Below are positions 1 through 60,976 of a stretch of DNA of 60,976 nucleotides, in pieces. The notes beneath the pieces were generated by a model that saw nothing but the letters and a program-made list of their open reading frames with translations, made no database searches and was not told where the DNA came from. How positions within the stretch are numbered: position 1 is the stretch's first letter; each line of letters opens with the position of its first letter. A program made the position numbers and the translations under genes. Origin of the DNA: Terriglobia bacterium (lineage in GTDB: Bacteria; Acidobacteriota; Terriglobia; UBA7540); NCBI GenBank assembly GCA_020073545.1, contig JAIQEZ010000010.1:1-60976 (forward strand). The letters run 5' to 3'.

Positions 1-243
1 GCCGAACTCCTTGAAGGCTTTCCCTCCCGCGAAAACCTCGTACCAAACGATGCGCCGCTGCCCGCCGAAGGTCTTTGCAACCGCCGCATCAAAAACCCGT
101 CGCGAGGCTCTCCAGATGTCGCGACCGGTTCCGTCGCCTTCGATGTAGGGAATAACTGGCGTGTCCGGAATCACAAGCCTGCCATCCACGTAGGCGATGG
201 TTTGACCTTCCGGCGGTACGGGATTGCCGTTATAGGCTGTCAT
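1..243 (-). CDS. icd: Isocitrate dehydrogenase (NADP), N-terminal part, cut by window edge
   Basis: Oxidative decarboxylation of isocitrate to 2-oxoglutarate in the TCA cycle, cytoplasmic. The reading frame opens with ATG at 243 and stays open for 81 codons to the left edge. The residues [14 protein letters not shown] match the N-terminal nucleotide-site region of NADP-type isocitrate dehydrogenases, and the following stretch ([24 protein letters not shown]) keeps the family pattern. A purine-rich GGGAGGG lies about 10 bases upstream of the ATG. It sits directly downstream of aconitase on the same strand, so consecutive TCA-cycle enzymes are neighbours. Only about a fifth of the protein is visible. 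Confidence 0.88.
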
Positions 244-567
244 GGGAAACAAGCCCTCCCTTGGTCGATTTCTTGTCACTTCGGCAATTACGGCACCAGA
301 CTTTCATACCCGAAACGTTGAGGATAGTACACCCGTGAAGGAGGAAACAAGGAGAGTTTTGGTCCCTCCGCTTTCGCTGTTGCGCAGTTTGCAGGGTCGG
401 CTGGACCGGCGCGGACGATCTTGACTTGGACAGGCGGACGGCCCGCTTGAATCCTGACGCCCCAAAGGTAACCTCCTGGGCCGCGTAGCCAGAGCATCTG
501 ACCGCGTCGCGAGGAACGCCTTTAGCGGCAGTTCACTTTCCGGAAAGCACCCGCTGGCTCCCTCAGC
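244..567. other. Intergenic region between icd and aconitase
   Basis: A 324-base stretch without a convincing gene. An open frame of 69 codons on the minus strand (288-497) has no recognisable domain and no good ribosome site. The region must carry the leader of icd. A TACTAT hexamer on the minus strand near 324-330 could be a -10 box, but no well-spaced -35 box accompanies it. Confidence 0.4.
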
Positions 568-3282
568 TCAAACTGACTTCAGCAGGCTGCGGAGCACCGT
601 GGGCAGGATGCCACCGTTGCGGTAATAGTTCACTTCCACGGCGGAATCAAGTCGCGCGACCGCCCGGAAGCTGCGCCTCGCGCCATCGGGCGCTACAGCG
701 GTCACGGTGACTTCGGAACGCGGGCGAATTTCTTCGCGCAGGCCCGTGACGTCGAAGACCTCTTGTCCCGTCAGGCCGAGCGTACTCGCACTCGCGCCTT
801 CCAGAAACTGCAGAGGCAGCACGCCCATGCCCACCAGGTTGCTGCGATGAATACGCTCGTAGGATTCGGCGAGCACGGCTCGCACTCCGAGCAGCAGCGT
901 GCCCTTCGCCGCCCAGTCGCGAGATGAACCGGAACCGTATTCCTTGCCCGCTACGGCGAGCAGCGGCACGCCTTCGTCCCGGTAGCGCATGGCCGCATCG
1001 TAGATGCTCATCCGCTCCCCATCGGGAAAATGCAGCGTGATGCCGCCTTCCGTGCCGGGAACGAGGAGGTTTTTCAGGCGAATGTTCGCAAACGTCCCGC
1101 GCACCATCACCCGGTCGTTGCCGCGTCGCGAGCCGAAAGAGTTGAAGTCTTTCTTCGTCACGCCGCGTTCGACCAAGTAGCGCCCCGCCGGCCCGTCCAC
1201 GGGAATATCGCCAGCAGGAGAAATGTGGTCAGTCGTCACGGAATCACCGAGCAGCGCCAGAACCCGCGCACCGCGAATCTCGGCCACAGCCGCCGGCTCA
1301 CGAGTCAGGCCGATGAAAAACGGCGGTTCCTGAATGTAAGTCGATTCTTCCTGCCATCGATAAAGCGCGCCACCTGCGACGGGAATGGCATTCCAGGTGG
1401 GATTCCCCTCCCAAGCATTCCTGTACGTCTCGCGAAACATCTCCGGGCGGACCGCGCGGCTCAGGGTGTCGGCCACTTCTGCTTGCGAAGGCCAGAGGTC
1501 TCGCAGATAGATCGCTTTGCCGTGGCGGTCTTTCCCCAATGGTTCGCTCGAAAGGTCAATGTCGATGGTCCCCGCGAGCGCATACGCCACGACCAGGGGT
1601 GGCGACGCCAGATAATTGGCCCGCACCTGCGGATGAACGCGGCCCTCGAAATTGCGATTACCGGAGAGAACGGCCGCGGCCACCAGTTGATTCTGCGAAA
1701 CCGCATTGGCAACTTCGGGAAGTAACGGTCCGCTATTGCCAATACAAGTCGTACAACCGTAGCCCACCAGGTTGAAGCGCAGTGCCGCGAGCGGCGCGAG
1801 CAACCCGGACGCCTGCAAGTATTCCGTCACCACCTTCGAGCCGGGCGCCAGGCTGGTCTTGACGTAAGGCGGAACTTGCAGGCCTTTTTCTACCGCCTTT
1901 TTCGCCAGGAGCCCTGCCCCCAGCATGACCGAAGGATTCGAAGTGTTTGTGCACGAAGTAATCGCCGCGATCACCACCGACCCGTGACTCAAGCTGGCGC
2001 TCGTCCCGTCGAGAGCCACGCTCGCGCTGCGGCCCGCATCTTCGGCCGACAATCCAAAACCCCGCTCCTTCACCGGAGCTGTCAGCGCGCGACGAAACGC
2101 CTGCTTCATCTGCGAAACCGGCACGCGATCCTGTGGCCGCTTCGGCCCGGCAAGGCTGGGTTCGACTGTGGCAAGATCCAACTCCAGCATGTCGCTGAAC
2201 TCCGGATCAGGAGTCTGGTCGGTGCGGAAGATTCCCTGCTCCTTCGCGTACCGCTCGACGCGCTCGACCTCCTCGTCGGTGCGTCCCGTCTGGCGCAGAT
2301 AACGCAGCGTCTCGGCGTCGATGGGGAAGAATCCCATCGTCGCGCCGTACTCCGGCGACATGTTCGCGACCGTAGCGCGGTCGGCGAGCAGCATTTCTGA
2401 CAAGCCTTCGCCGCAGAATTCCACGAATTGATCCACCACGCCCTTCTTTCGCAGCATCTGCGTCACCGTGAGGACGAGGTCCGTTGCCGTCACGCCCTCA
2501 CGCAATCTTCCCTTAAACCGGAAGCCCACCACTTTGGGCGTCAGAAAATAATAAGGCTGTCCCAGCATCGCGGCTTCGGCCTCAATTCCTCCCACGCCCC
2601 AGCCCAGCACGCCGAGCCCGTTGATCATCGTCGTGTGCGAGTCGGTACCGACGAGGGTGTCGGGAAAGAGCACGGTTTCCCCGTTGGTCTCCCGCGCCAG
2701 GACCACCTTGGCTAGAAACTCCAGGTTCACTTGGTGGACGATGCCCGTGGCCGGAGGAACCACGCGAAAGTTCCGGAAAGCCCGCTGGCCCCAGCGCAGG
2801 AACTCGTAGCGCTCGCGGTTGCGCTCAAACTCGATCTCGGTATTGCGCTCGAAGGCGACGGGGCTCCCGAAGAAGTCCACTTGCACGGAGTGATCGATCA
2901 CCAGATCGACCGGGACCAAGGGATTAATCTTTGCGGGGTCGCCGCCCAAGCGTCCGATCGCCGCCCGCATTGCGGCCAGATCCACGACGGCTGGCACTCC
3001 CGTGAAATCCTGCAGGATCACCCGCGCAGGCTTGAAGGGCACTTCCCGCGCCGCCGGCGACTTCGCGTTCCACTTCGCCAGCGACGCGACATCTTCCTCC
3101 GTCACCAGTGTGCCGTCGCAGTTTCGCAGCAGAGCTTCCAGCAGGACTTTGATCGAAAAAGGCAGGCGGGAAAACGCCCCGTGGCAGGACGTTTCCAGGC
3201 GATCCAGGCGGTATATGACGGTGCGTCCCCAGGCAGCTTCGAGTGTGGCTCGCGTCCCAAAAACGTCTTGAGTTCTTTCCAT
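568..3282 (-). CDS. acnA: Aconitate hydratase (AcnA type)
   Basis: Interconverts citrate and isocitrate in the TCA cycle through a [4Fe-4S] cluster. At 904 residues it has the normal AcnA/IRP-type length and order: aconitase alpha/beta/alpha domains, then the swivel domain. Visible motifs are [29 protein letters not shown] and [13 protein letters not shown], which hold the cluster cysteines, and the swivel motif [12 protein letters not shown]. An upstream in-frame ATG at 3309 lacks a ribosome site, whereas GGAGGG lies just before the ATG at 3282, so that start is chosen. It lies 69 bases downstream of hemY and upstream of icd on the same strand. Linking an iron-sulfur enzyme to haem genes may reflect shared iron-dependent expression, but no regulatory site was identified. 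Confidence 0.95.
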
Positions 3283-3351
3283 GGTCCCTCCGCATCCCCT
3301 GCTTGCCATGATAACGCCGAACCGTGCTGGTTCGCAGGCGCAGCGCGTTGA

Positions 3352-4920
3352 TTACCTTAAGGAGTCGACGCGGGCTAATCGCTCCGGCGCACGCGGTTTC
3401 TCCCCGCGCCCTCCAGGCAGAACGTAATCCAAACCCCGCTCCGCAGCGGCCCGACCGGTGCGGATGCAGTCCGAGATTCCAATCCCCGAGTAGGCATTCC
3501 CCGAGAGGTACAAGCCGGGAAGGCGTTCGAGCCGCTGCTCAATGGCAACTACGCGCTCTCGGTGGCCTACCGGATACTGCGCCATCGAAAAAGGCCAGCG
3601 GTGCACTCGGCAGAAGCGCGGCTCGGCCGTGAAATCCAAGATCTCTTTGAGCTCCCGCCGTACCAGGGTCACAACTTCCTCATCACTCAGCCCTAACACG
3701 TCCGAATCTCTCGACCCACCCAGGAAGCAACGCAGCAGCGCCTTCCCTTCCGGCGCGCGACAGTGAAACTTGTTGTGCACAAACGTGCAGGCGAGCATGC
3801 GCCGCTGCTCTTTGCGCGGCACCAGGAATCCAAAGCCCGCCGGGAGTTCAGTCCGTGCCGGCTCGTCAAACCCGAGCGAGACCGTCATCGAGGAGCTATA
3901 AGGAATCTCCCCCAGCAACTCGCTCAGCGAAGGATCGAGGGGCGAAACCAGCCGGCTGTTCACGTGCGCGGGCATGGCCAGAATCACCGCATCCGCATCG
4001 AGAGTGATTTCACCCTCGCAAAGGATCCGAAATCGTCGCGAGCAGGAATCGGCGCCGCCTCCGGGTCCGCCGGGCGCAAGCTCGAGGGCGACTGCGCGGC
4101 GGCCCACGAACACTCGGGATTTCTCCACCTGCGCAGCGAGCTTCTCCGTCATCTGCTGCAGCCCACCCCGGAGGGTCATGAAGAGCGGCAGTTTACGGCG
4201 CGGGGCCGTACCCGTTCCGGCAGAGTCCGGATACGGCGAGTTGTTGGAATCTGCGCCCGCCTTGCGCCGCTGCCGCATGGCTTTCAGCGTGGCACGCGTC
4301 AGGCTGCCGTGTTTGCGTTCCATCTCCCAAAAGCGCGGCAGCACGGAGCGCACGCTGAGTGCGGCCGAATCGCCGCCGTAAACGCCCGCCAGCAACGGGT
4401 CCGCGACGTTCTCGACCATCGCCCGCCCGAAATGCCGGCTCACGAAGCTGGCCACCGATTCATCGGCCCTGCCGCCGTCGGGAGGAAAGGAAAACAGCTC
4501 CCGCGCGGTTGCGAGTTTTGTGCTGAGCGGCAGCAGCCTGGTCGTGACCATCGGCCAGAGTCGCGTGGGCACCAGAAACATCAGGCCGTCGGGCAGCGGC
4601 ACCAGGCGTCCCCGGTGAATAATGTACGTCCGGCGCGCGTGGTCGTTGGAGCCCATCAGGTTGTCACCCAACCCCAACTCCCGCGCCAGCGCCGCGGCTT
4701 GCGGCTTTTCCGCGAGGAAGCTATCGGGACCGGCTTCGATCACGAAGCCGTCGATCGTCTCCGTGCGGATCACGCCGCCCAAGCGGTGGCGCGCCTCGAT
4801 GAGCATTTCCTCGACCGGCGCACCGGCGTGGCGCGCGCGGGCCAGCGTGTAAGCCGCGGAAAGACCGGAGATGCCTCCGCCGATCACCGCGACTCGCCGA
4901 GGTGTTGCCGCGTCGCTCAA
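3352..4920 (-). CDS. hemY: Protoporphyrinogen/coproporphyrinogen oxidase, HemY type
   Basis: FAD-dependent oxidation of a porphyrinogen late in haem synthesis. The N-terminus has the dinucleotide fold VAVIGGGISGLSAAYTL (glycines at 14-19), followed by a GGVIRTE segment and the FVIEAGPDSFLAEKP stretch typical of the HemY/PPOX family. The C-terminus has an LYLSGNAYSGIGISDCI flavin-contact motif. Length is 522 residues, slightly long because of a low-complexity insert around residue 230. It starts four bases after the hemH stop codon, so the two are almost certainly co-translated. Whether it acts on proto- or coproporphyrinogen cannot be decided here, because no hemQ or hemN is in view. Confidence 0.93.
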   Translation of the reverse strand: MSDAATPRRVAVIGGGISGLSAAYTLARARHAGAPVEEMLIEARHRLGGVIRTETIDGFVIEAGPDSFLAEKPQAAALARELGLGDNLMGSNDHARRTYIIHRGRLVPLPDGLMFLVPTRLWPMVTTRLLPLSTKLATARELFSFPPDGGRADESVASFVSRHFGRAMVENVADPLLAGVYGGDSAALSVRSVLPRFWEMERKHGSLTRATLKAMRQRRKAGADSNNSPYPDSAGTGTAPRRKLPLFMTLRGGLQQMTEKLAAQVEKSRVFVGRRAVALELAPGGPGGGADSCSRRFRILCEGEITLDADAVILAMPAHVNSRLVSPLDPSLSELLGEIPYSSSMTVSLGFDEPARTELPAGFGFLVPRKEQRRMLACTFVHNKFHCRAPEGKALLRCFLGGSRDSDVLGLSDEEVVTLVRRELKEILDFTAEPRFCRVHRWPFSMAQYPVGHRERVVAIEQRLERLPGLYLSGNAYSGIGISDCIRTGRAAAERGLDYVLPGGRGEKPRAPERLARVDSLR

Positions 4921-4924
4921 CGCT

Positions 4925-5914
4925 CTAGTCTCCTGCTGTGCGGGTATTCACCAAGTTCTTAGGAGTGCCCAGCGAGCCCTGCTCAATGCGGGCGGTCACC
5001 AAGCTTGCCAGCGCCGCGGCGAACTGCGGGCTCGCGTTCAGCGACTCCGACCGCCGCACCGTGACTCCCCGGGCTTTCCCGTAATCGCGAAATAGTACGT
5101 CGATGTCGTAGAGAATCTCCACATGATCAGAGACGAATCCCACCGGCACCAACAATACGTCCTTCCCGCCTGCCTGTGCCAGTTCGTCGATTTGCGATTC
5201 CACCGTCGGCCCCATCCACTTCTCGGCGGTCATCCCTTGGCTTTGGAAGGCCACGCGATACTCGGCCAGACCCACCGCCCTAGCCACGAGCACCGCTGTC
5301 TCGCGCACCTGCTGCTCGTAAGGATCACCTTCGGCAATTGTCCGTTCCGGCACACTGTGCGCGGTGAAGATGACCGGGACCGGCCCGCCAGTCTCCTGCT
5401 CGGCGCGCTGGAGCACCACCGCGACGCGCTCGCGAAACGCCTCGATCAACCCCGGATGGTCGTGCCAGCTTTCGACGAAATCCACCACCAGTCCCGGTCG
5501 CACCTGCTCGATCGCGTCCATCAGGTAGTTTCGATACAGCCCGATGCTGGTGCGAGAATTCTGTGGCGCCAGGCATACGGCCGCCACCCGCTCCACGCCC
5601 TCGCTGCACAGCCGACTCACCGCCTCGGAAATAAACGGCTTCCAGGTCCGCATGCCCACATATACTGGATGCGCGATCAACTGTGCCAGGGCCTCCGCCT
5701 GCAGCGTCGTCAGCCGCAGCAAGGGCGACCCGCCTCCAATCAGGCTGTAGCGGCGCACGATTTCCTTCACCATAGGCTCGGGCAGCGGCCGCCCGCCGCG
5801 CACGTTGAGCAAGAACTCCGGGATGTCCTCGAGCTTGTCCGGCGACCCATGCGCAAGTAGCAGCACTCCCCACCGACCTGACGCGTTTTGTGGAATGGAT
5901 TCTTGCGCCATCAT
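4925..5914 (-). CDS. hemH: Ferrochelatase
   Basis: Inserts ferrous iron into a porphyrin, the terminal or penultimate step of haem synthesis. The family pattern is clear: LLLAHGSPD near the N-terminus, SLIGGGSPLL, the conserved histidine in VIFTAHSVPERT and the acidic FVSDHVEILYDID motif near the C-terminus. At 329 residues it has bacterial length. The start is MMAQES at 5914; the second methionine would serve equally well. It is the first gene of a probable hemH-hemY-acnA-icd transcription unit. The 180-base gap to the divergent gene at 6095 must hold both promoters, though none is recognisable by eye. Confidence 0.94.
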   Translation of the reverse strand: MMAQESIPQNASGRWGVLLLAHGSPDKLEDIPEFLLNVRGGRPLPEPMVKEIVRRYSLIGGGSPLLRLTTLQAEALAQLIAHPVYVGMRTWKPFISEAVSRLCSEGVERVAAVCLAPQNSRTSIGLYRNYLMDAIEQVRPGLVVDFVESWHDHPGLIEAFRERVAVVLQRAEQETGGPVPVIFTAHSVPERTIAEGDPYEQQVRETAVLVARAVGLAEYRVAFQSQGMTAEKWMGPTVESQIDELAQAGGKDVLLVPVGFVSDHVEILYDIDVLFRDYGKARGVTVRRSESLNASPQFAAALASLVTARIEQGSLGTPKNLVNTRTAGD

Positions 5915-6094
5915 GTTCCGCGTGCCGAGCCAAACATTCCGCTGTCATTCTGGACGAAGAGTCTGCGGGAGCCCGTGCACTTGTATCCTTTTGAATATAC
6001 CACGTGGAGCACGAGTTGGCTTTGCGGGTCCATCCAGAGGGTCCGCGCCTTTCCCTTCCAGGTATGCTAACTTAATAGCCCCCCAGGAGCCCCC

Positions 6095-7843
6095 ATGACT
6101 AACCGGACGGTTGCTTTTGCCTGCGTTGTTGTGATTCTGTGTTGTATTGAAACGACCTTGGTCCAAAACATGCGCGCCGACAGCTCCCACAGCGCCTCTC
6201 CCCAGGAGTTCAGCCGGTTGGTCGATGACTACTTCGACGCCCACTTTCAGTTTCACCCGAAAGAGGCGACGGCGGCGGGTCTTCACCAGTACGACACGAA
6301 GCTTGAAGATTACTCCCGCGCGGCGCGCGAGGCAGAGGCTGCCAAGCTGAGGGCCTTGGCGTCGAGACTCGACCAGATCGATCCCGCGCAACTTTCCTCG
6401 GAAAGCGCCGGCGATCTCGCCTTTCTGCAGGGCACCCTCAAGGGCCGCCTTCTGGAACTCGGGACCCTGCAAATGTGGCGGAAGGATCCGAACCTTTACA
6501 CTTCCGGGGTCACCGAAAGCATTTTTCTGATCATCAAGCGTAACTTTGCTACGCCAGAGGACCGGCTGCGCTCGGTCGTCGCCCGAGAACGCCAGATTCC
6601 CAACGCTCTCATGACCGCCCGCCGCAACCTCCAGAACCCGCCCAATATCTATACGCAGATCGCTCTCGAACAAACGCCGGGCATCATTGCGTTTTTCCGG
6701 AAGGATGTCCCCAGCGCCTTCCAAGGGGTGAAAGACGCAACTTTGCAGGCGGAGTTCCACCGTAGCAACGCCGCCGTGGTGAGCGCCTTCGAAAGATTCC
6801 AACTGTTTCTCCGCGAGGACCTGCTGCCCACGTCCCAGGGAGACTTTCGCATCGGCGCTGAGAATTTCCGGCAGAAACTTCTCGACGAGGAAATGGTGGA
6901 TATTCCTCTCGATCAATTGCTCCAGGTCGGGTACGCCGACCTGCGCCGCAACCAGCAGCGCCTGAAGGAAACGGCCGCGATGATCAATCCCCACGCGGGC
7001 TCCCACGAGGTCCTGGCCACTCTCGAAAAAGACCACCCCGCGCCCGACAAGCTCTTGGAGACCTTCCGCGATCTGCTGGGTAGCCTGCGCCAGTTCATTG
7101 AAGCAAACAAAATCATCACGATCCCTTCCCAGATCTTGCCCATCCTCGAGGAATCGCCGCCCTTCATGCGCGCCACCACCACGGCTTCCATGGATACGCC
7201 CGGCCCCTACGAAACCCAGGCGACCGAGGCCATGTTCAACGTCACCCTCCCCGAACGCAATTGGACGCCGCAGCACGTCGAGGAATGGATGGAGGCCTTC
7301 AACCGCGGCACCATCCTGAGCACCGCCATCCACGAGGCGTATCCGGGCCACTACACGCAATTCCTCTGGGTCAAACGCTTTCCTTCCAAAGTGCGCAAGC
7401 TGATCTACTGCGACACCAACGTGGAAGGCTGGGCCCACTACACCGAGCAGATGATGCTGGACGAAGGCTTCGGTGGCGGTGATCCCAAGCTGCGTATGGG
7501 TCAATTGCAGGATGCCCTCCTGCGCGACGCGCGCTTCATCGTGGGCATCGAAATGCATACCGGCCACATGACGCTGGATCAGGCCAAGGAGTTCTTTGTC
7601 CGTGAAGGATACCAGGTTCCCGCTGTGGCTGACGTGGAGGCCAAGCGCGGGACCGCTGAGCCCACCTACCTGGTGTACACGCTCGGCAAGCTGCAAATCT
7701 TGAAGCTGCGCGAGGACTACAAAAAGAAGCTCGGCACCGACTTCACGCTGCAGGGTTTTCATGACCACTTCATGGAACAGGGCGGGGTCCCTCTGCGGAT
7801 CATCCGCAAGGCAATGCTCGGCAACGAAAGTCCAACCCTGTAG
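6095..7843 (+). CDS. DUF885 family exported protein (putative metallopeptidase)
   Basis: A 582-residue protein with a hydrophobic N-terminal segment (residues 5-22) that looks like a signal peptide, so it is probably periplasmic. Its body matches the DUF885 family, common in Acidobacteria and Actinobacteria and thought to be distant zinc peptidases. The hallmark HEAYPGH (His413, Glu414, His419) and the downstream NVEGWAHYTEQMMLDEGF segment are present. AGGAG precedes the ATG by five bases. The substrate is unknown. It is transcribed divergently from hemH and followed by a separate aldo/keto reductase gene. The antisense strand carries a 607-codon open frame that I regard as a shadow. Confidence 0.88.
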   Translation: MTNRTVAFACVVVILCCIETTLVQNMRADSSHSASPQEFSRLVDDYFDAHFQFHPKEATAAGLHQYDTKLEDYSRAAREAEAAKLRALASRLDQIDPAQLSSESAGDLAFLQGTLKGRLLELGTLQMWRKDPNLYTSGVTESIFLIIKRNFATPEDRLRSVVARERQIPNALMTARRNLQNPPNIYTQIALEQTPGIIAFFRKDVPSAFQGVKDATLQAEFHRSNAAVVSAFERFQLFLREDLLPTSQGDFRIGAENFRQKLLDEEMVDIPLDQLLQVGYADLRRNQQRLKETAAMINPHAGSHEVLATLEKDHPAPDKLLETFRDLLGSLRQFIEANKIITIPSQILPILEESPPFMRATTTASMDTPGPYETQATEAMFNVTLPERNWTPQHVEEWMEAFNRGTILSTAIHEAYPGHYTQFLWVKRFPSKVRKLIYCDTNVEGWAHYTEQMMLDEGFGGGDPKLRMGQLQDALLRDARFIVGIEMHTGHMTLDQAKEFFVREGYQVPAVADVEAKRGTAEPTYLVYTLGKLQILKLREDYKKKLGTDFTLQGFHDHFMEQGGVPLRIIRKAMLGNESPTL

Positions 7844-7858
7844 GAATTCTAGATCTTC

Positions 7859-7938
7859 GATTTTGGATTGACTGACGTCGCGCCCGCTTCCTCCGCCAAG
7901 AGGCAGGGCCGTGAATCCAACATCGAGAATCCAAAATC
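7859..7938. repeat. Short inverted repeat downstream of DUF885 gene
   Basis: GATTTTGGATT at 7859-7869 is repeated as its exact reverse complement at 7928-7938 with a 58-base spacer. The AT-rich arms stand out from the GC-rich surroundings. This resembles the small extragenic repeats scattered in Acidobacteria genomes. It could form a weak hairpin, but no T-run follows, so a terminator call is not justified. Confidence 0.45.
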
Positions 7939-8048
7939 TGAAATCGCAACACCGCTCTTAAATGTCTCGTGCACTTCTGCTAGAGTCACCGGTTTGGGCG
8001 GACGCGGCGACCCGGCGCATTCGACACTGATCGAGGGGGGACTCGGCG

Positions 8049-9020
8049 ATGAAATACCGCAGGTTCGGACGCACCGGCTGGATGGTGAGCGAGATCGGGT
8101 ACGGCATGTGGGGGATGGCGGGCTGGACCGGCTCCGATGACGTTGAGTCGATCCAATCCCTGCAGCGCGCTGTCGACTTGGGCTGCAATTTCTTTGACAC
8201 TGCCTGGGCTTACGGCAACGGCCACAGCGAAAAGCTGCTCGGGGAGCTGGTGCGCAACAACCCTGGAAAGAAGCTCTACGTGGCCACGAAAATCCCTCCC
8301 AAGAATCTCGCCTGGCCCAGCCGCCGCGGGTTCACGCTTGACGACTGCTTCCCTCCCGATCACATCGACCAGTACGTGCACTCCAGTCTCGAAAACCTTG
8401 GCCTCGCGAGCTTCGACCTGATTCAATTCCACACCTGGGAAGATTCCTGGCTGGAGGATAACCGTTGGGTCAAGAAGATCGACGATCTGCGCCGCCAGGG
8501 ACTCTTCCGCGCCGTGGGCATCAGCATCAATCGCTGGGAACCCTGGAACGGCGTGCGCGCGGTGCAGTCGCGCCTGATCGATGCCGTGCAGGTCATCTAC
8601 AACCTTTTTGACCAGAACCCCGAGGACAAGTTCTTTCCGGCCTGTGCGGCGATGGATGTGGGCGTGATCGCCCGGTGTCCATTTGATGAAGGCTCGCTCA
8701 CGGGCACGCTCACGCTCGAAAGTAAATGGCCCCAGGGTGATTGGCGTAACACTTACTTTGTTTCCGCCAATCTCCAGGCCAGCGTCGAGCGCGCCAACGC
8801 GCTCAAGCCACTGGTTCCCGATGGCATGAGCATGCCGGAGATGGCTCTGCGCTTCATCTTGAATAATTCCGCCGTGAGCACGATGATCCCCGGCATGCGC
8901 AAGGTGAAGAACGTGGATGTGAACATGAGCGCCAGCGACAAGGGCCCGCTACCTACTGACCTGCACACGAAGCTGCGCAAGCATCGTTGGGACCGCGCGC
9001 CGACCCGTTGGTCGCAGTGA
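8049..9020 (+). CDS. Aldo/keto reductase
   Basis: NAD(P)H-dependent oxidoreductase with the aldo/keto reductase TIM-barrel fold. The catalytic tetrad can be assigned: Asp49 and Tyr54 in FDTAWAYGNG, Lys80 in YVATKIPPKN and His127 in IQFHTWEDSW. It is 323 residues long, normal for the family. The N-terminus MKYRRFGRTGWMVSEIGYG is typical of YajO/YghZ-like members. GAGGGGG precedes the ATG. The next open segment is the tail of a Gfo/Idh/MocA oxidoreductase. Such pairs commonly act on sugars or inositols, so a sugar-related substrate is a fair guess but no more. Confidence 0.92.
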   Translation: MKYRRFGRTGWMVSEIGYGMWGMAGWTGSDDVESIQSLQRAVDLGCNFFDTAWAYGNGHSEKLLGELVRNNPGKKLYVATKIPPKNLAWPSRRGFTLDDCFPPDHIDQYVHSSLENLGLASFDLIQFHTWEDSWLEDNRWVKKIDDLRRQGLFRAVGISINRWEPWNGVRAVQSRLIDAVQVIYNLFDQNPEDKFFPACAAMDVGVIARCPFDEGSLTGTLTLESKWPQGDWRNTYFVSANLQASVERANALKPLVPDGMSMPEMALRFILNNSAVSTMIPGMRKVKNVDVNMSASDKGPLPTDLHTKLRKHRWDRAPTRWSQ

Positions 9021-9105
9021 TGGCGCGCGCCTCGTCGCCGCGCGATCGTGGGAAGATCCTTACTCCGGGTTTCTCGGACACGATCGAACAGAGCGCCATG
9101 GAACG

Positions 9106-9270
9106 CTTGACAACGTGAAGAACTTCGTGGACTGTATGCGTACGCGCAAGTCTCCGAATGTCCACCTCCACGCGGGCTTCGAGGCAGCGCGAACTTCTTG
9201 GATCGGCAACATCGCCTTGAAGCGCGGCATGAAGGCTGTCTGGGACGCTGCGAAAGGCAGGGTAGCATGA
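9106..9270 (+). pseudogene. C-terminal remnant of a Gfo/Idh/MocA oxidoreductase
   Basis: A 54-residue in-frame stretch beginning LDNVKNFVDCMRTRKSPN and continuing through SWIGNIALKRGMKAVWD matches the conserved end of Gfo/Idh/MocA-family dehydrogenases. The family pattern NF-DC-RSRK-P, then LGNIA, then W-P is kept. The N-terminal Rossmann fold and most of the gene are absent: the 85 bases upstream run straight into the stop of the aldo/keto reductase gene. The remnant ends in TGA, overlapping the ATG of the next gene (ATGATG). It is best read as what is left after an internal deletion that fused the neighbourhood. Confidence is moderate because only the tail is available. Confidence 0.6.
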
Positions 9271-10154
9271 TGAGACACACGCTTTTCTCCAGCACGCGGG
9301 CAAAAGGCCTGGGCATTCTACTTTTCCTGCTCGCAGTCCCCGGGCTACCCCTTCGCGCAGACGAGCCGACTCCCTCCAAAGCCCTTTACAATACCTTTAC
9401 CGACGAGGAAGAGATGGCGATGGGCCGCAAGGCCGCGGAGGAAACGGAGAAGCAAATGCCGATCCTGGACGCTCCCCTGCTCGCCGCTTACGTGGACAGC
9501 GTGGGCCAGAAGGTGGGCCAGGCTTCGCGCAGGCCCGAGCTCCAGTACTTTTTCAAGATTGTGAATACTGACTCGGTTAATGCCTTCTCACTGCCCGGGG
9601 GATATGTTTACGTCAATCGCGGGATCCTCGACTTCGTCCAGAGCGAAAGCGAGCTGGCCGGCGTCCTGGCCCACGAGGTCGGCCACGTGGTGGCTTATCA
9701 CAGCATGAACGACGTGGCACGCCGCGCGCTCGTCGACCGAGTGATCTACGAGGGCAAGAAAGCCGGCCTGCTCGACGATCAGCAGGTGACCGACATGCTG
9801 GAGCGCTACGGGGGGCCCATTCTGCTTTTCGTGGACCGCAAGTTTAACCGCGAGGAAGAATCGGAAGCTGACATGTTCGGGCTCTACAACACCATCCGCG
9901 CAGGCTATGACCCGCAAGGATTGATTGCCGCGCTCGGACGGTTCAGCAAATTCACGGGAAATCCCACGCTCGTGGAGGGCTTGCTTATGAACCACCCGCT
10001 CCCGGGTGAACGCGTGCAGGCGCTGCGCGAGGAACTGAAGCAGAATCCGCCTCCGACAGATCTCGAGAAAGACAGCATGGCGTTCCGGGCCGCCAAGCTG
10101 CGTCTGAAGTCACTGCCGCCGCCCCCGCCGCGCCCGCCGAAGAAGCAGTCGTAG
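9267..10154 (+). CDS. M48 family zinc metalloprotease, exported
   Basis: Likely periplasmic protease of the BepA/YfgC/Oma1-like M48 family, which handles outer-membrane protein quality. The zinc-binding HEVGH is at residues 136-140, with a downstream acidic ligand in EEESEADMFG. A signal peptide of about 30 residues (ILLFLLAVPGLPLRA) precedes the mature protein. The C-terminus ends in a proline-rich PPPPPRPPKKQS tail. The start at 9267 is chosen because the upstream frame from 9198 reads through the Gfo/Idh remnant, and a purine-rich GGCAGGG sits just before this ATG. No TPR repeats follow the protease domain, unlike full BepA. Confidence 0.9.
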   Translation: MMRHTLFSSTRAKGLGILLFLLAVPGLPLRADEPTPSKALYNTFTDEEEMAMGRKAAEETEKQMPILDAPLLAAYVDSVGQKVGQASRRPELQYFFKIVNTDSVNAFSLPGGYVYVNRGILDFVQSESELAGVLAHEVGHVVAYHSMNDVARRALVDRVIYEGKKAGLLDDQQVTDMLERYGGPILLFVDRKFNREEESEADMFGLYNTIRAGYDPQGLIAALGRFSKFTGNPTLVEGLLMNHPLPGERVQALREELKQNPPPTDLEKDSMAFRAAKLRLKSLPPPPPRPPKKQS

Positions 10155-10248
10155 TGCCCTCGCGCCTCTCGAGAGTGCGCACACCTTTGCTGAGTCAGCC
10201 ACTCCCCGCAGAACGGGGGTCTGCACCAACCAGACGTCCCGCGCCGCA

Positions 10249-10521
10249 TTACGCCACAAATCCCTGCCGCCAGGTCGCTGCCACAAGAAAACCAGCAGGC
10301 GGTTTCACCTGTCCCGCAGGGACACCATGACGCGGCCCGCTGAGAATTCGGGCAGGAAGAGTAATGATGGCGCGAAGCAATTCGAAGACGCCCCCGACGG
10401 CGATTCCCGCCAGCCGAAACGGCAGCATCAGGATCCAGATCAGCGGATACAGCACCAGGGCCAGGAGGGCCAGTGGCCAACAGAGCACCAGCAGAATGCA
10501 CCAGAGCAGGAACTTGACCAT
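10249..10521 (-). CDS. Small membrane protein of unknown function
   Basis: A 90-residue, strongly hydrophobic protein. Residues 3-35 form one long or two short membrane segments, and residues 38-60 are a further amphipathic or membrane segment. A TTG-initiated longer frame exists, but GGAGG lies eight bases before the ATG at 10521, which decides the start. No family was recognised. It is convergent with the M48 protease gene and divergent from the RhaT-like gene. Confidence 0.6.
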   Translation of the reverse strand: MVKFLLWCILLVLCWPLALLALVLYPLIWILMLPFRLAGIAVGGVFELLRAIITLPARILSGPRHGVPAGQVKPPAGFLVAATWRQGFVA

Positions 10522-10744
10522 GCGGCTTACCTCCAAGAGAGGTCTCGCTCTATTCTACGCGAGGAGGCCAGCAAAGGTTCGCCTCAGAAAAGCCGAAGCG
10601 CGGAAACAGCCTTCCGGGCAGCGGGTATTCGAGCCGCGGGTGTTCCGCCTGGACAGTCCGGAGGCCGAGTGGTAGTGTCCCAGTTCGTCGCAATTTTCAC
10701 AATTCTCCCCGACAGTCCCTCGCTTGGTTGGGGTATCCGAAATT

Positions 10745-11773
10745 ATGAATAATCATTTCTGGCTGGGAATGGCGCTGATCCTTGTAAGCGGCGTTATGAA
10801 CGGTGGGTTTGCGCTGCCCATGAAGTACTCCCGGACTTGGAAGTGGGAAAACACTTGGCTGGTATATTCCCTCGTCGCGTTATTCCTCGTTCCCTGGACG
10901 CTGGCCTTCGGGCTGGTGCCGGGACTCCTGAAGGTCTATGCGGGCGTAACGCTGCGTACGCTTCTGCTGCCTGTGCTTTTCGGCTTACTTTGGGGGACTG
11001 CCCAAGCGACCTTCGGAATCAGTTTAAGATTAGTCGGTGTCGCCTTGACCTTCGCCGTCGTCTCCGGTCTCGCCAGTCTATCCGGATCGCTCGTTCCCCT
11101 GCTGGCCTTCAATCCCGCGGATCTCTTCCGCCCGCGAGGACTTCTCTTGCTTCTTAGCATTCCCTTTCTAGCCGTGGGCCTGATTCTCTATGCATACGCC
11201 GGCCGCGGACGAGAAAAGGACCAAGCTACCCAGGATGCGGATGCTTCCAGGCTGAAAGGCAGTTTCGCCACCGGCATGGCCTTGTGCGTTTTCACGGGAA
11301 TCTTCGGATCGAGTTTCAATCTGGGATTCGCTTTTGGCGGCGACGTCATTCGCGCCAGCCTGCAGCAGGGTGCGGGATCGCTGACCTCCACCTATGCAGT
11401 GTGGGGGCTAGTCCTGGGGGCAGGCTTTGTTCCGAACCTGGTTTACTGTGTGTACCTGCTGGTCCGGAATCGCACGGCGAACCTTTTCAGGCAGAGCGGC
11501 TGGCCAAGGGAGGCGATTCTCGCAGTCGCCATGGCGTTCACCTGGGTCACGGCGATCCTTACCTACGGGATAGGAGCCACGCTGGTCGGCACTTACGGAA
11601 CGTCGATCGGATTCATGCTGTTTATCGCCTCGAGTATCCTCTTCGCCAATGTCTTCGGGTTGGTGAGCGGAGAGTGGAAAGGCACAAGCTCCCGGACCCG
11701 GAAGCTCCTGTTCGCGGCCGTCGCCTTCATCCTGGTGGCCGTCATGGTTCTGAACCTCGGCGGCCTTTTCTGA
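10745..11773 (+). CDS. RhaT-family sugar transporter (drug/metabolite transporter superfamily)
   Basis: Inner-membrane carrier of 342 residues with about ten hydrophobic segments. It resembles the L-rhamnose/proton symporter RhaT: an N-terminal LGMALILVSGVMNGGFALPMK segment, the LFGLLWGTAQATFGIS repeat and a glycine-rich GTYGTSIGFMLFIASSILFANVFG segment near the C-terminus are family-like. The start at 10745 (MNNHFW) is preferred over an in-frame GTG 21 bases upstream. No rhamnose catabolic genes are nearby, so the substrate is inferred from the family only. Confidence 0.82.
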   Translation: MNNHFWLGMALILVSGVMNGGFALPMKYSRTWKWENTWLVYSLVALFLVPWTLAFGLVPGLLKVYAGVTLRTLLLPVLFGLLWGTAQATFGISLRLVGVALTFAVVSGLASLSGSLVPLLAFNPADLFRPRGLLLLLSIPFLAVGLILYAYAGRGREKDQATQDADASRLKGSFATGMALCVFTGIFGSSFNLGFAFGGDVIRASLQQGAGSLTSTYAVWGLVLGAGFVPNLVYCVYLLVRNRTANLFRQSGWPREAILAVAMAFTWVTAILTYGIGATLVGTYGTSIGFMLFIASSILFANVFGLVSGEWKGTSSRTRKLLFAAVAFILVAVMVLNLGGLF

Positions 11774-11878
11774 CGACGGCGAAGGCGCCAGCATGGTCGG
11801 CCCGCGCTTCCGGTTTCGCCGCGCCCATGCGCAACGCCCTCCAGGCGAGTACAATAGAGAGGATTTCGAGGTCCCCCC

Positions 11879-13342
11879 TTGAAGAAGGAACTCCTTTCCC
11901 GGGCGATCAAAGCGGTCCGCGTTCTCGGCGCCCTGGGGCTTGTCGGCGGCATCACCTTCTTCTACTCCCGGGTCGTCAGTGTCAACAGCGTGACGGTCGC
12001 CCTGACGTTCCTGCTCGCGGTGCTGGCGGTTGCCACGCGCTGGGGTTTGGTCGAAGCGCTAGCCGCTTCCATCGCGGGCATGGTCAGCTTCAACTACTTC
12101 TTTCTGCCCCCCGTCGGAACGTTAACGATTGCGGACCCTCAGAACTGGGTCGCCCTCTTTGCTTTCGTGGTGACGGCGTTAATCGCCAGCCATCTTTCCG
12201 CGAGTGTAAAGGAACAGGCACTCGAATCAACCCGCCGCCAGCGCGAAATGGAGCGGCTTTACACGCTGAGCCGTAATCTGCTGCTTCTCGACAGCCGCGG
12301 CCCTCTTGCCCAGCAGACCACGAACCAAGTTGCCCAAGTCTTTGAGCTCCCCGGGGTCGCGTTCTTTGACCGCACGAGTGACCGAATTCACCGGGCCGGG
12401 CCGCACGACCTTCCCGTGGAGGACAGCAAGCTCCGCGATGCAGCGTTACAGGGAACGGTTTTTCACGACGCCGCAGCGCATATCACCGTGATGCCGATCA
12501 GCCTGGGGGGCCAACCGATCGGCAGCCTGGGCATTCAGGGAACGAGGATCTCCGAAACCGCTCTCCACGCCATCGCCAACCTTACGGCCATCACCCTGGA
12601 GCGCGCGCACGCTCAGGATGTGGCCACCCGGGCCGAAGCCGCCCGGCAGAGCGAGGAGTTGAAGTCGACCATGCTCGATGCCTTGGCGCACGAGTTCAAG
12701 ACGCCTCTCACCCCCATCAAGGCGGCGGTGACCTCCATGCTGTCCGACGGCTGCTCCAGCCCCACCCATCAGGAGCTCCTCCGCATCGTGGACGAGGAAA
12801 CCGACCGCCTGAACACGATGCTGACGGAAGCCATCCAGATGTCACGCATCGAAGCGAGCCAACTCCAATTGCACAGAAGCCCGCAGGCCGTGAGCGGATT
12901 GGTCTGCACACAATTAGAGAGACTGGCGGAAAGCCTGGAAGGGCGAAAACTGGACGTGCAGGTTCCCGAGAACTTGCCCCGCGTGAGTGTCGACCCGGAA
13001 CTCATCGGCACCGTCATCTGGCAGTTGCTAAACAATGCCCTGCAGTACACGCCTCCGGACAGTCCCCTCACCATCCGCGCGCGCGCGGAGGAGGGTGCAG
13101 TGGTCGTCAGCGTCGAGGACTGTGGGCCGGGAATTTCCGAACAGGAACAGCGCCAGATTTTCGAGAGGTTTTACCGGGGGAGAGAACATCGGCAGCGGAT
13201 ACCGGGTACGGGCATGGGCCTCAGCATTGCGCAGGAAATTGTGCGCGCTCATCAGGGGAGAATCTGGGTGGAGAGCCAGCCGGGGAAAGGCGCCAAGTTT
13301 TCTTTTTCTCTGCCCTGCGCGGCGAAGGAGTCAGCACTGTGA
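11879..13342 (+). CDS. Sensor histidine kinase, C-terminal half of KdpD (DUF4118-GAF-HisKA-HATPase)
   Basis: Membrane histidine kinase of 487 residues that matches the second half of KdpD. The DUF4118 membrane region occupies residues 15-105, with the NYFFLPPVGTLTIADPQNW motif. A GAF-like domain covers about 140-245, the H-box is LDALAHEFKTPLTP with His271, and the ATPase domain follows (N-box LLNNALQY, G-boxes DCGPGIS and GTGMGLSI). It lacks the N-terminal KdpD sensor and Usp domains, which occur as two separate genes downstream of kdpC. Translation probably starts at TTG, with GAGG seven bases upstream. It overlaps kdpE by four bases (GTGA), so the two-component pair is coupled. It presumably senses potassium limitation or turgor. 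Confidence 0.9.
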   Translation: MKKELLSRAIKAVRVLGALGLVGGITFFYSRVVSVNSVTVALTFLLAVLAVATRWGLVEALAASIAGMVSFNYFFLPPVGTLTIADPQNWVALFAFVVTALIASHLSASVKEQALESTRRQREMERLYTLSRNLLLLDSRGPLAQQTTNQVAQVFELPGVAFFDRTSDRIHRAGPHDLPVEDSKLRDAALQGTVFHDAAAHITVMPISLGGQPIGSLGIQGTRISETALHAIANLTAITLERAHAQDVATRAEAARQSEELKSTMLDALAHEFKTPLTPIKAAVTSMLSDGCSSPTHQELLRIVDEETDRLNTMLTEAIQMSRIEASQLQLHRSPQAVSGLVCTQLERLAESLEGRKLDVQVPENLPRVSVDPELIGTVIWQLLNNALQYTPPDSPLTIRARAEEGAVVVSVEDCGPGISEQEQRQIFERFYRGREHRQRIPGTGMGLSIAQEIVRAHQGRIWVESQPGKGAKFSFSLPCAAKESAL

Positions 13343-14037
13343 CCAGCGCCAGGATTTTGGTCGTTGATGATGAACCGCAGATTCGCCGGGTGATGCGCAC
13401 GACACTTGTGGCCCGCGGCTACATGGTCAGCGACGCCCGAAGTGGCGAAGAGGCGCTGGAGAAAATACGCGAGGAGCGGTTTGACCTGGTGCTCCTCGAC
13501 ATGAATATGCCGGGGATCGGCGGCATGGAAACCTGCCGCATCATTCGCTCCCAGAGCGACATTCCCATCGTGATCCTTTCCATTCGCAATGCGGAGAAGG
13601 ACAAGGTCGAGGCGCTGGATGCCGGCGCCGATGACTACGTCACAAAACCTTTCAGCACCCCGGAACTCCTGGCACGCATACGGGCTGCCCTGCGCCGAGC
13701 GCCGCTCTTGACCCCTGGCCTCCCGGAGGTACTCGACCTGGGCCGCACGGTGATCAATTTCGCCGCCCGCCGAGTCACAGTGGATGGCAAGGAAGTGCGC
13801 TTGACTCCCAAAGAACTCGACCTCCTCCGCTACCTGGCCAGCAGTCCGGACGTGCCCATCCCTCATGCCAAGCTTCTTCAGTCTGTCTGGGGGCCGGACT
13901 ATGGTGAGGAAGTCGAGTACCTGCGTGTCTTTGTCAATCAGCTTCGCAAAAAGATAGAACCCGAACCCTCTCGCCCCGAGTATCTCCTCACCGAGCCCTG
14001 GGTCGGCTACCGGTTTCGCCTGCCGAAAAAGACCTAA
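13339..14037 (+). CDS. kdpE: Response regulator KdpE (OmpR family)
   Basis: Two-component response regulator that activates kdpFABC. The receiver domain has the acidic pocket Asp10/Asp11 in VVDDEP, the phospho-acceptor Asp54 in LVLLDMNMPG and the conserved lysine in YVTKPFSTPELLARI. The C-terminal winged helix (about 135-232) contains LTPKELDLLRYLA and HAKLLQSVWGPDYGEEVEYLRVF, highly characteristic of KdpE. It starts with GTG overlapping the TGA of the kinase gene. The kdp structural genes follow on the same strand within 600 bases. Confidence 0.95.
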   Translation: MTSARILVVDDEPQIRRVMRTTLVARGYMVSDARSGEEALEKIREERFDLVLLDMNMPGIGGMETCRIIRSQSDIPIVILSIRNAEKDKVEALDAGADDYVTKPFSTPELLARIRAALRRAPLLTPGLPEVLDLGRTVINFAARRVTVDGKEVRLTPKELDLLRYLASSPDVPIPHAKLLQSVWGPDYGEEVEYLRVFVNQLRKKIEPEPSRPEYLLTEPWVGYRFRLPKKT

Positions 14038-14105
14038 TGAAATCCTGAGCAAGTCTTTATGCCTTCTTTATGACTCTGCGAGCACCATGGTGTTCGGAGA
14101 CTCCG

Positions 14106-14588
14106 ATGAAAACCACATCAGGTGTTGAGTCTGGTCTGGCATCCCCGTTCACCAGGCAGGGAGCCAATGGACACGATCACGCTGACAAGCATGACGAGCA
14201 GAGGTTGGAAGTCTTTGTGGTCTTCACAGACACCCCCGGAACCTTGGCGGCTCTGCAAATGGCTGACCGGCTGGCCAAAAAGCTGGAGGCGCGCTTACGG
14301 CTGCTCATGCCTTACGAAGTGCCCTACACGCTGCCCCTGACCAGGCCGGCGGTCCCCGTGGGATTCCTTGAGGGTCAACTCCGTACCTTGGCATGCCAGG
14401 CTCCCATGGAAATCGCTGCGCACATTTATCTGTGTCGCGACAAGCGGCGCACCTTGCGACTCGTCCTGAGGCCTCGTTCCTTGGTCATTGTGGGCGGCAG
14501 GAAACGTTGGTGGCCCACTGCCGAGCAGCGGCTGGCGCAAGCGCTCAAGAAGGATGGGCACCACGTGATTTTCGCGGAGTTAAGGTGA
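14106..14588 (+). CDS. UspA-like protein of the kdp locus
   Basis: A protein of 160 residues with a disordered N-terminus of about 30 residues. The following alpha/beta domain resembles universal stress proteins: an opening strand LEVFVVFTD, helix LAALQMADRLAKKLEARLRLL and a closing RSLVIVGGRKRWWPTAEQRL segment. The ATP-binding glycine signature of UspA is not clear, so nucleotide binding is doubtful. GGAG lies seven bases before the ATG at 14106. Lying between kdpE and kdpF, and given that KdpD itself normally carries a Usp domain, a regulatory role in potassium homeostasis is a reasonable inference. Confidence 0.65.
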   Translation: MKTTSGVESGLASPFTRQGANGHDHADKHDEQRLEVFVVFTDTPGTLAALQMADRLAKKLEARLRLLMPYEVPYTLPLTRPAVPVGFLEGQLRTLACQAPMEIAAHIYLCRDKRRTLRLVLRPRSLVIVGGRKRWWPTAEQRLAQALKKDGHHVIFAELR

Positions 14589-14595
14589 GGTTCCT

Positions 14596-14679
14596 ATGTT
14601 GGACTTGTTTTACTTCCTGATTGGCGTGCTGTTTTTCGTGGGTTGTTGGGTATTCACGCGCGCCTGTGACCGGCTATAG
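14596..14679 (+). CDS. 27-residue membrane peptide upstream of kdpF
   Basis: A tiny open frame beginning MLDLFYFLIGVLFFVG and ending CDRL. It is one transmembrane helix with a short basic tail. It starts seven bases after the preceding gene ends and stops 12 bases before kdpF. Similar mini-proteins ending in a C-[ED]-R-L motif are found next to kdpF in other bacteria. It is plausibly an extra small subunit or an assembly peptide for the Kdp complex, but this is inference from position and composition. Confidence 0.6.
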   Translation: MLDLFYFLIGVLFFVGCWVFTRACDRL

Positions 14680-14691
14680 GGAGGCCGCTCG

Positions 14692-14775
14692 ATGGACTAC
14701 ATCATTGCTGGCGTTACCGCTCTGTTCCTTTTTGCTTACCTCGTCTACGCCTTGTTGCGACCGGAGCGGTTCTGA
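14692..14775 (+). CDS. kdpF: KdpF, small stabilising subunit of the potassium ATPase
   Basis: A 27-residue single-helix peptide ending LVYALLRPERF, the classic C-terminal signature of KdpF. In Escherichia coli KdpF stabilises the KdpABC complex in the inner membrane. It lies nine bases upstream of kdpA and downstream of another membrane peptide of the same size. Confidence 0.9.
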   Translation: MDYIIAGVTALFLFAYLVYALLRPERF

Positions 14776-14784
14776 GAGGAGACC

Positions 14785-16599
14785 ATGACCTCGATCGGCG
14801 TCTTGAATGTGGTTGTCTATTTTGTGGTGATTCTGTTGGTCACCAAGCCTCTGGGCGTCTTCATGACCAAGCTTTTCGCAGGCGAGCGGACCTTCCTCCA
14901 TCCCCTGCTTCGCCCCTTGGAGAAGCTGACCTACCGACTGTGTCGCATCCGCGAGACTTCCGAGCAGCGCTGGACCCAGTATACGGCCTCGCTCATCGCC
15001 TTCAGTCTGATGAGTTTCCTCTTCGCGTACCTGATCCAGAGACTGCAGGGGTTCCTGCCGCTGAATCCGATGCACTTTGGGACCGCGAAAGCGCCCGCCG
15101 GGGCAACGGCGATGACGCCCGACCTGGCTTTTAACACTGCGGTCAGTTTCGTCACCAACACCAACTGGCAGAACTATGGTGGCGAGACGACCCTCAGCTA
15201 CTTCGTCCAGATGACCGCGCTGACCGTGCAGAACTTCGTCTCTGCCGCAGCCGGCGTGGCCGTGTCCATCGCCCTCATCCGTGGCTTTGCACGCAAGCAA
15301 GCCAACAACATCGGGAACTTCTGGGTGGATCTGGTGCGGGCGACGCTCTACATCTTCCTGCCGCTCTCGCTGCTGGGCGCACTCTTTCTCTGTTCGCAAG
15401 GGGCGATTCAAAATTTCAGGAAATATGCGACTGTCACGACGATGGAAGGCGCCACCCAGACGATCGCGCAAGGGCCGGTCGCTTCACAGGAAGCCATTAA
15501 GATGGTGGGTACGAACGGAGGAGGTTTTTTCAACACCAATTCCGCCCACCCCTTTGAGAACCCTACCCCACTCTCCAATTTCGTCCAGATATTCATGATT
15601 TTCGCAATCCCGGCCGGCCTCACTTATACGTTCGGCATGATGGTCGCCGACAAACGTCAAGGATGGGCGCTGTTTGCGGCCATGAGTGTCCTGTTCCTGG
15701 CGGGAGTTTTGGTGTGTTACCCGGCAGAACAAGCGGGCAACCCGCTGCTGGCGAAACTCGGCCTTGAAACCCGGGCCACCAACCTGCAGTCGGGCGGGAA
15801 CATGGAAGGGAAAGAGGTACGTTTCGGCATCCCCACCTCCGCGCTCTTCGCCGTGATCACCACCGACGCGAGTTGCGGGGCGGTGAACAGCATGCACGAC
15901 AGCTACACTCCGATCGGCGGCCTCGTGCCGCTCTTCAACATTCAGCTCGGGGAGGTAGTTTTCGGGGGCGTCGGTGCGGGCATCAAAGGCATGCTGCTCT
16001 TCGCCATCCTGGCGGTTTTCATCGCCGGACTCATGGTAGGCCGCACCCCGGAATACATCGGCAAGAAGATTGAACAGAAGGAAGTGAAGATGGCCATGCT
16101 CGCGCTGATCCTGATGGCCGCGAATATTCTGGTCTTTACCGGGGTCAGCTCGGTGGCGAAGTTTGCCCAAAACGGCTACTGGAATTCTCCTGGGCCCGCC
16201 ACGGCCAACGTCAACAACAATGGCCCGCATGGGTTCAGTGAGATTCTCTACGCCTACACCAGCACCAACGGAAATAACGGCAGCGCTTTTGCCGGCCTCA
16301 ATGGCAATACGCCCTGGTACAACCTGAGCCTCGGCTTGGCCACGCTGATCGGCCGTTTCCTGTTCATCATTCCCATGCTGGCGGTGGCGGGTAGCCTGGC
16401 GGCCAAGAAGAAACTTCCCGTGACCAGCGGCACCCTACCCACTCATGGCGCGCTGTTTGTCGGCCTGCTGATCGGAACGGTGATCATTGTCGGCGCTCTG
16501 ACCTACTTCCCGGCCTTGTCCCTAGGACCCATCGTCGAGCATTTCCTGATGCGCCAAGGGAAACTCTTCTCGATGGCCTTCTTCTCAATCTGGAGTTGA
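14785..16599 (+). CDS. kdpA: Potassium-transporting ATPase subunit A
   Basis: Channel-like, potassium-selective subunit of the KdpFABC P-type ATPase. It is 604 residues, longer than the roughly 557 of the E. coli protein, with about ten membrane segments. The four pore-loop regions are visible: [46 protein letters not shown] with [18 protein letters not shown], and the late [28 protein letters not shown] precedes the ATG closely. It is followed by kdpB after four bases. Confidence 0.97.
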
Positions 16600-16603
16600 T
16601 TTT

Positions 16604-18712
16604 ATGGCAACTTTTGCGGCCCCTCCGGTTCTTGACGAGACCACGCTTCTCCCCAAGAAGCTGGCGCACTCGCGCCCGCTCTTTGACCCGCCCATCGTGA
16701 GGAGGGCGGTGCGCGAGTCGTTGGTGAAGTTGAATCCGGCCACCCTCGCCAAGAATCCCGTGATGTTTGTGGTGGAAGTGGGAGCGGCGCTGACCACGAT
16801 CTTCCTGGTCCGCGACATCTTCATTCACGCTTCCGGCACCGGTTTTTATTTGCAGATCGCCCTGTGGCTGTGGTTTACGGTGCTCTTCGCCAACTTCGCG
16901 GAGGCCATGGCCGAAGCGCGCGGCAAGGCCCAGGCGGACACCTTACGCAAGACTAAGACCGACTCGATGGCCAGGAGGATCGCTCCGGGAGGCGCCATCG
17001 AAGTCGTTCCTGCCTCCAAGCTCCGCGCCCAGGATGTCGTCATTTGCCAGGTTGGCGACATCATTCCCGGGGACGGCGAAGTCATCGAAGGCATCGCCAC
17101 CGTCGATGAATCGGTCATCACGGGTGAAAGCGCGCCGGTGATCCGGGAGTCAGGCGGAGACCGCAGCGCGGTCACGGGCGGAACCAAGGTCTTGTCGGAC
17201 CAGATCAAAATTCGGATTACCTCCAACCCGGGCGAGACGTTCTTAGATCGCATGATCGCACTCGTCGAGGGCGCGGAGCGGCAGAAGACGCCCAACGAGA
17301 TTGCCCTCAACATCCTGATTGCCGGCTTGACGCTGATCTTCCTGCTGGCCGTCGTCACCCTGCAGCCGTTTTCCGGGTATGCGGTGTCTTCGGCAGGCAG
17401 CGGAGAGATTCCCAGCGTCGCAGTTTTGGTTTCGCTTCTGGTGTGCTTGATTCCCACAACCATCGGGGGACTGCTTTCGGCCATCGGGATTGCCGGCATG
17501 GACCGAGTGATCCAGCACAACGTCCTGGCGATGAGTGGCAAGGCAGTGGAGGCTGCGGGCGACGTCAACACCCTGCTTCTGGATAAAACCGGCACCATCA
17601 CTCTCGGCAACCGGCAGGCCGTGGAGTTTGCTCCCGTCGACGGAGTCAGCGGACCCGAGTTGGCAGATGCGGCGCAACTCGCCAGCCTGGCGGATGAAAC
17701 TCCCGAGGGCCGGTCGATCGTGGTGCTCGCCAAACAAGCGTACAACCTGCGCGGGCGCGAGGTGGCTGACCACGAGGCGCACTTCATTCCCTTCTCCGCC
17801 TATACGCGGATGAGCGGTGTCGACCTAAATGGCCGTCGCCTGCGCAAGGGAGCAACCGATGTCATTGTGCAGTTCGTCATCGAGAAAGGCGGCGTGATCC
17901 CGCCAAACTTCACCGAAATGTCGGATCGCATCTCTCGCACAGGAGGCACCCCCCTGGCCGTAGCCGATGGAGGCCGTCTGCTCGGCATCGTTCACCTGAA
18001 AGACATCGTCAAGGGAGGAATGCACGAACGCCTGGAACATTTGCGGGCGATGGGAATCCGCTCGGTCATGATCACCGGTGACAACCCCTTGACGGCTGCG
18101 GCGATTGCCAACGAGGCCGGCGTGGATGATTTCCTTGCGCAGGCGACGCCCAAGGACAAGATGGAATACATCAAGAAAGAACAGGCGCAAGGCCGGCTTG
18201 TGGCCATGACGGGCGACGGCACCAACGATGCGCCCGCCCTGGCGCAGGCCGATGTCGGTGTCGCCATGAACACGGGGACCATGGCCGCCAAGGAAGCCGG
18301 GAACATGGTGGATCTGGACAGCAATCCCACGAAGCTGATCGAGATTGTGGCCATTGGCAAGCAGCTGCTGATCACGCGTGGCGCACTGACCACGTTCTCC
18401 ATCGCCAACGACGTGGCGAAATACTTCGCCATCATTCCGGCCATGTTCATGGCCACGTATCCGGCACTGAACGCATTGAATATTATGCGTTTGCATTCTC
18501 CCCAAAGTGCGGTCCTGGCGGCGGTGATCTTCAACGCGCTGATCATCATCGCGCTGGTCCCCTTGGCTTTGCGGGGGGTTAAGTACAAGCCAGAAAGTGC
18601 CGCCCGAATGCTGCGGAGAAACCTGTTGATTTACGGGATAGGCGGCATCATCGCGCCTTTCCCGGGCATCTGGCTGATTGACCGGCTGCTCGGTATGTTG
18701 CACTTGGCTTAA
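16604..18712 (+). CDS. kdpB: Potassium-transporting ATPase subunit B (P-type ATPase)
   Basis: Catalytic, ATP-hydrolysing subunit of the KdpFABC complex. It is 702 residues and carries the P-type ATPase landmarks: TGESAPVI in the actuator domain, the phosphorylation motif [11 protein letters not shown] and the hinge motif [18 protein letters not shown]. Membrane segments lie near 55-90, 235-290 and in the last 120 residues. Its stop overlaps the region just before kdpC, whose ATG is ten bases downstream. No key residue appears to be missing. Confidence 0.98.
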
Positions 18713-18722
18713 GGAGTTCTCG

Positions 18723-19304
18723 ATGCGCTACCAAATTGGTCCAGCCTTTCGCGTCACGCTGTTGATGACCGTCCTGACCGGGCTGATCTATCCCGGAATT
18801 GTTACGGGCCTTTGCCAGCTCATTTTTCCCCGCCGCGCCAACGGAAGCTTCCTGGAATTGAACGGGAAAATCGTGGGCTCCGCTTTGATTGGCCAGAATT
18901 TCAGCAAGCGCATATACTTTCATCCCCGGCCGTCGGCGGCTGGCAACGATGGATACGATGCCAGGGCCTCGAACGCCTCCAATTACGGCCCTACGAATCA
19001 GAAACTGATCGATCGAGTGAAAGCGGACATCGAGAAGTTCCGCAATGAAAACCCCGCCTACCACGGTCCCATCCCTGCCGACCTGGTCACCACCTCAGCC
19101 AGTGGATTGGATCCCGACCTGAGTCCGGCCTCCGCACTAGCGCAGGCCCCACGGGTGGCTGAAGCCCGACGCGCCACCTTGGACCAGGTGAAACAGCTCA
19201 TTTCCGTCCACACCCGAGGACGCCAACTGGGTTTCTTGGGTGAGCCGCGAGTCAACGTGCTCGCTCTAAATCTGGAGTTGGACCGGCAGTTTCCTGTTCG
19301 CTGA
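18723..19304 (+). CDS. kdpC: Potassium-transporting ATPase subunit C
   Basis: Single-span accessory subunit that increases the ATP affinity of KdpB. It is 193 residues. The N-terminal helix carries the family motif TVLTGLIYPGIVTG, followed by RANGSFLELNGKIVGSALIGQ and the FHPRPSAAGNDGYDA segment. The C-terminal half has the ASGLDPDLSPASALAQ and RVAEAR motifs. AAGGAG lies seven bases before the ATG at 18723, which fixes the start against a longer upstream frame. Confidence 0.96.
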   Translation: MRYQIGPAFRVTLLMTVLTGLIYPGIVTGLCQLIFPRRANGSFLELNGKIVGSALIGQNFSKRIYFHPRPSAAGNDGYDARASNASNYGPTNQKLIDRVKADIEKFRNENPAYHGPIPADLVTTSASGLDPDLSPASALAQAPRVAEARRATLDQVKQLISVHTRGRQLGFLGEPRVNVLALNLELDRQFPVR

Positions 19305-19472
19305 TTCGGAATCGAGGTCACGACGCCAGGAGCGAGAGTTCCCGCCAGGGACGCCCCGGGCGCCTGGCGATCTTCAGCGATTCCTATCAACCGCGCGCGT
19401 CCGGCTTCGCTGTGAGCCGCCTCTCTTGTCGGCCGAAGGCCTCGATAGTACACTCTTCTTCAAGAGGCTTTC

Positions 19473-20579
19473 GTGCCTATGCGCAGCGATTTCGATCGCA
19501 GACCGGATCCCGAGCTCCTGCTCAGACAACTCGACGCGCAGGAAGACCAGCTCCAACACGAACGTTTGAAAGTCTTCCTGGGCTACGCGTCGGGCGTGGG
19601 CAAATCGTTTCGGATGCTGGATGAGGGTCGGCGGCGTCGGGCGCGGGGCCAGGATGTGGTGATTGGGGCCATGCAGGCGAACATGCCCGCTGAGCTCGCA
19701 CACCTAGTGCAGACTCTGGAAGTCATTCCCCTCAAGAAAATCGGAGACGGCGAGGCGATGGATGTGGAGGCTATCCTCCGCAGGCATCCGCAAGTCTGTC
19801 TTGTCGACGGCGTCGCCCACGACAATCCCCCCGGCAGCAAGAACCCCAAGCGCTGGCAGGATGTGGAAGAACTCTTGGTGGCCGGGATCATCGTTATCAC
19901 TTCCCTGAACCTTCAGCACATCGAGGAACGCCGCGAAGAGGTGGAGAGGATTACCGGCAAGCGTGTCACCGAGACAGTTCCCGAACGGTTCCTATACGCC
20001 GCCAACGAGATTGTCCTTGTCGATGTTCCGCCCGAACTCCTTCTGGAACGGGCCGGCCAACCCTCCACAGCGGATCCCAGCTCGGCGGACACACCGCGAC
20101 TCTCCGCGCTGCGCGAGATCGCCTTGCTCCTGGCTGCTGAGGTTGTGGACAAGCAGCTTGAGGGCTACCTTCTCGCCCACGGTATCGAGCAGCTTTGGGG
20201 TACCCACGAGCGGATCCTTGTCTGCCTCACTCCCGGCTCGAACGCACCCGCCATGATCGCGAGTGGAAGGCGCAACGCGGACCGTTTTCACGGAGAACTC
20301 TTCGCGGTGTATGTCCGCCACGACCGGCTCACCGAGAAGGATGAAGCGGCCCTTCAGGCGCACTTGGCGGTCGCGCGGCTCCTGGAAGCGCAGACTGAGG
20401 CCCTGGACGGGGACGATCCCGTGGAAACTCTGATGGATTTTGCGCGCGCACACAGGATCACGCAGATTTTTGTTGGTCACTCCAGCCGCGATCACTGGTG
20501 GTATCGCTTCCTGGGTGGTCCGTTGGATCGGCTCATCCGCGCAGCGGAAGGGATCGACGTGCGCGTGTTTCCCCATTGA
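19473..20579 (+). CDS. KdpD N-terminal sensor domain plus Usp domain, no kinase (copy 1)
   Basis: A 368-residue soluble protein corresponding to the first half of KdpD. The KdpD sensor domain (about 28-235) has an intact Walker A, GYASGVGKS at 37-45, but the Walker B element reads CLVDGVAHDN, with Gly113 where most relatives have glutamate. A UspA-like domain fills 215-368. There is no membrane segment or kinase domain; those sit in the gene at 11879. The GTG at 19473 follows AGAGG by five bases; an ATG two codons later is possible. Free-standing short KdpD proteins are known in cyanobacteria and Deinococcus. The altered Walker B suggests this copy may bind but not hydrolyse ATP. Confidence 0.85.
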   Translation: MPMRSDFDRRPDPELLLRQLDAQEDQLQHERLKVFLGYASGVGKSFRMLDEGRRRRARGQDVVIGAMQANMPAELAHLVQTLEVIPLKKIGDGEAMDVEAILRRHPQVCLVDGVAHDNPPGSKNPKRWQDVEELLVAGIIVITSLNLQHIEERREEVERITGKRVTETVPERFLYAANEIVLVDVPPELLLERAGQPSTADPSSADTPRLSALREIALLLAAEVVDKQLEGYLLAHGIEQLWGTHERILVCLTPGSNAPAMIASGRRNADRFHGELFAVYVRHDRLTEKDEAALQAHLAVARLLEAQTEALDGDDPVETLMDFARAHRITQIFVGHSSRDHWWYRFLGGPLDRLIRAAEGIDVRVFPH

Positions 20580-20584
20580 CCACG

Positions 20585-21736
20585 ATGGATACCGATTCCC
20601 TCAAACATGGCCGGCTCAAAGTTTACCTGGGGTACGCGGCTGGCGTCGGAAAAACCTATCAGATGCTGGCGGACGCTCATGAGCTGGTGAAAAAGGGCGT
20701 CGACGTCGTGATCGGCTACCTCGAACCCCATGGGCGGAAAGACACGATTACGCAAGCTCTTGGGCTAGAGTTGATCCCGCGGTGCAAAGTGGAATACCGG
20801 GGGTCGGTTTTCGAGGAAATGAACACGCTGGCGATCCTCGAACGCCACCCCGAGGTGTGTGTGGTGGACGAGTTGCCGCACACCAACGTCCCGGGCTCTG
20901 GCCATATGAAACGCTGGGAGAACGTCCTGGAACTGCTGGAGGCCGGAATCGATGTATTGACTACGATGAACATCCAGCACCTCGAGAGTTTGAACGACCA
21001 GGTCTGGAACATGACCGGTGTGCGGGTTCGCGAGACGATCCCCGATTGGGTCATGAAACAGGCCGACGAAGTGGTCATGGTCGACCTCACCCCGCGCGCG
21101 CTCCTCAACCGGCTGGAACGCGGCGTCGTGTACCCTCCGGAGAAAGCCCGGCAGGCGATGCAGAACTTCTTCCAGGAATCCACGCTGGTCGCCTTACGTG
21201 AAATCGCCTTGCGGCAGACGGCTCACGAGATTGAGATTCGGCACGTGACGTTACCCGATCCCACCACAGAAACTCCTGCTGCAATGACTGAGATACCGAG
21301 CGTGGGAACCAGTACTCCGAGCGCTTTGAGCGATCGAATTCTGGTCTACGTGACGGAGCATCCCTCCACCGCGTTGCTCATCCGTCGTGGCCGGAGAGTG
21401 GCCGACTACCTCCAAGCTGACTGCTTTGCGGTCTTCGTCCATGGCGAAATGGATTTCAATAGCTTGCCGGTGGCCAAACGGGAGGCCGTCGAGCGCCATC
21501 TCAGTTTCGCGCGGAACCTCCACATCGAGACCCGGGTCCTTCAGGGCGTGGATATCGCCAGCGCCTTGAGCGACTTCGCTCGCCTGCATAGCATCACGCA
21601 GATGTTTATGGTGCGCCCCCAGTATTCGCCCTGGGAGGGATTCTTGGGGCGAAACCTCATCCACCGAATCGTCCGTTACGCTCGCGACATGCAGGTGACC
21701 ATCGTCGCCGAACGACGCCGCGCCAGTCGTTACTGA
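20585..21736 (+). CDS. KdpD N-terminal sensor domain plus Usp domain, no kinase (copy 2)
   Basis: A 383-residue paralogue of the preceding gene. It has a canonical Walker A (GYAAGVGKT, residues 16-24) and Walker B (VCVVDELPHTN, Asp95-Glu96), the IDVLTTMNIQHLESLND stretch typical of KdpD, and a C-terminal Usp domain (about 240-383). It begins six bases after the stop of copy 1, so the two are co-translated. Neither copy has a membrane or kinase part. The likely role is to modulate the separate DUF4118 histidine kinase upstream of kdpFABC, with one active and one degenerate partner. A longer frame from 20498 is rejected because it overlaps copy 1. Confidence 0.87.
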   Translation: MDTDSLKHGRLKVYLGYAAGVGKTYQMLADAHELVKKGVDVVIGYLEPHGRKDTITQALGLELIPRCKVEYRGSVFEEMNTLAILERHPEVCVVDELPHTNVPGSGHMKRWENVLELLEAGIDVLTTMNIQHLESLNDQVWNMTGVRVRETIPDWVMKQADEVVMVDLTPRALLNRLERGVVYPPEKARQAMQNFFQESTLVALREIALRQTAHEIEIRHVTLPDPTTETPAAMTEIPSVGTSTPSALSDRILVYVTEHPSTALLIRRGRRVADYLQADCFAVFVHGEMDFNSLPVAKREAVERHLSFARNLHIETRVLQGVDIASALSDFARLHSITQMFMVRPQYSPWEGFLGRNLIHRIVRYARDMQVTIVAERRRASRY

Positions 21737-21741
21737 CGCGG

Positions 21742-21782
21742 CCGGAGGCAATTTCGGAACTCCGAAAAGAATTGCCCTCCGG
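21742..21782 (+). terminator. Strong hairpin after the kdp locus
   Basis: CCGGAGGCAATT at 21742-21753 pairs with AATTGCCCTCCGG at 21770-21782 with one bulged base. The loop itself holds TCGGA and TCCGA. The hairpin starts five bases after the last KdpD-like stop codon, where a terminator would be expected. No T-run follows, so it may work with Rho or only protect the mRNA end. Confidence 0.6.
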
Positions 21783-21896
21783 TTCGGCGCGGCATCAAAG
21801 TCCTCTCGAATCGTCAGGCAGCGGTGTGTTACGATGCAGCCCCGGAAATCAAGGGCGAGAAGCCGGAGAAACCCTTCGCGGCCTGGAGGTATGGAG

Positions 21897-23834
21897 ATGA
21901 CAGTAATCCGCAGAGTGCTGGGCGCTTCAGCAATGCTCGTGATCATGCTGTCGGTGGTCACGCTCGCCGGGCAAAACCGCCAACTCACCGACGCGGAGCG
22001 CAAAGCCGCGGAACTCCGGGATTACATCCGGGCGAATTACACCAAGTCCGAATACCTGGCGCCGATGCGCGACGGCGTCCGTCTCTTCGTCGCCGTTTAC
22101 GCGCCCAAAGACAGTTCGCAGCGGTACCCGATCTGGATGTCGCGCACGCCGTATACGGTGGCGCCCTATGGCGTTGACGACTATCGCGGCTCTCTTGGCC
22201 CTTCGGAGTTCTTTGCCCGCGACGGCTACATCTTCGCCTACTGCGATGTGCGCGGGCGCGGCAAATCGGAAGGCAAGTTCGAGCACGTTCGGCCCTACCT
22301 TCCCAACAAGACGGCGCCCAACCAAGTCGATGAAGCCAGCGACACCTACGATACGATCGAGTTCCTTTTGAAAACGATCCCCAACCACAACGGCCGCGTG
22401 GGTGTTTCCGGCACGTCCTACCCCGGCTTCTACGCCACGATGGCGGCCTTGAGCGGGCATCCCGCCTTGCGGGCGGTCTCCCCGCAGGCGCCGGTCACCG
22501 AATGGTTCATCGGCGACGATTTCCGCCACAACGGCACGTTCTTTCTGGCCCACGCCTTTGGTTTCTTCTCTTCCTTTGGACGCCCGCCGACGGGAGAAAA
22601 TGAAGTGCCCGGCCCCCGCTTCGATTTCGCCACCCCCGATGGCTACGACTTCTTCCTGCGCATGGGGCCGTTGGGCAATGCCGACACGAAGTTCTTCAAG
22701 GGGCAGATCGAATGGTGGCGCGATCTGGTCTCGCACGACACGTACACAGACTTTTGGAAAGCCCGCGACCCGCTCCCCTACTTGCAGAACCTCCAGGCAG
22801 CCGTCATGACGGTGGGCGGCTGGTTCGACGCAGAGGACGTTTACGGGCCGCTCCACACCTACCAAGCGATTACGAAACAGAGCCCCGGCACGGTGAACAT
22901 TCTCGTCGAGGGTCCCTGGTCGCACGGCCAGTGGAACGGCAACGCAGGAGAAGTCCTCGGGGATGTAAACTTTCATCAGAACACAGGTGACTTCTTTCGC
23001 GAGCACATTGAGTTTCCGTTTTTCCAACACTTCCTGAAGGACAAAGCGGAAGAGAAGCTTCCCCACGCCTACGTCTTCGAAACCGGGCGCGACGAGTGGC
23101 ACAAGCTCGACAGTTGGCCACCCAAGAACGGCGTGAAGAAGACGTTTTACTTCGAGAGTGGAGGCCGACTTTCTTCCGCGCCTCCCTCCGCATCCTCTGA
23201 GGAGTTCGACGAATACGTGAGCGACCCCGCCAAGCCGGTTCCGCACATCTCCTGGATCAGCACGGCGATGACTTACCCTTATATGACCGGTGACCAGCGC
23301 TTCGCCGCGCGGCGCACCGATGTGCTGGTTTACCAGACGGAACCGCTAGCCGAAGACGTGACCTTCGCCGGACCGGTGACCGCGTCGCTCTACGTCTCCA
23401 CCACGGGCACGGACTCCGACTGGGTCGTCAAGCTCATCGACGTTTATCCCGGGAATTACCCGGACCCCGATCCGAACCCCAGCGGGGTCAAAATGGGCGG
23501 CTACCAACAGCTCGTTCGTGGCGAGCCCTTTCGCGGGAAATTCCGCAAGAGCTTCGAGAAACCGGTGCCCTTCGAGCCGGGTAAGCCTGACAAGGTGGAA
23601 TTTCAGCTTCCCGACATTTTCCAGACCTTCCGCCGCGGCCACCGCATCATGGTGCAAGTGCAAAGCTCGTGGTTCCCGTTGGTGGACCGTAACCCACAGA
23701 AATTCATGAAAATCGACGAGGCTCAGCCCTCCGACTTCCAGAAGGCCACCCAAAGAGTTTACCGGTCGGCGAAGCTGCCATCGGCCATTACCGCGGACGT
23801 GCTGCCGCCAGCAACCGCTGCTCCCGAAAAGTGA
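21897..23834 (+). CDS. CocE/NonD or X-Pro dipeptidyl-peptidase (S15) family hydrolase, exported
   Basis: Serine hydrolase of 645 residues with a signal peptide (residues 1-26, VLGASAMLVIMLSVVTLAGQ), so periplasmic or secreted. The alpha/beta-hydrolase core has the nucleophile in GVSGTSYPGF (Ser174), the acidic residue in GGWFDAEDVYGPL and the histidine in EGPWSHGQWNG. A C-terminal jelly-roll domain (about 440-625, ending in HRIMVQVQSSWFPLVDRNP) is typical of CocE/S15 proteins. The start at 21897 is chosen because GGAGG is seven bases upstream; an ATG six bases earlier is too close. The substrate may be an ester or an acyl amino acid and cannot be settled here. Confidence 0.9.
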   Translation: MTVIRRVLGASAMLVIMLSVVTLAGQNRQLTDAERKAAELRDYIRANYTKSEYLAPMRDGVRLFVAVYAPKDSSQRYPIWMSRTPYTVAPYGVDDYRGSLGPSEFFARDGYIFAYCDVRGRGKSEGKFEHVRPYLPNKTAPNQVDEASDTYDTIEFLLKTIPNHNGRVGVSGTSYPGFYATMAALSGHPALRAVSPQAPVTEWFIGDDFRHNGTFFLAHAFGFFSSFGRPPTGENEVPGPRFDFATPDGYDFFLRMGPLGNADTKFFKGQIEWWRDLVSHDTYTDFWKARDPLPYLQNLQAAVMTVGGWFDAEDVYGPLHTYQAITKQSPGTVNILVEGPWSHGQWNGNAGEVLGDVNFHQNTGDFFREHIEFPFFQHFLKDKAEEKLPHAYVFETGRDEWHKLDSWPPKNGVKKTFYFESGGRLSSAPPSASSEEFDEYVSDPAKPVPHISWISTAMTYPYMTGDQRFAARRTDVLVYQTEPLAEDVTFAGPVTASLYVSTTGTDSDWVVKLIDVYPGNYPDPDPNPSGVKMGGYQQLVRGEPFRGKFRKSFEKPVPFEPGKPDKVEFQLPDIFQTFRRGHRIMVQVQSSWFPLVDRNPQKFMKIDEAQPSDFQKATQRVYRSAKLPSAITADVLPPATAAPEK

Positions 23835-24129
23835 ATGAAGCGGGAGAACCTCCCGCGTGCCGCGCGTCACTCGCCACTCGTGACCTGTCACTGCGTTCTT
23901 ATTGGTGAGGGCTCTGCTCGTCACTGGCCACTTGTCACTTGTCACTGTTCTTGTAACATGTTGCATCCAGGGATTTTATCATTTGCAGGCTAAGCCCTTA
24001 TCCCTCGGCAACATATCCGGATCGTCCCCAGCCCCTGCTGATTCTAAAGGACATTCTGGCTTCGCTCGTCGTGGTTTAACATTTTTTCCTCGCCAGGCCC
24101 GGAGTCTGCCACTCCTCATGGCGGGCTAG
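23835..24129. other. Intergenic region with short CACT-type direct repeats
   Basis: No gene is seen. Around 23870-23945 the sequence contains several copies of GTCACT and CACTTGTCACTTGTCACT, a low-complexity run of direct repeats of the kind found in decayed extragenic sequence. The remainder up to the foldback element at 24130 shows no coding signal or RNA structure I can name. Confidence 0.45.
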
Positions 24130-24479
24130 CCCGAATTTCTCACCACGGACGAAGGAGGGCGGGGCTAATCGTCTTTGCATATTCGTTTTGTATGACCGGA
24201 ATCTCCTCAGTGATGCAAGGCGGCGTCGAGCCGCCGCACTCCAAGGCGCTTCGCGCCGGCGCCAGAGAATATGCCGTTGCCCATCGGCCCCCTTGCGCCG
24301 CAGGCGCCGTGGAGTGCGGGAGCGAGGCTCCCGCCTTCTGCCCCGGGCGGCAACGCAACCTGACCCACCCTGTGTCAGACCCTTCATTCCGGCAAGCGCG
24401 GCAAGTTGTTTATTGAAAAACCATAAGCCCCGCCCTTCCGACCGCCGGGAAAAAGGCATCGCGTGGTGAGAAATCCGGG
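24130..24479. repeat. 350-bp nested foldback (palindromic) element
   Basis: The outer arms CCCGAATTTCTCACCACG (24130-24147) and CGTGGTGAGAAATCCGGG (24462-24479) are inverted copies with 17 of 18 matches. Further in, AGGGCGGGGCT is mirrored by AGCCCCGCCCT. The core again forms a stem, CCGCACTCCAAGGCGC (24234-24249) against GCGCCGTGGAGTGCGG (24304-24319), with 15 of 16 matches. The open frames across it (for example 24192-24416) arise from the repeat and have no domain. It looks like a MITE or a large REP-like element. No transposase is nearby. Confidence 0.7.
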
Positions 24480-24722
24480 CGAGGGTCACTCTTCTGATCC
24501 TGATCGACAAACCAGTGAGCCGCGCGACCTGGCGGAAGCTCCAATCTTCCATCCTCACCCTCACCGCCCCGCGAGGTCTCATGCCCTTATGATAGCAATT
24601 ATCTCAGGGTGTTTGTAAAGAGGCCAAAGACGCAAATGGCCTACCGGCAGGAAAAAATCAATGGATGGGACAATTTCCCCGGTTGCGCCGCATGCCGAGG
24701 ATCTCGCAACAGCCGGCGGAGC
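24480..24722. other. Intergenic region between foldback element and DUF1349 gene
   Basis: About 240 bases with no convincing gene. The 3' end of the minus-strand DUF1349 gene lies at 24723. I see no T-run terminator and no RNA motif. Confidence 0.4.
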
Positions 24723-25505
24723 TCAGGGCTTGATTATCGCGAAGTAGTCGTAGTCCGTCACCGTCTGCCTCACTCCCACCGGGGAGCGAACCGCCGGGAC
24801 GAGCCCGTCGACGCCGACCAGGAGCCGACCGCCTGCAGTCATTTGAGTGGAGCTCACACCTGGCTGAAATTCGAGATCCTCTTCTGCTAACATGCTCCTG
24901 CCGTCCTCGACCTTTGGGGGCTGTTTTTTGAAACCAAATAGGGGCCAGAGGCGTTTCAGCGGAAGCCAATCAACACCGTTGAAGCTATAGGCCGCCGTAA
25001 ACGTCGATCCTCTGCGTGTCAGGCGCAACCACGTTGGATCACCAGCCGCATAGTCGCGGGCAAGAGCTTTAAGCTTGCCTTTGTTTACGCACTCGAAGTT
25101 CAATTCGTTCTTGAAATGAATCCCGCGCTCAAGCCGCACGTAGTTGTTCTGATCTTTCCAGACCAGAAGTCCCCCACACCACCGGTTCGGACCGGTTATC
25201 TTCGTCTCTAACGTGAAATCTCCCTTTACCTTGCGCATTAGTCTTGGGGCAGTGAAGTTGTGACGCGCTGGCCATAGATCGTGATAACCCGTGACCGTGA
25301 TTCGCAGGAATCCGTCTCGTGCGTCCAGCCTCATCGTGCTGTCACCCAGAGGGTCAATCCATTTCCAGCCCGGCTCTAGCTTGCCAGCAAACTCGTCGCG
25401 GAACTGGATTTTGCAGGCCATCACGAGAGCCAGCAGCACTGCCCCAGCAGCAACCAGCAGTGGTCGGATCCAAAAAACCAGGCGCTTCGCGATGAAATGA
25501 TCCAT
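24723..25505 (-). CDS. DUF1349-type concanavalin-like lipoprotein
   Basis: A 260-residue exported protein. The N-terminus is basic and then hydrophobic and ends in VMAC (Cys31), so it may be a lipoprotein. The body resembles the DUF1349 beta-sandwich family: F-DEFAGKLEPGWKW at the start, then GDFTLETKI, CGGLLVWKDQNNYVRLERG, WLRLTRRGSTFTAAYSFNG and a final DYDYFAIIKP strand. Such domains may bind glycans. GGAGGGG is three bases before the ATG at 25505, which decides the start over a longer frame to 25544. It follows the M20 peptidase gene by 44 bases and is probably co-transcribed. Confidence 0.75.
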   Translation of the reverse strand: MDHFIAKRLVFWIRPLLVAAGAVLLALVMACKIQFRDEFAGKLEPGWKWIDPLGDSTMRLDARDGFLRITVTGYHDLWPARHNFTAPRLMRKVKGDFTLETKITGPNRWCGGLLVWKDQNNYVRLERGIHFKNELNFECVNKGKLKALARDYAAGDPTWLRLTRRGSTFTAAYSFNGVDWLPLKRLWPLFGFKKQPPKVEDGRSMLAEEDLEFQPGVSSTQMTAGGRLLVGVDGLVPAVRSPVGVRQTVTDYDYFAIIKP

Positions 25506-25549
25506 GGTCCCCTCCGCTCGCTTCTCTAGCTCTGACCCTGCCACGCTTC

Positions 25550-26755
25550 CTAAAGCAACGCCAGCAACGCGGCCAGCAAGGCCGCGCGCTGGGGTAGCTC
25601 GCGGATAATGACGTGCTCGTGCCGCGCGTGGGCTCCGTCACCCGTTCCGCCCAGGCCGTCGAGCGTGGGGATCCCGAGGGCGGCGGTAAAGTTGCCGTCG
25701 GAGCCTCCCCCGGTCGCCGCTTCTTTCAATTCCAGGCCCATCTGGCGCCCCAACGCGCGCGCCTTGCGAAACAAAGCAATGGCCACTTTTCGTTCCATGG
25801 GCGGGCGGTTGACCCCGCCCGAAATTTCCAGTTTGGCCTCGGGGTGAATAGGCCGCAAAGCGCGCATCTTCCTTTCAATCTCTTCACGGTCGCGCGCCGT
25901 CGGCACGCGCACGTCAACGCATGCCGTAGCAAGTTCAGGAATAACATTCGAGCGTGTACCGCCCTGAATAACATCCACATTGAGGGTTAGCCCCCGCCGT
26001 GGGCGTGCCAACTTTTCGATGCGCAATACCTGCCGAGCCAGCTCAGAAATCGCATTCACGCCCGCTGAGGGATTGACCCCGGCATGAGCCGAACGGCCCC
26101 GAACTGTGATTTTGAATTCTCCCACCCCCTTGCGCGCTGTCTTGAGTGCGCCCCGCGCCGCCGCCGGCTCCAGCACCAACACGGCGCGGGCCCGCCGGGC
26201 CTCCGCGAGCATTTCCTTGCGAAAGGCTATGCTCGACACTTCCTCATCCGCGTTCAAGAAAAAACGCACGGGACCAGGAGGGGTTATCTTCAACGCTTGG
26301 AGAGCCCGCACCGCCCAAAGGCCGCAGACCAAGCCGGATTTCATGTCGTAGATGCCCGGCCCGTAGGCGCGCCCGCCGCGCACTCGAAACGGCATCTCGG
26401 CCAGCGTTCCGACGTCCCAGACCGTGTCCAGGTGGCCAAGCAACAGGATGGGCTGCTTCCGGCGCGCCTGCCCCCAGAACTCCGCCACGACGGCCGAGCC
26501 CGCGGTGGCGTGGCTCAAGAGGCGCACTCGCGCGCCACGCTTCTTGAACTCCTGCGCAAAAAAGTTCGCCAGGCGATCCACCGCGGCTTTGTTCTGACTC
26601 GGTGATTCGATTTCCACCGCCTGTCGCAAACACCGCAAGAGCGCGTCCTTTTCCGATTCGCAGTAGGCCAGCAACGCCTTGGGGTCGATCACATTTCCTT
26701 GTACGTCGATGGGCTTGGTTGTGGGCCGCAAGGATAAGGTCCTCCTGCGGCGCAA
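25550..26755 (-). CDS. M20 family zinc carboxypeptidase (carboxypeptidase G2-like)
   Basis: Metallo-aminoacylase or carboxypeptidase of about 400 residues in the M20 family. Zinc-site motifs are visible: LLLGHLDTVWD, GPGIYDMKSG, FFLNADEEVSS, LVLEPAAARG, the RGRSAHAGVNP dimerisation-domain segment and a final GTGDGAHARHEHV. This order matches glutamate carboxypeptidase-like members, which release C-terminal glutamate or deacylate amino acids. The start is uncertain: the longest frame begins with TTG at 26755 without a ribosome site, while a GTG 21 codons later has AAGGA close by. No signal peptide is obvious, so it is probably cytoplasmic. Confidence 0.88.
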   Translation of the reverse strand: MRRRRTLSLRPTTKPIDVQGNVIDPKALLAYCESEKDALLRCLRQAVEIESPSQNKAAVDRLANFFAQEFKKRGARVRLLSHATAGSAVVAEFWGQARRKQPILLLGHLDTVWDVGTLAEMPFRVRGGRAYGPGIYDMKSGLVCGLWAVRALQALKITPPGPVRFFLNADEEVSSIAFRKEMLAEARRARAVLVLEPAAARGALKTARKGVGEFKITVRGRSAHAGVNPSAGVNAISELARQVLRIEKLARPRRGLTLNVDVIQGGTRSNVIPELATACVDVRVPTARDREEIERKMRALRPIHPEAKLEISGGVNRPPMERKVAIALFRKARALGRQMGLELKEAATGGGSDGNFTAALGIPTLDGLGGTGDGAHARHEHVIIRELPQRAALLAALLALL

Positions 26756-26935
26756 ATCTTATCACGCCCTGGCGTGAGTAGCGTTCCCGGTCTCCCCCAT
26801 GGGCCTGTAACCCTCCCAGCTACGACCCGCACACTATCCCGCGGCGATAAGATTTTTCCTAGTGGCAATACCCAAAGTTCCATTCTATTCTTAGGTTTTT
26901 GGGAGTTGCCGCAGCCCTCAGGGAGGACCGCAGAA

Positions 26936-29110
26936 TTGGGTAAAGTCTCCTTCGCTCTCCTCATCCATGCACACCAGCCGGTGGGAAACTTCGACCACGT
27001 CATCGAAGACGCCTACCAGAAGTCCTACGCGCCTTTCGTGCGTTCGCTCCTGGGGCACCCGCGCATCCGCCTGAGCCTACATTTTTCCGGCATCCTGCTG
27101 GAGTGGCTGGAAAACCGCCACCCGGAGTACTTCCAGTTGCTCCGTGAACTCGTGCGTCGCGGGCAGATCGAACTGGTCGGCGGCGGCTACTACGAACCCA
27201 TCCTGCCCGCGATTCCCGATGCGGACAAGATCTCACAGCTACGCAAGCTGGCCGATTACATTCGCAGCCACTTCGGCACGACTCCTCGCGGCGCATGGAT
27301 CGCCGAGCGAGTTTGGGAGCCCACGCTCCCTCGCCCCTTGGCCGAGGCGGGTGTCGAGTACGTCGTACTGGACGATACGCACTTCCTGGCCGCCGGCTTA
27401 CAGCCTTGGCAACTGCGCGGCAGTTACCTGACCGAAGAGGACGGTCTTCCGTTGCGCCTGGTTCCCAGCTTGAAAGCTCTCCGCTACACCATCCCCTTCC
27501 AAGAACCGGCCGAGACGCTGCGTATCCTGCGCGAAGGAATTGACCAGCCCGACGCGCTCTTTGCCATGGGCGATGATTGCGAAAAATTCGGCGTCTGGCC
27601 CGGAACTTACGATCACGTCTACAAGAACCGTTGGCTCGAACGATTTCTCGAGGCGGTCGAGGGCTGTCAGGACTGGCTGGAGACAACCACCGTCTCCGAC
27701 TATCTCAGCTCACGCGCTGCGCTGGGGCGCATTTATCTCCCCACCGCCTCCTACGCGGAGATGATGGAGTGGGCACTGCCACCCACGGCTTCGGCGGAGT
27801 TCAAGGCCTGCCTGGAAGAAAGCGAGCGCATGCCCAATGGAGCGCGATTCCAGCGCTTTCTGCGGGGGGGGTTTTGGCGCAATTTCCTGAGCAAGTACCC
27901 CGAGGCAAATCAGATCCAGAAGCAGGTGTGGAGTGTGAGTCACCGCCTGCAGAAGCTGCACGGTTCCGCGGCAGGTGGAACGGAAAAAGCAAGTTTGCTG
28001 GCGGAGGCGCAGGCGCACCTTCTCGCCGCCCAGTGTAACGACGCGTATTGGCACGGGGTATTTGGTGGCCTCTACGCGCCACACCTGCGCAGCGCGATTC
28101 TTCGTCACCTTATCCAGGCCGAATCTCAACTCGATCACGCGGAAGGCCGCGGCGTCGATTCAAAAGCCGAGATGGTGGCCACGGACTTCGACGCGGACGG
28201 CCAGGAGGAAATCCTTATCAGGCAGAATATTGCCGGCATGATTCTGCGCCCGGGGGATGGCGGCACGGTCTCAAGCCTGCGCTTCCAGCCCGCCGAGGTT
28301 GAGCTGGTCAATTCTCTGATGCGGCGCCCGGAAGCTTACCACGCTATGGTTCGCAAGCAGGTGGCGTCTAAGCAGGCGCCGCGCGAAGGGCCCGCCTCCA
28401 TCCATGATCTGGTGCTCAGCAAAGAAGCACACCTGGATGCGCTGCTCCGTTACGACCGCTACGAGCGGCATGCCTTCCGCACCTATCTCTTCGCCGGGGC
28501 CAAACACTGGCAGGATTTCGAGTACCTCCGTCTGGAAGAGAATGAGACCCTGGCCCGGGGCCCCTGGAAAGCGACACCCATCCAAGCCCCCGGGGCCGTG
28601 GTCGAATTACGAAATGCCGCCAAGATCGTCACGAACGGTTGCGCGATGCAGGTCGAGGCGCTCAAGACCTTGACTTCCAAAGTCTCGGGTTCGACGTGGC
28701 ATATAGAATGCCGCTCCTCACTCTCCACTGATCGCGCCTGCCCCACGGGCATGGCCGCGGGGTTGGAGTTAGTCTTGAACCTTCTCGCTCCCGACGCTCA
28801 CGACCGCTATTTTCTGGCCAATGCGGTCCGCCACCCGCTGGAGTTTCGTGGTGAAATCGAATCCGCCAAACTGATGCTGGTGGACGAGTGGCAGTCCGTG
28901 AAGATCACCCTGCAGACGCGGCCGCAGGCTCGCTGGTGGATCGTACCGATCGAAACGATTTCCCAATCCGAGCTGGGATTTGAGCGCGTGTACCAGGGCT
29001 CTGCGATCCTCGCGGTCTGGAAAATCGATCCTCCCTCCTGGCGCAACATGACCTGCATTTTGCGGATGGAAATCGCCCCCTGGGGGAAGACGACCGCCGC
29101 CGAGCAGTGA
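26936..29110 (+). CDS. GH57 4-alpha-glucanotransferase / alpha-amylase
   Basis: Glycoside hydrolase family 57 enzyme acting on alpha-1,4-glucan. From the TTG start at 26936 the protein is 724 residues. It has GH57 regions HAHQPVGNF (11-19), GGGYYEPIL, WIAERVWEP with predicted nucleophile Glu124, and GDDCEKFGVWPG with predicted acid/base Asp214. These match in position the catalytic Glu123 and Asp214 of the Thermococcus litoralis glucanotransferase. The middle and C-terminal parts resemble the DUF1925/DUF1926 domains. GGGAGG nine bases upstream supports the TTG over a frame opening at 26774. It may process glycogen or maltodextrin, and it heads the cluster with trm112 and heptose genes. Confidence 0.92.
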   Translation: MGKVSFALLIHAHQPVGNFDHVIEDAYQKSYAPFVRSLLGHPRIRLSLHFSGILLEWLENRHPEYFQLLRELVRRGQIELVGGGYYEPILPAIPDADKISQLRKLADYIRSHFGTTPRGAWIAERVWEPTLPRPLAEAGVEYVVLDDTHFLAAGLQPWQLRGSYLTEEDGLPLRLVPSLKALRYTIPFQEPAETLRILREGIDQPDALFAMGDDCEKFGVWPGTYDHVYKNRWLERFLEAVEGCQDWLETTTVSDYLSSRAALGRIYLPTASYAEMMEWALPPTASAEFKACLEESERMPNGARFQRFLRGGFWRNFLSKYPEANQIQKQVWSVSHRLQKLHGSAAGGTEKASLLAEAQAHLLAAQCNDAYWHGVFGGLYAPHLRSAILRHLIQAESQLDHAEGRGVDSKAEMVATDFDADGQEEILIRQNIAGMILRPGDGGTVSSLRFQPAEVELVNSLMRRPEAYHAMVRKQVASKQAPREGPASIHDLVLSKEAHLDALLRYDRYERHAFRTYLFAGAKHWQDFEYLRLEENETLARGPWKATPIQAPGAVVELRNAAKIVTNGCAMQVEALKTLTSKVSGSTWHIECRSSLSTDRACPTGMAAGLELVLNLLAPDAHDRYFLANAVRHPLEFRGEIESAKLMLVDEWQSVKITLQTRPQARWWIVPIETISQSELGFERVYQGSAILAVWKIDPPSWRNMTCILRMEIAPWGKTTAAEQ

Positions 29111-29175
29111 GGGGCGGCGTGTGGCTTGAATTCGCGGAAAGCGTCTGCTAAATTCGCAGCCGCTGGAGGTGCTGA

Positions 29176-29349
29176 ATGGCCGTGCCTCAAGAATTGCTCG
29201 ACATCCTGGTCTGCCCGGCGTGTAAAGCGCCGGTTCAACTCACGGCAGATGGTCAGGGCCTGAAGTGCGCCCAATGCCGGCGCGTCTATCCCATCAAGGA
29301 CGATATTCCGGTCATGCTCATCGACGATGCCAAAGTCGAAGCGGAGTGA
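29176..29349 (+). CDS. Trm112/YcaR family zinc-ribbon protein
   Basis: A 57-residue protein beginning MAVPQELLDILVCPACK. Four cysteines in two CxxC pairs (13/16 and 31/34) and the segment VYPIKDDIPVMLIDDA are the Trm112/UPF0434 signature. In Gram-negative bacteria such proteins often sit beside lpxK or other LPS genes, and in eukaryotes Trm112 activates methyltransferases. GGAGG is seven bases upstream. It lies between the GH57 gene and a GT9 heptosyltransferase, which agrees with the usual LPS-linked context. Confidence 0.9.
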   Translation: MAVPQELLDILVCPACKAPVQLTADGQGLKCAQCRRVYPIKDDIPVMLIDDAKVEAE

Positions 29350-29381
29350 CGCCGGGTGCGCTGCGCGTCAGATGACAAAGC

Positions 29382-30470
29382 ATGAACGCGGATTCCCTTC
29401 TTCCCGACCTCCCGCCCGGAGCACGCATTCTCGTCATTCGCCTCAGGTCCATCGGCGACATCATCCTGCTGACGCCCGCGCTGCGTCTTCTGAAGGAGTG
29501 GCGGCCCGACCTCCGCATCTCCGTGATGATCGAATCCCGCTTTCGTGAGCTTTTGGAGGGGAACCCCGCGGTGGAAGAAATTCTCACTCCTGGCGAGGGA
29601 CCAGGCTGGCGCAAGGTTTCCTCGCGTCTTGAAGTCATTCGCGGCCTTCGCAAGCGAGCCTTCTCCGTCTGCGTTAACCTGCACGGCGGCCCAACCAGCG
29701 GTCTTCTCGCGCGCTGGAGCGGCGCCCGCTGGCGTGTGGGCTTTGCCCATTTCCGAGGGTCGCGCCGCTACCACATCGTGATTCCGGACGCCCGGACCAT
29801 ATTAGGCCAGCCTTCTCTTCATACTGCCGAACATCAGGCCGCGGTGTTCTTCTATTTGGGACTGCCGCGTAAGGAAATCCCGCGCGCGCAGCTTTGGGCA
29901 GGTGCGGCGCACGCGACGTGGTGGGACGCTAAACGCCAGAGCCTGGGGATCGCTGCCGGAAAGTCTTACGCCCTCGTTCATCCCACCGCCCTGTACAAAA
30001 CGAAAGAATGGGCGCCCGAGAGATTTGCCCAAATCGGTGAATACCTGGAAAGGCAAGCGTGCCTCACACCTGTTTACTCCTGCGGACCGGGAGAATCGCC
30101 TGTGCTCGACGCGGTGGAGAAGGCCTCGGGCGCAACGATCCGGCGATTGGAAGGCGCGAGCCTGGGCCAGTTCGCGGCGGCGCTTGCCAGTGCGCGCCTG
30201 TTTGTGGGAAACGACAGCGGCCCTGCCCATATGGCCGCGGCGCTGGCGCGACCCCTGGTGGTCATCTTCGGATCCTCAAGTTCTTCGATCTGGGGTCCCT
30301 GGCCGCGCCAGAGCCCGAACCCAGCCGCGCGTGTTGTGCAGAATTTCTTCGACTGCAATCCTTGCCCCGGGGATCGCTGCTACCGATTTGAAAAACCTGA
30401 GTGTATTCTGTCAGTGACTTTCGACCAGGTGAAGGCCGCCGTGGAGGCTATTCTGGCGCAATCCTGTTGA
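29382..30470 (+). CDS. GT9 family glycosyltransferase (ADP-heptose:LPS heptosyltransferase type)
   Basis: Transfers heptose onto the lipopolysaccharide core at the inner face of the membrane. The family pattern is clear over 362 residues: ILVIRLRSIGDIILLTPALR at the start, NLHGGPTSGLLARWSGA, then HPTALYKTKEWAPERFA and the nucleotide-site motif VGNDSGPAHMAAALARPLV. It is followed five bases later by an HldA-type heptose kinase. This supports a heptose substrate, although GT9 also contains enzymes with other donors. Confidence 0.88.
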   Translation: MNADSLLPDLPPGARILVIRLRSIGDIILLTPALRLLKEWRPDLRISVMIESRFRELLEGNPAVEEILTPGEGPGWRKVSSRLEVIRGLRKRAFSVCVNLHGGPTSGLLARWSGARWRVGFAHFRGSRRYHIVIPDARTILGQPSLHTAEHQAAVFFYLGLPRKEIPRAQLWAGAAHATWWDAKRQSLGIAAGKSYALVHPTALYKTKEWAPERFAQIGEYLERQACLTPVYSCGPGESPVLDAVEKASGATIRRLEGASLGQFAAALASARLFVGNDSGPAHMAAALARPLVVIFGSSSSSIWGPWPRQSPNPAARVVQNFFDCNPCPGDRCYRFEKPECILSVTFDQVKAAVEAILAQSC

Positions 30471-30475
30471 TTCCG

Positions 30476-31540
30476 ATGGCACGGGGTGAGGGTCTTACTT
30501 CGCCGCCCCGGCCCGTGAGGGAAGTCGTGGAAAAAACTCATAGACGGTTCCGAGACATCATCCGGAAGTTTCGTGGACTCACGATAGGCGTCTTAGGCGA
30601 CTACATGCTCGATGAGCTGCTGCAGGGTGAGGCCACGCGCATTTCTCCAGAAGCCCCGGTACCTGTTGTCGTGATGAATGATCGGAATACCGCGCAGGGG
30701 TTTCCCGGTGGAGCCGGTAATGTGGCCGCCAACATTGCGGCGTTGGGCGGCCGGCCCATCCCCTTTGGCGCTATCGGAAAGGATGACAGCGGAAAGCGGC
30801 TCCAGGAGCTTCTGAAACGACGGCGGATTCTCCACACAACGCTCGTTCAGGAACCGGGGCGTATCACCCCGCATAAGATGCGCATCGCCGCCCACCAGCA
30901 CCAGCTTCTGCGGCTGGACGTGGAAAGACCGGAGAACATTTCCAGCCGTACCGCCGCGGCGGTGGCTGGCAGCTTCGCGCGCTGGGTGGGCAAGTTGCGA
31001 GCGTTGATCATCTCAGACTATCGCAAAGGCACGCTGACCACGGAACTGAGCAACCAGATCAAAGCGCTGGCGCGACAACGGAGGCTCCCTATCTTCGTGG
31101 ATCCGAAGCCCGAACACCCAGAGCTCTGCCGCCATGCCAAGATGGTCACCCCGAATTTGCGCGAGGCCGAGTTGATGGCCGGCTTCCCGCTGCGCGACAA
31201 ACGCCAGATGGAAATGGGTGGGCGCCACTTGCTGGCCACGCTGCAGTGTTCGTACCTGCTCATTACGCGGGGAGCGGAAGGCATGACACTGTTCGATGCC
31301 GAGGGCACGACGCGCGAAATCCCGAGCGTCCCCCGCCCGGTCTACGACGTGACCGGCGCCGGAGACACGGTTCTTGCCGTGCTGGCACTCGCCTACACCG
31401 CCGGCGCCACGATGCAGGAAGCTGCGCAACTTGCCAACCTCGCCGCCGGCCGCGTGGTCTTGAAATTCGGCACGGCGGAAATCTCGCCGCGCGAACTGCT
31501 CGAAGCCGTCACTGCCAACTTCAAGTACTCCACACCGTAG
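30476..31540 (+). CDS. hldA: D-glycero-beta-D-manno-heptose-7-phosphate kinase (HldA/RfaE domain I type)
   Basis: PfkB-family sugar kinase that phosphorylates heptose 7-phosphate for ADP-heptose synthesis. Motifs are GDYMLDELLQGEATRISPEAP, the PGGAGNVAANIAALG signature and the catalytic VTGAGDTVLAV. Only the kinase half of the bifunctional HldE is present; no nucleotidyltransferase half is seen nearby. The ATG at 30476 gives 354 residues. A GTG at 30527, preceded by GAGGGAA, is an alternative start and would remove 17 poorly conserved residues. It overlaps no gene and ends the GH57-trm112-GT9 cluster. Confidence 0.87.
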   Translation: MARGEGLTSPPRPVREVVEKTHRRFRDIIRKFRGLTIGVLGDYMLDELLQGEATRISPEAPVPVVVMNDRNTAQGFPGGAGNVAANIAALGGRPIPFGAIGKDDSGKRLQELLKRRRILHTTLVQEPGRITPHKMRIAAHQHQLLRLDVERPENISSRTAAAVAGSFARWVGKLRALIISDYRKGTLTTELSNQIKALARQRRLPIFVDPKPEHPELCRHAKMVTPNLREAELMAGFPLRDKRQMEMGGRHLLATLQCSYLLITRGAEGMTLFDAEGTTREIPSVPRPVYDVTGAGDTVLAVLALAYTAGATMQEAAQLANLAAGRVVLKFGTAEISPRELLEAVTANFKYSTP

Positions 31541-31687
31541 TCAGGTCGCCAGCCCGGCCCCCCTCTTCTTCAGGACGCGGCTGTAGTGTGATGCTGTTGC
31601 GGCTCACTCAACCGGTCTGACGTGACGCCACGTTCGCTTGCGCGGGGAGCGGCGGGCAACAAGGCCGCGCATTCACACCCTTGCTTT

Positions 31688-32089
31688 TCAGAATATGGAA
31701 TAGGCGAGCCCTTTGGTTTTGCGGTCAACCAGGAGGTCCAGAGGCGGTTGTTGATCGTTGACGGTGACGGTGACGATGACGATCTCTGAACCTTTGGACC
31801 GCGAACCTAGGATTTTGAAGCTGCGGATCCTTCCGTAGTCACCTTGCTCGCCCCAGCCGTGAAGGAAATCTTGGTAGGAGTAGGATGGGCTGGGCTGCCA
31901 GAGCCGGTAGGCTTCCGGATAATTGCCTTGTTCGAGCGTGGTGAGAAAACGCGAGACGGCTCGCTCCTCGGGAAAATTGTGGACAACAAGGAAGAGCGTT
32001 CCACCCACAACGATGATCACCAAGGCAAGCAGAATCCAGCGCCCAATCTTGCGAGGCTTCTGGGGAGGTGTGGCATCAAGTAAGGTCAT
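31688..32089 (-). CDS. Membrane-anchored protein of unknown function
   Basis: A 133-residue protein with one transmembrane helix (about residues 17-36) after a short proline- and lysine-rich cytoplasmic tail. The rest (about 95 residues) would lie outside the membrane: a helical AVSRFLTTLEQGNYPEAYRLW segment, then strands that resemble small lumazine-binding or NTF2-like folds. The family was not identified. GGGAG nine bases before the ATG at 32089 fixes the start. It lies just before the end of the ABC exporter operon, on the same strand but 88 bases away. Confidence 0.68.
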   Translation of the reverse strand: MTLLDATPPQKPRKIGRWILLALVIIVVGGTLFLVVHNFPEERAVSRFLTTLEQGNYPEAYRLWQPSPSYSYQDFLHGWGEQGDYGRIRSFKILGSRSKGSEIVIVTVTVNDQQPPLDLLVDRKTKGLAYSIF

Positions 32090-32177
32090 CGGCAAATTCT
32101 CCCGGGGTTAGGCGTATAGGTGAATCTCATAACCCCTTCATTATGTTAGACGCGCCGGCGAATTGCCAAGCATCCTG

Positions 32178-33290
32178 TTAGAGTGAGCGCCGGAAAAGGA
32201 CCGTGGCCGCGAACATACTCACCACCGTGAACACGGTCAGATAGACCAGGTCACCGGCGATAGCCATGATGCCGGTGTTCTTGAGCAGCAGAGTCTTGAA
32301 GGCGTGCACAGCGTAAGTGAAGGGATCGCCTTTCGAGATCACTTTCATCCAGGTCGGAAATCCGTAGACGGGATAGACAGCGCCGCTGGGGAAGAACAAC
32401 AACGTATTAAGGACGCCGAAAGTCGCACGGGGCACCAGCGGGTCGCTGACCCTGACCATCAGGAGAAACATCATGCTGATGAGGGCCAGGGAAGTGGCTA
32501 CAATCACCAACAGCAGCTTCACCAGCCGGATGGGGTCCAAAGGGTTCGGAATGCCCGCGATGACGGATCCCAGGGTGGTCAGAACAATCCCTGCCAGGAA
32601 AGCCTTGATGGCCCCGGAGAGGTTAAAACCGAGAATCAGTTCGAATTTAGAAATCGGCGTGACCAGATAGCCTTCATGGAGCCCGCGAGCTTTATCATCA
32701 ATATAGATAATACCTCCTCCGATCATCGCGGAAACAAAGATCGCCAAAACGATAGATCCCGACAGGAGGTACTGGATGTAGGGAACGTAAGGATAGAGCT
32801 CCACGACCGAGAGCGTGACGCCGGAGGGGACGCGCGGCTGGCTGCCGCCTTGATTGAAAGTGCTAACGAGCTGGCTGAACCCTCCCTCCAGCGCGCTGAC
32901 GGCGAAGTTGTCGGTGTTGTCCTCGACGAGAGTGATTTGGGGGGCATCTCTGGCCAGAAAACGCCGGGAAAATTCCGGAGGGACGTTCAACACGCCGTTA
33001 ATGCGCCCTTCTCGCAAATCCGCTAGAGCTTTTTGGGGATCGCTGTATTCAACCATCTCAAAAGTGCGGGCATTTGCGGCAATGGCTCCGCACATCTCGC
33101 GCAGTTTCACGGTGGGCATCCCATGGTCCTGATCGACAATCCCCAGGCGCAGCTCCTTGATCTTCCCGCCAAAGGCGTATCCGAGGACTACCAATTGCAC
33201 CAGGGGAAAGAACATCGACACCAGAATGAGCGTGGGGCTGCGCAGGAACTTGCGCATGTCGCGCTCGATCAGAGCCAGGATTCGATTCAT
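32178..33290 (-). CDS. ABC-2 type transporter permease (YbhS/YhhJ-like)
   Basis: Inner-membrane permease of a YbhFSR-type exporter. It is 370 residues. One membrane helix follows the opening (LRSPTLILVSMFFPLVQLVVLG), then an extracytoplasmic loop of about 140 residues, then five helices between about 170 and 365 (for example YLLSGSIVLAIFVSAMIGGG and GAVYPVYGFPTWMKVISKGDPF). The latter matches the ABC-2 signature near the last helices. It follows the ATPase gene by six bases. In E. coli two permeases (YbhS and YbhR) are present; here only one is, so it may act as a homodimer. Confidence 0.9.
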   Translation of the reverse strand: MNRILALIERDMRKFLRSPTLILVSMFFPLVQLVVLGYAFGGKIKELRLGIVDQDHGMPTVKLREMCGAIAANARTFEMVEYSDPQKALADLREGRINGVLNVPPEFSRRFLARDAPQITLVEDNTDNFAVSALEGGFSQLVSTFNQGGSQPRVPSGVTLSVVELYPYVPYIQYLLSGSIVLAIFVSAMIGGGIIYIDDKARGLHEGYLVTPISKFELILGFNLSGAIKAFLAGIVLTTLGSVIAGIPNPLDPIRLVKLLLVIVATSLALISMMFLLMVRVSDPLVPRATFGVLNTLLFFPSGAVYPVYGFPTWMKVISKGDPFTYAVHAFKTLLLKNTGIMAIAGDLVYLTVFTVVSMFAATVLFRRSL

Positions 33291-33296
33291 GACCTT

Positions 33297-34319
33297 CTAC
33301 CTTCCCGGGGAATAGAAAATGCGGGGGTCATATCCCGGCGCATCCTGCAAGGCATCCCGCAACTGCCGGCCGGTGTAATGCATGAACACATCATCGAGCG
33401 TGGTGCTCTGCACGGAGAGGGAAGTAATCTCAACTTGTGCTTCGCGGGCTGCTTCCATCAACCCCACGGCGGTCTTCGGCCCGTTGTTGGAGGCGATGCG
33501 AAACACGTGATCCTCAGATTTCACGTTCTGCACGTCAGGCAGATTCTTGATCGTTTCCAGCCAGCCGTCCGGAAGGCGCGAAAAGCTGACCTCCAGAATG
33601 TTGTTCCCGGGGATGGAAGCCTTCAACTTGAGCGGGGAATCCAGCGCCACCAGCTTGCCGTGGTCGACGATGGCGATGCGGTCGCAGAGTTTGTCAGCTT
33701 CATCCATGTAGTGCGTGGTCAGAAGGATGGTGAGTTCCCGTGCCTTCTTGAGCTTCATGAGCATTTCCCACACGCCCACGCGCGAGGCGGGGTCGAGACC
33801 CGTCGTGGGCTCGTCCAGAAAGAAGATGCGGGGCTCGTGCACGAGTCCGCGGGCAATTTCCAGCCGTCGTCGCATGCCTCCCGAGAAATTCTTCACCGGT
33901 TTGTCCGCCCAAGAAAGAAGGTCCACCGCCTCCAGGAGTTCTCTGGCGACCTTGACGCGGCGCTCGCGCGGAACGCCGTAAAGCTTGGAGAAAATCTGCA
34001 TGTTCTCCATGGCGCTCAGGTCAAGATCGGAAGTCATGGCCTGGGGAATGACTCCGATGCATTTGCGGACTTGGTCGGCATGCCGGACGACGTCGAAGCC
34101 CAGAATTCGCGCCGCGCCGGAAGTCGGCGGCAGCAGCGTGGTGAGCACGCGAATGAGGGTGGATTTCCCTGCGCCGTTCGGACCCAGAAGCCCGAACACC
34201 TCGCCGTGCGCCACGGAAAAAGTCAAGTCATCGACGGCGCAAAAACCGTTGAAGCACTTGCGCAGTCTCTCGACTTCCACGGCCGCGCTCGTTTTGGTCT
34301 GCTGGGTTGGTGGTTTCAT
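33297..34319 (-). CDS. ABC transporter ATP-binding protein (YbhF/DrrA-like)
   Basis: ATPase of the exporter, 340 residues. Walker A is GLLGPNGAGKSTL, the signature is FSGGMRRRLEIARGL, Walker B is IFFLDEPTTGLDP and the switch histidine is in LLTTHYMDEAD. A C-terminal DUF4162-like extension (about 250-340) is common in DrrA-type ATPases. The ATG at 34319 is preferred because the longer frame to 34400 would run inside the upstream adaptor gene. It starts 29 bases after the adaptor stops. Confidence 0.94.
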   Translation of the reverse strand: MKPPTQQTKTSAAVEVERLRKCFNGFCAVDDLTFSVAHGEVFGLLGPNGAGKSTLIRVLTTLLPPTSGAARILGFDVVRHADQVRKCIGVIPQAMTSDLDLSAMENMQIFSKLYGVPRERRVKVARELLEAVDLLSWADKPVKNFSGGMRRRLEIARGLVHEPRIFFLDEPTTGLDPASRVGVWEMLMKLKKARELTILLTTHYMDEADKLCDRIAIVDHGKLVALDSPLKLKASIPGNNILEVSFSRLPDGWLETIKNLPDVQNVKSEDHVFRIASNNGPKTAVGLMEAAREAQVEITSLSVQSTTLDDVFMHYTGRQLRDALQDAPGYDPRIFYSPGR

Positions 34320-34348
34320 TGTTCCCGTCGCAGTCGCCGGGCGCGAGT

Positions 34349-35404
34349 CTAGCGCGAACCTTGCAGGGAGAGTGTGGCATAGGCGGTCATGCCCGGCCAC
34401 AACCGTCGGTCACTGTTATCGACGCGCAGGCGGAGCTCGAAGGTCTTGATGTCCCGCTTGGTTCGGCTCACATCGCGCTGGGTCGCATAGTCAGCATCGA
34501 CGCCGCGATAGAAGACGGTTCCGGCACGCTCCGCTCCCGAGGGCAACCGCACCGTCATGCGGTCGCCCAAGCGCACGCGGTCGATGTACGTCTCCTCCAC
34601 ATCGGCCCGCACCCAGAGATCATCAGGGTTGACGATCGAGACGATCGGCTGACCGATGTTCACGACTTCGCCTTGAAGGGCGGCCAGGACGGAAATGACA
34701 CCCGGAATGGGCGCGCGAATCTCCGTATAGTCCAGGCGCACTTCCGCTTTCGCCCTTTGCGCGCCAGCGGCAGCCAGTTGTCCCTGCACCGCCAGCAGTT
34801 GGTTCCGCCGCACGGCAGTCTGGTCTTCGTTCGACCGCGCCAGTGCGACCCCTGCACGCTGCGCATCCACCTGTTTGCGCAGAGATTCCACGTGCGCCTG
34901 CTGCGCTTCGAAAGTGGCACGCGCCTGATCCAGCGCCTGATCCGAAACGATCTTTTCCCGAAAGAGGCTCTCCGTGCGCTGGTAATTCACGCGGTCGAGC
35001 TCGAGGTCGGCTGCGGCCTCGTTTTCCTGGGCTTGTGCCGCGGCCAGAGCGGCCTCTGCTTGCCTGATCCGGTCGCGGGTCTGCGCCTCCTGGAATTTCA
35101 ACGCGGCTTCGGCTCCACTGACCTGCGCGGCTGTCCCCCGCTGCGAGTGGAGGTAATACGATTCATCCGCTCGCAGTTCTTGGGGTTCGATGACGGCCAA
35201 CAACTGCCCGCGCTTCACAGTGTCGCCTTCCTTCACCAGTACCTTCGCGAGCTGTCCCTGAATTTGCGAGCTCGCGATCACATCGTTCGTCGTGACGATG
35301 CCGGTCAGAACGATGGGGTGTGGTCGTGTGACAGCTTTGTAGTAGACCACTCCGCCGCAGACAATGACCACGCCCAGTATAGGTAAGAGAATCTTGCGCC
35401 TCAT
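34349..35404 (-). CDS. HlyD-family membrane fusion protein (YbhG-like)
   Basis: Periplasmic adaptor that links the ABC exporter to an outer-membrane channel. It has an N-terminal signal anchor (ILLPILGVVIVCGGVVYY), a lipoyl half (VKEGDTVKRGQLLAVI), a long alpha-helical coiled coil rich in Ala, Glu and Gln (about 90-200), the second lipoyl half (IRAPIPGVISVLAALQGEVV) and a beta-barrel. Length is 351 residues. Its start is two bases downstream of the stop of the broken TetR gene, so in the intact ancestor the genes were translationally linked. The order regulator-adaptor-ATPase-permease parallels E. coli cecR-ybhGFSR. Confidence 0.92.
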   Translation of the reverse strand: MRRKILLPILGVVIVCGGVVYYKAVTRPHPIVLTGIVTTNDVIASSQIQGQLAKVLVKEGDTVKRGQLLAVIEPQELRADESYYLHSQRGTAAQVSGAEAALKFQEAQTRDRIRQAEAALAAAQAQENEAAADLELDRVNYQRTESLFREKIVSDQALDQARATFEAQQAHVESLRKQVDAQRAGVALARSNEDQTAVRRNQLLAVQGQLAAAGAQRAKAEVRLDYTEIRAPIPGVISVLAALQGEVVNIGQPIVSIVNPDDLWVRADVEETYIDRVRLGDRMTVRLPSGAERAGTVFYRGVDADYATQRDVSRTKRDIKTFELRLRVDNSDRRLWPGMTAYATLSLQGSR

Positions 35405-35406
35405 TG

Positions 35407-36069
35407 TTATGCAGCCTCCGGGTTTCGAAAGAGCGCGTAGTGGATGAACTTCAGCACTGCCGCTTTCCTCCTCGCCAAGTTAGCTTTGCTGAAAGGGTCC
35501 TGGCCGCTGATCATCCGAAAAGCCGGAGCGATGTTGAAATAGTGCACCGTCAGCCCGGCAAGAGAAATTAGCGTGTGCTCCCTGTCAAGGCGCCGAAACT
35601 CCCCCGACCGCATGCCGCGCTCGACGAGCGCCAGCAACATCTTTAGGAGGGGAATCGAATGCTCGCGAACCATCCGCTTTAAGGTGCGATCCCCCACCAT
35701 CATCATGCGCTGGAAGATGCGAGGGTAATGCGGGTGTGTCCCAATGAAATCAAAATGATTGCTCACATAACGCAACAGGATGGGCCCTGCCGGACCCTTG
35801 GCCGAAAGCACCTCTTCCGCTTGCCGGTGGAATTCTCTAAGGTGTGTACCCACGACCGCCCGGTAAAGATCTTCTTTGCTCTCGAAATAGTATTAGAGCA
35901 AGGCCTTGTTCACGCCGGCGGCCGCCGCGATGGCCTCGGTGCGCGCACCTGCCAAGCCGCACTCAGCGTAGATGCGCTCGGCAGCTTTCAGGATGGCAGC
36001 CCGCGTCTCGGTGCTGTCGTGGTGCCGCGCGCGAGCCGATATGGCGCTCTTCTTGATCCGCTTCGGCAT
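35407..36069 (-). pseudogene. TetR/AcrR family regulator (CecR-like) interrupted by one in-frame stop
   Basis: Reading from ATG at 36069 gives 221 in-frame codons to the stop at 35407. The N-terminal helix-turn-helix region (AAILKAAERIYAECGLAGAR, then EAIAAAAGVNKALL) is followed at codon 59 by TAA (35893-35895), then YYFESKEDLYRAVVG and the ligand-binding half. In relatives this position is a tyrosine (LLYYYF), so one base change from TAT or TAC explains the break. No frameshift is needed. The truncated product would keep most of the DNA-binding domain but no dimerisation half, so it should not repress. A 148-residue C-terminal piece could still be made from an internal start. A sequencing error cannot be excluded. 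Confidence 0.85.
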
Positions 36070-36091
36070 TTAACTAACCAGCTAGTTAAAT
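36068..36091. promoter_or_regulatory. TetR-type operator palindrome over the start codon
   Basis: ATTTAACTA and TAGTTAAAT form perfect nine-base inverted arms with a six-base centre (ACCAGC). The palindrome overlaps the ATG of the TetR gene. Such 20-25 base AT-rich palindromes are the usual binding sites of TetR regulators, so it should be the autoregulatory operator of the exporter operon. It is a structural prediction from symmetry and position. Confidence 0.7.
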
Positions 36092-36116
36092 ACCATAATA
36101 ACCAAGTCCACGTCAA
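36087..36116 (-). promoter_or_regulatory. Possible sigma-70 promoter of the tetR-exporter operon
   Basis: On the minus strand TTGACG (36116-36111) is followed after 18 bases by TATTTA (36092-36087). The -10 box lies inside the operator palindrome, so a bound repressor would block it. Spacing is slightly long and the -10 box is weak. Confidence 0.4.
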
Positions 36117-36152
36117 GAAGGTTCTTGCTGCGGGAAATCTGAAACTGCAATT

Positions 36153-36366
36153 CTACCAGGGTGCTGAAAAATTCCCGATAACTTTCATTCTGAAAAACCC
36201 CTTCGCTACACTCAGGGTAAACTCCGGCGACGAAGAGTCTCGCACGGTAAGGTTCTTGGTTAATGGAGGAAGCGAAATGCCGAGATTCTTCGCAGAGTCT
36301 ACCCTGAGCGCTTCACGCGCAGGGCCCAGGATGAAACGCTGGCAAGGTTTTTCAGCACCCTGCTAG
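36153..36366. repeat. MITE-like element 1 with 15-bp perfect inverted ends
   Basis: CAGGGTGCTGAAAAA (36157-36171) is repeated as its exact reverse complement at 36348-36362. Just outside lie CTAC on the left and CTAG on the right, so the symmetry extends to 18 of 19 bases. About 175 bases lie inside and encode nothing recognisable. The size, perfect ends and lack of a gene fit a non-autonomous transposable element. The four-base flank resembles the YTAR target of IS701-family elements, an inference only. Confidence 0.7.
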
Positions 36367-36528
36367 TGTCCTGAGTCAGAAGGTCGCTGACAAAGTCTCG
36401 CTTTGGGGTCGGTTCCGCAACCCCGTTAGGGGCGCAAGATCGTAGTCCAGGGCGCAAGCCCTGGGCTACCTTCTTTCGCCCGCTACGCGGGCTGACTTTA
36501 TTAACGAACTTCTGACTCAGGATGCTAG
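36363..36528. repeat. MITE-like element 2 with 14-bp perfect inverted ends, abutting element 1
   Basis: TCCTGAGTCAGAAG (36369-36382) and CTTCTGACTCAGGA (36509-36522) are exact inverted copies. The element is bounded by CTAG on both sides (36363-36366, shared with element 1, and 36525-36528). The interior has two further small hairpins: CCAGGGCGCAAGCCCTGG, and GCCCGC with GCGGGC around TACGC. The right-hand CTAG contains the TAG stop codon of ddl, so the element lies exactly against the end of that gene. It may now serve as the ddl transcription terminator. Confidence 0.7.
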
Positions 36529-37634
36529 GCTTTGGGTGAGTAGGTAAATCGCGTGCGGGTTTTTTCCTGATAGCGCTCCAGGGCCAGCTCGATCAGGCGG
36601 TCCAGCAATTCGGAGTAAGACACGCCGCTCGCTTCCCACAGTTTGGGATACATGCTGATGGAGGTAAACCCCGGGATGGTATTGATCTCGTTCACGTAGA
36701 CCTTTCCCGTTTTGCGGTCCAGGAGAAAATCTACCCGTCCCATTCCGGCGCCGTCGATGGCCTGGAAGGCGCGAGTGGCCACTTCCTGCACACACTTCGT
36801 CTGCCGCGGCGTGAGGGGCGCTGGGATGATGAGTTGCGAGCCTTCCTTGATATACTTCGCCTCGTAATCATAGAACTCGTTAATAGGGACCACTTCCCCC
36901 GGCACGGAGGCTTGGGGGGCATCGTTACCCAGCACGGAGCATTCGATCTCACGAGCGTCGATTGCTTCTTCAACCAGGATTTTCCGATCGTATTGCGCGG
37001 CCAGATTCATAGCCGCAGACAGTTCGCGCTGGTTGTGGACCTTGCTGATCCCCACCGAAGATCCGAGGTTCGCCGGTTTCACAAACAGTGGATAGCGTAA
37101 TTTCTTTCCGATTCGCTTGCGCACGGCAGCAGGATTGTTCTCCCAATCCGGGCGCAGGACGAGCTCCCAGGAAATGACCGGCAGGCCGGCATCGCGAAAG
37201 AGGCGTTTCATCACGTCCTTATCCATGCCCGCGGCGGACGCGAGCACACCCGCCCCGACATAGGGTACGTCCGCCAGCTCCAGCAGGCCCTGCACGGTGC
37301 CGTCTTCGCCGAAGGTGCCGTGGAGGGCAGGGAAAACCACGTCGACCTCCGGTCGCGAATTCTTGGCGGGAGTTGAGGAGGCAAGCGGCAGGAGTTTGGG
37401 CCCGGCGGGATCCACGGAGGGTGTGACGGGTTCCCCACTTTCCAGGACCTGGGGCAGAAGTTGCACCGCTCCGGAACCCACTCGCCAGTGTCCCTCGCGC
37501 GTGATGCCGATGGGCACGATTTCATATTTCGCCGGATCGAGCGCCTTCATCACCGCGGCCGCGGAAATAAGCGAGACGTCGTGCTCGCCCGAACGGCCGC
37601 CAAACAGAATCCCCACGCGGATTTTCTTGCTCAC
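36525..37634 (-). CDS. ddl: D-alanine--D-alanine ligase
   Basis: Makes the D-Ala-D-Ala dipeptide for peptidoglycan in the cytoplasm. It is 369 residues with the Ddl/VanA-type order: VGILFGGRSGEHDVSLISA at the start, then the ATP-grasp domain with FVKPANLGSSVGISKV, MGRVDFLLDRKTGKVYVNEINTIPGFT and the C-terminal SYSELLDRLIELAL. It starts with GTG overlapping the TGA stop of arginase by four bases. A perfect inverted-repeat element directly follows its stop. Confidence 0.95.
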   Translation of the reverse strand: MSKKIRVGILFGGRSGEHDVSLISAAAVMKALDPAKYEIVPIGITREGHWRVGSGAVQLLPQVLESGEPVTPSVDPAGPKLLPLASSTPAKNSRPEVDVVFPALHGTFGEDGTVQGLLELADVPYVGAGVLASAAGMDKDVMKRLFRDAGLPVISWELVLRPDWENNPAAVRKRIGKKLRYPLFVKPANLGSSVGISKVHNQRELSAAMNLAAQYDRKILVEEAIDAREIECSVLGNDAPQASVPGEVVPINEFYDYEAKYIKEGSQLIIPAPLTPRQTKCVQEVATRAFQAIDGAGMGRVDFLLDRKTGKVYVNEINTIPGFTSISMYPKLWEASGVSYSELLDRLIELALERYQEKTRTRFTYSPKA

Positions 37635-38539
37635 AAGATCTTCTTCCCCAGGGCCGAGGCTGCAAGTCCCACGCCCAGAATCGCGGTCTTATTCATGACA
37701 TCGATAATCGGATTGATCTCGACTAACTCGAAGGCCAGCATTTTCCTGCTGTCGGCGATCATTTCCATGGCCAGATGCGCCTCGCGGAAGGTAATGCCCC
37801 CGCGCGCGGGTGTGCCCACGCCGGGCGCTTCGTCGGGATCGACCGCGTCCATGTCGAAGGATACCACGAACCCTGCCGTGCCTTCCGAGGCGAGTGCGAT
37901 GGCCTTCTCCGCGACGGCCCGCATTCCCTGCTCGTCGATTTCACGCATGGTGAAAACGTGCACGCCGGAGTCTCGGACGATCCGGCGCTCGCGGGCGTCC
38001 AGGTCGCGCACACCGATCAGAACGCACTTGTCCGGCCGCATTTTGGGCGCGAACCCGAAGATTTGGGTCAGCGCTTCCGGCCCGTGACCGAGTGTGGCAG
38101 CGAACGGCATGCCGTGCACGTTGCCGCTGGGACTGGACTCGGGCGTGTTCATGTCGGCATGCGCATCGATCCAAAGGCAGCCCACAGCTTGGTCCCGGTC
38201 GCGATAGAACTTGGAAATGCCCGCCTGCGTCCCGATGGCCACCGAGTGATCGCCGCCGAGCGAGACGGGAAAGTACCCTCCCTCCAGCGTCTGGTAGATG
38301 CGGTGCGCGACTTCCTGGGAAGTCTCGGCGATTTCCTTCAGGTACTTGGCGTGCCGGTCGCCGAAGTGTTGTTCTTCCGGCAGCCGGACGTGGATGTTGC
38401 CAGCGTCTTCCACGTGGTGTCCCAGACTCTTCAGGGCATGATTCAACCCGGCGGCGCGCACGGCGAACGGACCCATGTCCACGCCACGTCGCTCCTGGCC
38501 GAGGTCAAATGGGACCCCCAGGATTTTGATTTTGAGCAT
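37631..38539 (-). CDS. rocF: Arginase
   Basis: Hydrolyses L-arginine to ornithine and urea through a two-manganese centre. The metal-site motifs of the ureohydrolase family are complete: SLGGDHSVAIGT, IDAHADMNTPESSPSGNVHG and SFDMDAVDPDEAPGVGTPARGG. At 302 residues from ATG 38539 it matches Bacillus-type RocF, and GGGGG lies upstream. A TTG-initiated frame 18 bases longer is rejected. No other arginine-catabolic gene is near; it is coupled instead to ddl. Confidence 0.93.
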   Translation of the reverse strand: MLKIKILGVPFDLGQERRGVDMGPFAVRAAGLNHALKSLGHHVEDAGNIHVRLPEEQHFGDRHAKYLKEIAETSQEVAHRIYQTLEGGYFPVSLGGDHSVAIGTQAGISKFYRDRDQAVGCLWIDAHADMNTPESSPSGNVHGMPFAATLGHGPEALTQIFGFAPKMRPDKCVLIGVRDLDARERRIVRDSGVHVFTMREIDEQGMRAVAEKAIALASEGTAGFVVSFDMDAVDPDEAPGVGTPARGGITFREAHLAMEMIADSRKMLAFELVEINPIIDVMNKTAILGVGLAASALGKKIL

Positions 38540-38695
38540 CCTGCCCCCAATGTGCAATCTTGCGCTTTGCAGAAAACTCTATCATACCGCGATACTGGGG
38601 ACTCGCGGAGCATGCGCCGGCTGTTCCTTCTGGATTTCCTCCGACAAGTGCCACGTGACCGTGGGCGAAGAAGGGCGCGGCGAGCGGAGGCTCCC

Positions 38696-40018
38696 CTACG
38701 GGGTGAGGCGATACAGCATGCGCGGGAAAGGAATGGTCTCGCGGACGTGTTCGAGTCCGCAGATCCAGCCCACGACGCGCTCGATGCCCATGCCGAAGCC
38801 CGAATGCGGCACGGTGCCGTAACGGCGCAGGTCGAGATACCATTCGAACGTCTGCCGCGGCAGGTTGCGTTGTTGAATGCGCTGCTCGAGCAGGGCGAGG
38901 TCAGCAAGCCGCTCGCCCCCGCCGATGATTTCGCCGTGGCCCTCGGGTGCGATCATATCCACGCACAGCGCCAGTTCCGGCCGCGCCGGATCGGGCGCCA
39001 TGTAGAAGGCTTTCACCTGGCTAGGATAGCGGTGAACCAGGATGGGTTTTTCGGAGGTTTCGGAGAGCATCGTCTCGTCCGTGCCACCGAAGTCACCACC
39101 CCACTGGATTTCACTTCCCTTCCCCTGCAGAATCTTCAGGGCTTCGTCGTAGCTCAGGCGTGGGAAGGGCGGTTGGACCTTCTCCAGGTTTTCGATTTTC
39201 CGCTCCAGTGTGGCGAGTTCCGGCCGGCGCTTTGCCAGCACGCGCGCGACGAGGAAAGCCACCAACTCCTCGCCGAGTGTCATGATATCTTCGAGGCGGG
39301 CGAAGGCGACTTCCGGCTCGACCATCCAGAATTCCGTCAGGTGGCGGCGGGTCTTGGATTTTTCGGCGCGAAAGGTGGGTCCGAAGCAGTACGTCTTACC
39401 GACGGCCATGGCGGCCGCTTCGTTATAGAGCTGCCCGGACTGCGTGAGATAGGCTTTGTCCTCAAAGTAGTTGACTTCGAAGAGCGTGGTCGTGCCCTCA
39501 CACGCGGAGGGCGTGAAGATGGGTGTATCCACCAGGGTGAAGCCGCGCTCGTCGAAGAAATCGCGGACCGCCTTGATGATCTCGTGACGCACGCCCAGGA
39601 TAGCGCGCTGGCGCGTGGAGCGCAGCCACAGATGGCGGTGGTCCATCAAGAATTCAGTCCCGTGCTCCTTGGGCGTGATGGGATAGGGCGCCTCCCCCGG
39701 AATGAGCTGCAGGACTTCCACGTTCGACACGTCCAGTTCGAAGCCGCCCGGCGCGCGCTTGTCGGCTCGCACCTTGCCGGTGACGCGTAGCGAGGATTCC
39801 TGCGTCAGGCCGCGCACGCTGTCGAAAACTTCCGGCGGGACGGCGCTCTTGACCATCACGCCCTGGATGATTCCCGTGCCGTCACGGAAAAGCGGGAACA
39901 GCAGTTTGCCGCTTTCGCGCAAGTTATAAAGCCAGCCTTGCAGGGTCACTTCCTGGCCGGCGTGTTCGGAGACTCGGCGGATTTCAACCACAGGGGTCAA
40001 GTGCTCATTCCTCCTCAA
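38696..40018 (-). CDS. asnS: Asparagine--tRNA ligase
   Basis: Class II aminoacyl-tRNA synthetase charging tRNA-Asn. It has an N-terminal OB-fold anticodon-binding domain (about 10-110, [16 protein letters not shown]) and the catalytic core with [21 protein letters not shown] (motif 2) and [16 protein letters not shown] (motif 3). The length is 440 residues. The [14 protein letters not shown] stretch favours the asparaginyl rather than aspartyl type. Its first codons overlap the stop of the upstream TIM-barrel gene by four bases. Confidence 0.93.
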
Positions 40019-40836
40019 CGAAGGTTTTCCATGCGGTGCATGACTCCTGCCAGGCGCGCGAGGCTGCTCAACTCCGGCCCATAATTCCGCACTTCGAAGA
40101 GCACGGGGAACTGGCCGTGGCCGCGGCGCAGGTCGCGGACCGTTTCCGTCCAGTCGATTTCGCCGTCGAAAGGCATCAGGTGATCGTCCTTTTCGCGGCG
40201 ATTGTCATGGACATGGGTGGAAGCGACGAGGTTGCGAAGCGTCTCGAACGTCGCGTGCACGCCGCAGGTCATGTGGGCGTGGCCGGTGTCCAGGCAAACC
40301 TTCAGGTTCAGGCGTGTGTACTGGAGGAATTCCATCAGGCGCTCGGGCGTGCCGAGTTCATTGGGAATATTCTCGAGCAACAACTCCACACCGCGCTCGC
40401 TGGCGAAAATCTTCAGATGCTCGAGCGAAGTCATGGCGGCATCAAATTTGGACAGATCGTATTCCTCCCCCGGCAAACCCATGTGCAGGATGAGGTAGCG
40501 GAAAGGCAGATGGTCGGCGATATCGAGGGCACGCTTGATTTCGTCCATGGAATCGATACGCAGGCGGCGCTCGAGGTAAGCAACCGAGACCGCCAACCCG
40601 CCCAGCCGCCCCCAATCGGAGTCGGCGTAAAGCGGCGCATGGACGGAATGCAGGCTCACCCGATGGTCGCGAAACCATTGCGCCACGTCACGCACGTGGT
40701 TGGGATCGGTATAATCCAGGTGTTGGCGGGCCGCGAAGAGCTCCATGTGTCGGACGCCCGTCCCCAGGATTTGATCCAGGACGTGTGAACCGAGTCGCTC
40801 GTTGACGTAAAGGTACGTGGAGAGCCCGTATTCCAT
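40015..40836 (-). CDS. Sugar phosphate isomerase/epimerase-like TIM-barrel protein
   Basis: A 273-residue protein of the AP-endonuclease-2/xylose-isomerase-like TIM barrel family. Family signs are [63 protein letters not shown] with a likely metal-binding glutamate, [10 protein letters not shown] and [20 protein letters not shown]. The ATG at 40836 overlaps the stop of the gamma-glutamyltransferase gene (TGATG), which decides against a longer start at 40890. The substrate is unknown; the barrel and metal-site residues predict an isomerase, epimerase or endonuclease. Confidence 0.85.
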
Positions 40837-42518
40837 CAGTAACCAACCGCCTTTCCGTCCGCACGGGGATCGGAGGCGCCAAACCGCCATCCGGACGCGG
40901 GATCAATCTCGATGGCCTCACAGTCGCCAAGGCTGTCGCGAAAACTGAGGGGATAGCCCGCCTGCTGCAAGTTTTCGAGCGTGTCGGAGGAAAAGCCCAC
41001 GCGCTCGAGCGTCAGATAGTCCGGCATCCATTGATCGTGGAAGCGCGGCGAAGTCACGGCCTGAAGAATATCCATTTTATAAATAAGTACATTAAGCAAT
41101 ACCTGTAAAACGATGTTGATAATGGTGCCGCCGCCGGGTGAGCCGAGCACGAGCCGCACCTTGCCGTCGCGGGTCACGATGGTGGGGGTCATGGAAGAGA
41201 GCGGGCGCTTGTGCGGCGCGATGGCATTGGCTTCACCCTGCACCAGCCCGAACATGTTGGGCTGGCCGGGCTTGGCGGCGAAATCGTCCATTTCATTATT
41301 CAGCAGAAAGCCCGCGCCCTCCACCGTCACACCGCAGCCGAACCACCCGTTCAGCGTGTAAGTGTTCGCGACAGCGTTGCCCTCGGCGTCCACGACGGAG
41401 AAATGCGTGGTCGCGCCGGACTCAAAAGCCTGCGGCTCTCCGGCCCGCACGGGCGCGTCCGGGCTCGACTGGAGAATCGCTTCGCGCAAGCGGGCGGCAT
41501 AGCGGGGCGAAGTGAGGCCGGCGACCGGCACGGAGACGAAGTCCGCGTCGCCAAGGTAAGTGGCGCGGTCGGCGTAAGCGCGGCGCATGGTTTCGGCAAT
41601 CAGGTGAATCGATGCATAGGAGTTCGGCGTGCCCAGGTCGAGCGGCTCGAGCACGTTGAGCATTTCGATGAGCATCGTGCCGCCGGAGCTAGGCGGCGGA
41701 ACACTCAGAATATCATACCCGCGAAAGCGGCCGACGAGAGGCGGGCGCAGCTTGGCCTGGTACTGCTTCAGGTCTTGGCGCGAGATCAGGCCGTTGTACT
41801 TCCGCATGGTCGCCTCAAACGCCTTGGTCCCCACGCCGCGGTAAAAGGCCCGCGGGCCACGCTGGGCGATTTCCGCGAGCGTTCGCGCCAGTTCCGGCTG
41901 CAGGAAAGTTGCACCGGGCTCGTAGAGATGACCGTCGTGCAGGAAGATGCGGCGGGAATCGTCGTATTTCTCCAGCCGCGCGCGTTCCGAGTGGAGCGCT
42001 TGTGCGAGCGAGTAGCTGACCGGGAAGCCTTCCCTTGCCAGGCGAATGGCCGGAGCCATGACACGCTTGAGCCCCAGCTTGCCATATTTCTCTTCCGCCA
42101 GCGCCAAGCCCATCGCCGTGCCGGGGATTCCCGCAGCGCGCGCGCCGGCGCTGGTGGCATCGGGAATCAGGTTGCCCTGCGCGTCCTGGTACATCGTGCG
42201 CGAGGCCGCGGCGGGCGCCTGTTCGCGGTAGTCCACCACGACAGCGTCGCCGTTCGCCATGCGAATCAGCATGAAGCCGCCGCCACCGAGGTTCCCCGCC
42301 TGCGGGAAGGTCACGGCCAGCACGAATCCCACCGCCACGGCGGCGTCCACCGCGTTGCCGCCCGCCTGGAGGATTTCCACGCCGGCTTGGGAAGCCAGCG
42401 GCTCGCTCGAAGCCACCATGCCGTGGCGCGCGGCGACGGGGCTGAGCGCGTAGGCCGGCAGCGCCAGCAGCAGCGCAGTCAGCAGCATCCAGACGGGCAT
42501 GAGACGTTTACACGGCAC
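40836..42518 (-). CDS. ggt: Gamma-glutamyltransferase, exported
   Basis: Cleaves gamma-glutamyl bonds such as that of glutathione in the periplasm and matures by self-cleavage. The nucleophile threonine is at the TTHFSVVDAEGNAV junction, and NTYTLNGWFG, LLNNEMDDF and RPLSSMTPTIV segments follow. The HGMVASSEPLASQAGVEIL and AGNLGGGGFMLI motifs are typical. A signal peptide is clear (LLTALLLALPAYA). The GTG at 42518 is chosen because AGGTGA lies five bases upstream; frames from 42569 or 42500 are possible. It is the first gene of a ggt-TIM barrel-asnS overlap chain. Confidence 0.93.
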   Translation of the reverse strand: MPCKRLMPVWMLLTALLLALPAYALSPVAARHGMVASSEPLASQAGVEILQAGGNAVDAAVAVGFVLAVTFPQAGNLGGGGFMLIRMANGDAVVVDYREQAPAAASRTMYQDAQGNLIPDATSAGARAAGIPGTAMGLALAEEKYGKLGLKRVMAPAIRLAREGFPVSYSLAQALHSERARLEKYDDSRRIFLHDGHLYEPGATFLQPELARTLAEIAQRGPRAFYRGVGTKAFEATMRKYNGLISRQDLKQYQAKLRPPLVGRFRGYDILSVPPPSSGGTMLIEMLNVLEPLDLGTPNSYASIHLIAETMRRAYADRATYLGDADFVSVPVAGLTSPRYAARLREAILQSSPDAPVRAGEPQAFESGATTHFSVVDAEGNAVANTYTLNGWFGCGVTVEGAGFLLNNEMDDFAAKPGQPNMFGLVQGEANAIAPHKRPLSSMTPTIVTRDGKVRLVLGSPGGGTIINIVLQVLLNVLIYKMDILQAVTSPRFHDQWMPDYLTLERVGFSSDTLENLQQAGYPLSFRDSLGDCEAIEIDPASGWRFGASDPRADGKAVGY

Positions 42519-42665
42519 GCAAATCACCTGCTCGGGCAGAGGGACTTCCCGGCAGTAGGACACCGACACGAGTTTGCAGAAGAAGAACTGTAGGGGAAAA
42601 GCCGCAGGGCGTCAAGGCGCGCGCGGCGGGCAGGTGGCGCCGCAGGGTCGTGCTAGAATGCCCCG

Positions 42666-42788
42666 GTGAAGACTTACAGGTTTCCCGTCATCATCGAGCG
42701 GGAAGTGACCTCCGGCGCTACAGCGACTGACCCGCCACCCGCGGTCCGAAGCTGCTGCGCCTTGACTCCCGCATCGACACAAATCTGA
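42666..42788 (+). pseudogene. Possible HicB antitoxin N-terminal remnant
   Basis: A GTG-initiated frame of 40 codons begins MKTYRFPVIIERE, like the opening of HicB-family antitoxins. After residue 13 the similarity stops and the rest is unlike HicB. A TAGAAT hexamer lies just upstream at 42653-42658. No HicA toxin is nearby. It may be a truncated remnant or a chance match over a short stretch. Confidence 0.35.
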
Positions 42789-42808
42789 ACCCGCGTGTGA
42801 GGATGCTG

Positions 42809-43393
42809 ATGGATTGGGAGTTTCTTGAGACGCTGCGGGAAGATTGGAAACCCGTCTCCAAGCCGGTGCGCATCGGCTGGCTGGCTTTGTATGGGATCTT
42901 TCTCCTCTACGCGCTGACGAACAAGACGGGGTACCTAATCATCGACTACGCGTTCGTGCCCATCCATGAAGGCGGGCACCTGCTCTTCAGCTATTTCGGC
43001 CACACCCTGATGGTGGCGGGCGGGACGATCCTGCAGCTCGGCGTGCCACTGCTGCTGGCTGTTTACTTTGCGTTCCAGCGCCAGCTCACCGGCGTGGCGT
43101 TCTGCACTTTCTTCTTCTTTGAAAACTTCTTAAACGTTGCCACCTACATGGCGGACTCGCGCAAGATGGAACTGCAGTACGTGACGGTCGGCGACCCTGA
43201 ATTCGCCGAGCACGACTGGGCCACGATGTTTGGGCAGATGGGCGTGCTTGAACACGACACGCAGATCGCCGCCCTCGTTCGGTTGATCGGCTGGCTGGGC
43301 ATGATCGCGGTGGTCGCCTGGCTCGCATGGAAAACACAAGCCCCGGCTCGCCCTGGGGATCCTCGCTCGCTTCGACCCTATTCACGAGCCTGA
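42809..43393 (+). CDS. Membrane protein with HEGGH motif (possible M50-like zinc protease)
   Basis: A 194-residue protein with about four or five membrane segments. HEGGHLLF at residues 53-60 lies at the beginning of a membrane helix, fitting the zinc-binding HExxH of site-2-type proteases. A second conserved-looking stretch, TYMADSRKMELQYV, comes later, but the LDG or NPDG motif of canonical M50 enzymes is not evident. A GAGG lies six bases before the ATG at 42809; in-frame GTG and ATG codons occur upstream. It lies upstream of the sigma/anti-sigma operon on the same strand, so a role in releasing the sigma factor is conceivable but unproven. Confidence 0.65.
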   Translation: MDWEFLETLREDWKPVSKPVRIGWLALYGIFLLYALTNKTGYLIIDYAFVPIHEGGHLLFSYFGHTLMVAGGTILQLGVPLLLAVYFAFQRQLTGVAFCTFFFFENFLNVATYMADSRKMELQYVTVGDPEFAEHDWATMFGQMGVLEHDTQIAALVRLIGWLGMIAVVAWLAWKTQAPARPGDPRSLRPYSRA

Positions 43394-43725
43394 CCCCTTC
43401 GAACGCGCTCTGTTGGCGAAGGGGCGTCAAGCGAAGATCCCTCTTGCCCCGCGTGACCTACTCCTCCTAATCGGCTATCAGCAGAAACGAGTTGGCGCAC
43501 GAACCCAAAGGGTCGCCCGCGCTCAGGGGTGCCAGCCCCCCGCGGCCAGTCACCCCAAGAAACGACCTCTCAACCTCAATTGGACCCTTTGTACACGCGG
43601 ACAAACAGTCCAGTGCTGCACAGGTGTCCGTTCTGATACAATGCCGCCGAGCTTCCTGACCGTTTCGTTGGCCCGGGAATCGTGCCGAGCCGGCGACCCG
43701 TCACAACCGGCTGAGGTGCGCTGCA
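43394..43725 (+). other. Intergenic leader upstream of the ECF sigma operon
   Basis: A 332-base gap. A frame of 127 codons (43413-43796) lacks a domain and overlaps the sigma factor start, so it is not called. GATACAAT occurs at about 43635-43642 and could be a -10 box. No matching -35 element of the ECF AAC type was found. Confidence 0.4.
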
Positions 43726-44319
43726 GTGGACCAAGATCTGGAGTTACTCAAACGGTGCCTCACCGGCGAGAACTCAGCCTGGGAAGCGCTCCTTAGGGTT
43801 TACACGCGAAAAATCTATAACTTCTGTTACCGCTTCACGGGAAGGCCGGATGAGGCTGAAGACCTGACGCAGGAGGTCTTCATTAAGATCTACCAAACTC
43901 TGCGGAGTTACGATGCCGGGCAGGGCTCGTTTTCTACGTGGTTGCACCGCGTGGCACGCAACCACCTGGTGGACCATTACCGGCGCACCAAGAAGGATCG
44001 GATGACGTCGTCGATCGAAGATGATCTGGCGACATTCGAAGAGAAACCCAGCCCGGGGGTGGAGCCGACCGGCCACGTGGAGGCGCGGGAGCGGCAAGAG
44101 TTGCTGCAGCAGGGGCTCGATAGGTTGTCGCCGGACTTGCGGGAAGCCGTAGTCCTGCGCGACCTGCACGACCTCGACTACCTGGAGATCGCCCAGGTGC
44201 TGGGGGTCCCCCAAGGTACGGTGAAGTCTCGAATTAATCGCGGCAGACTGGAACTTGCGCGGGTCTTAAAGCGTATGGAAGGAGTGAGAGGCCCCGCAGA
44301 GGCGGGAAGCGAGCCATGA
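43726..44319 (+). CDS. RNA polymerase ECF sigma factor
   Basis: A 197-residue sigma-70 family factor of the extracytoplasmic-function group. Region 2 (about 25-95) has YNFCYRFTGRPDEAEDLTQE, then FSTWLHRVARNHLVDHYRR. Region 4 (about 125-180) has LSPDLREAVVLRDLHDLDY and the helix-turn-helix IAQVLGVPQGTVKSRINRGR. It starts with GTG, with GAGGTG seven bases upstream. The anti-sigma gene overlaps its stop by four bases (ATGA), a standard coupled pair. It probably transcribes its own operon in response to envelope damage. Confidence 0.95.
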   Translation: MDQDLELLKRCLTGENSAWEALLRVYTRKIYNFCYRFTGRPDEAEDLTQEVFIKIYQTLRSYDAGQGSFSTWLHRVARNHLVDHYRRTKKDRMTSSIEDDLATFEEKPSPGVEPTGHVEARERQELLQQGLDRLSPDLREAVVLRDLHDLDYLEIAQVLGVPQGTVKSRINRGRLELARVLKRMEGVRGPAEAGSEP

Positions 44320-45014
44320 CGCACCTGGAAATTGAAAACCTGGCGAGCAATTACCTGGAAGGGCTGCTGGACCCGGCCAGCCGAGCGACAGTGGAAGCGC
44401 ATTTGACGGAATGTGCGGCCTGCCGCGAGCTGGTTGGGGACGTCCGGCGCGTGCTGGAGCTGTGCCGGGTGGAGGAGGAAGTGGAGCCCGCGCCCTGGCT
44501 CGTTTCCAAGATCCTGCTGGCCACGGTCGGCGAGCGCAAACCCACCCTGCTCGAGCAGCTTGCCGCCCTGTTCCGGCCGCTAGTTCAACCCCGGGTCGCG
44601 TATCCCATCGCCATGACGGTATTCGCGTTTTCGATCATCATCAACGCGGCCGGGCTCAACCTGAGGAATCTACGCTTCGAGGATCTGAATCCCCGCACCT
44701 GGTATTACCGGGCCGACCGCGCCGGGCACCTGATGTACGCGCGCGCGGAAAAGTTCTATTACGACCTGCGGGTGGTGTACGAGATTGAGTCGCGCTTCCG
44801 GCAGCTACGCGGCCAGCCGCAGGATCAACAGGAAGCGGCCCCCAAGCCCGGGGCGCCTGCGGGCGGTTCCACGCAGGGCACGTCACCCGGGCAGACTCAG
44901 CTAGCCTCGACGGAAGGCTCGCGGGTCGAGGCGGGCGTGCAAGCCGGATGGGCTTTCTCTGCGGTCGGAACCCAGAGCGGACTGGCCCGGGCAGGAAGGA
45001 GTCAAACCCCATGA
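44316..45014 (+). CDS. Anti-sigma factor with zf-HC2 zinc finger, membrane-spanning
   Basis: A 232-residue regulator. The N-terminal domain has the ZAS/zf-HC2 motif HLTECAACRELV that chelates zinc and binds the ECF sigma factor. A single transmembrane helix (about residues 92-112, VAYPIAMTVFAFSIIINAAG) is followed by an extracytoplasmic region of about 120 residues, with a Pro/Gly/Ser/Gln-rich tail. Overlaps at both ends (ATGA with the sigma factor and with the B-box gene) point to tight coupling. The long low-complexity tail is unusual and could be where a periplasmic signal or protease acts. Confidence 0.9.
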   Translation: MTHLEIENLASNYLEGLLDPASRATVEAHLTECAACRELVGDVRRVLELCRVEEEVEPAPWLVSKILLATVGERKPTLLEQLAALFRPLVQPRVAYPIAMTVFAFSIIINAAGLNLRNLRFEDLNPRTWYYRADRAGHLMYARAEKFYYDLRVVYEIESRFRQLRGQPQDQQEAAPKPGAPAGGSTQGTSPGQTQLASTEGSRVEAGVQAGWAFSAVGTQSGLARAGRSQTP

Positions 45015-45685
45015 AATGCGCTAATCACCCCCTCAACGATGCTTTCGCTTACTGCGGGCAGTGCGGCCGCTCGATCTGTAACGACTGCAAGCGCGAAGTC
45101 GGCGGAATGGTCTATTGCGAGAGTTGCCTGGCCGCGCGCTTGCGCACTTTCCCGCCACCTTTGGTGGGAGCCGGCCCGAGTCCCGGAGTGGCGCTGGGCC
45201 TGGGATTCATCCCCGGCGTGGGCGCCATTTACAACGGCCAGATCCTCAAGGCCATGGTGCAAGTCCTGATCTTCGGGTCACTCATCGCCTTGGGTGATCG
45301 TGTGCACGGCCCCCTGGATACCATCTTCGGGCTCGGCGCTGCGGCGTTCTACTTCTACATGGTGATCGACTCCTACCAGACCGCCAAGGCCAAGCAACTC
45401 GGCAAGCCCGCGCCGGAGTGGTTCGGCTTGGGCGACATGAAAATGAACGTCCCGATTGGCGCTGCGTTGCTGATCGGCCTCGGCGCTTTGTTCCTGCTCG
45501 ACAATTTCGGCGTACCGGTTTTCAGCCAGATCGGCAAGTTCTGGCCCGTGCTGCTGATCGTGGTGGGGTTCCTGTTGTTGCAGCGTCGGCTCAGTGGGCA
45601 CAAACCCGAGACACCGGTGGGCCCAGCAAATCCTGAGAAGCCTTCGGAAGGGCCGAGCAATATTCCCGGCCCGAGGGGGCTGTAA
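45011..45685 (+). CDS. B-box zinc finger membrane protein with LiaI/LiaF-type segment
   Basis: A 224-residue protein. Residues 3-39 form a B-box-like zinc finger: C3, H6, C15, C18, C23, C26, C36 and C39. Then follow membrane segments rich in glycine (GVALGLGFIPGVGAIYNGQIL and FGLGAAAFYFYMVIDSY) and a C-terminal LIGLGALFLLDNFGVPVF with FWPVLLIVVGFLLL, the DUF5668 or LiaI-LiaF-TM pattern. It starts inside the anti-sigma stop (ATGA). Zinc finger plus LiaF-type helices suggests a membrane sensor that binds protein partners in the cytoplasm. The tail is proline-rich and disordered. Confidence 0.85.
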   Translation: MKCANHPLNDAFAYCGQCGRSICNDCKREVGGMVYCESCLAARLRTFPPPLVGAGPSPGVALGLGFIPGVGAIYNGQILKAMVQVLIFGSLIALGDRVHGPLDTIFGLGAAAFYFYMVIDSYQTAKAKQLGKPAPEWFGLGDMKMNVPIGAALLIGLGALFLLDNFGVPVFSQIGKFWPVLLIVVGFLLLQRRLSGHKPETPVGPANPEKPSEGPSNIPGPRGL

Positions 45686-45692
45686 GCACGGG

Positions 45693-45753
45693 ATTCGGGG
45701 CTCGGGATTGGGGAATCTGGCGAGACCCGAACCCCGAGTTCCGAGTCCCGAAT
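45693..45753. repeat. Inverted repeat hairpin inside the sigma operon
   Basis: ATTCGGGGCTCGG (45693-45705) and CCGAGTCCCGAAT (45741-45753) pair with 12 of 13 matches. The spacer holds further CGGGATTGGGG-type repeats. It lies in the 82-base gap between the B-box gene and the first small protein gene, so it could stabilise or attenuate the transcript between operon halves. Confidence 0.55.
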
Positions 45754-45767
45754 GCGAGAGGAGAGTT

Positions 45768-45989
45768 ATGCACATATTGGGAAATCCTTTCATCATCCCC
45801 CTGGGAGCTTTCGTGATGGTCGTGATCATCGTGGCCATCACCTCCATGACCAGGATGCGCGAGAAGGAATTGAACGCTCATCAACAGCTCCGCCAACAGG
45901 AAATGGAACACGAGCGAAAAATGAAGGAACTGGAAATTGAGAAGGCCAAGCTGGAGCTGGAGAAGACACGCGCGACGAAGAACGGCTGA
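45768..45989 (+). CDS. Small PspB-like membrane/coiled-coil protein, paralogue 1 of 4
   Basis: A 73-residue protein: one N-terminal transmembrane helix (residues 9-26, IPLGAFVMVVIIVAITSM) followed by a charged helix REKELNAHQQLRQQEMEH with ERKMKELEIEKAKLELEK, a likely coiled coil. AGGAG lies just before the ATG. It shares the central pattern R-KE-x4-HQ-x-LR-x2-EMEH-x-[RK]K-[ML]-x-EL-[DE] with three following genes and is closest to the fourth. The topology resembles the phage-shock protein PspB, though sequence identity with PspB is not claimed. Confidence 0.75.
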   Translation: MHILGNPFIIPLGAFVMVVIIVAITSMTRMREKELNAHQQLRQQEMEHERKMKELEIEKAKLELEKTRATKNG

Positions 45990-46046
45990 GCTGAGTGCCC
46001 AGCGCCGCCCGGACCCTGGCCCGGCATGCCGAGGAGGCTGGCGAAT

Positions 46047-46283
46047 ATGAACGGGACTGTCATCAATCCACTGTTGATTCCGATTGTGGGAACGATCGCC
46101 GGCACACTGATGATCGTGGCCATCGTGGGAATCGTTTATTGGTACAAGGCGCGCGAAAAGGAGCTGCAATTCCATCAGGACCTCCGGGTCCGGGAGATGG
46201 AACACCAGCGCAAGCTGAAAGAGCTCGACGTGGAGTTGGAAAAAGCCAAGGCCCGGCAGTCCACGGAGAAAGTGGCAAGCTGA
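46047..46283 (+). CDS. Small PspB-like membrane/coiled-coil protein, paralogue 2 of 4
   Basis: A 78-residue protein: one transmembrane helix (about residues 12-33, VGTIAGTLMIVAIVGIVYWY), then KAREKELQFHQDLRVREMEH and a KLKELDVELEKAKA tail. GGAGG lies nine bases before the ATG at 46047, which fixes the start over an earlier in-frame ATG. It is closest to paralogue 3: both have the WYK/WFK motif at the membrane edge and HQDLR in the coiled coil. Confidence 0.75.
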   Translation: MNGTVINPLLIPIVGTIAGTLMIVAIVGIVYWYKAREKELQFHQDLRVREMEHQRKLKELDVELEKAKARQSTEKVAS

Positions 46284-46365
46284 CAGCATCGGCGCCTGTC
46301 CACGGTGCCCGGAACAGTTGCAGGTGCTGGGTGATTTGAACACCGGAATCCGGTGGAGGTGCGAA

Positions 46366-46578
46366 ATGGTCATACCCGAGGAACTCATACCGATTGCCGG
46401 GATGCTAATGGTGATCGCCATTATCGCCATTGTCTTCTGGTTCAAGTCGCGGGAGAAGGAACTGCAGTATCACCAGGATCTCCGCATTCGGGAAATGGAA
46501 CACCTGAAAAAGATGAAAGAACTGGAAGTCGAGCTGGAAAAAGCCAAGGCCCTTTCCTCCGGGAACCGTGCCGCCTAA
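46366..46578 (+). CDS. Small PspB-like membrane/coiled-coil protein, paralogue 3 of 4
   Basis: A 70-residue protein beginning MVIPEELIPIAGMLMV, one transmembrane helix (about 7-26), then KSREKELQYHQDLRIREMEH and MKELEVELEKAKAL. GGAGGTG lies a few bases before the ATG, giving a strong ribosome site. It is the near twin of paralogue 2. The 82-base gap before it has no gene. Confidence 0.75.
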   Translation: MVIPEELIPIAGMLMVIAIIAIVFWFKSREKELQYHQDLRIREMEHLKKMKELEVELEKAKALSSGNRAA

Positions 46579-46623
46579 GGATCTCTGGGTTCCGGCCGGA
46601 GGGTTAGGAGGAGGTGATTTCGA

Positions 46624-46812
46624 ATGTCGCCCTTTGTCATTCCCCTGGGAGTGTTTGCCATGGTCGTGCTGATAGTGGCCATCACCCAAATCGTGAAGAT
46701 TCGCGACAAGGAAATGGAAGTCCACCAGAAGCTCCGCCTGGAAGAAATGGAACATCAGCGCAAAATGCGGGAACTAGAGCTGGATTTGGAACGTATCAAG
46801 CAAGGGAAGTAA
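46624..46812 (+). CDS. Small PspB-like membrane/coiled-coil protein, paralogue 4 of 4
   Basis: A 62-residue protein starting MSPFVIPLGVFAMVVLIVAI, with IVKIRDKEMEVHQKLRLEEM and EHQRKMRELELDLERIKQGK as the coiled-coil half. GGAGGAGGTGAT precedes the ATG. It is closest to paralogue 1 (shared IPLG-F-MVV-IVAIT helix), so the array reads A-B-B-A in subtype. This pattern suggests an ancestral pair that was duplicated with rearrangement. Confidence 0.75.
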   Translation: MSPFVIPLGVFAMVVLIVAITQIVKIRDKEMEVHQKLRLEEMEHQRKMRELELDLERIKQGK

Positions 46813-46873
46813 GCCAGCTCGCGGAGTGCGGGCTGGGGGCTTCGGCCGGCGCTGGAGCCAGGAGTAAAAGACC

Positions 46874-47086
46874 ATGGGATCAACACCTACATCACCGATC
46901 TACCGCCGAGGCGGGCTGCTGTTTCCCGTCCTCCTCATCGTGCTCGGAGTCATGTTCCTCTTGGACCAGTTCGCACCCGCCTGGGGAATCAGCAGGACCT
47001 GGCCGGTGCTCCTGGTGGTGATTGGCGTTTTGAAACTTTTGGATACGACCCGGCCGCCGCGCCCTCCCGAAGGGCCCCGGATCTGA
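46874..47086 (+). CDS. LiaI/LiaF-like small membrane protein (DUF5668)
   Basis: A 70-residue protein with two hydrophobic segments: GLLFPVLLIVLGVMFLLDQF and WPVLLVVIGVLKLL. The pattern (Y-RGGLLFP-LLI-LGVMFLLDQF, then TWPVLLVVIG) is the LiaI-LiaF-TM/DUF5668 signature seen in LiaI, LiaF and related cell-envelope stress proteins. AGGAG lies nine bases upstream. It is followed by the Toastrack protein, which carries the same membrane module at its N-terminus. Confidence 0.82.
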   Translation: MGSTPTSPIYRRGGLLFPVLLIVLGVMFLLDQFAPAWGISRTWPVLLVVIGVLKLLDTTRPPRPPEGPRI

Positions 47087-47121
47087 CCGCGGTTGCCTCG
47101 CGGTGAGCGCGGGAGGTAAAC

Positions 47122-48765
47122 ATGAGCCTCTACACCTATCGTCGTGGATCAATTTTCTGGGCGCTGGCATTGATCGCCGTGGGCGCCATCTTCCTTTGGC
47201 AGAACTTCAATCCCGCCATTCATCCCTGGCAAATCATCGCCAAGTTCTGGCCCATCCTCATCATCTTCTGGGGACTCTCGAAGCTCATCGATTACCTGCA
47301 GGCGCAAGCCCATCCGGAAACCACCCCGCCCCCGCTCTTTTCCGGCAGCGAAGTGGTTCTGCTCATCCTGATTCTGGCGCTGGGTACGCTGGTTTCCAAA
47401 ATCGTACTGCGCCCCTGGCAGCAGTGGGGATGGCATGTCGACGATGAGGAAATTGCCGGGCTCTTTCTGAATTCCCACACCTATACGCAGACCTTCTCGC
47501 AGCCCGTCAAGGGCGAGCCGCACCTGGTGGTGGATGACCAGCGCGGCGACCTGGAGATTCGTGGCGCCGACCAATCCGCCATCGACGTGGTGGCCAAGAA
47601 AACCATCCGCGCCGAGGACGAGAACGCGGCCAGGAAGATGTCGGACGACCTGAAACTCGAACTCGTGGAGGAAGCGGGGCACTATGTGCTGCGCTCGAAT
47701 CGCCGCTCCCTGGCTGACGACGGCCGCCGCATCACGGTGGACCTGAGCCTGCGCGTCCCCAAAGCCACGAGCAGCGAAGTCACCTCCGAGCGCGGTGACA
47801 TCATTGTGGACGGCTTGCGCGGCGACCAGACGCTGTCCACTCAACACGGCGACGTGCACGCCACCAATGTCGAGGGCTTGTTGAGAATCCACAAGGCCGG
47901 CGGCTTGACGGAGGTCCGCGACGTGAAAGGCAGCGTGGAAGTGGACGGCCGCGGCGACGACGTGGATGTAGCGGGCGTCTCCGGCACCATCACCGTCAAC
48001 GGCGAGTTCAGTGGCGCCGTGCAGTTCCGCAGCGTGGCGCAGACCTTGCGCTACCACTCGTCACGGACCGAAATGACCGCGCAAAAACTCCCCGGGCGCC
48101 TCTACATGGAGGTCGGCTCGCTGGAGTTGAATGGCATCGACGGTCCCTTCGACCTTACGACCCGCCAGAAGGACATCACCGTTAACGACTTCAAACATAG
48201 CGTGCGGATCGCCGACAATAACGGCCAGGTCTCGCTGCGCACCTCCACGCCGCCGACCCACGACATTCAGGTAGACTCGAAAAACGGCGCTATCGAACTG
48301 ATGCTTCCGGCCGGATCGAACTTTCAAATCGAAGCCAGCTCACGCCACGGCGAAGTGGAATGCGACTTCGCGGGCTCGGCTCTGAAAGTGGTGAAGGAAG
48401 GCGAGGCGCCGTCCATTTCCGGCACCTACGGCAAGGGCGGGCCCATGATTCGCCTGAGCACCGACTACGGCGCCATCCGCGTGCTACACGCCGGCCCACG
48501 ATCGCCTGCACCAGCCGCGCCCCCCGCCCCGCCGGCGCCTCCTGAACCCCCTGGCAAGGCCGAGACAACCTGGAACCATCACCACCCGCGGCCCCACACG
48601 CCCGCCGTGTGCGTGCAGCGCGTGGTCTGCGCCACGCCCCGCTGCGGCGTCGTGCGCTTCGTTGAGTTCGTCTGGCGGCTGGAAACGCGGCTGCTCCGCA
48701 CTCTGTTCCATACAAGCCTGCAGAGCGGTTGGGCCCGCCCCCGAGTGATTACGGTGGGTTATTGA
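47122..48765 (+). CDS. LiaF-TM plus Toastrack (DUF4097) envelope-stress protein
   Basis: A 547-residue protein. Residues 1-60 repeat the LiaI-LiaF-TM module (YRRGSIFWALALIAVGAIFLW, then FWPILIIFWGL). A third helix follows at 78-96. From about 120 to 470 there are repeated short beta strands with G-D/N turns (SERGDIIVDGLRGDQTL, TQHGDVHATNVEGLL, SSRHGEVECDFAGSAL), the DUF4097/DUF4098 Toastrack repeat found in LiaF, LiaG and YvlB. A proline-rich linker and a Cys-containing tail close the protein. GGAGG is just before the ATG. It presumably displays the Toastrack domain on one side of the membrane to sense or scaffold the stress complex. Confidence 0.87.
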   Translation: MSLYTYRRGSIFWALALIAVGAIFLWQNFNPAIHPWQIIAKFWPILIIFWGLSKLIDYLQAQAHPETTPPPLFSGSEVVLLILILALGTLVSKIVLRPWQQWGWHVDDEEIAGLFLNSHTYTQTFSQPVKGEPHLVVDDQRGDLEIRGADQSAIDVVAKKTIRAEDENAARKMSDDLKLELVEEAGHYVLRSNRRSLADDGRRITVDLSLRVPKATSSEVTSERGDIIVDGLRGDQTLSTQHGDVHATNVEGLLRIHKAGGLTEVRDVKGSVEVDGRGDDVDVAGVSGTITVNGEFSGAVQFRSVAQTLRYHSSRTEMTAQKLPGRLYMEVGSLELNGIDGPFDLTTRQKDITVNDFKHSVRIADNNGQVSLRTSTPPTHDIQVDSKNGAIELMLPAGSNFQIEASSRHGEVECDFAGSALKVVKEGEAPSISGTYGKGGPMIRLSTDYGAIRVLHAGPRSPAPAAPPAPPAPPEPPGKAETTWNHHHPRPHTPAVCVQRVVCATPRCGVVRFVEFVWRLETRLLRTLFHTSLQSGWARPRVITVGY

Positions 48766-48842
48766 AGCGGCTCCCCGCTGCGCGACAGCATTCTCACCCC
48801 GTCCGCTCCCGTGCTGCGAACTTATTCCCACAGACCACTCGC

Positions 48843-48912
48843 ACCGCAGAAGTGCGGAGGCGCTGAGCTTTGGGAATGAGATCCTTCCTCTGCATCTCGG
48901 CGCCTCTGCGGT
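48843..48912. repeat. Imperfect inverted repeat between convergent operons
   Basis: ACCGCAGA plus AGGCGCTGAG (48843-48865, with seven extra bases between the two parts) is mirrored by CTCGGCGCCTCTGCGGT (48896-48912). A nine-base direct repeat TTCCCACAG flanks the region at 48825-48833 and 48926-48934. Lying between the ends of the convergent sigma operon and aroA, it could form a bidirectional stem, but no T-run is seen. Confidence 0.45.
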
Positions 48913-48965
48913 GAAGGCAGCCCTGTTCCCACAGCTTCTTCGGTTCTGAGCAGAGTGAGTGTGGC

Positions 48966-50264
48966 TCACCCCGCCACGCGTGCGAGCGTAGCAAAGAAAT
49001 CCGGGAAAGAAATCTCTACGCAGGAACTGTCCTTGATGACGGTCGTACCTTCCGCGACCAGCCCGGCAATCGCGAAGGCCATGGCGATGCGGTGATCCGA
49101 GTGCGGATCGATCTCCGCGCCGCGCAACTTCTGCCGGCCGGCCACGCCGAGCCCGTCCGGAAACTCCTCCACCTCGGCGCCCATGCGGCGCAGGTTTTCC
49201 GCCACCGCCGCCAAGCGGTCGCTTTCCTTCACGCGCAGTTCGCTCGCGCCGCGAAACGACAAGCCCTGCTCGGTCTGCGTACCCAGCACGGAAAGCACCG
49301 GCAGCTCGTCGATCAAACCCGGCACCAGCTCTTCCGGAATCTCACCACCCGCGAGCTGGCTCGATTCGACGTGCAGGTCTCCGAGCAGCTCCCCGTTGAG
49401 CATTTCCAGATTCACTACTTTGACGCGCCCGCCCATGGGGACCAGCACGTCGAGGCACGCGCTGCGCGTAGGATTCAGCCCGACATTGTGCAGGACCAGG
49501 TCGGAATTGGGCACGATCAACCCGGCGGCGATAAAAAACGCCGCCGAAGAGATGTCGCCAGGAACATGAAGCTTCTGGCCTTCCAGGCGGGCGCGGCCGC
49601 GCACGGCGATGGTGTGTTGGTGACAGCCGATGTCCGCGCCCATCCGCTCGAGCGCGATTTCCGTGTGGTCACGCGTGGGATGCTTCTCCACCACCTGGGT
49701 TTCGCCCTCGGCGAACAGGCCCGCGAGCAGGATGGCAGATTTCACCTGCGCGCTCGCCACCGGCATCTCGTAGCGAATGGGAGTGAGGTTGCCGCCGGTA
49801 ATTTCCAGCGGTGGGCGGCCGCCCTCGGCGGTCCTGATGCGCGCACCCATCAGGGTGAGAGGATCAGCCACGCGTTTCATGGGGCGTCGCGAGAGGGATG
49901 AATCACCCACCAGCACGGAGCGAAACGGCTGCCCGGCCAGCACGCCCGCGAGCATCCGCATGGTTGAACCGGAATTGCCGGCGTCGAGCGGTCCGGAAGG
50001 CGCGCGCAGGCCCTCCAAACCCCCACCCGCAACCTTCACCACGTTGCCTTGGCGCTCGATCTTGACGCCCAGCGGCTTCAGGCAGTCGAGCGTGGATTGG
50101 CAGTCGACGCTCGAGGAAAAAAAGTGGATTTCGCTCGGTCCCTCGGCGATGGCGGCCAGTATCGCGTAGCGATGGGAAATTGATTTGTCACCCGGAAATT
50201 GCACAGCGCCTTCGAGCTTCTTCGCAGCGCTCAGTTTCTTCGACTTTGATCCAAACAGTCCCAT
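48966..50264 (-). CDS. aroA: 3-phosphoshikimate 1-carboxyvinyltransferase (EPSP synthase)
   Basis: Sixth step of the shikimate pathway, joining shikimate 3-phosphate and phosphoenolpyruvate. It is 432 residues with FPGDKSISHRYAILAAIAEG, LDAGNSGSTMRMLAG, SLSRRPMKRVADPL, the catalytic KESDRLAAVAENL and SDHRIAMAFAIAGL. AAGGA lies seven bases before the ATG. It follows the quinone oxidoreductase gene by 12 bases on the same strand, so the two are probably co-transcribed although functionally unrelated. Confidence 0.96.
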   Translation of the reverse strand: MGLFGSKSKKLSAAKKLEGAVQFPGDKSISHRYAILAAIAEGPSEIHFFSSSVDCQSTLDCLKPLGVKIERQGNVVKVAGGGLEGLRAPSGPLDAGNSGSTMRMLAGVLAGQPFRSVLVGDSSLSRRPMKRVADPLTLMGARIRTAEGGRPPLEITGGNLTPIRYEMPVASAQVKSAILLAGLFAEGETQVVEKHPTRDHTEIALERMGADIGCHQHTIAVRGRARLEGQKLHVPGDISSAAFFIAAGLIVPNSDLVLHNVGLNPTRSACLDVLVPMGGRVKVVNLEMLNGELLGDLHVESSQLAGGEIPEELVPGLIDELPVLSVLGTQTEQGLSFRGASELRVKESDRLAAVAENLRRMGAEVEEFPDGLGVAGRQKLRGAEIDPHSDHRIAMAFAIAGLVAEGTTVIKDSSCVEISFPDFFATLARVAG

Positions 50265-50276
50265 ACTCGAATCCTT

Positions 50277-51251
50277 TTAGCTCACCTTGAGGAGAATCTT
50301 CCCCATCGTCTCGCGCGCTTCCATCTTCCGATGCGCTTCGGCAGCTTGCTCGAGCGGCAGCTTCAAACCAATGTGGATTTTCAACCGCCCGGTCGCGAGC
50401 GAATCAACCACTTGCCAGACGCCACGCGTGGCCATCGCAGGCGCCTGCAGGGTGCTGAAAAGCCAGAACGCACTGACCTTTTGCGATTTCTGCATCAGGG
50501 CGCCGATCACATTCAGCTTTTCCGGCAGCCCGCTGGCTGCGCCGTAGACAATGAGATGTCCGAAGGGTGCGAGCGCGCGCAGGCTTCCCGCAAAAGTCGC
50601 CCGGCCAACGGAATCGAGCACCAGATCGACCCCGCAGCCTCCCGTGAGTTCTTTGACGCGCTCGGCAAAATCAGTCTGAGTATAGAGAATCACCTCGTCC
50701 GCACCGTACTGGCGCGCGAGGTTAGCTTTCTCCTCCGTGGACGTTGTACCCAACACACGCGCGCCGGCTTGCTTGGCCGTCTGGATGAGCTGCAGGCCCA
50801 TGCCGCCCGCCGCGGCATGGACCAGTACCGTCATGCCGGGCCTCACCTGGTCCATGGTGTAAAGCAAGTGGTACGCGGTGAGCGCCTGAACAGGGAATGC
50901 CGCTCCTTCCTCGAAGCCGATCTGGGCGGGCAGCGGAATCAAAGCGTCCGCCGGAACCGTGGTGTACTCTGCATAGCAGCGTTGGCCCATGAACGCCACG
51001 CGCCAGCCGACGAGGCCGGGCTCGGCATCGGCACCCACCTCTTCCACGATTCCGGAGGCCTCCAGACCCGGCGTTTCCGGAAAGCTCGGTGGCGTCACGT
51101 ACGCGCCGCGGCGCATCAGAGTGTCCGCAAAGTTCACCCCCGCCACATGGATGCGCACCAGGACTTCACCGGAGGCGGGCCGCGGCTTCTCGACTTCTTC
51201 CCAGGCCAGAACTTCCGGCCCTCCCGTTACATGATAGCGTATAGCCTTCAT
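50277..51251 (-). CDS. NADPH:quinone oxidoreductase (zinc-free MDR family)
   Basis: A 324-residue medium-chain dehydrogenase/reductase of the QOR type. It has the N-terminal GroES-like fold, VHAAAGGMGLQLIQTAKQAGARVLGTTSTEEK as the Rossmann nucleotide-binding stretch, and no structural zinc cysteines. It probably reduces quinones or enones with NADPH. GGAGG is seven bases before the ATG. It lies between the DUF1080-PHP gene and aroA. Confidence 0.9.
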   Translation of the reverse strand: MKAIRYHVTGGPEVLAWEEVEKPRPASGEVLVRIHVAGVNFADTLMRRGAYVTPPSFPETPGLEASGIVEEVGADAEPGLVGWRVAFMGQRCYAEYTTVPADALIPLPAQIGFEEGAAFPVQALTAYHLLYTMDQVRPGMTVLVHAAAGGMGLQLIQTAKQAGARVLGTTSTEEKANLARQYGADEVILYTQTDFAERVKELTGGCGVDLVLDSVGRATFAGSLRALAPFGHLIVYGAASGLPEKLNVIGALMQKSQKVSAFWLFSTLQAPAMATRGVWQVVDSLATGRLKIHIGLKLPLEQAAEAHRKMEARETMGKILLKVS

Positions 51252-51321
51252 GGTCCTACCTCCGAACGGTTATTGCCTACCAAAATTATGCAACACGGTC
51301 AGACACTCCGCGGCGCGCGCT

Positions 51322-52794
51322 TCATGCCGCTCTCCGCCTCTGCGCGGCTTTGTCCCCGTCCGGCTTGGGAACGAAGATGTCCTGCCACGTGAGCCCGCAT
51401 TCCTTGACCATCGCCACCGCGTACTCCATTCGCCCCAGGTTGCGGTCAGCGTTATTCGTCCCGAAAGAGAATTTCACCCCCGCGTTCTTGGCGCGCTTGA
51501 TAAACGCCGCGCTGGGCAGCCGGTAGCGGTTATTGATCTCGATAGCCACATCGTTCGCCTTGGCGGCGTCGATAACTTTCTGCATGCGCTCGGCGGTCCA
51601 GAGGCGATCATAATCGCGCGCGATGAGATCCGGCAAGAACGTGGGATTAACGCAGATATCGATGGGCTCATGGTCAAGCACGGAGAGCATGCGGCTAACG
51701 TACATTTCCATGAATTGCTCGCTATCCGGGATTTCACCGACCTCCTCGGGAATCCACAGCCGCATGCGCTTGCCGTGATCGTCAGTGAAGGTCATCGCGT
51801 CGGTGAACGCGTAGTCAAACTTGGCGATCGTTTCCCGCGAGAAGAGTTTCACCCACTCGCGGCCTTCACCCTGCATGGCCGCGAAAGCGGGCTGCCCCTT
51901 CATGCTCGCCAGGAATTCTTCCACCCCGGCGTCGTTGGTGATGGGGAATCCCAGCCCGCAGTTCACGGCGATTCCGTACATGATCCCCAGGCGACGGGAT
52001 TCGGCGAGCGCTTCCTCCAGCGTCAGGCCGCCCTTCAGGTGGACGTGGTAATCCACCATAGGAAAGTTCTCTTGATTCATGCGCAGCAGGTCGCGGTAGA
52101 CGTCATCGACAACGGGCCGCTTTTCCGGGGCCATTGCCAAGTCGTCCGGCAGCGGCCTCACCAGGAGGTTGCGGAAATACACTTTCGAGTGCGGATCGTG
52201 GCATTCGAGCGCGAAGGTGCCGCGGTCGAGCACCCCAGCAGGAGAAGCGTCCGACCGGACAGGTGGGTTGGGCTCGACGTAGTCCACGATGAACGTGTCG
52301 TTCAGCCGAACCTCGACCTGCTTGGCGCGCACCAGGACGTGCAATTGGAACCACTCGTCGTCTTTGACCAGCGCCTTGTAGATGTTGCGGAAGCCATAAA
52401 GCGAGCCCGTCCTGCAGCGCTCGCGGTAATCACCTTGGCCCGCGTAGGTACTGTTGATCTGGATCTTGAAGCCTCTCTCTGGCCAGCCATGCGGTTGGAA
52501 ACGCGTGTGGAAATAAATGCCGGAGCACGCTCCCGGCCGAGTCAGCACTTCCGCCTTCAGCTCGAAGTTCTTGAAGCTCGCGTTCCACACCCGGCCCGTG
52601 TAGAACAGGTGCGCGCGCGGTCCCTCGGCCAGGATTTTGCCCTCCTCGACCCGGATGGAGTGGCGGCTCTCGCTGGGTTTCCAGCCGTCCAGCGAGCGGC
52701 CGTTGAAAAGTGGAATCCATTCGCTCTCCCCGCGAAGCGCGGCGGGCAACAAGAGCAAGGAGGCCAGGAGATCACGTCGGGACATCGGCACCAT
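51322..52794 (-). CDS. DUF1080-PHP fusion protein, Tat-like signal
   Basis: A 490-residue exported protein. The N-terminus MSRRDLLASLLLLPAAL resembles a twin-arginine signal. Residues 25-212 form a DUF1080 (3-keto-disaccharide hydrolase type) beta-sandwich: WIPLFNGRSLDGWKP, GIYFHTRFQ, WFQLHVLVRAKQVEVRLND, FRNLLVRPLP. From about 245 to 475 a PHP-type metal-dependent domain begins VDYHVHLKGGLTLEEAL (His250, His252) and ends with the AIEINNRYRLPSAAF and FSFGTNNADRN motifs. AAGGA lies seven bases before the ATG at 52794. Combining a glycan-binding or hydrolase sandwich with a PHP domain is unusual; a secreted carbohydrate-active role is inferred. Confidence 0.85.
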   Translation of the reverse strand: MVPMSRRDLLASLLLLPAALRGESEWIPLFNGRSLDGWKPSESRHSIRVEEGKILAEGPRAHLFYTGRVWNASFKNFELKAEVLTRPGACSGIYFHTRFQPHGWPERGFKIQINSTYAGQGDYRERCRTGSLYGFRNIYKALVKDDEWFQLHVLVRAKQVEVRLNDTFIVDYVEPNPPVRSDASPAGVLDRGTFALECHDPHSKVYFRNLLVRPLPDDLAMAPEKRPVVDDVYRDLLRMNQENFPMVDYHVHLKGGLTLEEALAESRRLGIMYGIAVNCGLGFPITNDAGVEEFLASMKGQPAFAAMQGEGREWVKLFSRETIAKFDYAFTDAMTFTDDHGKRMRLWIPEEVGEIPDSEQFMEMYVSRMLSVLDHEPIDICVNPTFLPDLIARDYDRLWTAERMQKVIDAAKANDVAIEINNRYRLPSAAFIKRAKNAGVKFSFGTNNADRNLGRMEYAVAMVKECGLTWQDIFVPKPDGDKAAQRRRAA

Positions 52795-52892
52795 CGGAAA
52801 GTCCTTTCAGGACTCGCGGGTCGTGGAGAGCCAGTATAAACGCCTCATGGCCTTACGCCAAATGGCGCCGCACGAGGGTCCGCTGGTTACGC

Positions 52893-53387
52893 TCATCGTT
52901 CACGCACGCTTTCCCGCGCCTCGGCGTAATTGAGCAACCGTCCTCCGTGTTCAGCACGATACTTGTTAGCGCCGTCTTTCGTCGCAAAAGCTATGAGCAC
53001 TGGAGTGCATCGGTCGTACGCAAGTTCTGCTGAGCTCTCGAGCTCCTTGCGCTCCAACGGCTTAACGTGTGCGCAGTACACTTCGTTTCCGCCTTCGACG
53101 TAGTACGATTTCTCGGCAGGAATCTCTGCTCCGGTATAGAAGTCCTTGGCGAAGGCCGCATGTACGATGCCGGGATGATGCAAGTCGTAGTGGATTCCAC
53201 AACGGGGACAGCACGCCGTCTCGGATCCCTTGGCCAGCACGAGCCGGTAACCCATCCCTGCGTGGACTGGGCGTTGACATACCTGGCATATCTGGTTGGT
53301 GCGTTCTGCCGCGTGACGGAGGATCACGGTGCCGACCAGAACTGCAAGCACTAACATCGAAGTGCTAAGGATGAGCTTTCGTACCAC
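52893..53387 (-). CDS. NosL-like Cys-rich metal protein of the efflux operon
   Basis: A 164-residue protein with an N-terminal membrane anchor or signal (LILSTSMLVLAVLVGTVIL). It is rich in likely metal ligands: C34 and C37 (ICQVCQRPVHAGM), C59, C60 and C63 (ACCPRCGIHYDLHH) plus several histidines. The end (KDGANKYRAEHGGRLLNYAEA) resembles NosL, the copper-binding accessory protein of nitrous oxide reductase. It starts with GTG, with GAGGAGG upstream, and follows the RND pump gene by 18 bases. A periplasmic copper chaperone or sensor role for the efflux system fits. Confidence 0.72.
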   Translation of the reverse strand: MVRKLILSTSMLVLAVLVGTVILRHAAERTNQICQVCQRPVHAGMGYRLVLAKGSETACCPRCGIHYDLHHPGIVHAAFAKDFYTGAEIPAEKSYYVEGGNEVYCAHVKPLERKELESSAELAYDRCTPVLIAFATKDGANKYRAEHGGRLLNYAEARESVRER

Positions 53388-53405
53388 GGGACTGCCTCCT
53401 CGTGC

Positions 53406-56400
53406 CTATGAGCTTGCTGGCAGCTCGGGTGCCTTAGCCACTTTCTTTACCCAGAAATGCCAGCGCCAGATTTCGTAAATAGCCGGATAGACCGCCAACT
53501 CCATGATGAACGAAGTGAAGATTCCGCCGATCATCGGGGCAGCGATCCGCCTCATCACATCGGCCCCGGCTCCGGTCGACCAAAGGATTGGGACCAAACC
53601 CATAAACATCACGCCGACGGTCATGACCTTCGGGCGTAGCCGTTTGACTGCCCCGTGGATGATCGATTCGCGTAGATCTGCCAAAGACTTCATTTTCCCC
53701 TTGGCTTCCATTTCGTGATAGGCCAAGTCAAGATACAACAACATGAAAACACCCGTTTCGGCATCTACACCCATCAATGCGATCAGGCCAACCCAGACCG
53801 CGATGCTGGTGTTGTATCCGAGTAGGTAAAGGAACCAGATCGCGCCCACGGCTGAGAACGGAACTGCAAGGAAAATAATCAGCGTCTTCGCCGCAGACCC
53901 TGTGTTGAGATAAAGGAGCAGAGCGATGATCAAGAAGGTGATAGGCAATACGATGGCCATGCGCTCCTTTACCCGCTGCATATACTCGTATTGCCCGCTC
54001 CAGACCAACGTGTATCCCGGAGGCATCGTCACCTTATCGCGGATGGTTTTCTTCGCGTCGTTAACGTAGCTCCCGATGTCGCGACCCGTTACGTCCACGT
54101 ACACGTAGCCGCTTAACCGTCCGTTCTCATCCCGGATCATGGAGGGACCTGAAACCATCTTTACATCTGCCAATTGGGCCATCGGGATCTGAGCACCCAT
54201 CATGGTAGGAACAACAGCGCGATTGAGCCTGTCCATGTTGGATCGGAAGTCCCGCAGGTAGCGGACGTTAACGGGGTACCGTTCACGGCCTTCCACGGTC
54301 GTGGTGATGTTTTCACCCCCCACTGCCGACATGATCACGTCCTCCACCTGACCGATGCTCAAGCCGTAGCGTGCGAGTTCCTCGCGCTTCAAACCGAAGT
54401 CAAGGAAATAACCGCCTGCGGTGCGCTCGGCAAAGACAGAAGTTGTCCCAGGCACATCCTTCAAAACCATCTCGATGGTCTCACCTAATTCCTGAACCTT
54501 GCTTAGGTCGGAACCCATGATCTTGATGCCGACGGGGGTACGCACACCGGTTGTAAGCATATCCACCCGCGCTTTGATAGGCATGGTCCAGGCGTTCGAT
54601 ACGCCGGGGAATTGCATGGCCTCATTGAGACCGCCAGGCCCGTAGATCAGCTCTTGAGTGGTTTTGTGTTCGGGCGTTACTCGCCTGAAGATTTTCCTTA
54701 GCCACTTGGGCGCCCAGGAGGAATACCAGCGGTGAACCTTGGGCCACTCCAACTCAGGCTTGAGAACCACCACGGTCTCCATCATGGAAAACGGGGCGGG
54801 ATCAGTGGCGGTCTCCGCCCGCCCGGCTTTGCCAAACACCCGTTCGACCTCGGGAAAAGACTTGAGAACCTTGTCTTGAACCTGCAGGAGTTGCTGCGCC
54901 TCCGTAACGGAAATGCCGGGGAGAGTCGCTGGCATGTAAAGCAGCACCCCCTCGTCCAGGGGCGGCATAAACTCCGAGCCCAACCGATTGAAGATGGGAA
55001 TCGTGAAAACGACTACTAATGCCGCAGAAACCACCACTGCCCACCGATGGCGCAAGGAAAATTCCACAACCGGGTGATAGAGCTTCATGAGCGGGCGACT
55101 GATCGGATGGTTTTCTTCATTGTGGATTTTCCCCACCCAGACCTTGTTCACGATCCACGCGATCCAGCGCGGGCGGAACTTGTAGGGGTCCATGCGCATG
55201 AGCAGCATCAACATCGCCGGCCCGAGGGTAATCGCCAGCACGGCGGCGAAGCCCATGGAAAAGTTCTTGGTGAAGGCCAGCGGCTTGAAGAGACGCCCTT
55301 CCTGGCCAGCCAGAGTGAAGATCGGCATGAACGCTATCGCGATGACCAGCAAGGAGAAGAAGCTCGGCCCGCCGACCTCTTTGACCGCAGAAATGAGCAC
55401 ATCCTTGTAACTTCCTGGCCTTCCTTCAGCTTCCCATTGTTCAAGTTTCTTGTGCGTCTGTTCGACCACCACGATACTCGCGTCCACCATGGCTCCGATG
55501 GCAATGGCGATGCCGCCCAGCGACATGATGTTCGAGGTGAGGCCCATCGCATGCATGGGTATAAAGCTGAGGATGACCGCGATGGGGATGGTAAGGATAG
55601 GAATCAGCGCGCTCGGGATGTGCCAGAGAAATATGATGATCACAAGACTGACGATCGCGAGCTCCTCGATTAATGTGCCCTTGAGTGTTTCGATGGAGCG
55701 CTCGATTAAATCCGACCGGTCGTAAGTGGTAACGACTTTGACGCCGGGAGGCAAAGAGGGCTCAATCTCCTGCAACTTGGCCTTGACGCGGTTGATGACG
55801 TTGAGCGCGTTCTCGCCATAACGCATGATGACCACGGCGCCGACGGTTTCACCCTCGCCATTAAGCTCGGCTACGCCGCGACGGATGTCGGGGCCAAGGG
55901 TTACAGTCCCCACGTTCTTGACAAGTATGGGTGCACCAGTGTCCGAGTTGTTGGCGAGTACCACGTTCTCGACGTCGGCTACGGACTTGATGTAACCCCG
56001 GCCGCGGACCATGTACTCCCGCCCCGAGAACTCAACCAGCCGCCCTCCCACATCGTTGTTGCCCTGCCGGATAGCGTCAGTGACCTTATCGAGCGGAAGC
56101 TTGTAAGCTAGCAGCGCGTTGGGATCAAGATTCACTTGATACTGGCGCACAAACCCCCCGATCGGCGCGACCTCGGCGACGCCAGGCACTCCTTGCAGGG
56201 CATAGCGCAAGTACCAGTCCTGGTATGTCTTGAGCTGGGCAAGGTTGTTTTTGCCGGTCGTATCGACCAGCGCGTACTCAAAAACCCAGCCCACCGCTGT
56301 CTCATCGCGGGCCAGTTCCACATTCACCCCTTGAGGCAAGCGGGGGAGGATATTGCTGAGATATTCGAGGGTTCTCGATCGTGCCCAGTAAATGTCGGTT

Positions 56401-56696
56401 CCGTCCTCAAAAATGATGTACACATAGGAGTAGCCAAAGTCCGAGAAGCCCCGGATGTCTTGAACCTTAGACACGCCCAGCAAAGAGGTAATAATGGGGT
56501 AGGTGACCTGGTCTTCCATGATGTCGGGGCTGCGGTCCCAGCGCGAATAGATGATGACCTGCGTGTCGGAAAGGTCGGGAAGGGCGTCCACCGTGACGTT
56601 CTTCATCGAATACACGCCGCCCAAGACCGCCAAGCCGATGACGAGGAGGACCGTAAACTTGTTGTGGGCGCAGAGTTCGATAATGCGATTGACCAT
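53406..56696 (-). CDS. cusA: CusA/CzcA-family heavy-metal efflux RND pump
   Basis: Inner-membrane proton-driven pump of about 1096 residues from the HME branch of RND transporters. The N-terminus MVNRIIELCAHNKFTVLLVI, DALPDLSDTQVIIYSRW and PDIMEDQVTYPI are diagnostic. Twelve membrane helices fall in two halves, with acidic proton-relay residues in GAMVDASIVVVEQTHKK and the late RLRPKVMTVGVMFMGLVPIL motif. Copper/silver specificity is inferred from the CusB-like adaptor and NosL-like neighbour. GGAG lies eight bases before the ATG at 56696. The pump is separated from its adaptor by two extra genes or fragments, which is not the usual order. Confidence 0.95.
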   Translation of the reverse strand: MVNRIIELCAHNKFTVLLVIGLAVLGGVYSMKNVTVDALPDLSDTQVIIYSRWDRSPDIMEDQVTYPIITSLLGVSKVQDIRGFSDFGYSYVYIIFEDGTDIYWARSRTLEYLSNILPRLPQGVNVELARDETAVGWVFEYALVDTTGKNNLAQLKTYQDWYLRYALQGVPGVAEVAPIGGFVRQYQVNLDPNALLAYKLPLDKVTDAIRQGNNDVGGRLVEFSGREYMVRGRGYIKSVADVENVVLANNSDTGAPILVKNVGTVTLGPDIRRGVAELNGEGETVGAVVIMRYGENALNVINRVKAKLQEIEPSLPPGVKVVTTYDRSDLIERSIETLKGTLIEELAIVSLVIIIFLWHIPSALIPILTIPIAVILSFIPMHAMGLTSNIMSLGGIAIAIGAMVDASIVVVEQTHKKLEQWEAEGRPGSYKDVLISAVKEVGGPSFFSLLVIAIAFMPIFTLAGQEGRLFKPLAFTKNFSMGFAAVLAITLGPAMLMLLMRMDPYKFRPRWIAWIVNKVWVGKIHNEENHPISRPLMKLYHPVVEFSLRHRWAVVVSAALVVVFTIPIFNRLGSEFMPPLDEGVLLYMPATLPGISVTEAQQLLQVQDKVLKSFPEVERVFGKAGRAETATDPAPFSMMETVVVLKPELEWPKVHRWYSSWAPKWLRKIFRRVTPEHKTTQELIYGPGGLNEAMQFPGVSNAWTMPIKARVDMLTTGVRTPVGIKIMGSDLSKVQELGETIEMVLKDVPGTTSVFAERTAGGYFLDFGLKREELARYGLSIGQVEDVIMSAVGGENITTTVEGRERYPVNVRYLRDFRSNMDRLNRAVVPTMMGAQIPMAQLADVKMVSGPSMIRDENGRLSGYVYVDVTGRDIGSYVNDAKKTIRDKVTMPPGYTLVWSGQYEYMQRVKERMAIVLPITFLIIALLLYLNTGSAAKTLIIFLAVPFSAVGAIWFLYLLGYNTSIAVWVGLIALMGVDAETGVFMLLYLDLAYHEMEAKGKMKSLADLRESIIHGAVKRLRPKVMTVGVMFMGLVPILWSTGAGADVMRRIAAPMIGGIFTSFIMELAVYPAIYEIWRWHFWVKKVAKAPELPASS

Positions 56697-56715
56697 GACT
56701 AGGCTCCAAACCAAA

Positions 56716-57924
56716 TTAGAGTGACTCCATTGATTCGACCGTCAGGTATCCGGACTTCTTCACAAAGCTTCCCCTTACCCGGACCTCGCGGGCGGCATAA
56801 ACGCGTGCGGTGAGTTGATCACTCAATTCGTAAAGCTTCTTTCCGTCATCCAGGATATATTTGGCGCCTTGCGCCACGCATGCCCTGACGCACTCTGCGC
56901 TGTCGGTCCGCGCATGACGAGGTCCGCACCGGCTGTCGGTAACCAAGCCCACAATCGTCTGGGAGCCGCCGCCCCATCTGGCAAGAGCGGCCTCTTCCAA
57001 AGAGGATCCAAACCTATGAGCCACCTCGCCAAATAGGAGTACCGCCACAAGTGTCAGGCCCAGCGTTACAAAGGCCGGCCGCGCTCCTCGCCAGATGAAC
57101 CAGCGATGATCAGGCGCTTCCAATCTTGCGAGTTCCTCCCCGTTCAACCTGACCTCGCACACGCCGTGCACACCCCGGGCGACCCGATGCACTTCGATAG
57201 GGCCTTCAGGCTCGCCGACGTATCCGCGGATCGACACGCGCCCGCGGTCTGACTCGGCCGCGAGTTCCAAGTTCGCCGTCGCGGGATCGGTGGCCAACGC
57301 CGCCTCTACCCGCGATGACACTACCAAGCCTTCGAGGAGCACCTCATCGGAACTGTCGGAAGGCCCTTGCGCAGATTGTCGCACAAGAGCGGCAATCGTC
57401 TCGCACGCTTCCGGGAGGTTGATGGAATCCAGGTTGATGATGATGTCGGAAGCGGGTTCGTTGTGTTCCCGTCCATAGGCTTCGCGCAGCCACTTGTTCC
57501 TGGCCCGATCCACGCGCATCAGATGAGCAGCGGCCTCTCCCATAGCTAACTTCAGCACCCGGCTCGCCGTACGGACCCGCGATTCGAAAGAAGCACAGAC
57601 CCGAACACGAATCATCGGTATCTTTTCCTGTAGCAGCAGGTGAGCCGCTTCGCCGCAGCAGACCGCGTTTCCATTCCGAACTTCTTCGGCGACGGCATTA
57701 CGGAGAACCAAAAAGTGAGATCGAGTTTTGCAGAGGAAACGGTCGAACGGCGCGGGGCTGTCCTCAAGGAAGTGCGCCAGTTCTTCCTGAGACCCACCCC
57801 AACTGGCAGCCCTCTCGACAGCCATACTGGAAGTGACCAGCGTGTAGCCCGAGTGTTCGGCGAGCGACTCCGCCAGTTGCACGTCGCCGCTGAAACGATC
57901 ACCAAGAATTAGAATCAGACTCAT
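56716..57924 (-). CDS. Chimeric cytidylate-kinase-like / BON / membrane / Cys-His domain protein
   Basis: A 402-residue protein with four parts. Residues 1-185 resemble the cytidylate-kinase-like family (PF13189): NAVCCGEAAHLLL, the arginine-rich RVCASFESRV and RVDRARNKWLREAYG, and SDIIINLDSINL. The P-loop is degenerate (ILGDRFSGDVQLAESLAE, no lysine). Residues 200-262 resemble a BON domain (VRL-G-V). A membrane helix lies at 283-300. Residues 323-402 hold a small extracytoplasmic domain with CGPRH (333-337) and C345, C349. AAGGAGGAG precedes the ATG. It sits inside the efflux operon, upstream of cusA. Confidence 0.78.
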   Translation of the reverse strand: MSLILILGDRFSGDVQLAESLAEHSGYTLVTSSMAVERAASWGGSQEELAHFLEDSPAPFDRFLCKTRSHFLVLRNAVAEEVRNGNAVCCGEAAHLLLQEKIPMIRVRVCASFESRVRTASRVLKLAMGEAAAHLMRVDRARNKWLREAYGREHNEPASDIIINLDSINLPEACETIAALVRQSAQGPSDSSDEVLLEGLVVSSRVEAALATDPATANLELAAESDRGRVSIRGYVGEPEGPIEVHRVARGVHGVCEVRLNGEELARLEAPDHRWFIWRGARPAFVTLGLTLVAVLLFGEVAHRFGSSLEEAALARWGGGSQTIVGLVTDSRCGPRHARTDSAECVRACVAQGAKYILDDGKKLYELSDQLTARVYAAREVRVRGSFVKKSGYLTVESMESL

Positions 57925-57968
57925 GTTACTCCTCCTTCAGGCTGTGTTCATGTTCCCCCGGCACCATC

Positions 57969-58191
57969 TCAGGCGGTCCACACCTCTTCAGTGACGTGAT
58001 ACAGAGTTGTAACTGCGACTTTCTGCGGCAATGGCTCCAGCCTGCACTTCACCTCGCCAGGATAGACTTTGGGAACGCCGCCACCTTCCGGCGTCACCCC
58101 GGAATAGCGTGCCGGTTTTGTAACTTGCGTGAAGTGCACGTAGTGGTCCTCGCCTTCGCCGCGGTGCTGAAATATGTAGCGCCCAGGCTTC
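57969..58191 (-). pseudogene. Fragment of an unidentified gene inside the efflux operon
   Basis: An open stretch of about 74 codons reads EKPGRYIFQHRGEGEDHYVHFTQV and on to PLPQKVAVTTLYHVTEEVWTA. It has no start of its own in a sensible place and no family was recognised. It begins just where the cusA-like remnant ends, but in another frame, so the two pieces were joined by a deletion. It may be the tail of a lost gene. Confidence 0.45.
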
Positions 58192-58275
58192 TCATCCGCC
58201 CAGCATCGCCACGCCGACAACAATGAAGATGATGAACTTGTTCTTCGCGCTGAACTCGATAATGCGGTTGATCAT
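58192..58275 (-). pseudogene. CusA N-terminal remnant (27 codons)
   Basis: The frame from ATG at 58275 reads MINRIIEFSAKNKFIIFIVV, then GVAMLGG and TGA. This matches the first 27 residues of CusA/CzcA pumps, including the intact cusA of this operon (MVNRIIELCAHNKF). The remaining thousand residues are missing. It lies in the expected position for cusA, 22 bases after the cusB stop, so the original pump gene appears to have been deleted and replaced further downstream. Confidence 0.8.
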
Positions 58276-58297
58276 TTCCTTGAGCCGCTCCTAGGTC

Positions 58298-59722
58298 TTA
58301 CATCTTCATGTCGGGCATGGTTTCCTTTGGTTTCGGTTTCTGTTCTTCCATCTTCGTCCCCGGCTTACTTGCCTTCGGCGCTTCCTTCTGCCCTTCCATT
58401 TTCATTCCGGCCATCTGCCCCATCGCCGTTTTCAGACGGCTTTCAGAGTCCACGAGGAAGTTGCCTGAGGTGACGATCTTTTCGCCGGCCTTTAGCCCAC
58501 TGAGGATGACCACGCTGTCGTCGATCTTCGGCCCTACTTCCACTTTGCGGGGTTCAAAATACCCGTCTCCGCGGGCCACGAACACCACTTGTTCCGTGCC
58601 GGAATCCAAGACGGCGTCTTGTGGTACGACGAGCTTGGTACCGTAATCAATTTGCAGCTGAATATCCGCATACATATCGGGTTTGAGCTTGAATTCAGAA
58701 TTTGGGAAATCGAGCCGGACTTTAAGCGTCCTGGTCATGGTGTCCAGCTGAGGGTAGATATAGCTGACCTTTCCCTTGAAAGCCTCGCCAGGGTAATAGC
58801 TGAGAGACATGATGGCCTTTTGACCCAACCTCACATAGGGCACTTCATATTCATAGACTTCTGCATTGGCCCATACTGTCGAGAGGTAGGCGATCGTGTA
58901 TAGATCGGTGTCGGCGGTTACGCGCACGTTCTCGAACGCCTTGCGATCCAGCACGAATCCGTTCACCGGCGAATACATGGTAAGATCCCGCTGCACCTTG
59001 CCTGTCTTGTCCAGCTCATCGATTTGGGCATCCGAGATGTCCCAAAGCTTCAGCCTTTCCCTGGCGGAATCGAGAAGCGAGTTCGCCCCCTCCGAGACTT
59101 CCGCATAGGGTGCATCACTCAGGTATTTGTGCGCACGCTTTGCGATGAGGTATTCCTGTTGAGTTGAGACGAGCTCGGGGCTGTACACGGTGAAAAGGGG
59201 TTGGCCTTTGCGAATAAGCTGGCCAGTGAAATCTACGTAGACCTTGCTGATCCAACCATCGAACTTGGTGTGGATGTGCGTAATCTTGGTTTCGTCATAA
59301 GACAGTCGACCAACGGCCCTGATTGTTCGCACCAGCGGACGCAATGCGGCCTGACCGTATTGCACACCGATGAGTTGCTGCTTTTGCGCAGTAATCTGCG
59401 TGGTACCGGAAGGCATCTCTCCCTCTGGACCACCCCCCTCCGCATAAACGGGAACCAGGTCCATCCCGCAGTCGGGGGCCTTGCCCGGCTTGTCAGACTT
59501 GAAAGCAGGGTGCATGGGATCTTGCCAGTAAAGGATCTTCTTCTCTCCTGGGGCAGCCTTGTGAGTTGTTTCTTGACCGGGCGCCGGATCAGCCGCCGCG
59601 GAAGTGGCGTTGACCCCGGTTAGACCCAGGGCCTCGCGCATCTGCCGGTGGTAAACGGAGAATGCCAACGTGAGTCCCACCGCTGTAACGAGAGCAACTC
59701 CGGTGATCTTCTCTTTAAGCAT
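58298..59722 (-). CDS. cusB: CusB-type periplasmic adaptor of heavy-metal efflux
   Basis: Membrane-fusion protein of 474 residues linking the RND pump and outer-membrane channel. After a signal anchor (VALVTAVGLTLAFSVY) comes a heavy-metal-binding domain at 64-93: YWQDPMHPAFKS, then DCGMDLVPVY. The lipoyl, hairpin and barrel domains follow (KFDGWISKVYVDFTGQLIRKGQ, LTMYSPVNGFVLDRKAFENV). The C-terminus is a Met/Lys-rich tail (GQMAGMKMEGQK, ETMPDMKM) suited to copper or silver binding. It starts 19 bases after the stop of the channel gene. Confidence 0.95.
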   Translation of the reverse strand: MLKEKITGVALVTAVGLTLAFSVYHRQMREALGLTGVNATSAAADPAPGQETTHKAAPGEKKILYWQDPMHPAFKSDKPGKAPDCGMDLVPVYAEGGGPEGEMPSGTTQITAQKQQLIGVQYGQAALRPLVRTIRAVGRLSYDETKITHIHTKFDGWISKVYVDFTGQLIRKGQPLFTVYSPELVSTQQEYLIAKRAHKYLSDAPYAEVSEGANSLLDSARERLKLWDISDAQIDELDKTGKVQRDLTMYSPVNGFVLDRKAFENVRVTADTDLYTIAYLSTVWANAEVYEYEVPYVRLGQKAIMSLSYYPGEAFKGKVSYIYPQLDTMTRTLKVRLDFPNSEFKLKPDMYADIQLQIDYGTKLVVPQDAVLDSGTEQVVFVARGDGYFEPRKVEVGPKIDDSVVILSGLKAGEKIVTSGNFLVDSESRLKTAMGQMAGMKMEGQKEAPKASKPGTKMEEQKPKPKETMPDMKM

Positions 59723-59741
59723 AGAAACCTCGCACCTGGGA

Positions 59742-60976
59742 CTACTGCGTCAGTTCCCGGCCAACCAGGACTTCTAGCCGGGCCAGAGCAGTTTCGAAAT
59801 TAGTTAACTCCTGGTAATATTCGATCTCGTATTCGAGGATCGTTTGGTAGTTCGAAAGCATGGAAAGGAAATCGAGCTTCCCGACCTCATAGCTGCTGAT
59901 GGATGAGTCCAGCGCAAGCGACGACTGGGGAACCAGAGCGCGCCCATATAATTGCACCAGCTCCTCTGAGGCCTTCGCCGACAGGTACTGTTGCTTGACT
60001 TCAAAATTGACGGAGTTCTGGCGGTCTTCGAGACGATCCCTTGCTCCGATCATTTCTTCGGTGGCCTCAATGACGCCTTCCCGTTGCTTGGTCTTGTAAA
60101 AGATGGGCAGGTTCATACCTACAGTGAATCCCTGCATGTCCGGCAGGAGCGGTCTCTGTTGGTACATGTAGCCCACTGTGAAGTTAGGGCGGTAATCTCT
60201 GCGAGCGAGGTTAACAGCCAACTGGCTGCGTTCGATCATCCTTTGTTCCCGCTTCAGGCCCGGATCGTTGTCCCGAGCCATCTGGTAGATTTCTTCCAGG
60301 GTGTAGGGTAACTTCGACTTCTGAATCGGGGTTGGCCCACCGATGGGCGCCTCCGGGTCCCTGTTGAGGAGCGTGTTCAAGCGCACTTGCGCCGTCCGTT
60401 CTTGTTGCTTCAGAACAGTCAGGCGCTGCAAAAGGCGAGACTGCTCGACCTGAGCTCTCAGAACATCCGACTGGATTCCCATGCCGACTTTATATCGGGC
60501 GTCGGCGATCTTGGTGAGCCTGCCCAGCAAGTCCTGGTCCTTCTGAATGATCTCGATCGCTTTGTGATAGTAGGCGTATTCGTAGTAGGCTGCCTTCACT
60601 TGCGCGACAACATCGCGGCGCGCATTCTCGAGATCCCATCGCAAGGCTTCTGCTTCGCGGTCGACGATCTGCCCGCGCAACTTGAGCTTGCCCGGGAACG
60701 GTATTTCTTGCATGAGGTTCAATCCCCGATAACTGGACGGGTCCCCTTTCTGCACACTATAGGGGGTGATGTTTCCGGCCCACCCTGTAGTCAGGACCGG
60801 ATCGGGCAGCGTTCGCACCTGCGGCACGCGGGCGCGTAAGGCCTGAACCTGCCGCGCCGCACTTTTGATGGCTGGGTTCCTGTCCAGAGCCTCGCGAACC
60901 AGATCCTGCAACGTGACCGCAGCCGGTTCCTGGGAACCCGCCGCAGCCACAGGGTCGGTGCTGGAAGTGGTCATGA
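59742..60976 (-). CDS. TolC/CusC-type outer-membrane efflux channel, 5' end may lie outside window
   Basis: Outer-membrane efflux protein with the two OEP repeats: the first around 24-200 (LVREALDRNPAIKSAARQVQ, then LNLMQEIPFPGKLKLRGQIV) and the second around 215-405. It is helical with Ala/Gln-rich stretches typical of TolC-type proteins. An ATG at 60974 begins MTTSSTDPVAAAG but lacks a signal peptide, so the real start is probably beyond the right edge. It is the first visible gene of the efflux operon. Confidence 0.9.
   Translation of the reverse strand, partial: MTTSSTDPVAAAGSQEPAAVTLQDLVREALDRNPAIKSAARQVQALRARVPQVRTLPDPVLTTGWAGNITPYSVQKGDPSSYRGLNLMQEIPFPGKLKLRGQIVDREAEALRWDLENARRDVVAQVKAAYYEYAYYHKAIEIIQKDQDLLGRLTKIADARYKVGMGIQSDVLRAQVEQSRLLQRLTVLKQQERTAQVRLNTLLNRDPEAPIGGPTPIQKSKLPYTLEEIYQMARDNDPGLKREQRMIERSQLAVNLARRDYRPNFTVGYMYQQRPLLPDMQGFTVGMNLPIFYKTKQREGVIEATEEMIGARDRLEDRQNSVNFEVKQQYLSAKASEELVQLYGRALVPQSSLALDSSISSYEVGKLDFLSMLSNYQTILEYEIEYYQELTNFETALARLEVLVGRELTQ

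Follow-up and report, generated by a model that had tools for sequence, protein, structure and literature searches.

A gene inside a copper efflux operon of a soil-type Terriglobia bacterium encodes a 402-residue fusion protein, in which a cytidylate-kinase-like (CK) domain, a BON-like domain, one membrane helix and an outer Cys/His domain related to DUF5818 follow one another. The window, that is, the whole stretch of 60,976 nucleotides analysed, comes from contig JAIQEZ010000010.1. On balance, and with modest confidence, we read the protein as a membrane-tethered accessory protein of the acidobacterial CusCBA copper/silver efflux system with a putative Cu(I)/Ag(I) site. Its most likely role is that of a CusF-like partner of CusCBA, with an inner half that is regulatory or sensory.

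As listed below, the operon genes lie on one strand in the order cusC, cusB, 84-residue ORF, fusion gene, cusA and NosL-like gene.

59742 to 60974, minus strand: cusC, reaching the contig end; homologous to the first gene of the cus operon at locus L049
58298 to 59722, minus strand: cusB, with an HMBD metal-binding domain and a Met-rich tail
57969 to 58223, minus strand: 84-residue ORF between cusB and the fusion gene, which may not be a gene
57929 to 57937, minus strand: strong ribosome-binding site AAGGAGGAG, 4 nt before the fusion ATG
56716 to 57924, minus strand: fusion gene, 402 residues, with an ATG start, a stop codon at 56716 to 56718 and homologues in other genomes
57355 to 57924, minus strand: Cytidylate_kin2-like domain, residues 1-190; GDRFSGDV replaces SRGxFSGG, the phosphate loop being degraded
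57139 to 57351, minus strand: BON-like domain, residues 192-262
57019 to 57081, minus strand: single transmembrane helix, residues 282-302
56719 to 56967, minus strand: DUF5818-like OB-fold domain, residues 320-402, with C333, H337, C345 and C349
53406 to 56714, minus strand: cusA, a Cu/Ag-type RND pump with equivalents of M573, M623, E625 and M672; the start is probably the ATG at 56696
52893 to 53387, minus strand: NosL-like protein with CxxC-type motifs, after cusA (NosL E 0.004, under the cut-off)

The fusion gene shares the strand of cusB and cusA, forms a continuous block with them and ends 1-19 nt before cusA. The 84-residue ORF had no Pfam or NCBIfam match and no relative in 40 related genomes, and a homologue of the NosL-like protein also adjoins cusA at two other fusion loci (L130 and L131). 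The best PDB match of the window CusA was E. coli CusA (E about 1e-299), and the alignment showed identical residues at M573, M623, E625 and M672, all of which hold Cu(I) in the E. coli pump (PMC8092243). Because CusA keeps the Met triad (M573, M623 and M672) together with E625, the operon is, judged by these ligands, of the copper type, and the membership of the fusion in a copper efflux operon, as claimed in the first-pass annotation, was borne out.

That annotation had also proposed the four-part order and a profile search with each part. The window protein scored over the Pfam cut-off for Cytidylate_kin2 (PF13189; E 3.2e-14, 53.9 bits against 28), but under it for BON (PF04972; E 6.5e-4, 20.4-22.5 bits against 27) and DUF5818 (PF19135; E 0.039, 13.9 bits against 27); it had no NCBIfam match. 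The two sub-threshold calls are nevertheless supported, because homologues match both regions. Stand-alone CK-BON proteins cover the N-terminal ~260 residues, the best of them at 35-40% identity, and many small DUF5818-type proteins cover the C-terminal ~80, the best at 36-45%. The outer domain was 41% identical (E 7.9e-12) to a DUF5818 paralog of the same genome that passes the cut-off, and the own-genome paralogs of this domain (L056) pass it with 27.2 and 35.1 bits.

Six fusion sequences served to build a full-length AlphaFold2 model (pTM 0.61, mean pLDDT 78.9; linkers poorly modelled), which showed a CK fold at residues 1-190, a BON-like unit at 192-262, a helix at 282-302 and a beta-rich OB-like domain at 320-402. 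The BON-like unit was arranged alpha-beta-beta-alpha-beta (helix 191-212, strands 220-226 and 229-235, helix 241-250, strand 257-260). The N-domain had a CMP-kinase-like fold, with 3hdt as best structure match (Z 15.7). Hydropathy gave one candidate membrane helix, at 284-302; the N-terminus is probably inside and the C-terminus in the periplasm, with a charge bias that is weak in some relatives. Pfam, the homologues and the model agree on the proposed order, and the model and hydropathy on a one-helix protein with a Cys/His outer domain. The CGPRH motif described for the outer domain is present, but the domain has three cysteines (C333 within CGPRH, C345 and C349) and not two. The fusions at L131 and L132 have an extra stretch before the membrane helix, which looks like a second BON-like repeat.

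The full fusion was found in 3 of 399 genomes of the class, the window genome and two others. When genome contigs were scanned for a protein pattern taken from the window sequence alone, there were no hits, and the scan with an alignment of three fusions found five loci in named genome contigs, two of them already surveyed (L131, the same as L049, and L132, the same as L089) and three new, from MAGs titled Bryobacterales, Terriglobia and Acidobacteria. Full-length fusions are therefore carried by five other Acidobacteriota MAGs, with 30-41% identity to the window protein. Locus L073 holds a probable seventh, whose contig ends after 208 residues and which has the fusion-type loop SEEAFSGG and VCYG.

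Copper genes lie beside all six fusions: CusCBA at four loci, a CopA-type ATPase with a CsoR-family repressor at one and a multicopper oxidase at one. The window fusion is inside the cus operon, the fusions at L130 and L131 are divergent from cusCB-NosL-cusA, and that at L132 is near cusCBA and a CopA-type ATPase. The L129 fusion adjoins a CsoR-family repressor and a P-type ATPase that carries YHS and HMBD domains, and the L128 fusion has a multicopper oxidase and an FtrD-like protein nearby; no CusCBA was found within the stretches examined around these two. At least five related bacteria carry this fusion next to copper genes, which makes it a genuine component of their defence against copper; the ORF is evidently a real, conserved, copper-linked gene. 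Chance joints, or relatives without linkage to metal efflux, had been named as findings that would speak against the first-pass annotation; instead, the fusion recurs in at least six genomes, and the neighbour survey found all six copper-linked.

In the outer domain, C333, C345 and C349 were invariant in 73 of 73 aligned sequences and H337 in 71 of 73. Modelled alone from seven sequences (pLDDT 88.9), the domain formed an OB-like barrel of five strands, in which a helical insert that carries Cys follows strand 1. The Foldseek matches listed were RPA, SSB, PriB and CcmE, and VIA-align gave OB-fold Z values of 5.7-7.0, which may reflect only a common arrangement. CusF was absent among the matches listed in this structure search, which is not evidence against a relation.

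Secreted DUF5818 proteins of Acidobacteriota are homologous to this domain and share its Cys, His, Cys, Cys pattern and its strands; unlike the fusion, they are free-standing. Among 61 surveyed loci chosen by score, 29 had a stand-alone DUF5818 gene that starts 51-1539 nt downstream of cusA, in the same orientation. These cus-linked proteins add two Met (in 29 of 30 and 30 of 30), and because the fusions lack both, the metal sites of the two groups may differ. A small secreted DUF5818 family with the residues C-H-M-C-C was seen directly behind cusA in many Acidobacteriota (L146-L192), and L129:11388-11789, about 8.5 kb from the fusion gene, encodes a stand-alone protein of the DUF5818 type whose tail is rich in Met (MPDMSGMPM). 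In a tree of only 86 columns, with many forks unresolved, the fusion C-domains made one clade (90/82) within a branch (99/95) that holds all cus-linked DUF5818 proteins, and other own-genome DUF5818 paralogs fell outside that branch. At the level of sequence, these results show shared ancestry of the outer domain with the small secreted proteins encoded directly behind cusA.

At 34 other CusA loci with 55% identity or more, a few of them limited by short contigs, there was no clear DUF5818 neighbour, and DUF5818 is therefore a lineage-limited accessory and not essential to Cus. Eleven loci of the same 151-genome sample had a stand-alone DUF5818, as did 2 of 6 lower-identity CusA loci. CusF_Ec genes occurred in 11 of 14 such genomes, away from these cus operons, the own-genome match being on another contig. 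Together with the features of the outer domain this fits, without proving, a CusF-like role, and the cus-linked stand-alone proteins are a candidate CusF analogue. We found no text on DUF5818 in the open literature searched.

The inner half resembles stand-alone Cytidylate_kin2 and BON proteins (~280 residues, Acidobacteriota), which correspond to fusion residues 1-262 and, unlike the fusion, have neither membrane helix nor C-domain. The phosphate loop SRGxxSGG is kept in 49 of 52 members of this stand-alone family, whereas it is absent from all six fusions, with GDRFSGDV in the window. Four other fusions have SEEAFCGG, SEEGFSGG, DDDYTCGQ and DDDYVTGR at this place, no recognisable phosphate loop, and the L128 fusion has the classical loop GSPFSGKT. 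The damaged P-loop of the first-pass annotation thus holds relative to the stand-alone family, but less so in general, as the PF13189 loop is already non-classical in 3hdt (EYGSGGR) and that of L128 is classical. A fusion-specific Cys lies in VC[YFC]G in all six, against VYHG in the stand-alones, and R116 and W145 are conserved in all fusions. In the CK-BON family tree, the fusion N-parts formed one clade (100/99) on a long branch, which includes L073, and both halves of the fusions are consistent with one origin.

Where typed, the neighbours of the stand-alone genes were often TauE-type transporters, PPDK-like proteins, ATP sulfurylase (Sat), Qmo-like or NrfD-type proteins, and in some cases siroheme proteins, whereas the fusion lies beside copper genes; around the stand-alones (27 stretches, some short), none of the copper markers searched for was found. 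Such proteins, often in tandem, were observed in sulfur-metabolism clusters at L042, L044, L048, L053, L055 and L091, where they may regulate dissimilatory sulfur metabolism in Acidobacteriota or act as enzymes in it. No main-text treatment of PF13189 was found in the open literature searched. With stand-alone CK-BON proteins in sulfur clusters and secreted DUF5818 proteins behind cusA, the fusion would therefore connect a diverged pseudo-kinase in the cytoplasm with a Cus accessory domain in the periplasm.

A metal-sensor role, as the first-pass annotation suggested, is possible, and two forms of it were weighed. In the first, which we hold only tentatively and below the accessory reading, the protein would be a new type of one-helix copper sensor or pump regulator, in which a Cu(I) site of the periplasmic OB fold communicates with the repurposed pseudo-nucleotide-kinase and BON part in the cytoplasm, so that the cell can tune CusCBA to the copper load. 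In the second, the periplasmic Cys domain would bind copper, and the CK-BON part would signal to a neighbouring histidine kinase (HK) and sigma-54 response regulator (RR) for transcription. Of the five other fusions, four do have orthologous HK (44-61% identity) and RR genes nearby (L130:11338-13867, L131:11555-14094, L132:11858-14419 and L128:14358-16822), on the strand of the fusion in L130 and L132. The N-terminal sensor of these HKs is short and hydrophobic, and they lack a large periplasmic domain. However, the pair also accompanied cus operons with a stand-alone DUF5818 (8 of 29 loci) and genomes where no fusion was found, so that it is a general cus neighbour and not a dedicated partner of the fusion, and the window genome had no homologue of the HK at E <= 1e-60, which argues against HK signalling as a general explanation. 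The kinase-coupled sensor is therefore kept only as a rival, and an unlikely one; the pair itself is a candidate copper regulator of the group. The CusRS two-component copper sensor resembles the fusion loci as a copper-linked envelope system beside cusCBA, but the fusion has no kinase or receiver domains, and the HK and RR near some fusion loci are of the sigma-54 type.

Alternatively, the three Cys of the outer domain could have redox activity or be paired in a disulfide, in which case the protein would be an envelope thiol-redox or assembly factor, the Cys would carry out disulfide exchange and the copper link would reflect oxidative or thiol stress. The CxxxC with a third Cys, the cytochrome c and CcmF/CcmH genes that adjoin some fusions and the presence of the heme chaperone CcmE among OB folds are in line with this, but there is no CxxC thioredoxin-like site, and the invariant His and the Met-rich cus-linked relatives suggest soft-metal ligands, which makes such a factor distinctly improbable. 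We give still less weight to an inner half that remains an active small-molecule kinase gated by periplasmic copper: the CMP-kinase fold matching 3hdt, the Walker A motif of L128 and the retained R116 and W145 agree with it, but the window and four other fusions lack a recognisable phosphate loop. A chance fusion or assembly artefact without function would account for the rarity among class genomes, yet it is hardly credible in view of six independent assemblies, the conserved copper linkage and residues invariant across 28-41% identity.

The accessory reading draws on the free-standing relatives of the C-domain, which are small secreted proteins of cus operons and fit a sensor role no better than metal handling. 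The periplasmic Cys/His cluster would bind Cu(I)/Ag(I), and the bound metal would be handed or reported to CusB/CusA, either in a CusF-like manner or as a measure of metal load. The inner pseudo-kinase/BON half, its ordinary kinase chemistry presumably lost, may bind a ligand, provide a docking site or act in regulation, and would in this way link the cytoplasm to pump activity or copper status. Like CusF/SilF, the periplasmic Cu(I)/Ag(I) chaperone of CusCBA, the C-domain is a small OB-like beta-barrel from a cus operon with predicted soft-metal ligands. The ligands of CusF are His-Met-Met-Trp, whereas the C-domain has a putative Cys3/His set, a helical insert and a relation to DUF5818; unlike CusF, it is tethered to the membrane and joined to cytoplasmic CK-BON, and CusF_Ec (PF11604) was not among the Pfam matches of the window protein up to E 1.

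A search of the open literature found no description of the fusion. As far as that literature shows, it is an undescribed Cus efflux accessory protein with an unusual cytoplasmic partner domain, in which a nucleotide-kinase fold, once its phosphate loop had been lost, was recruited to form the inner half of a protein that crosses the membrane and is linked to copper. DUF5818, an uncharacterised domain, thereby gets a concrete place as an accessory of the Cus copper pump in Acidobacteriota, possibly in the role of CusF.
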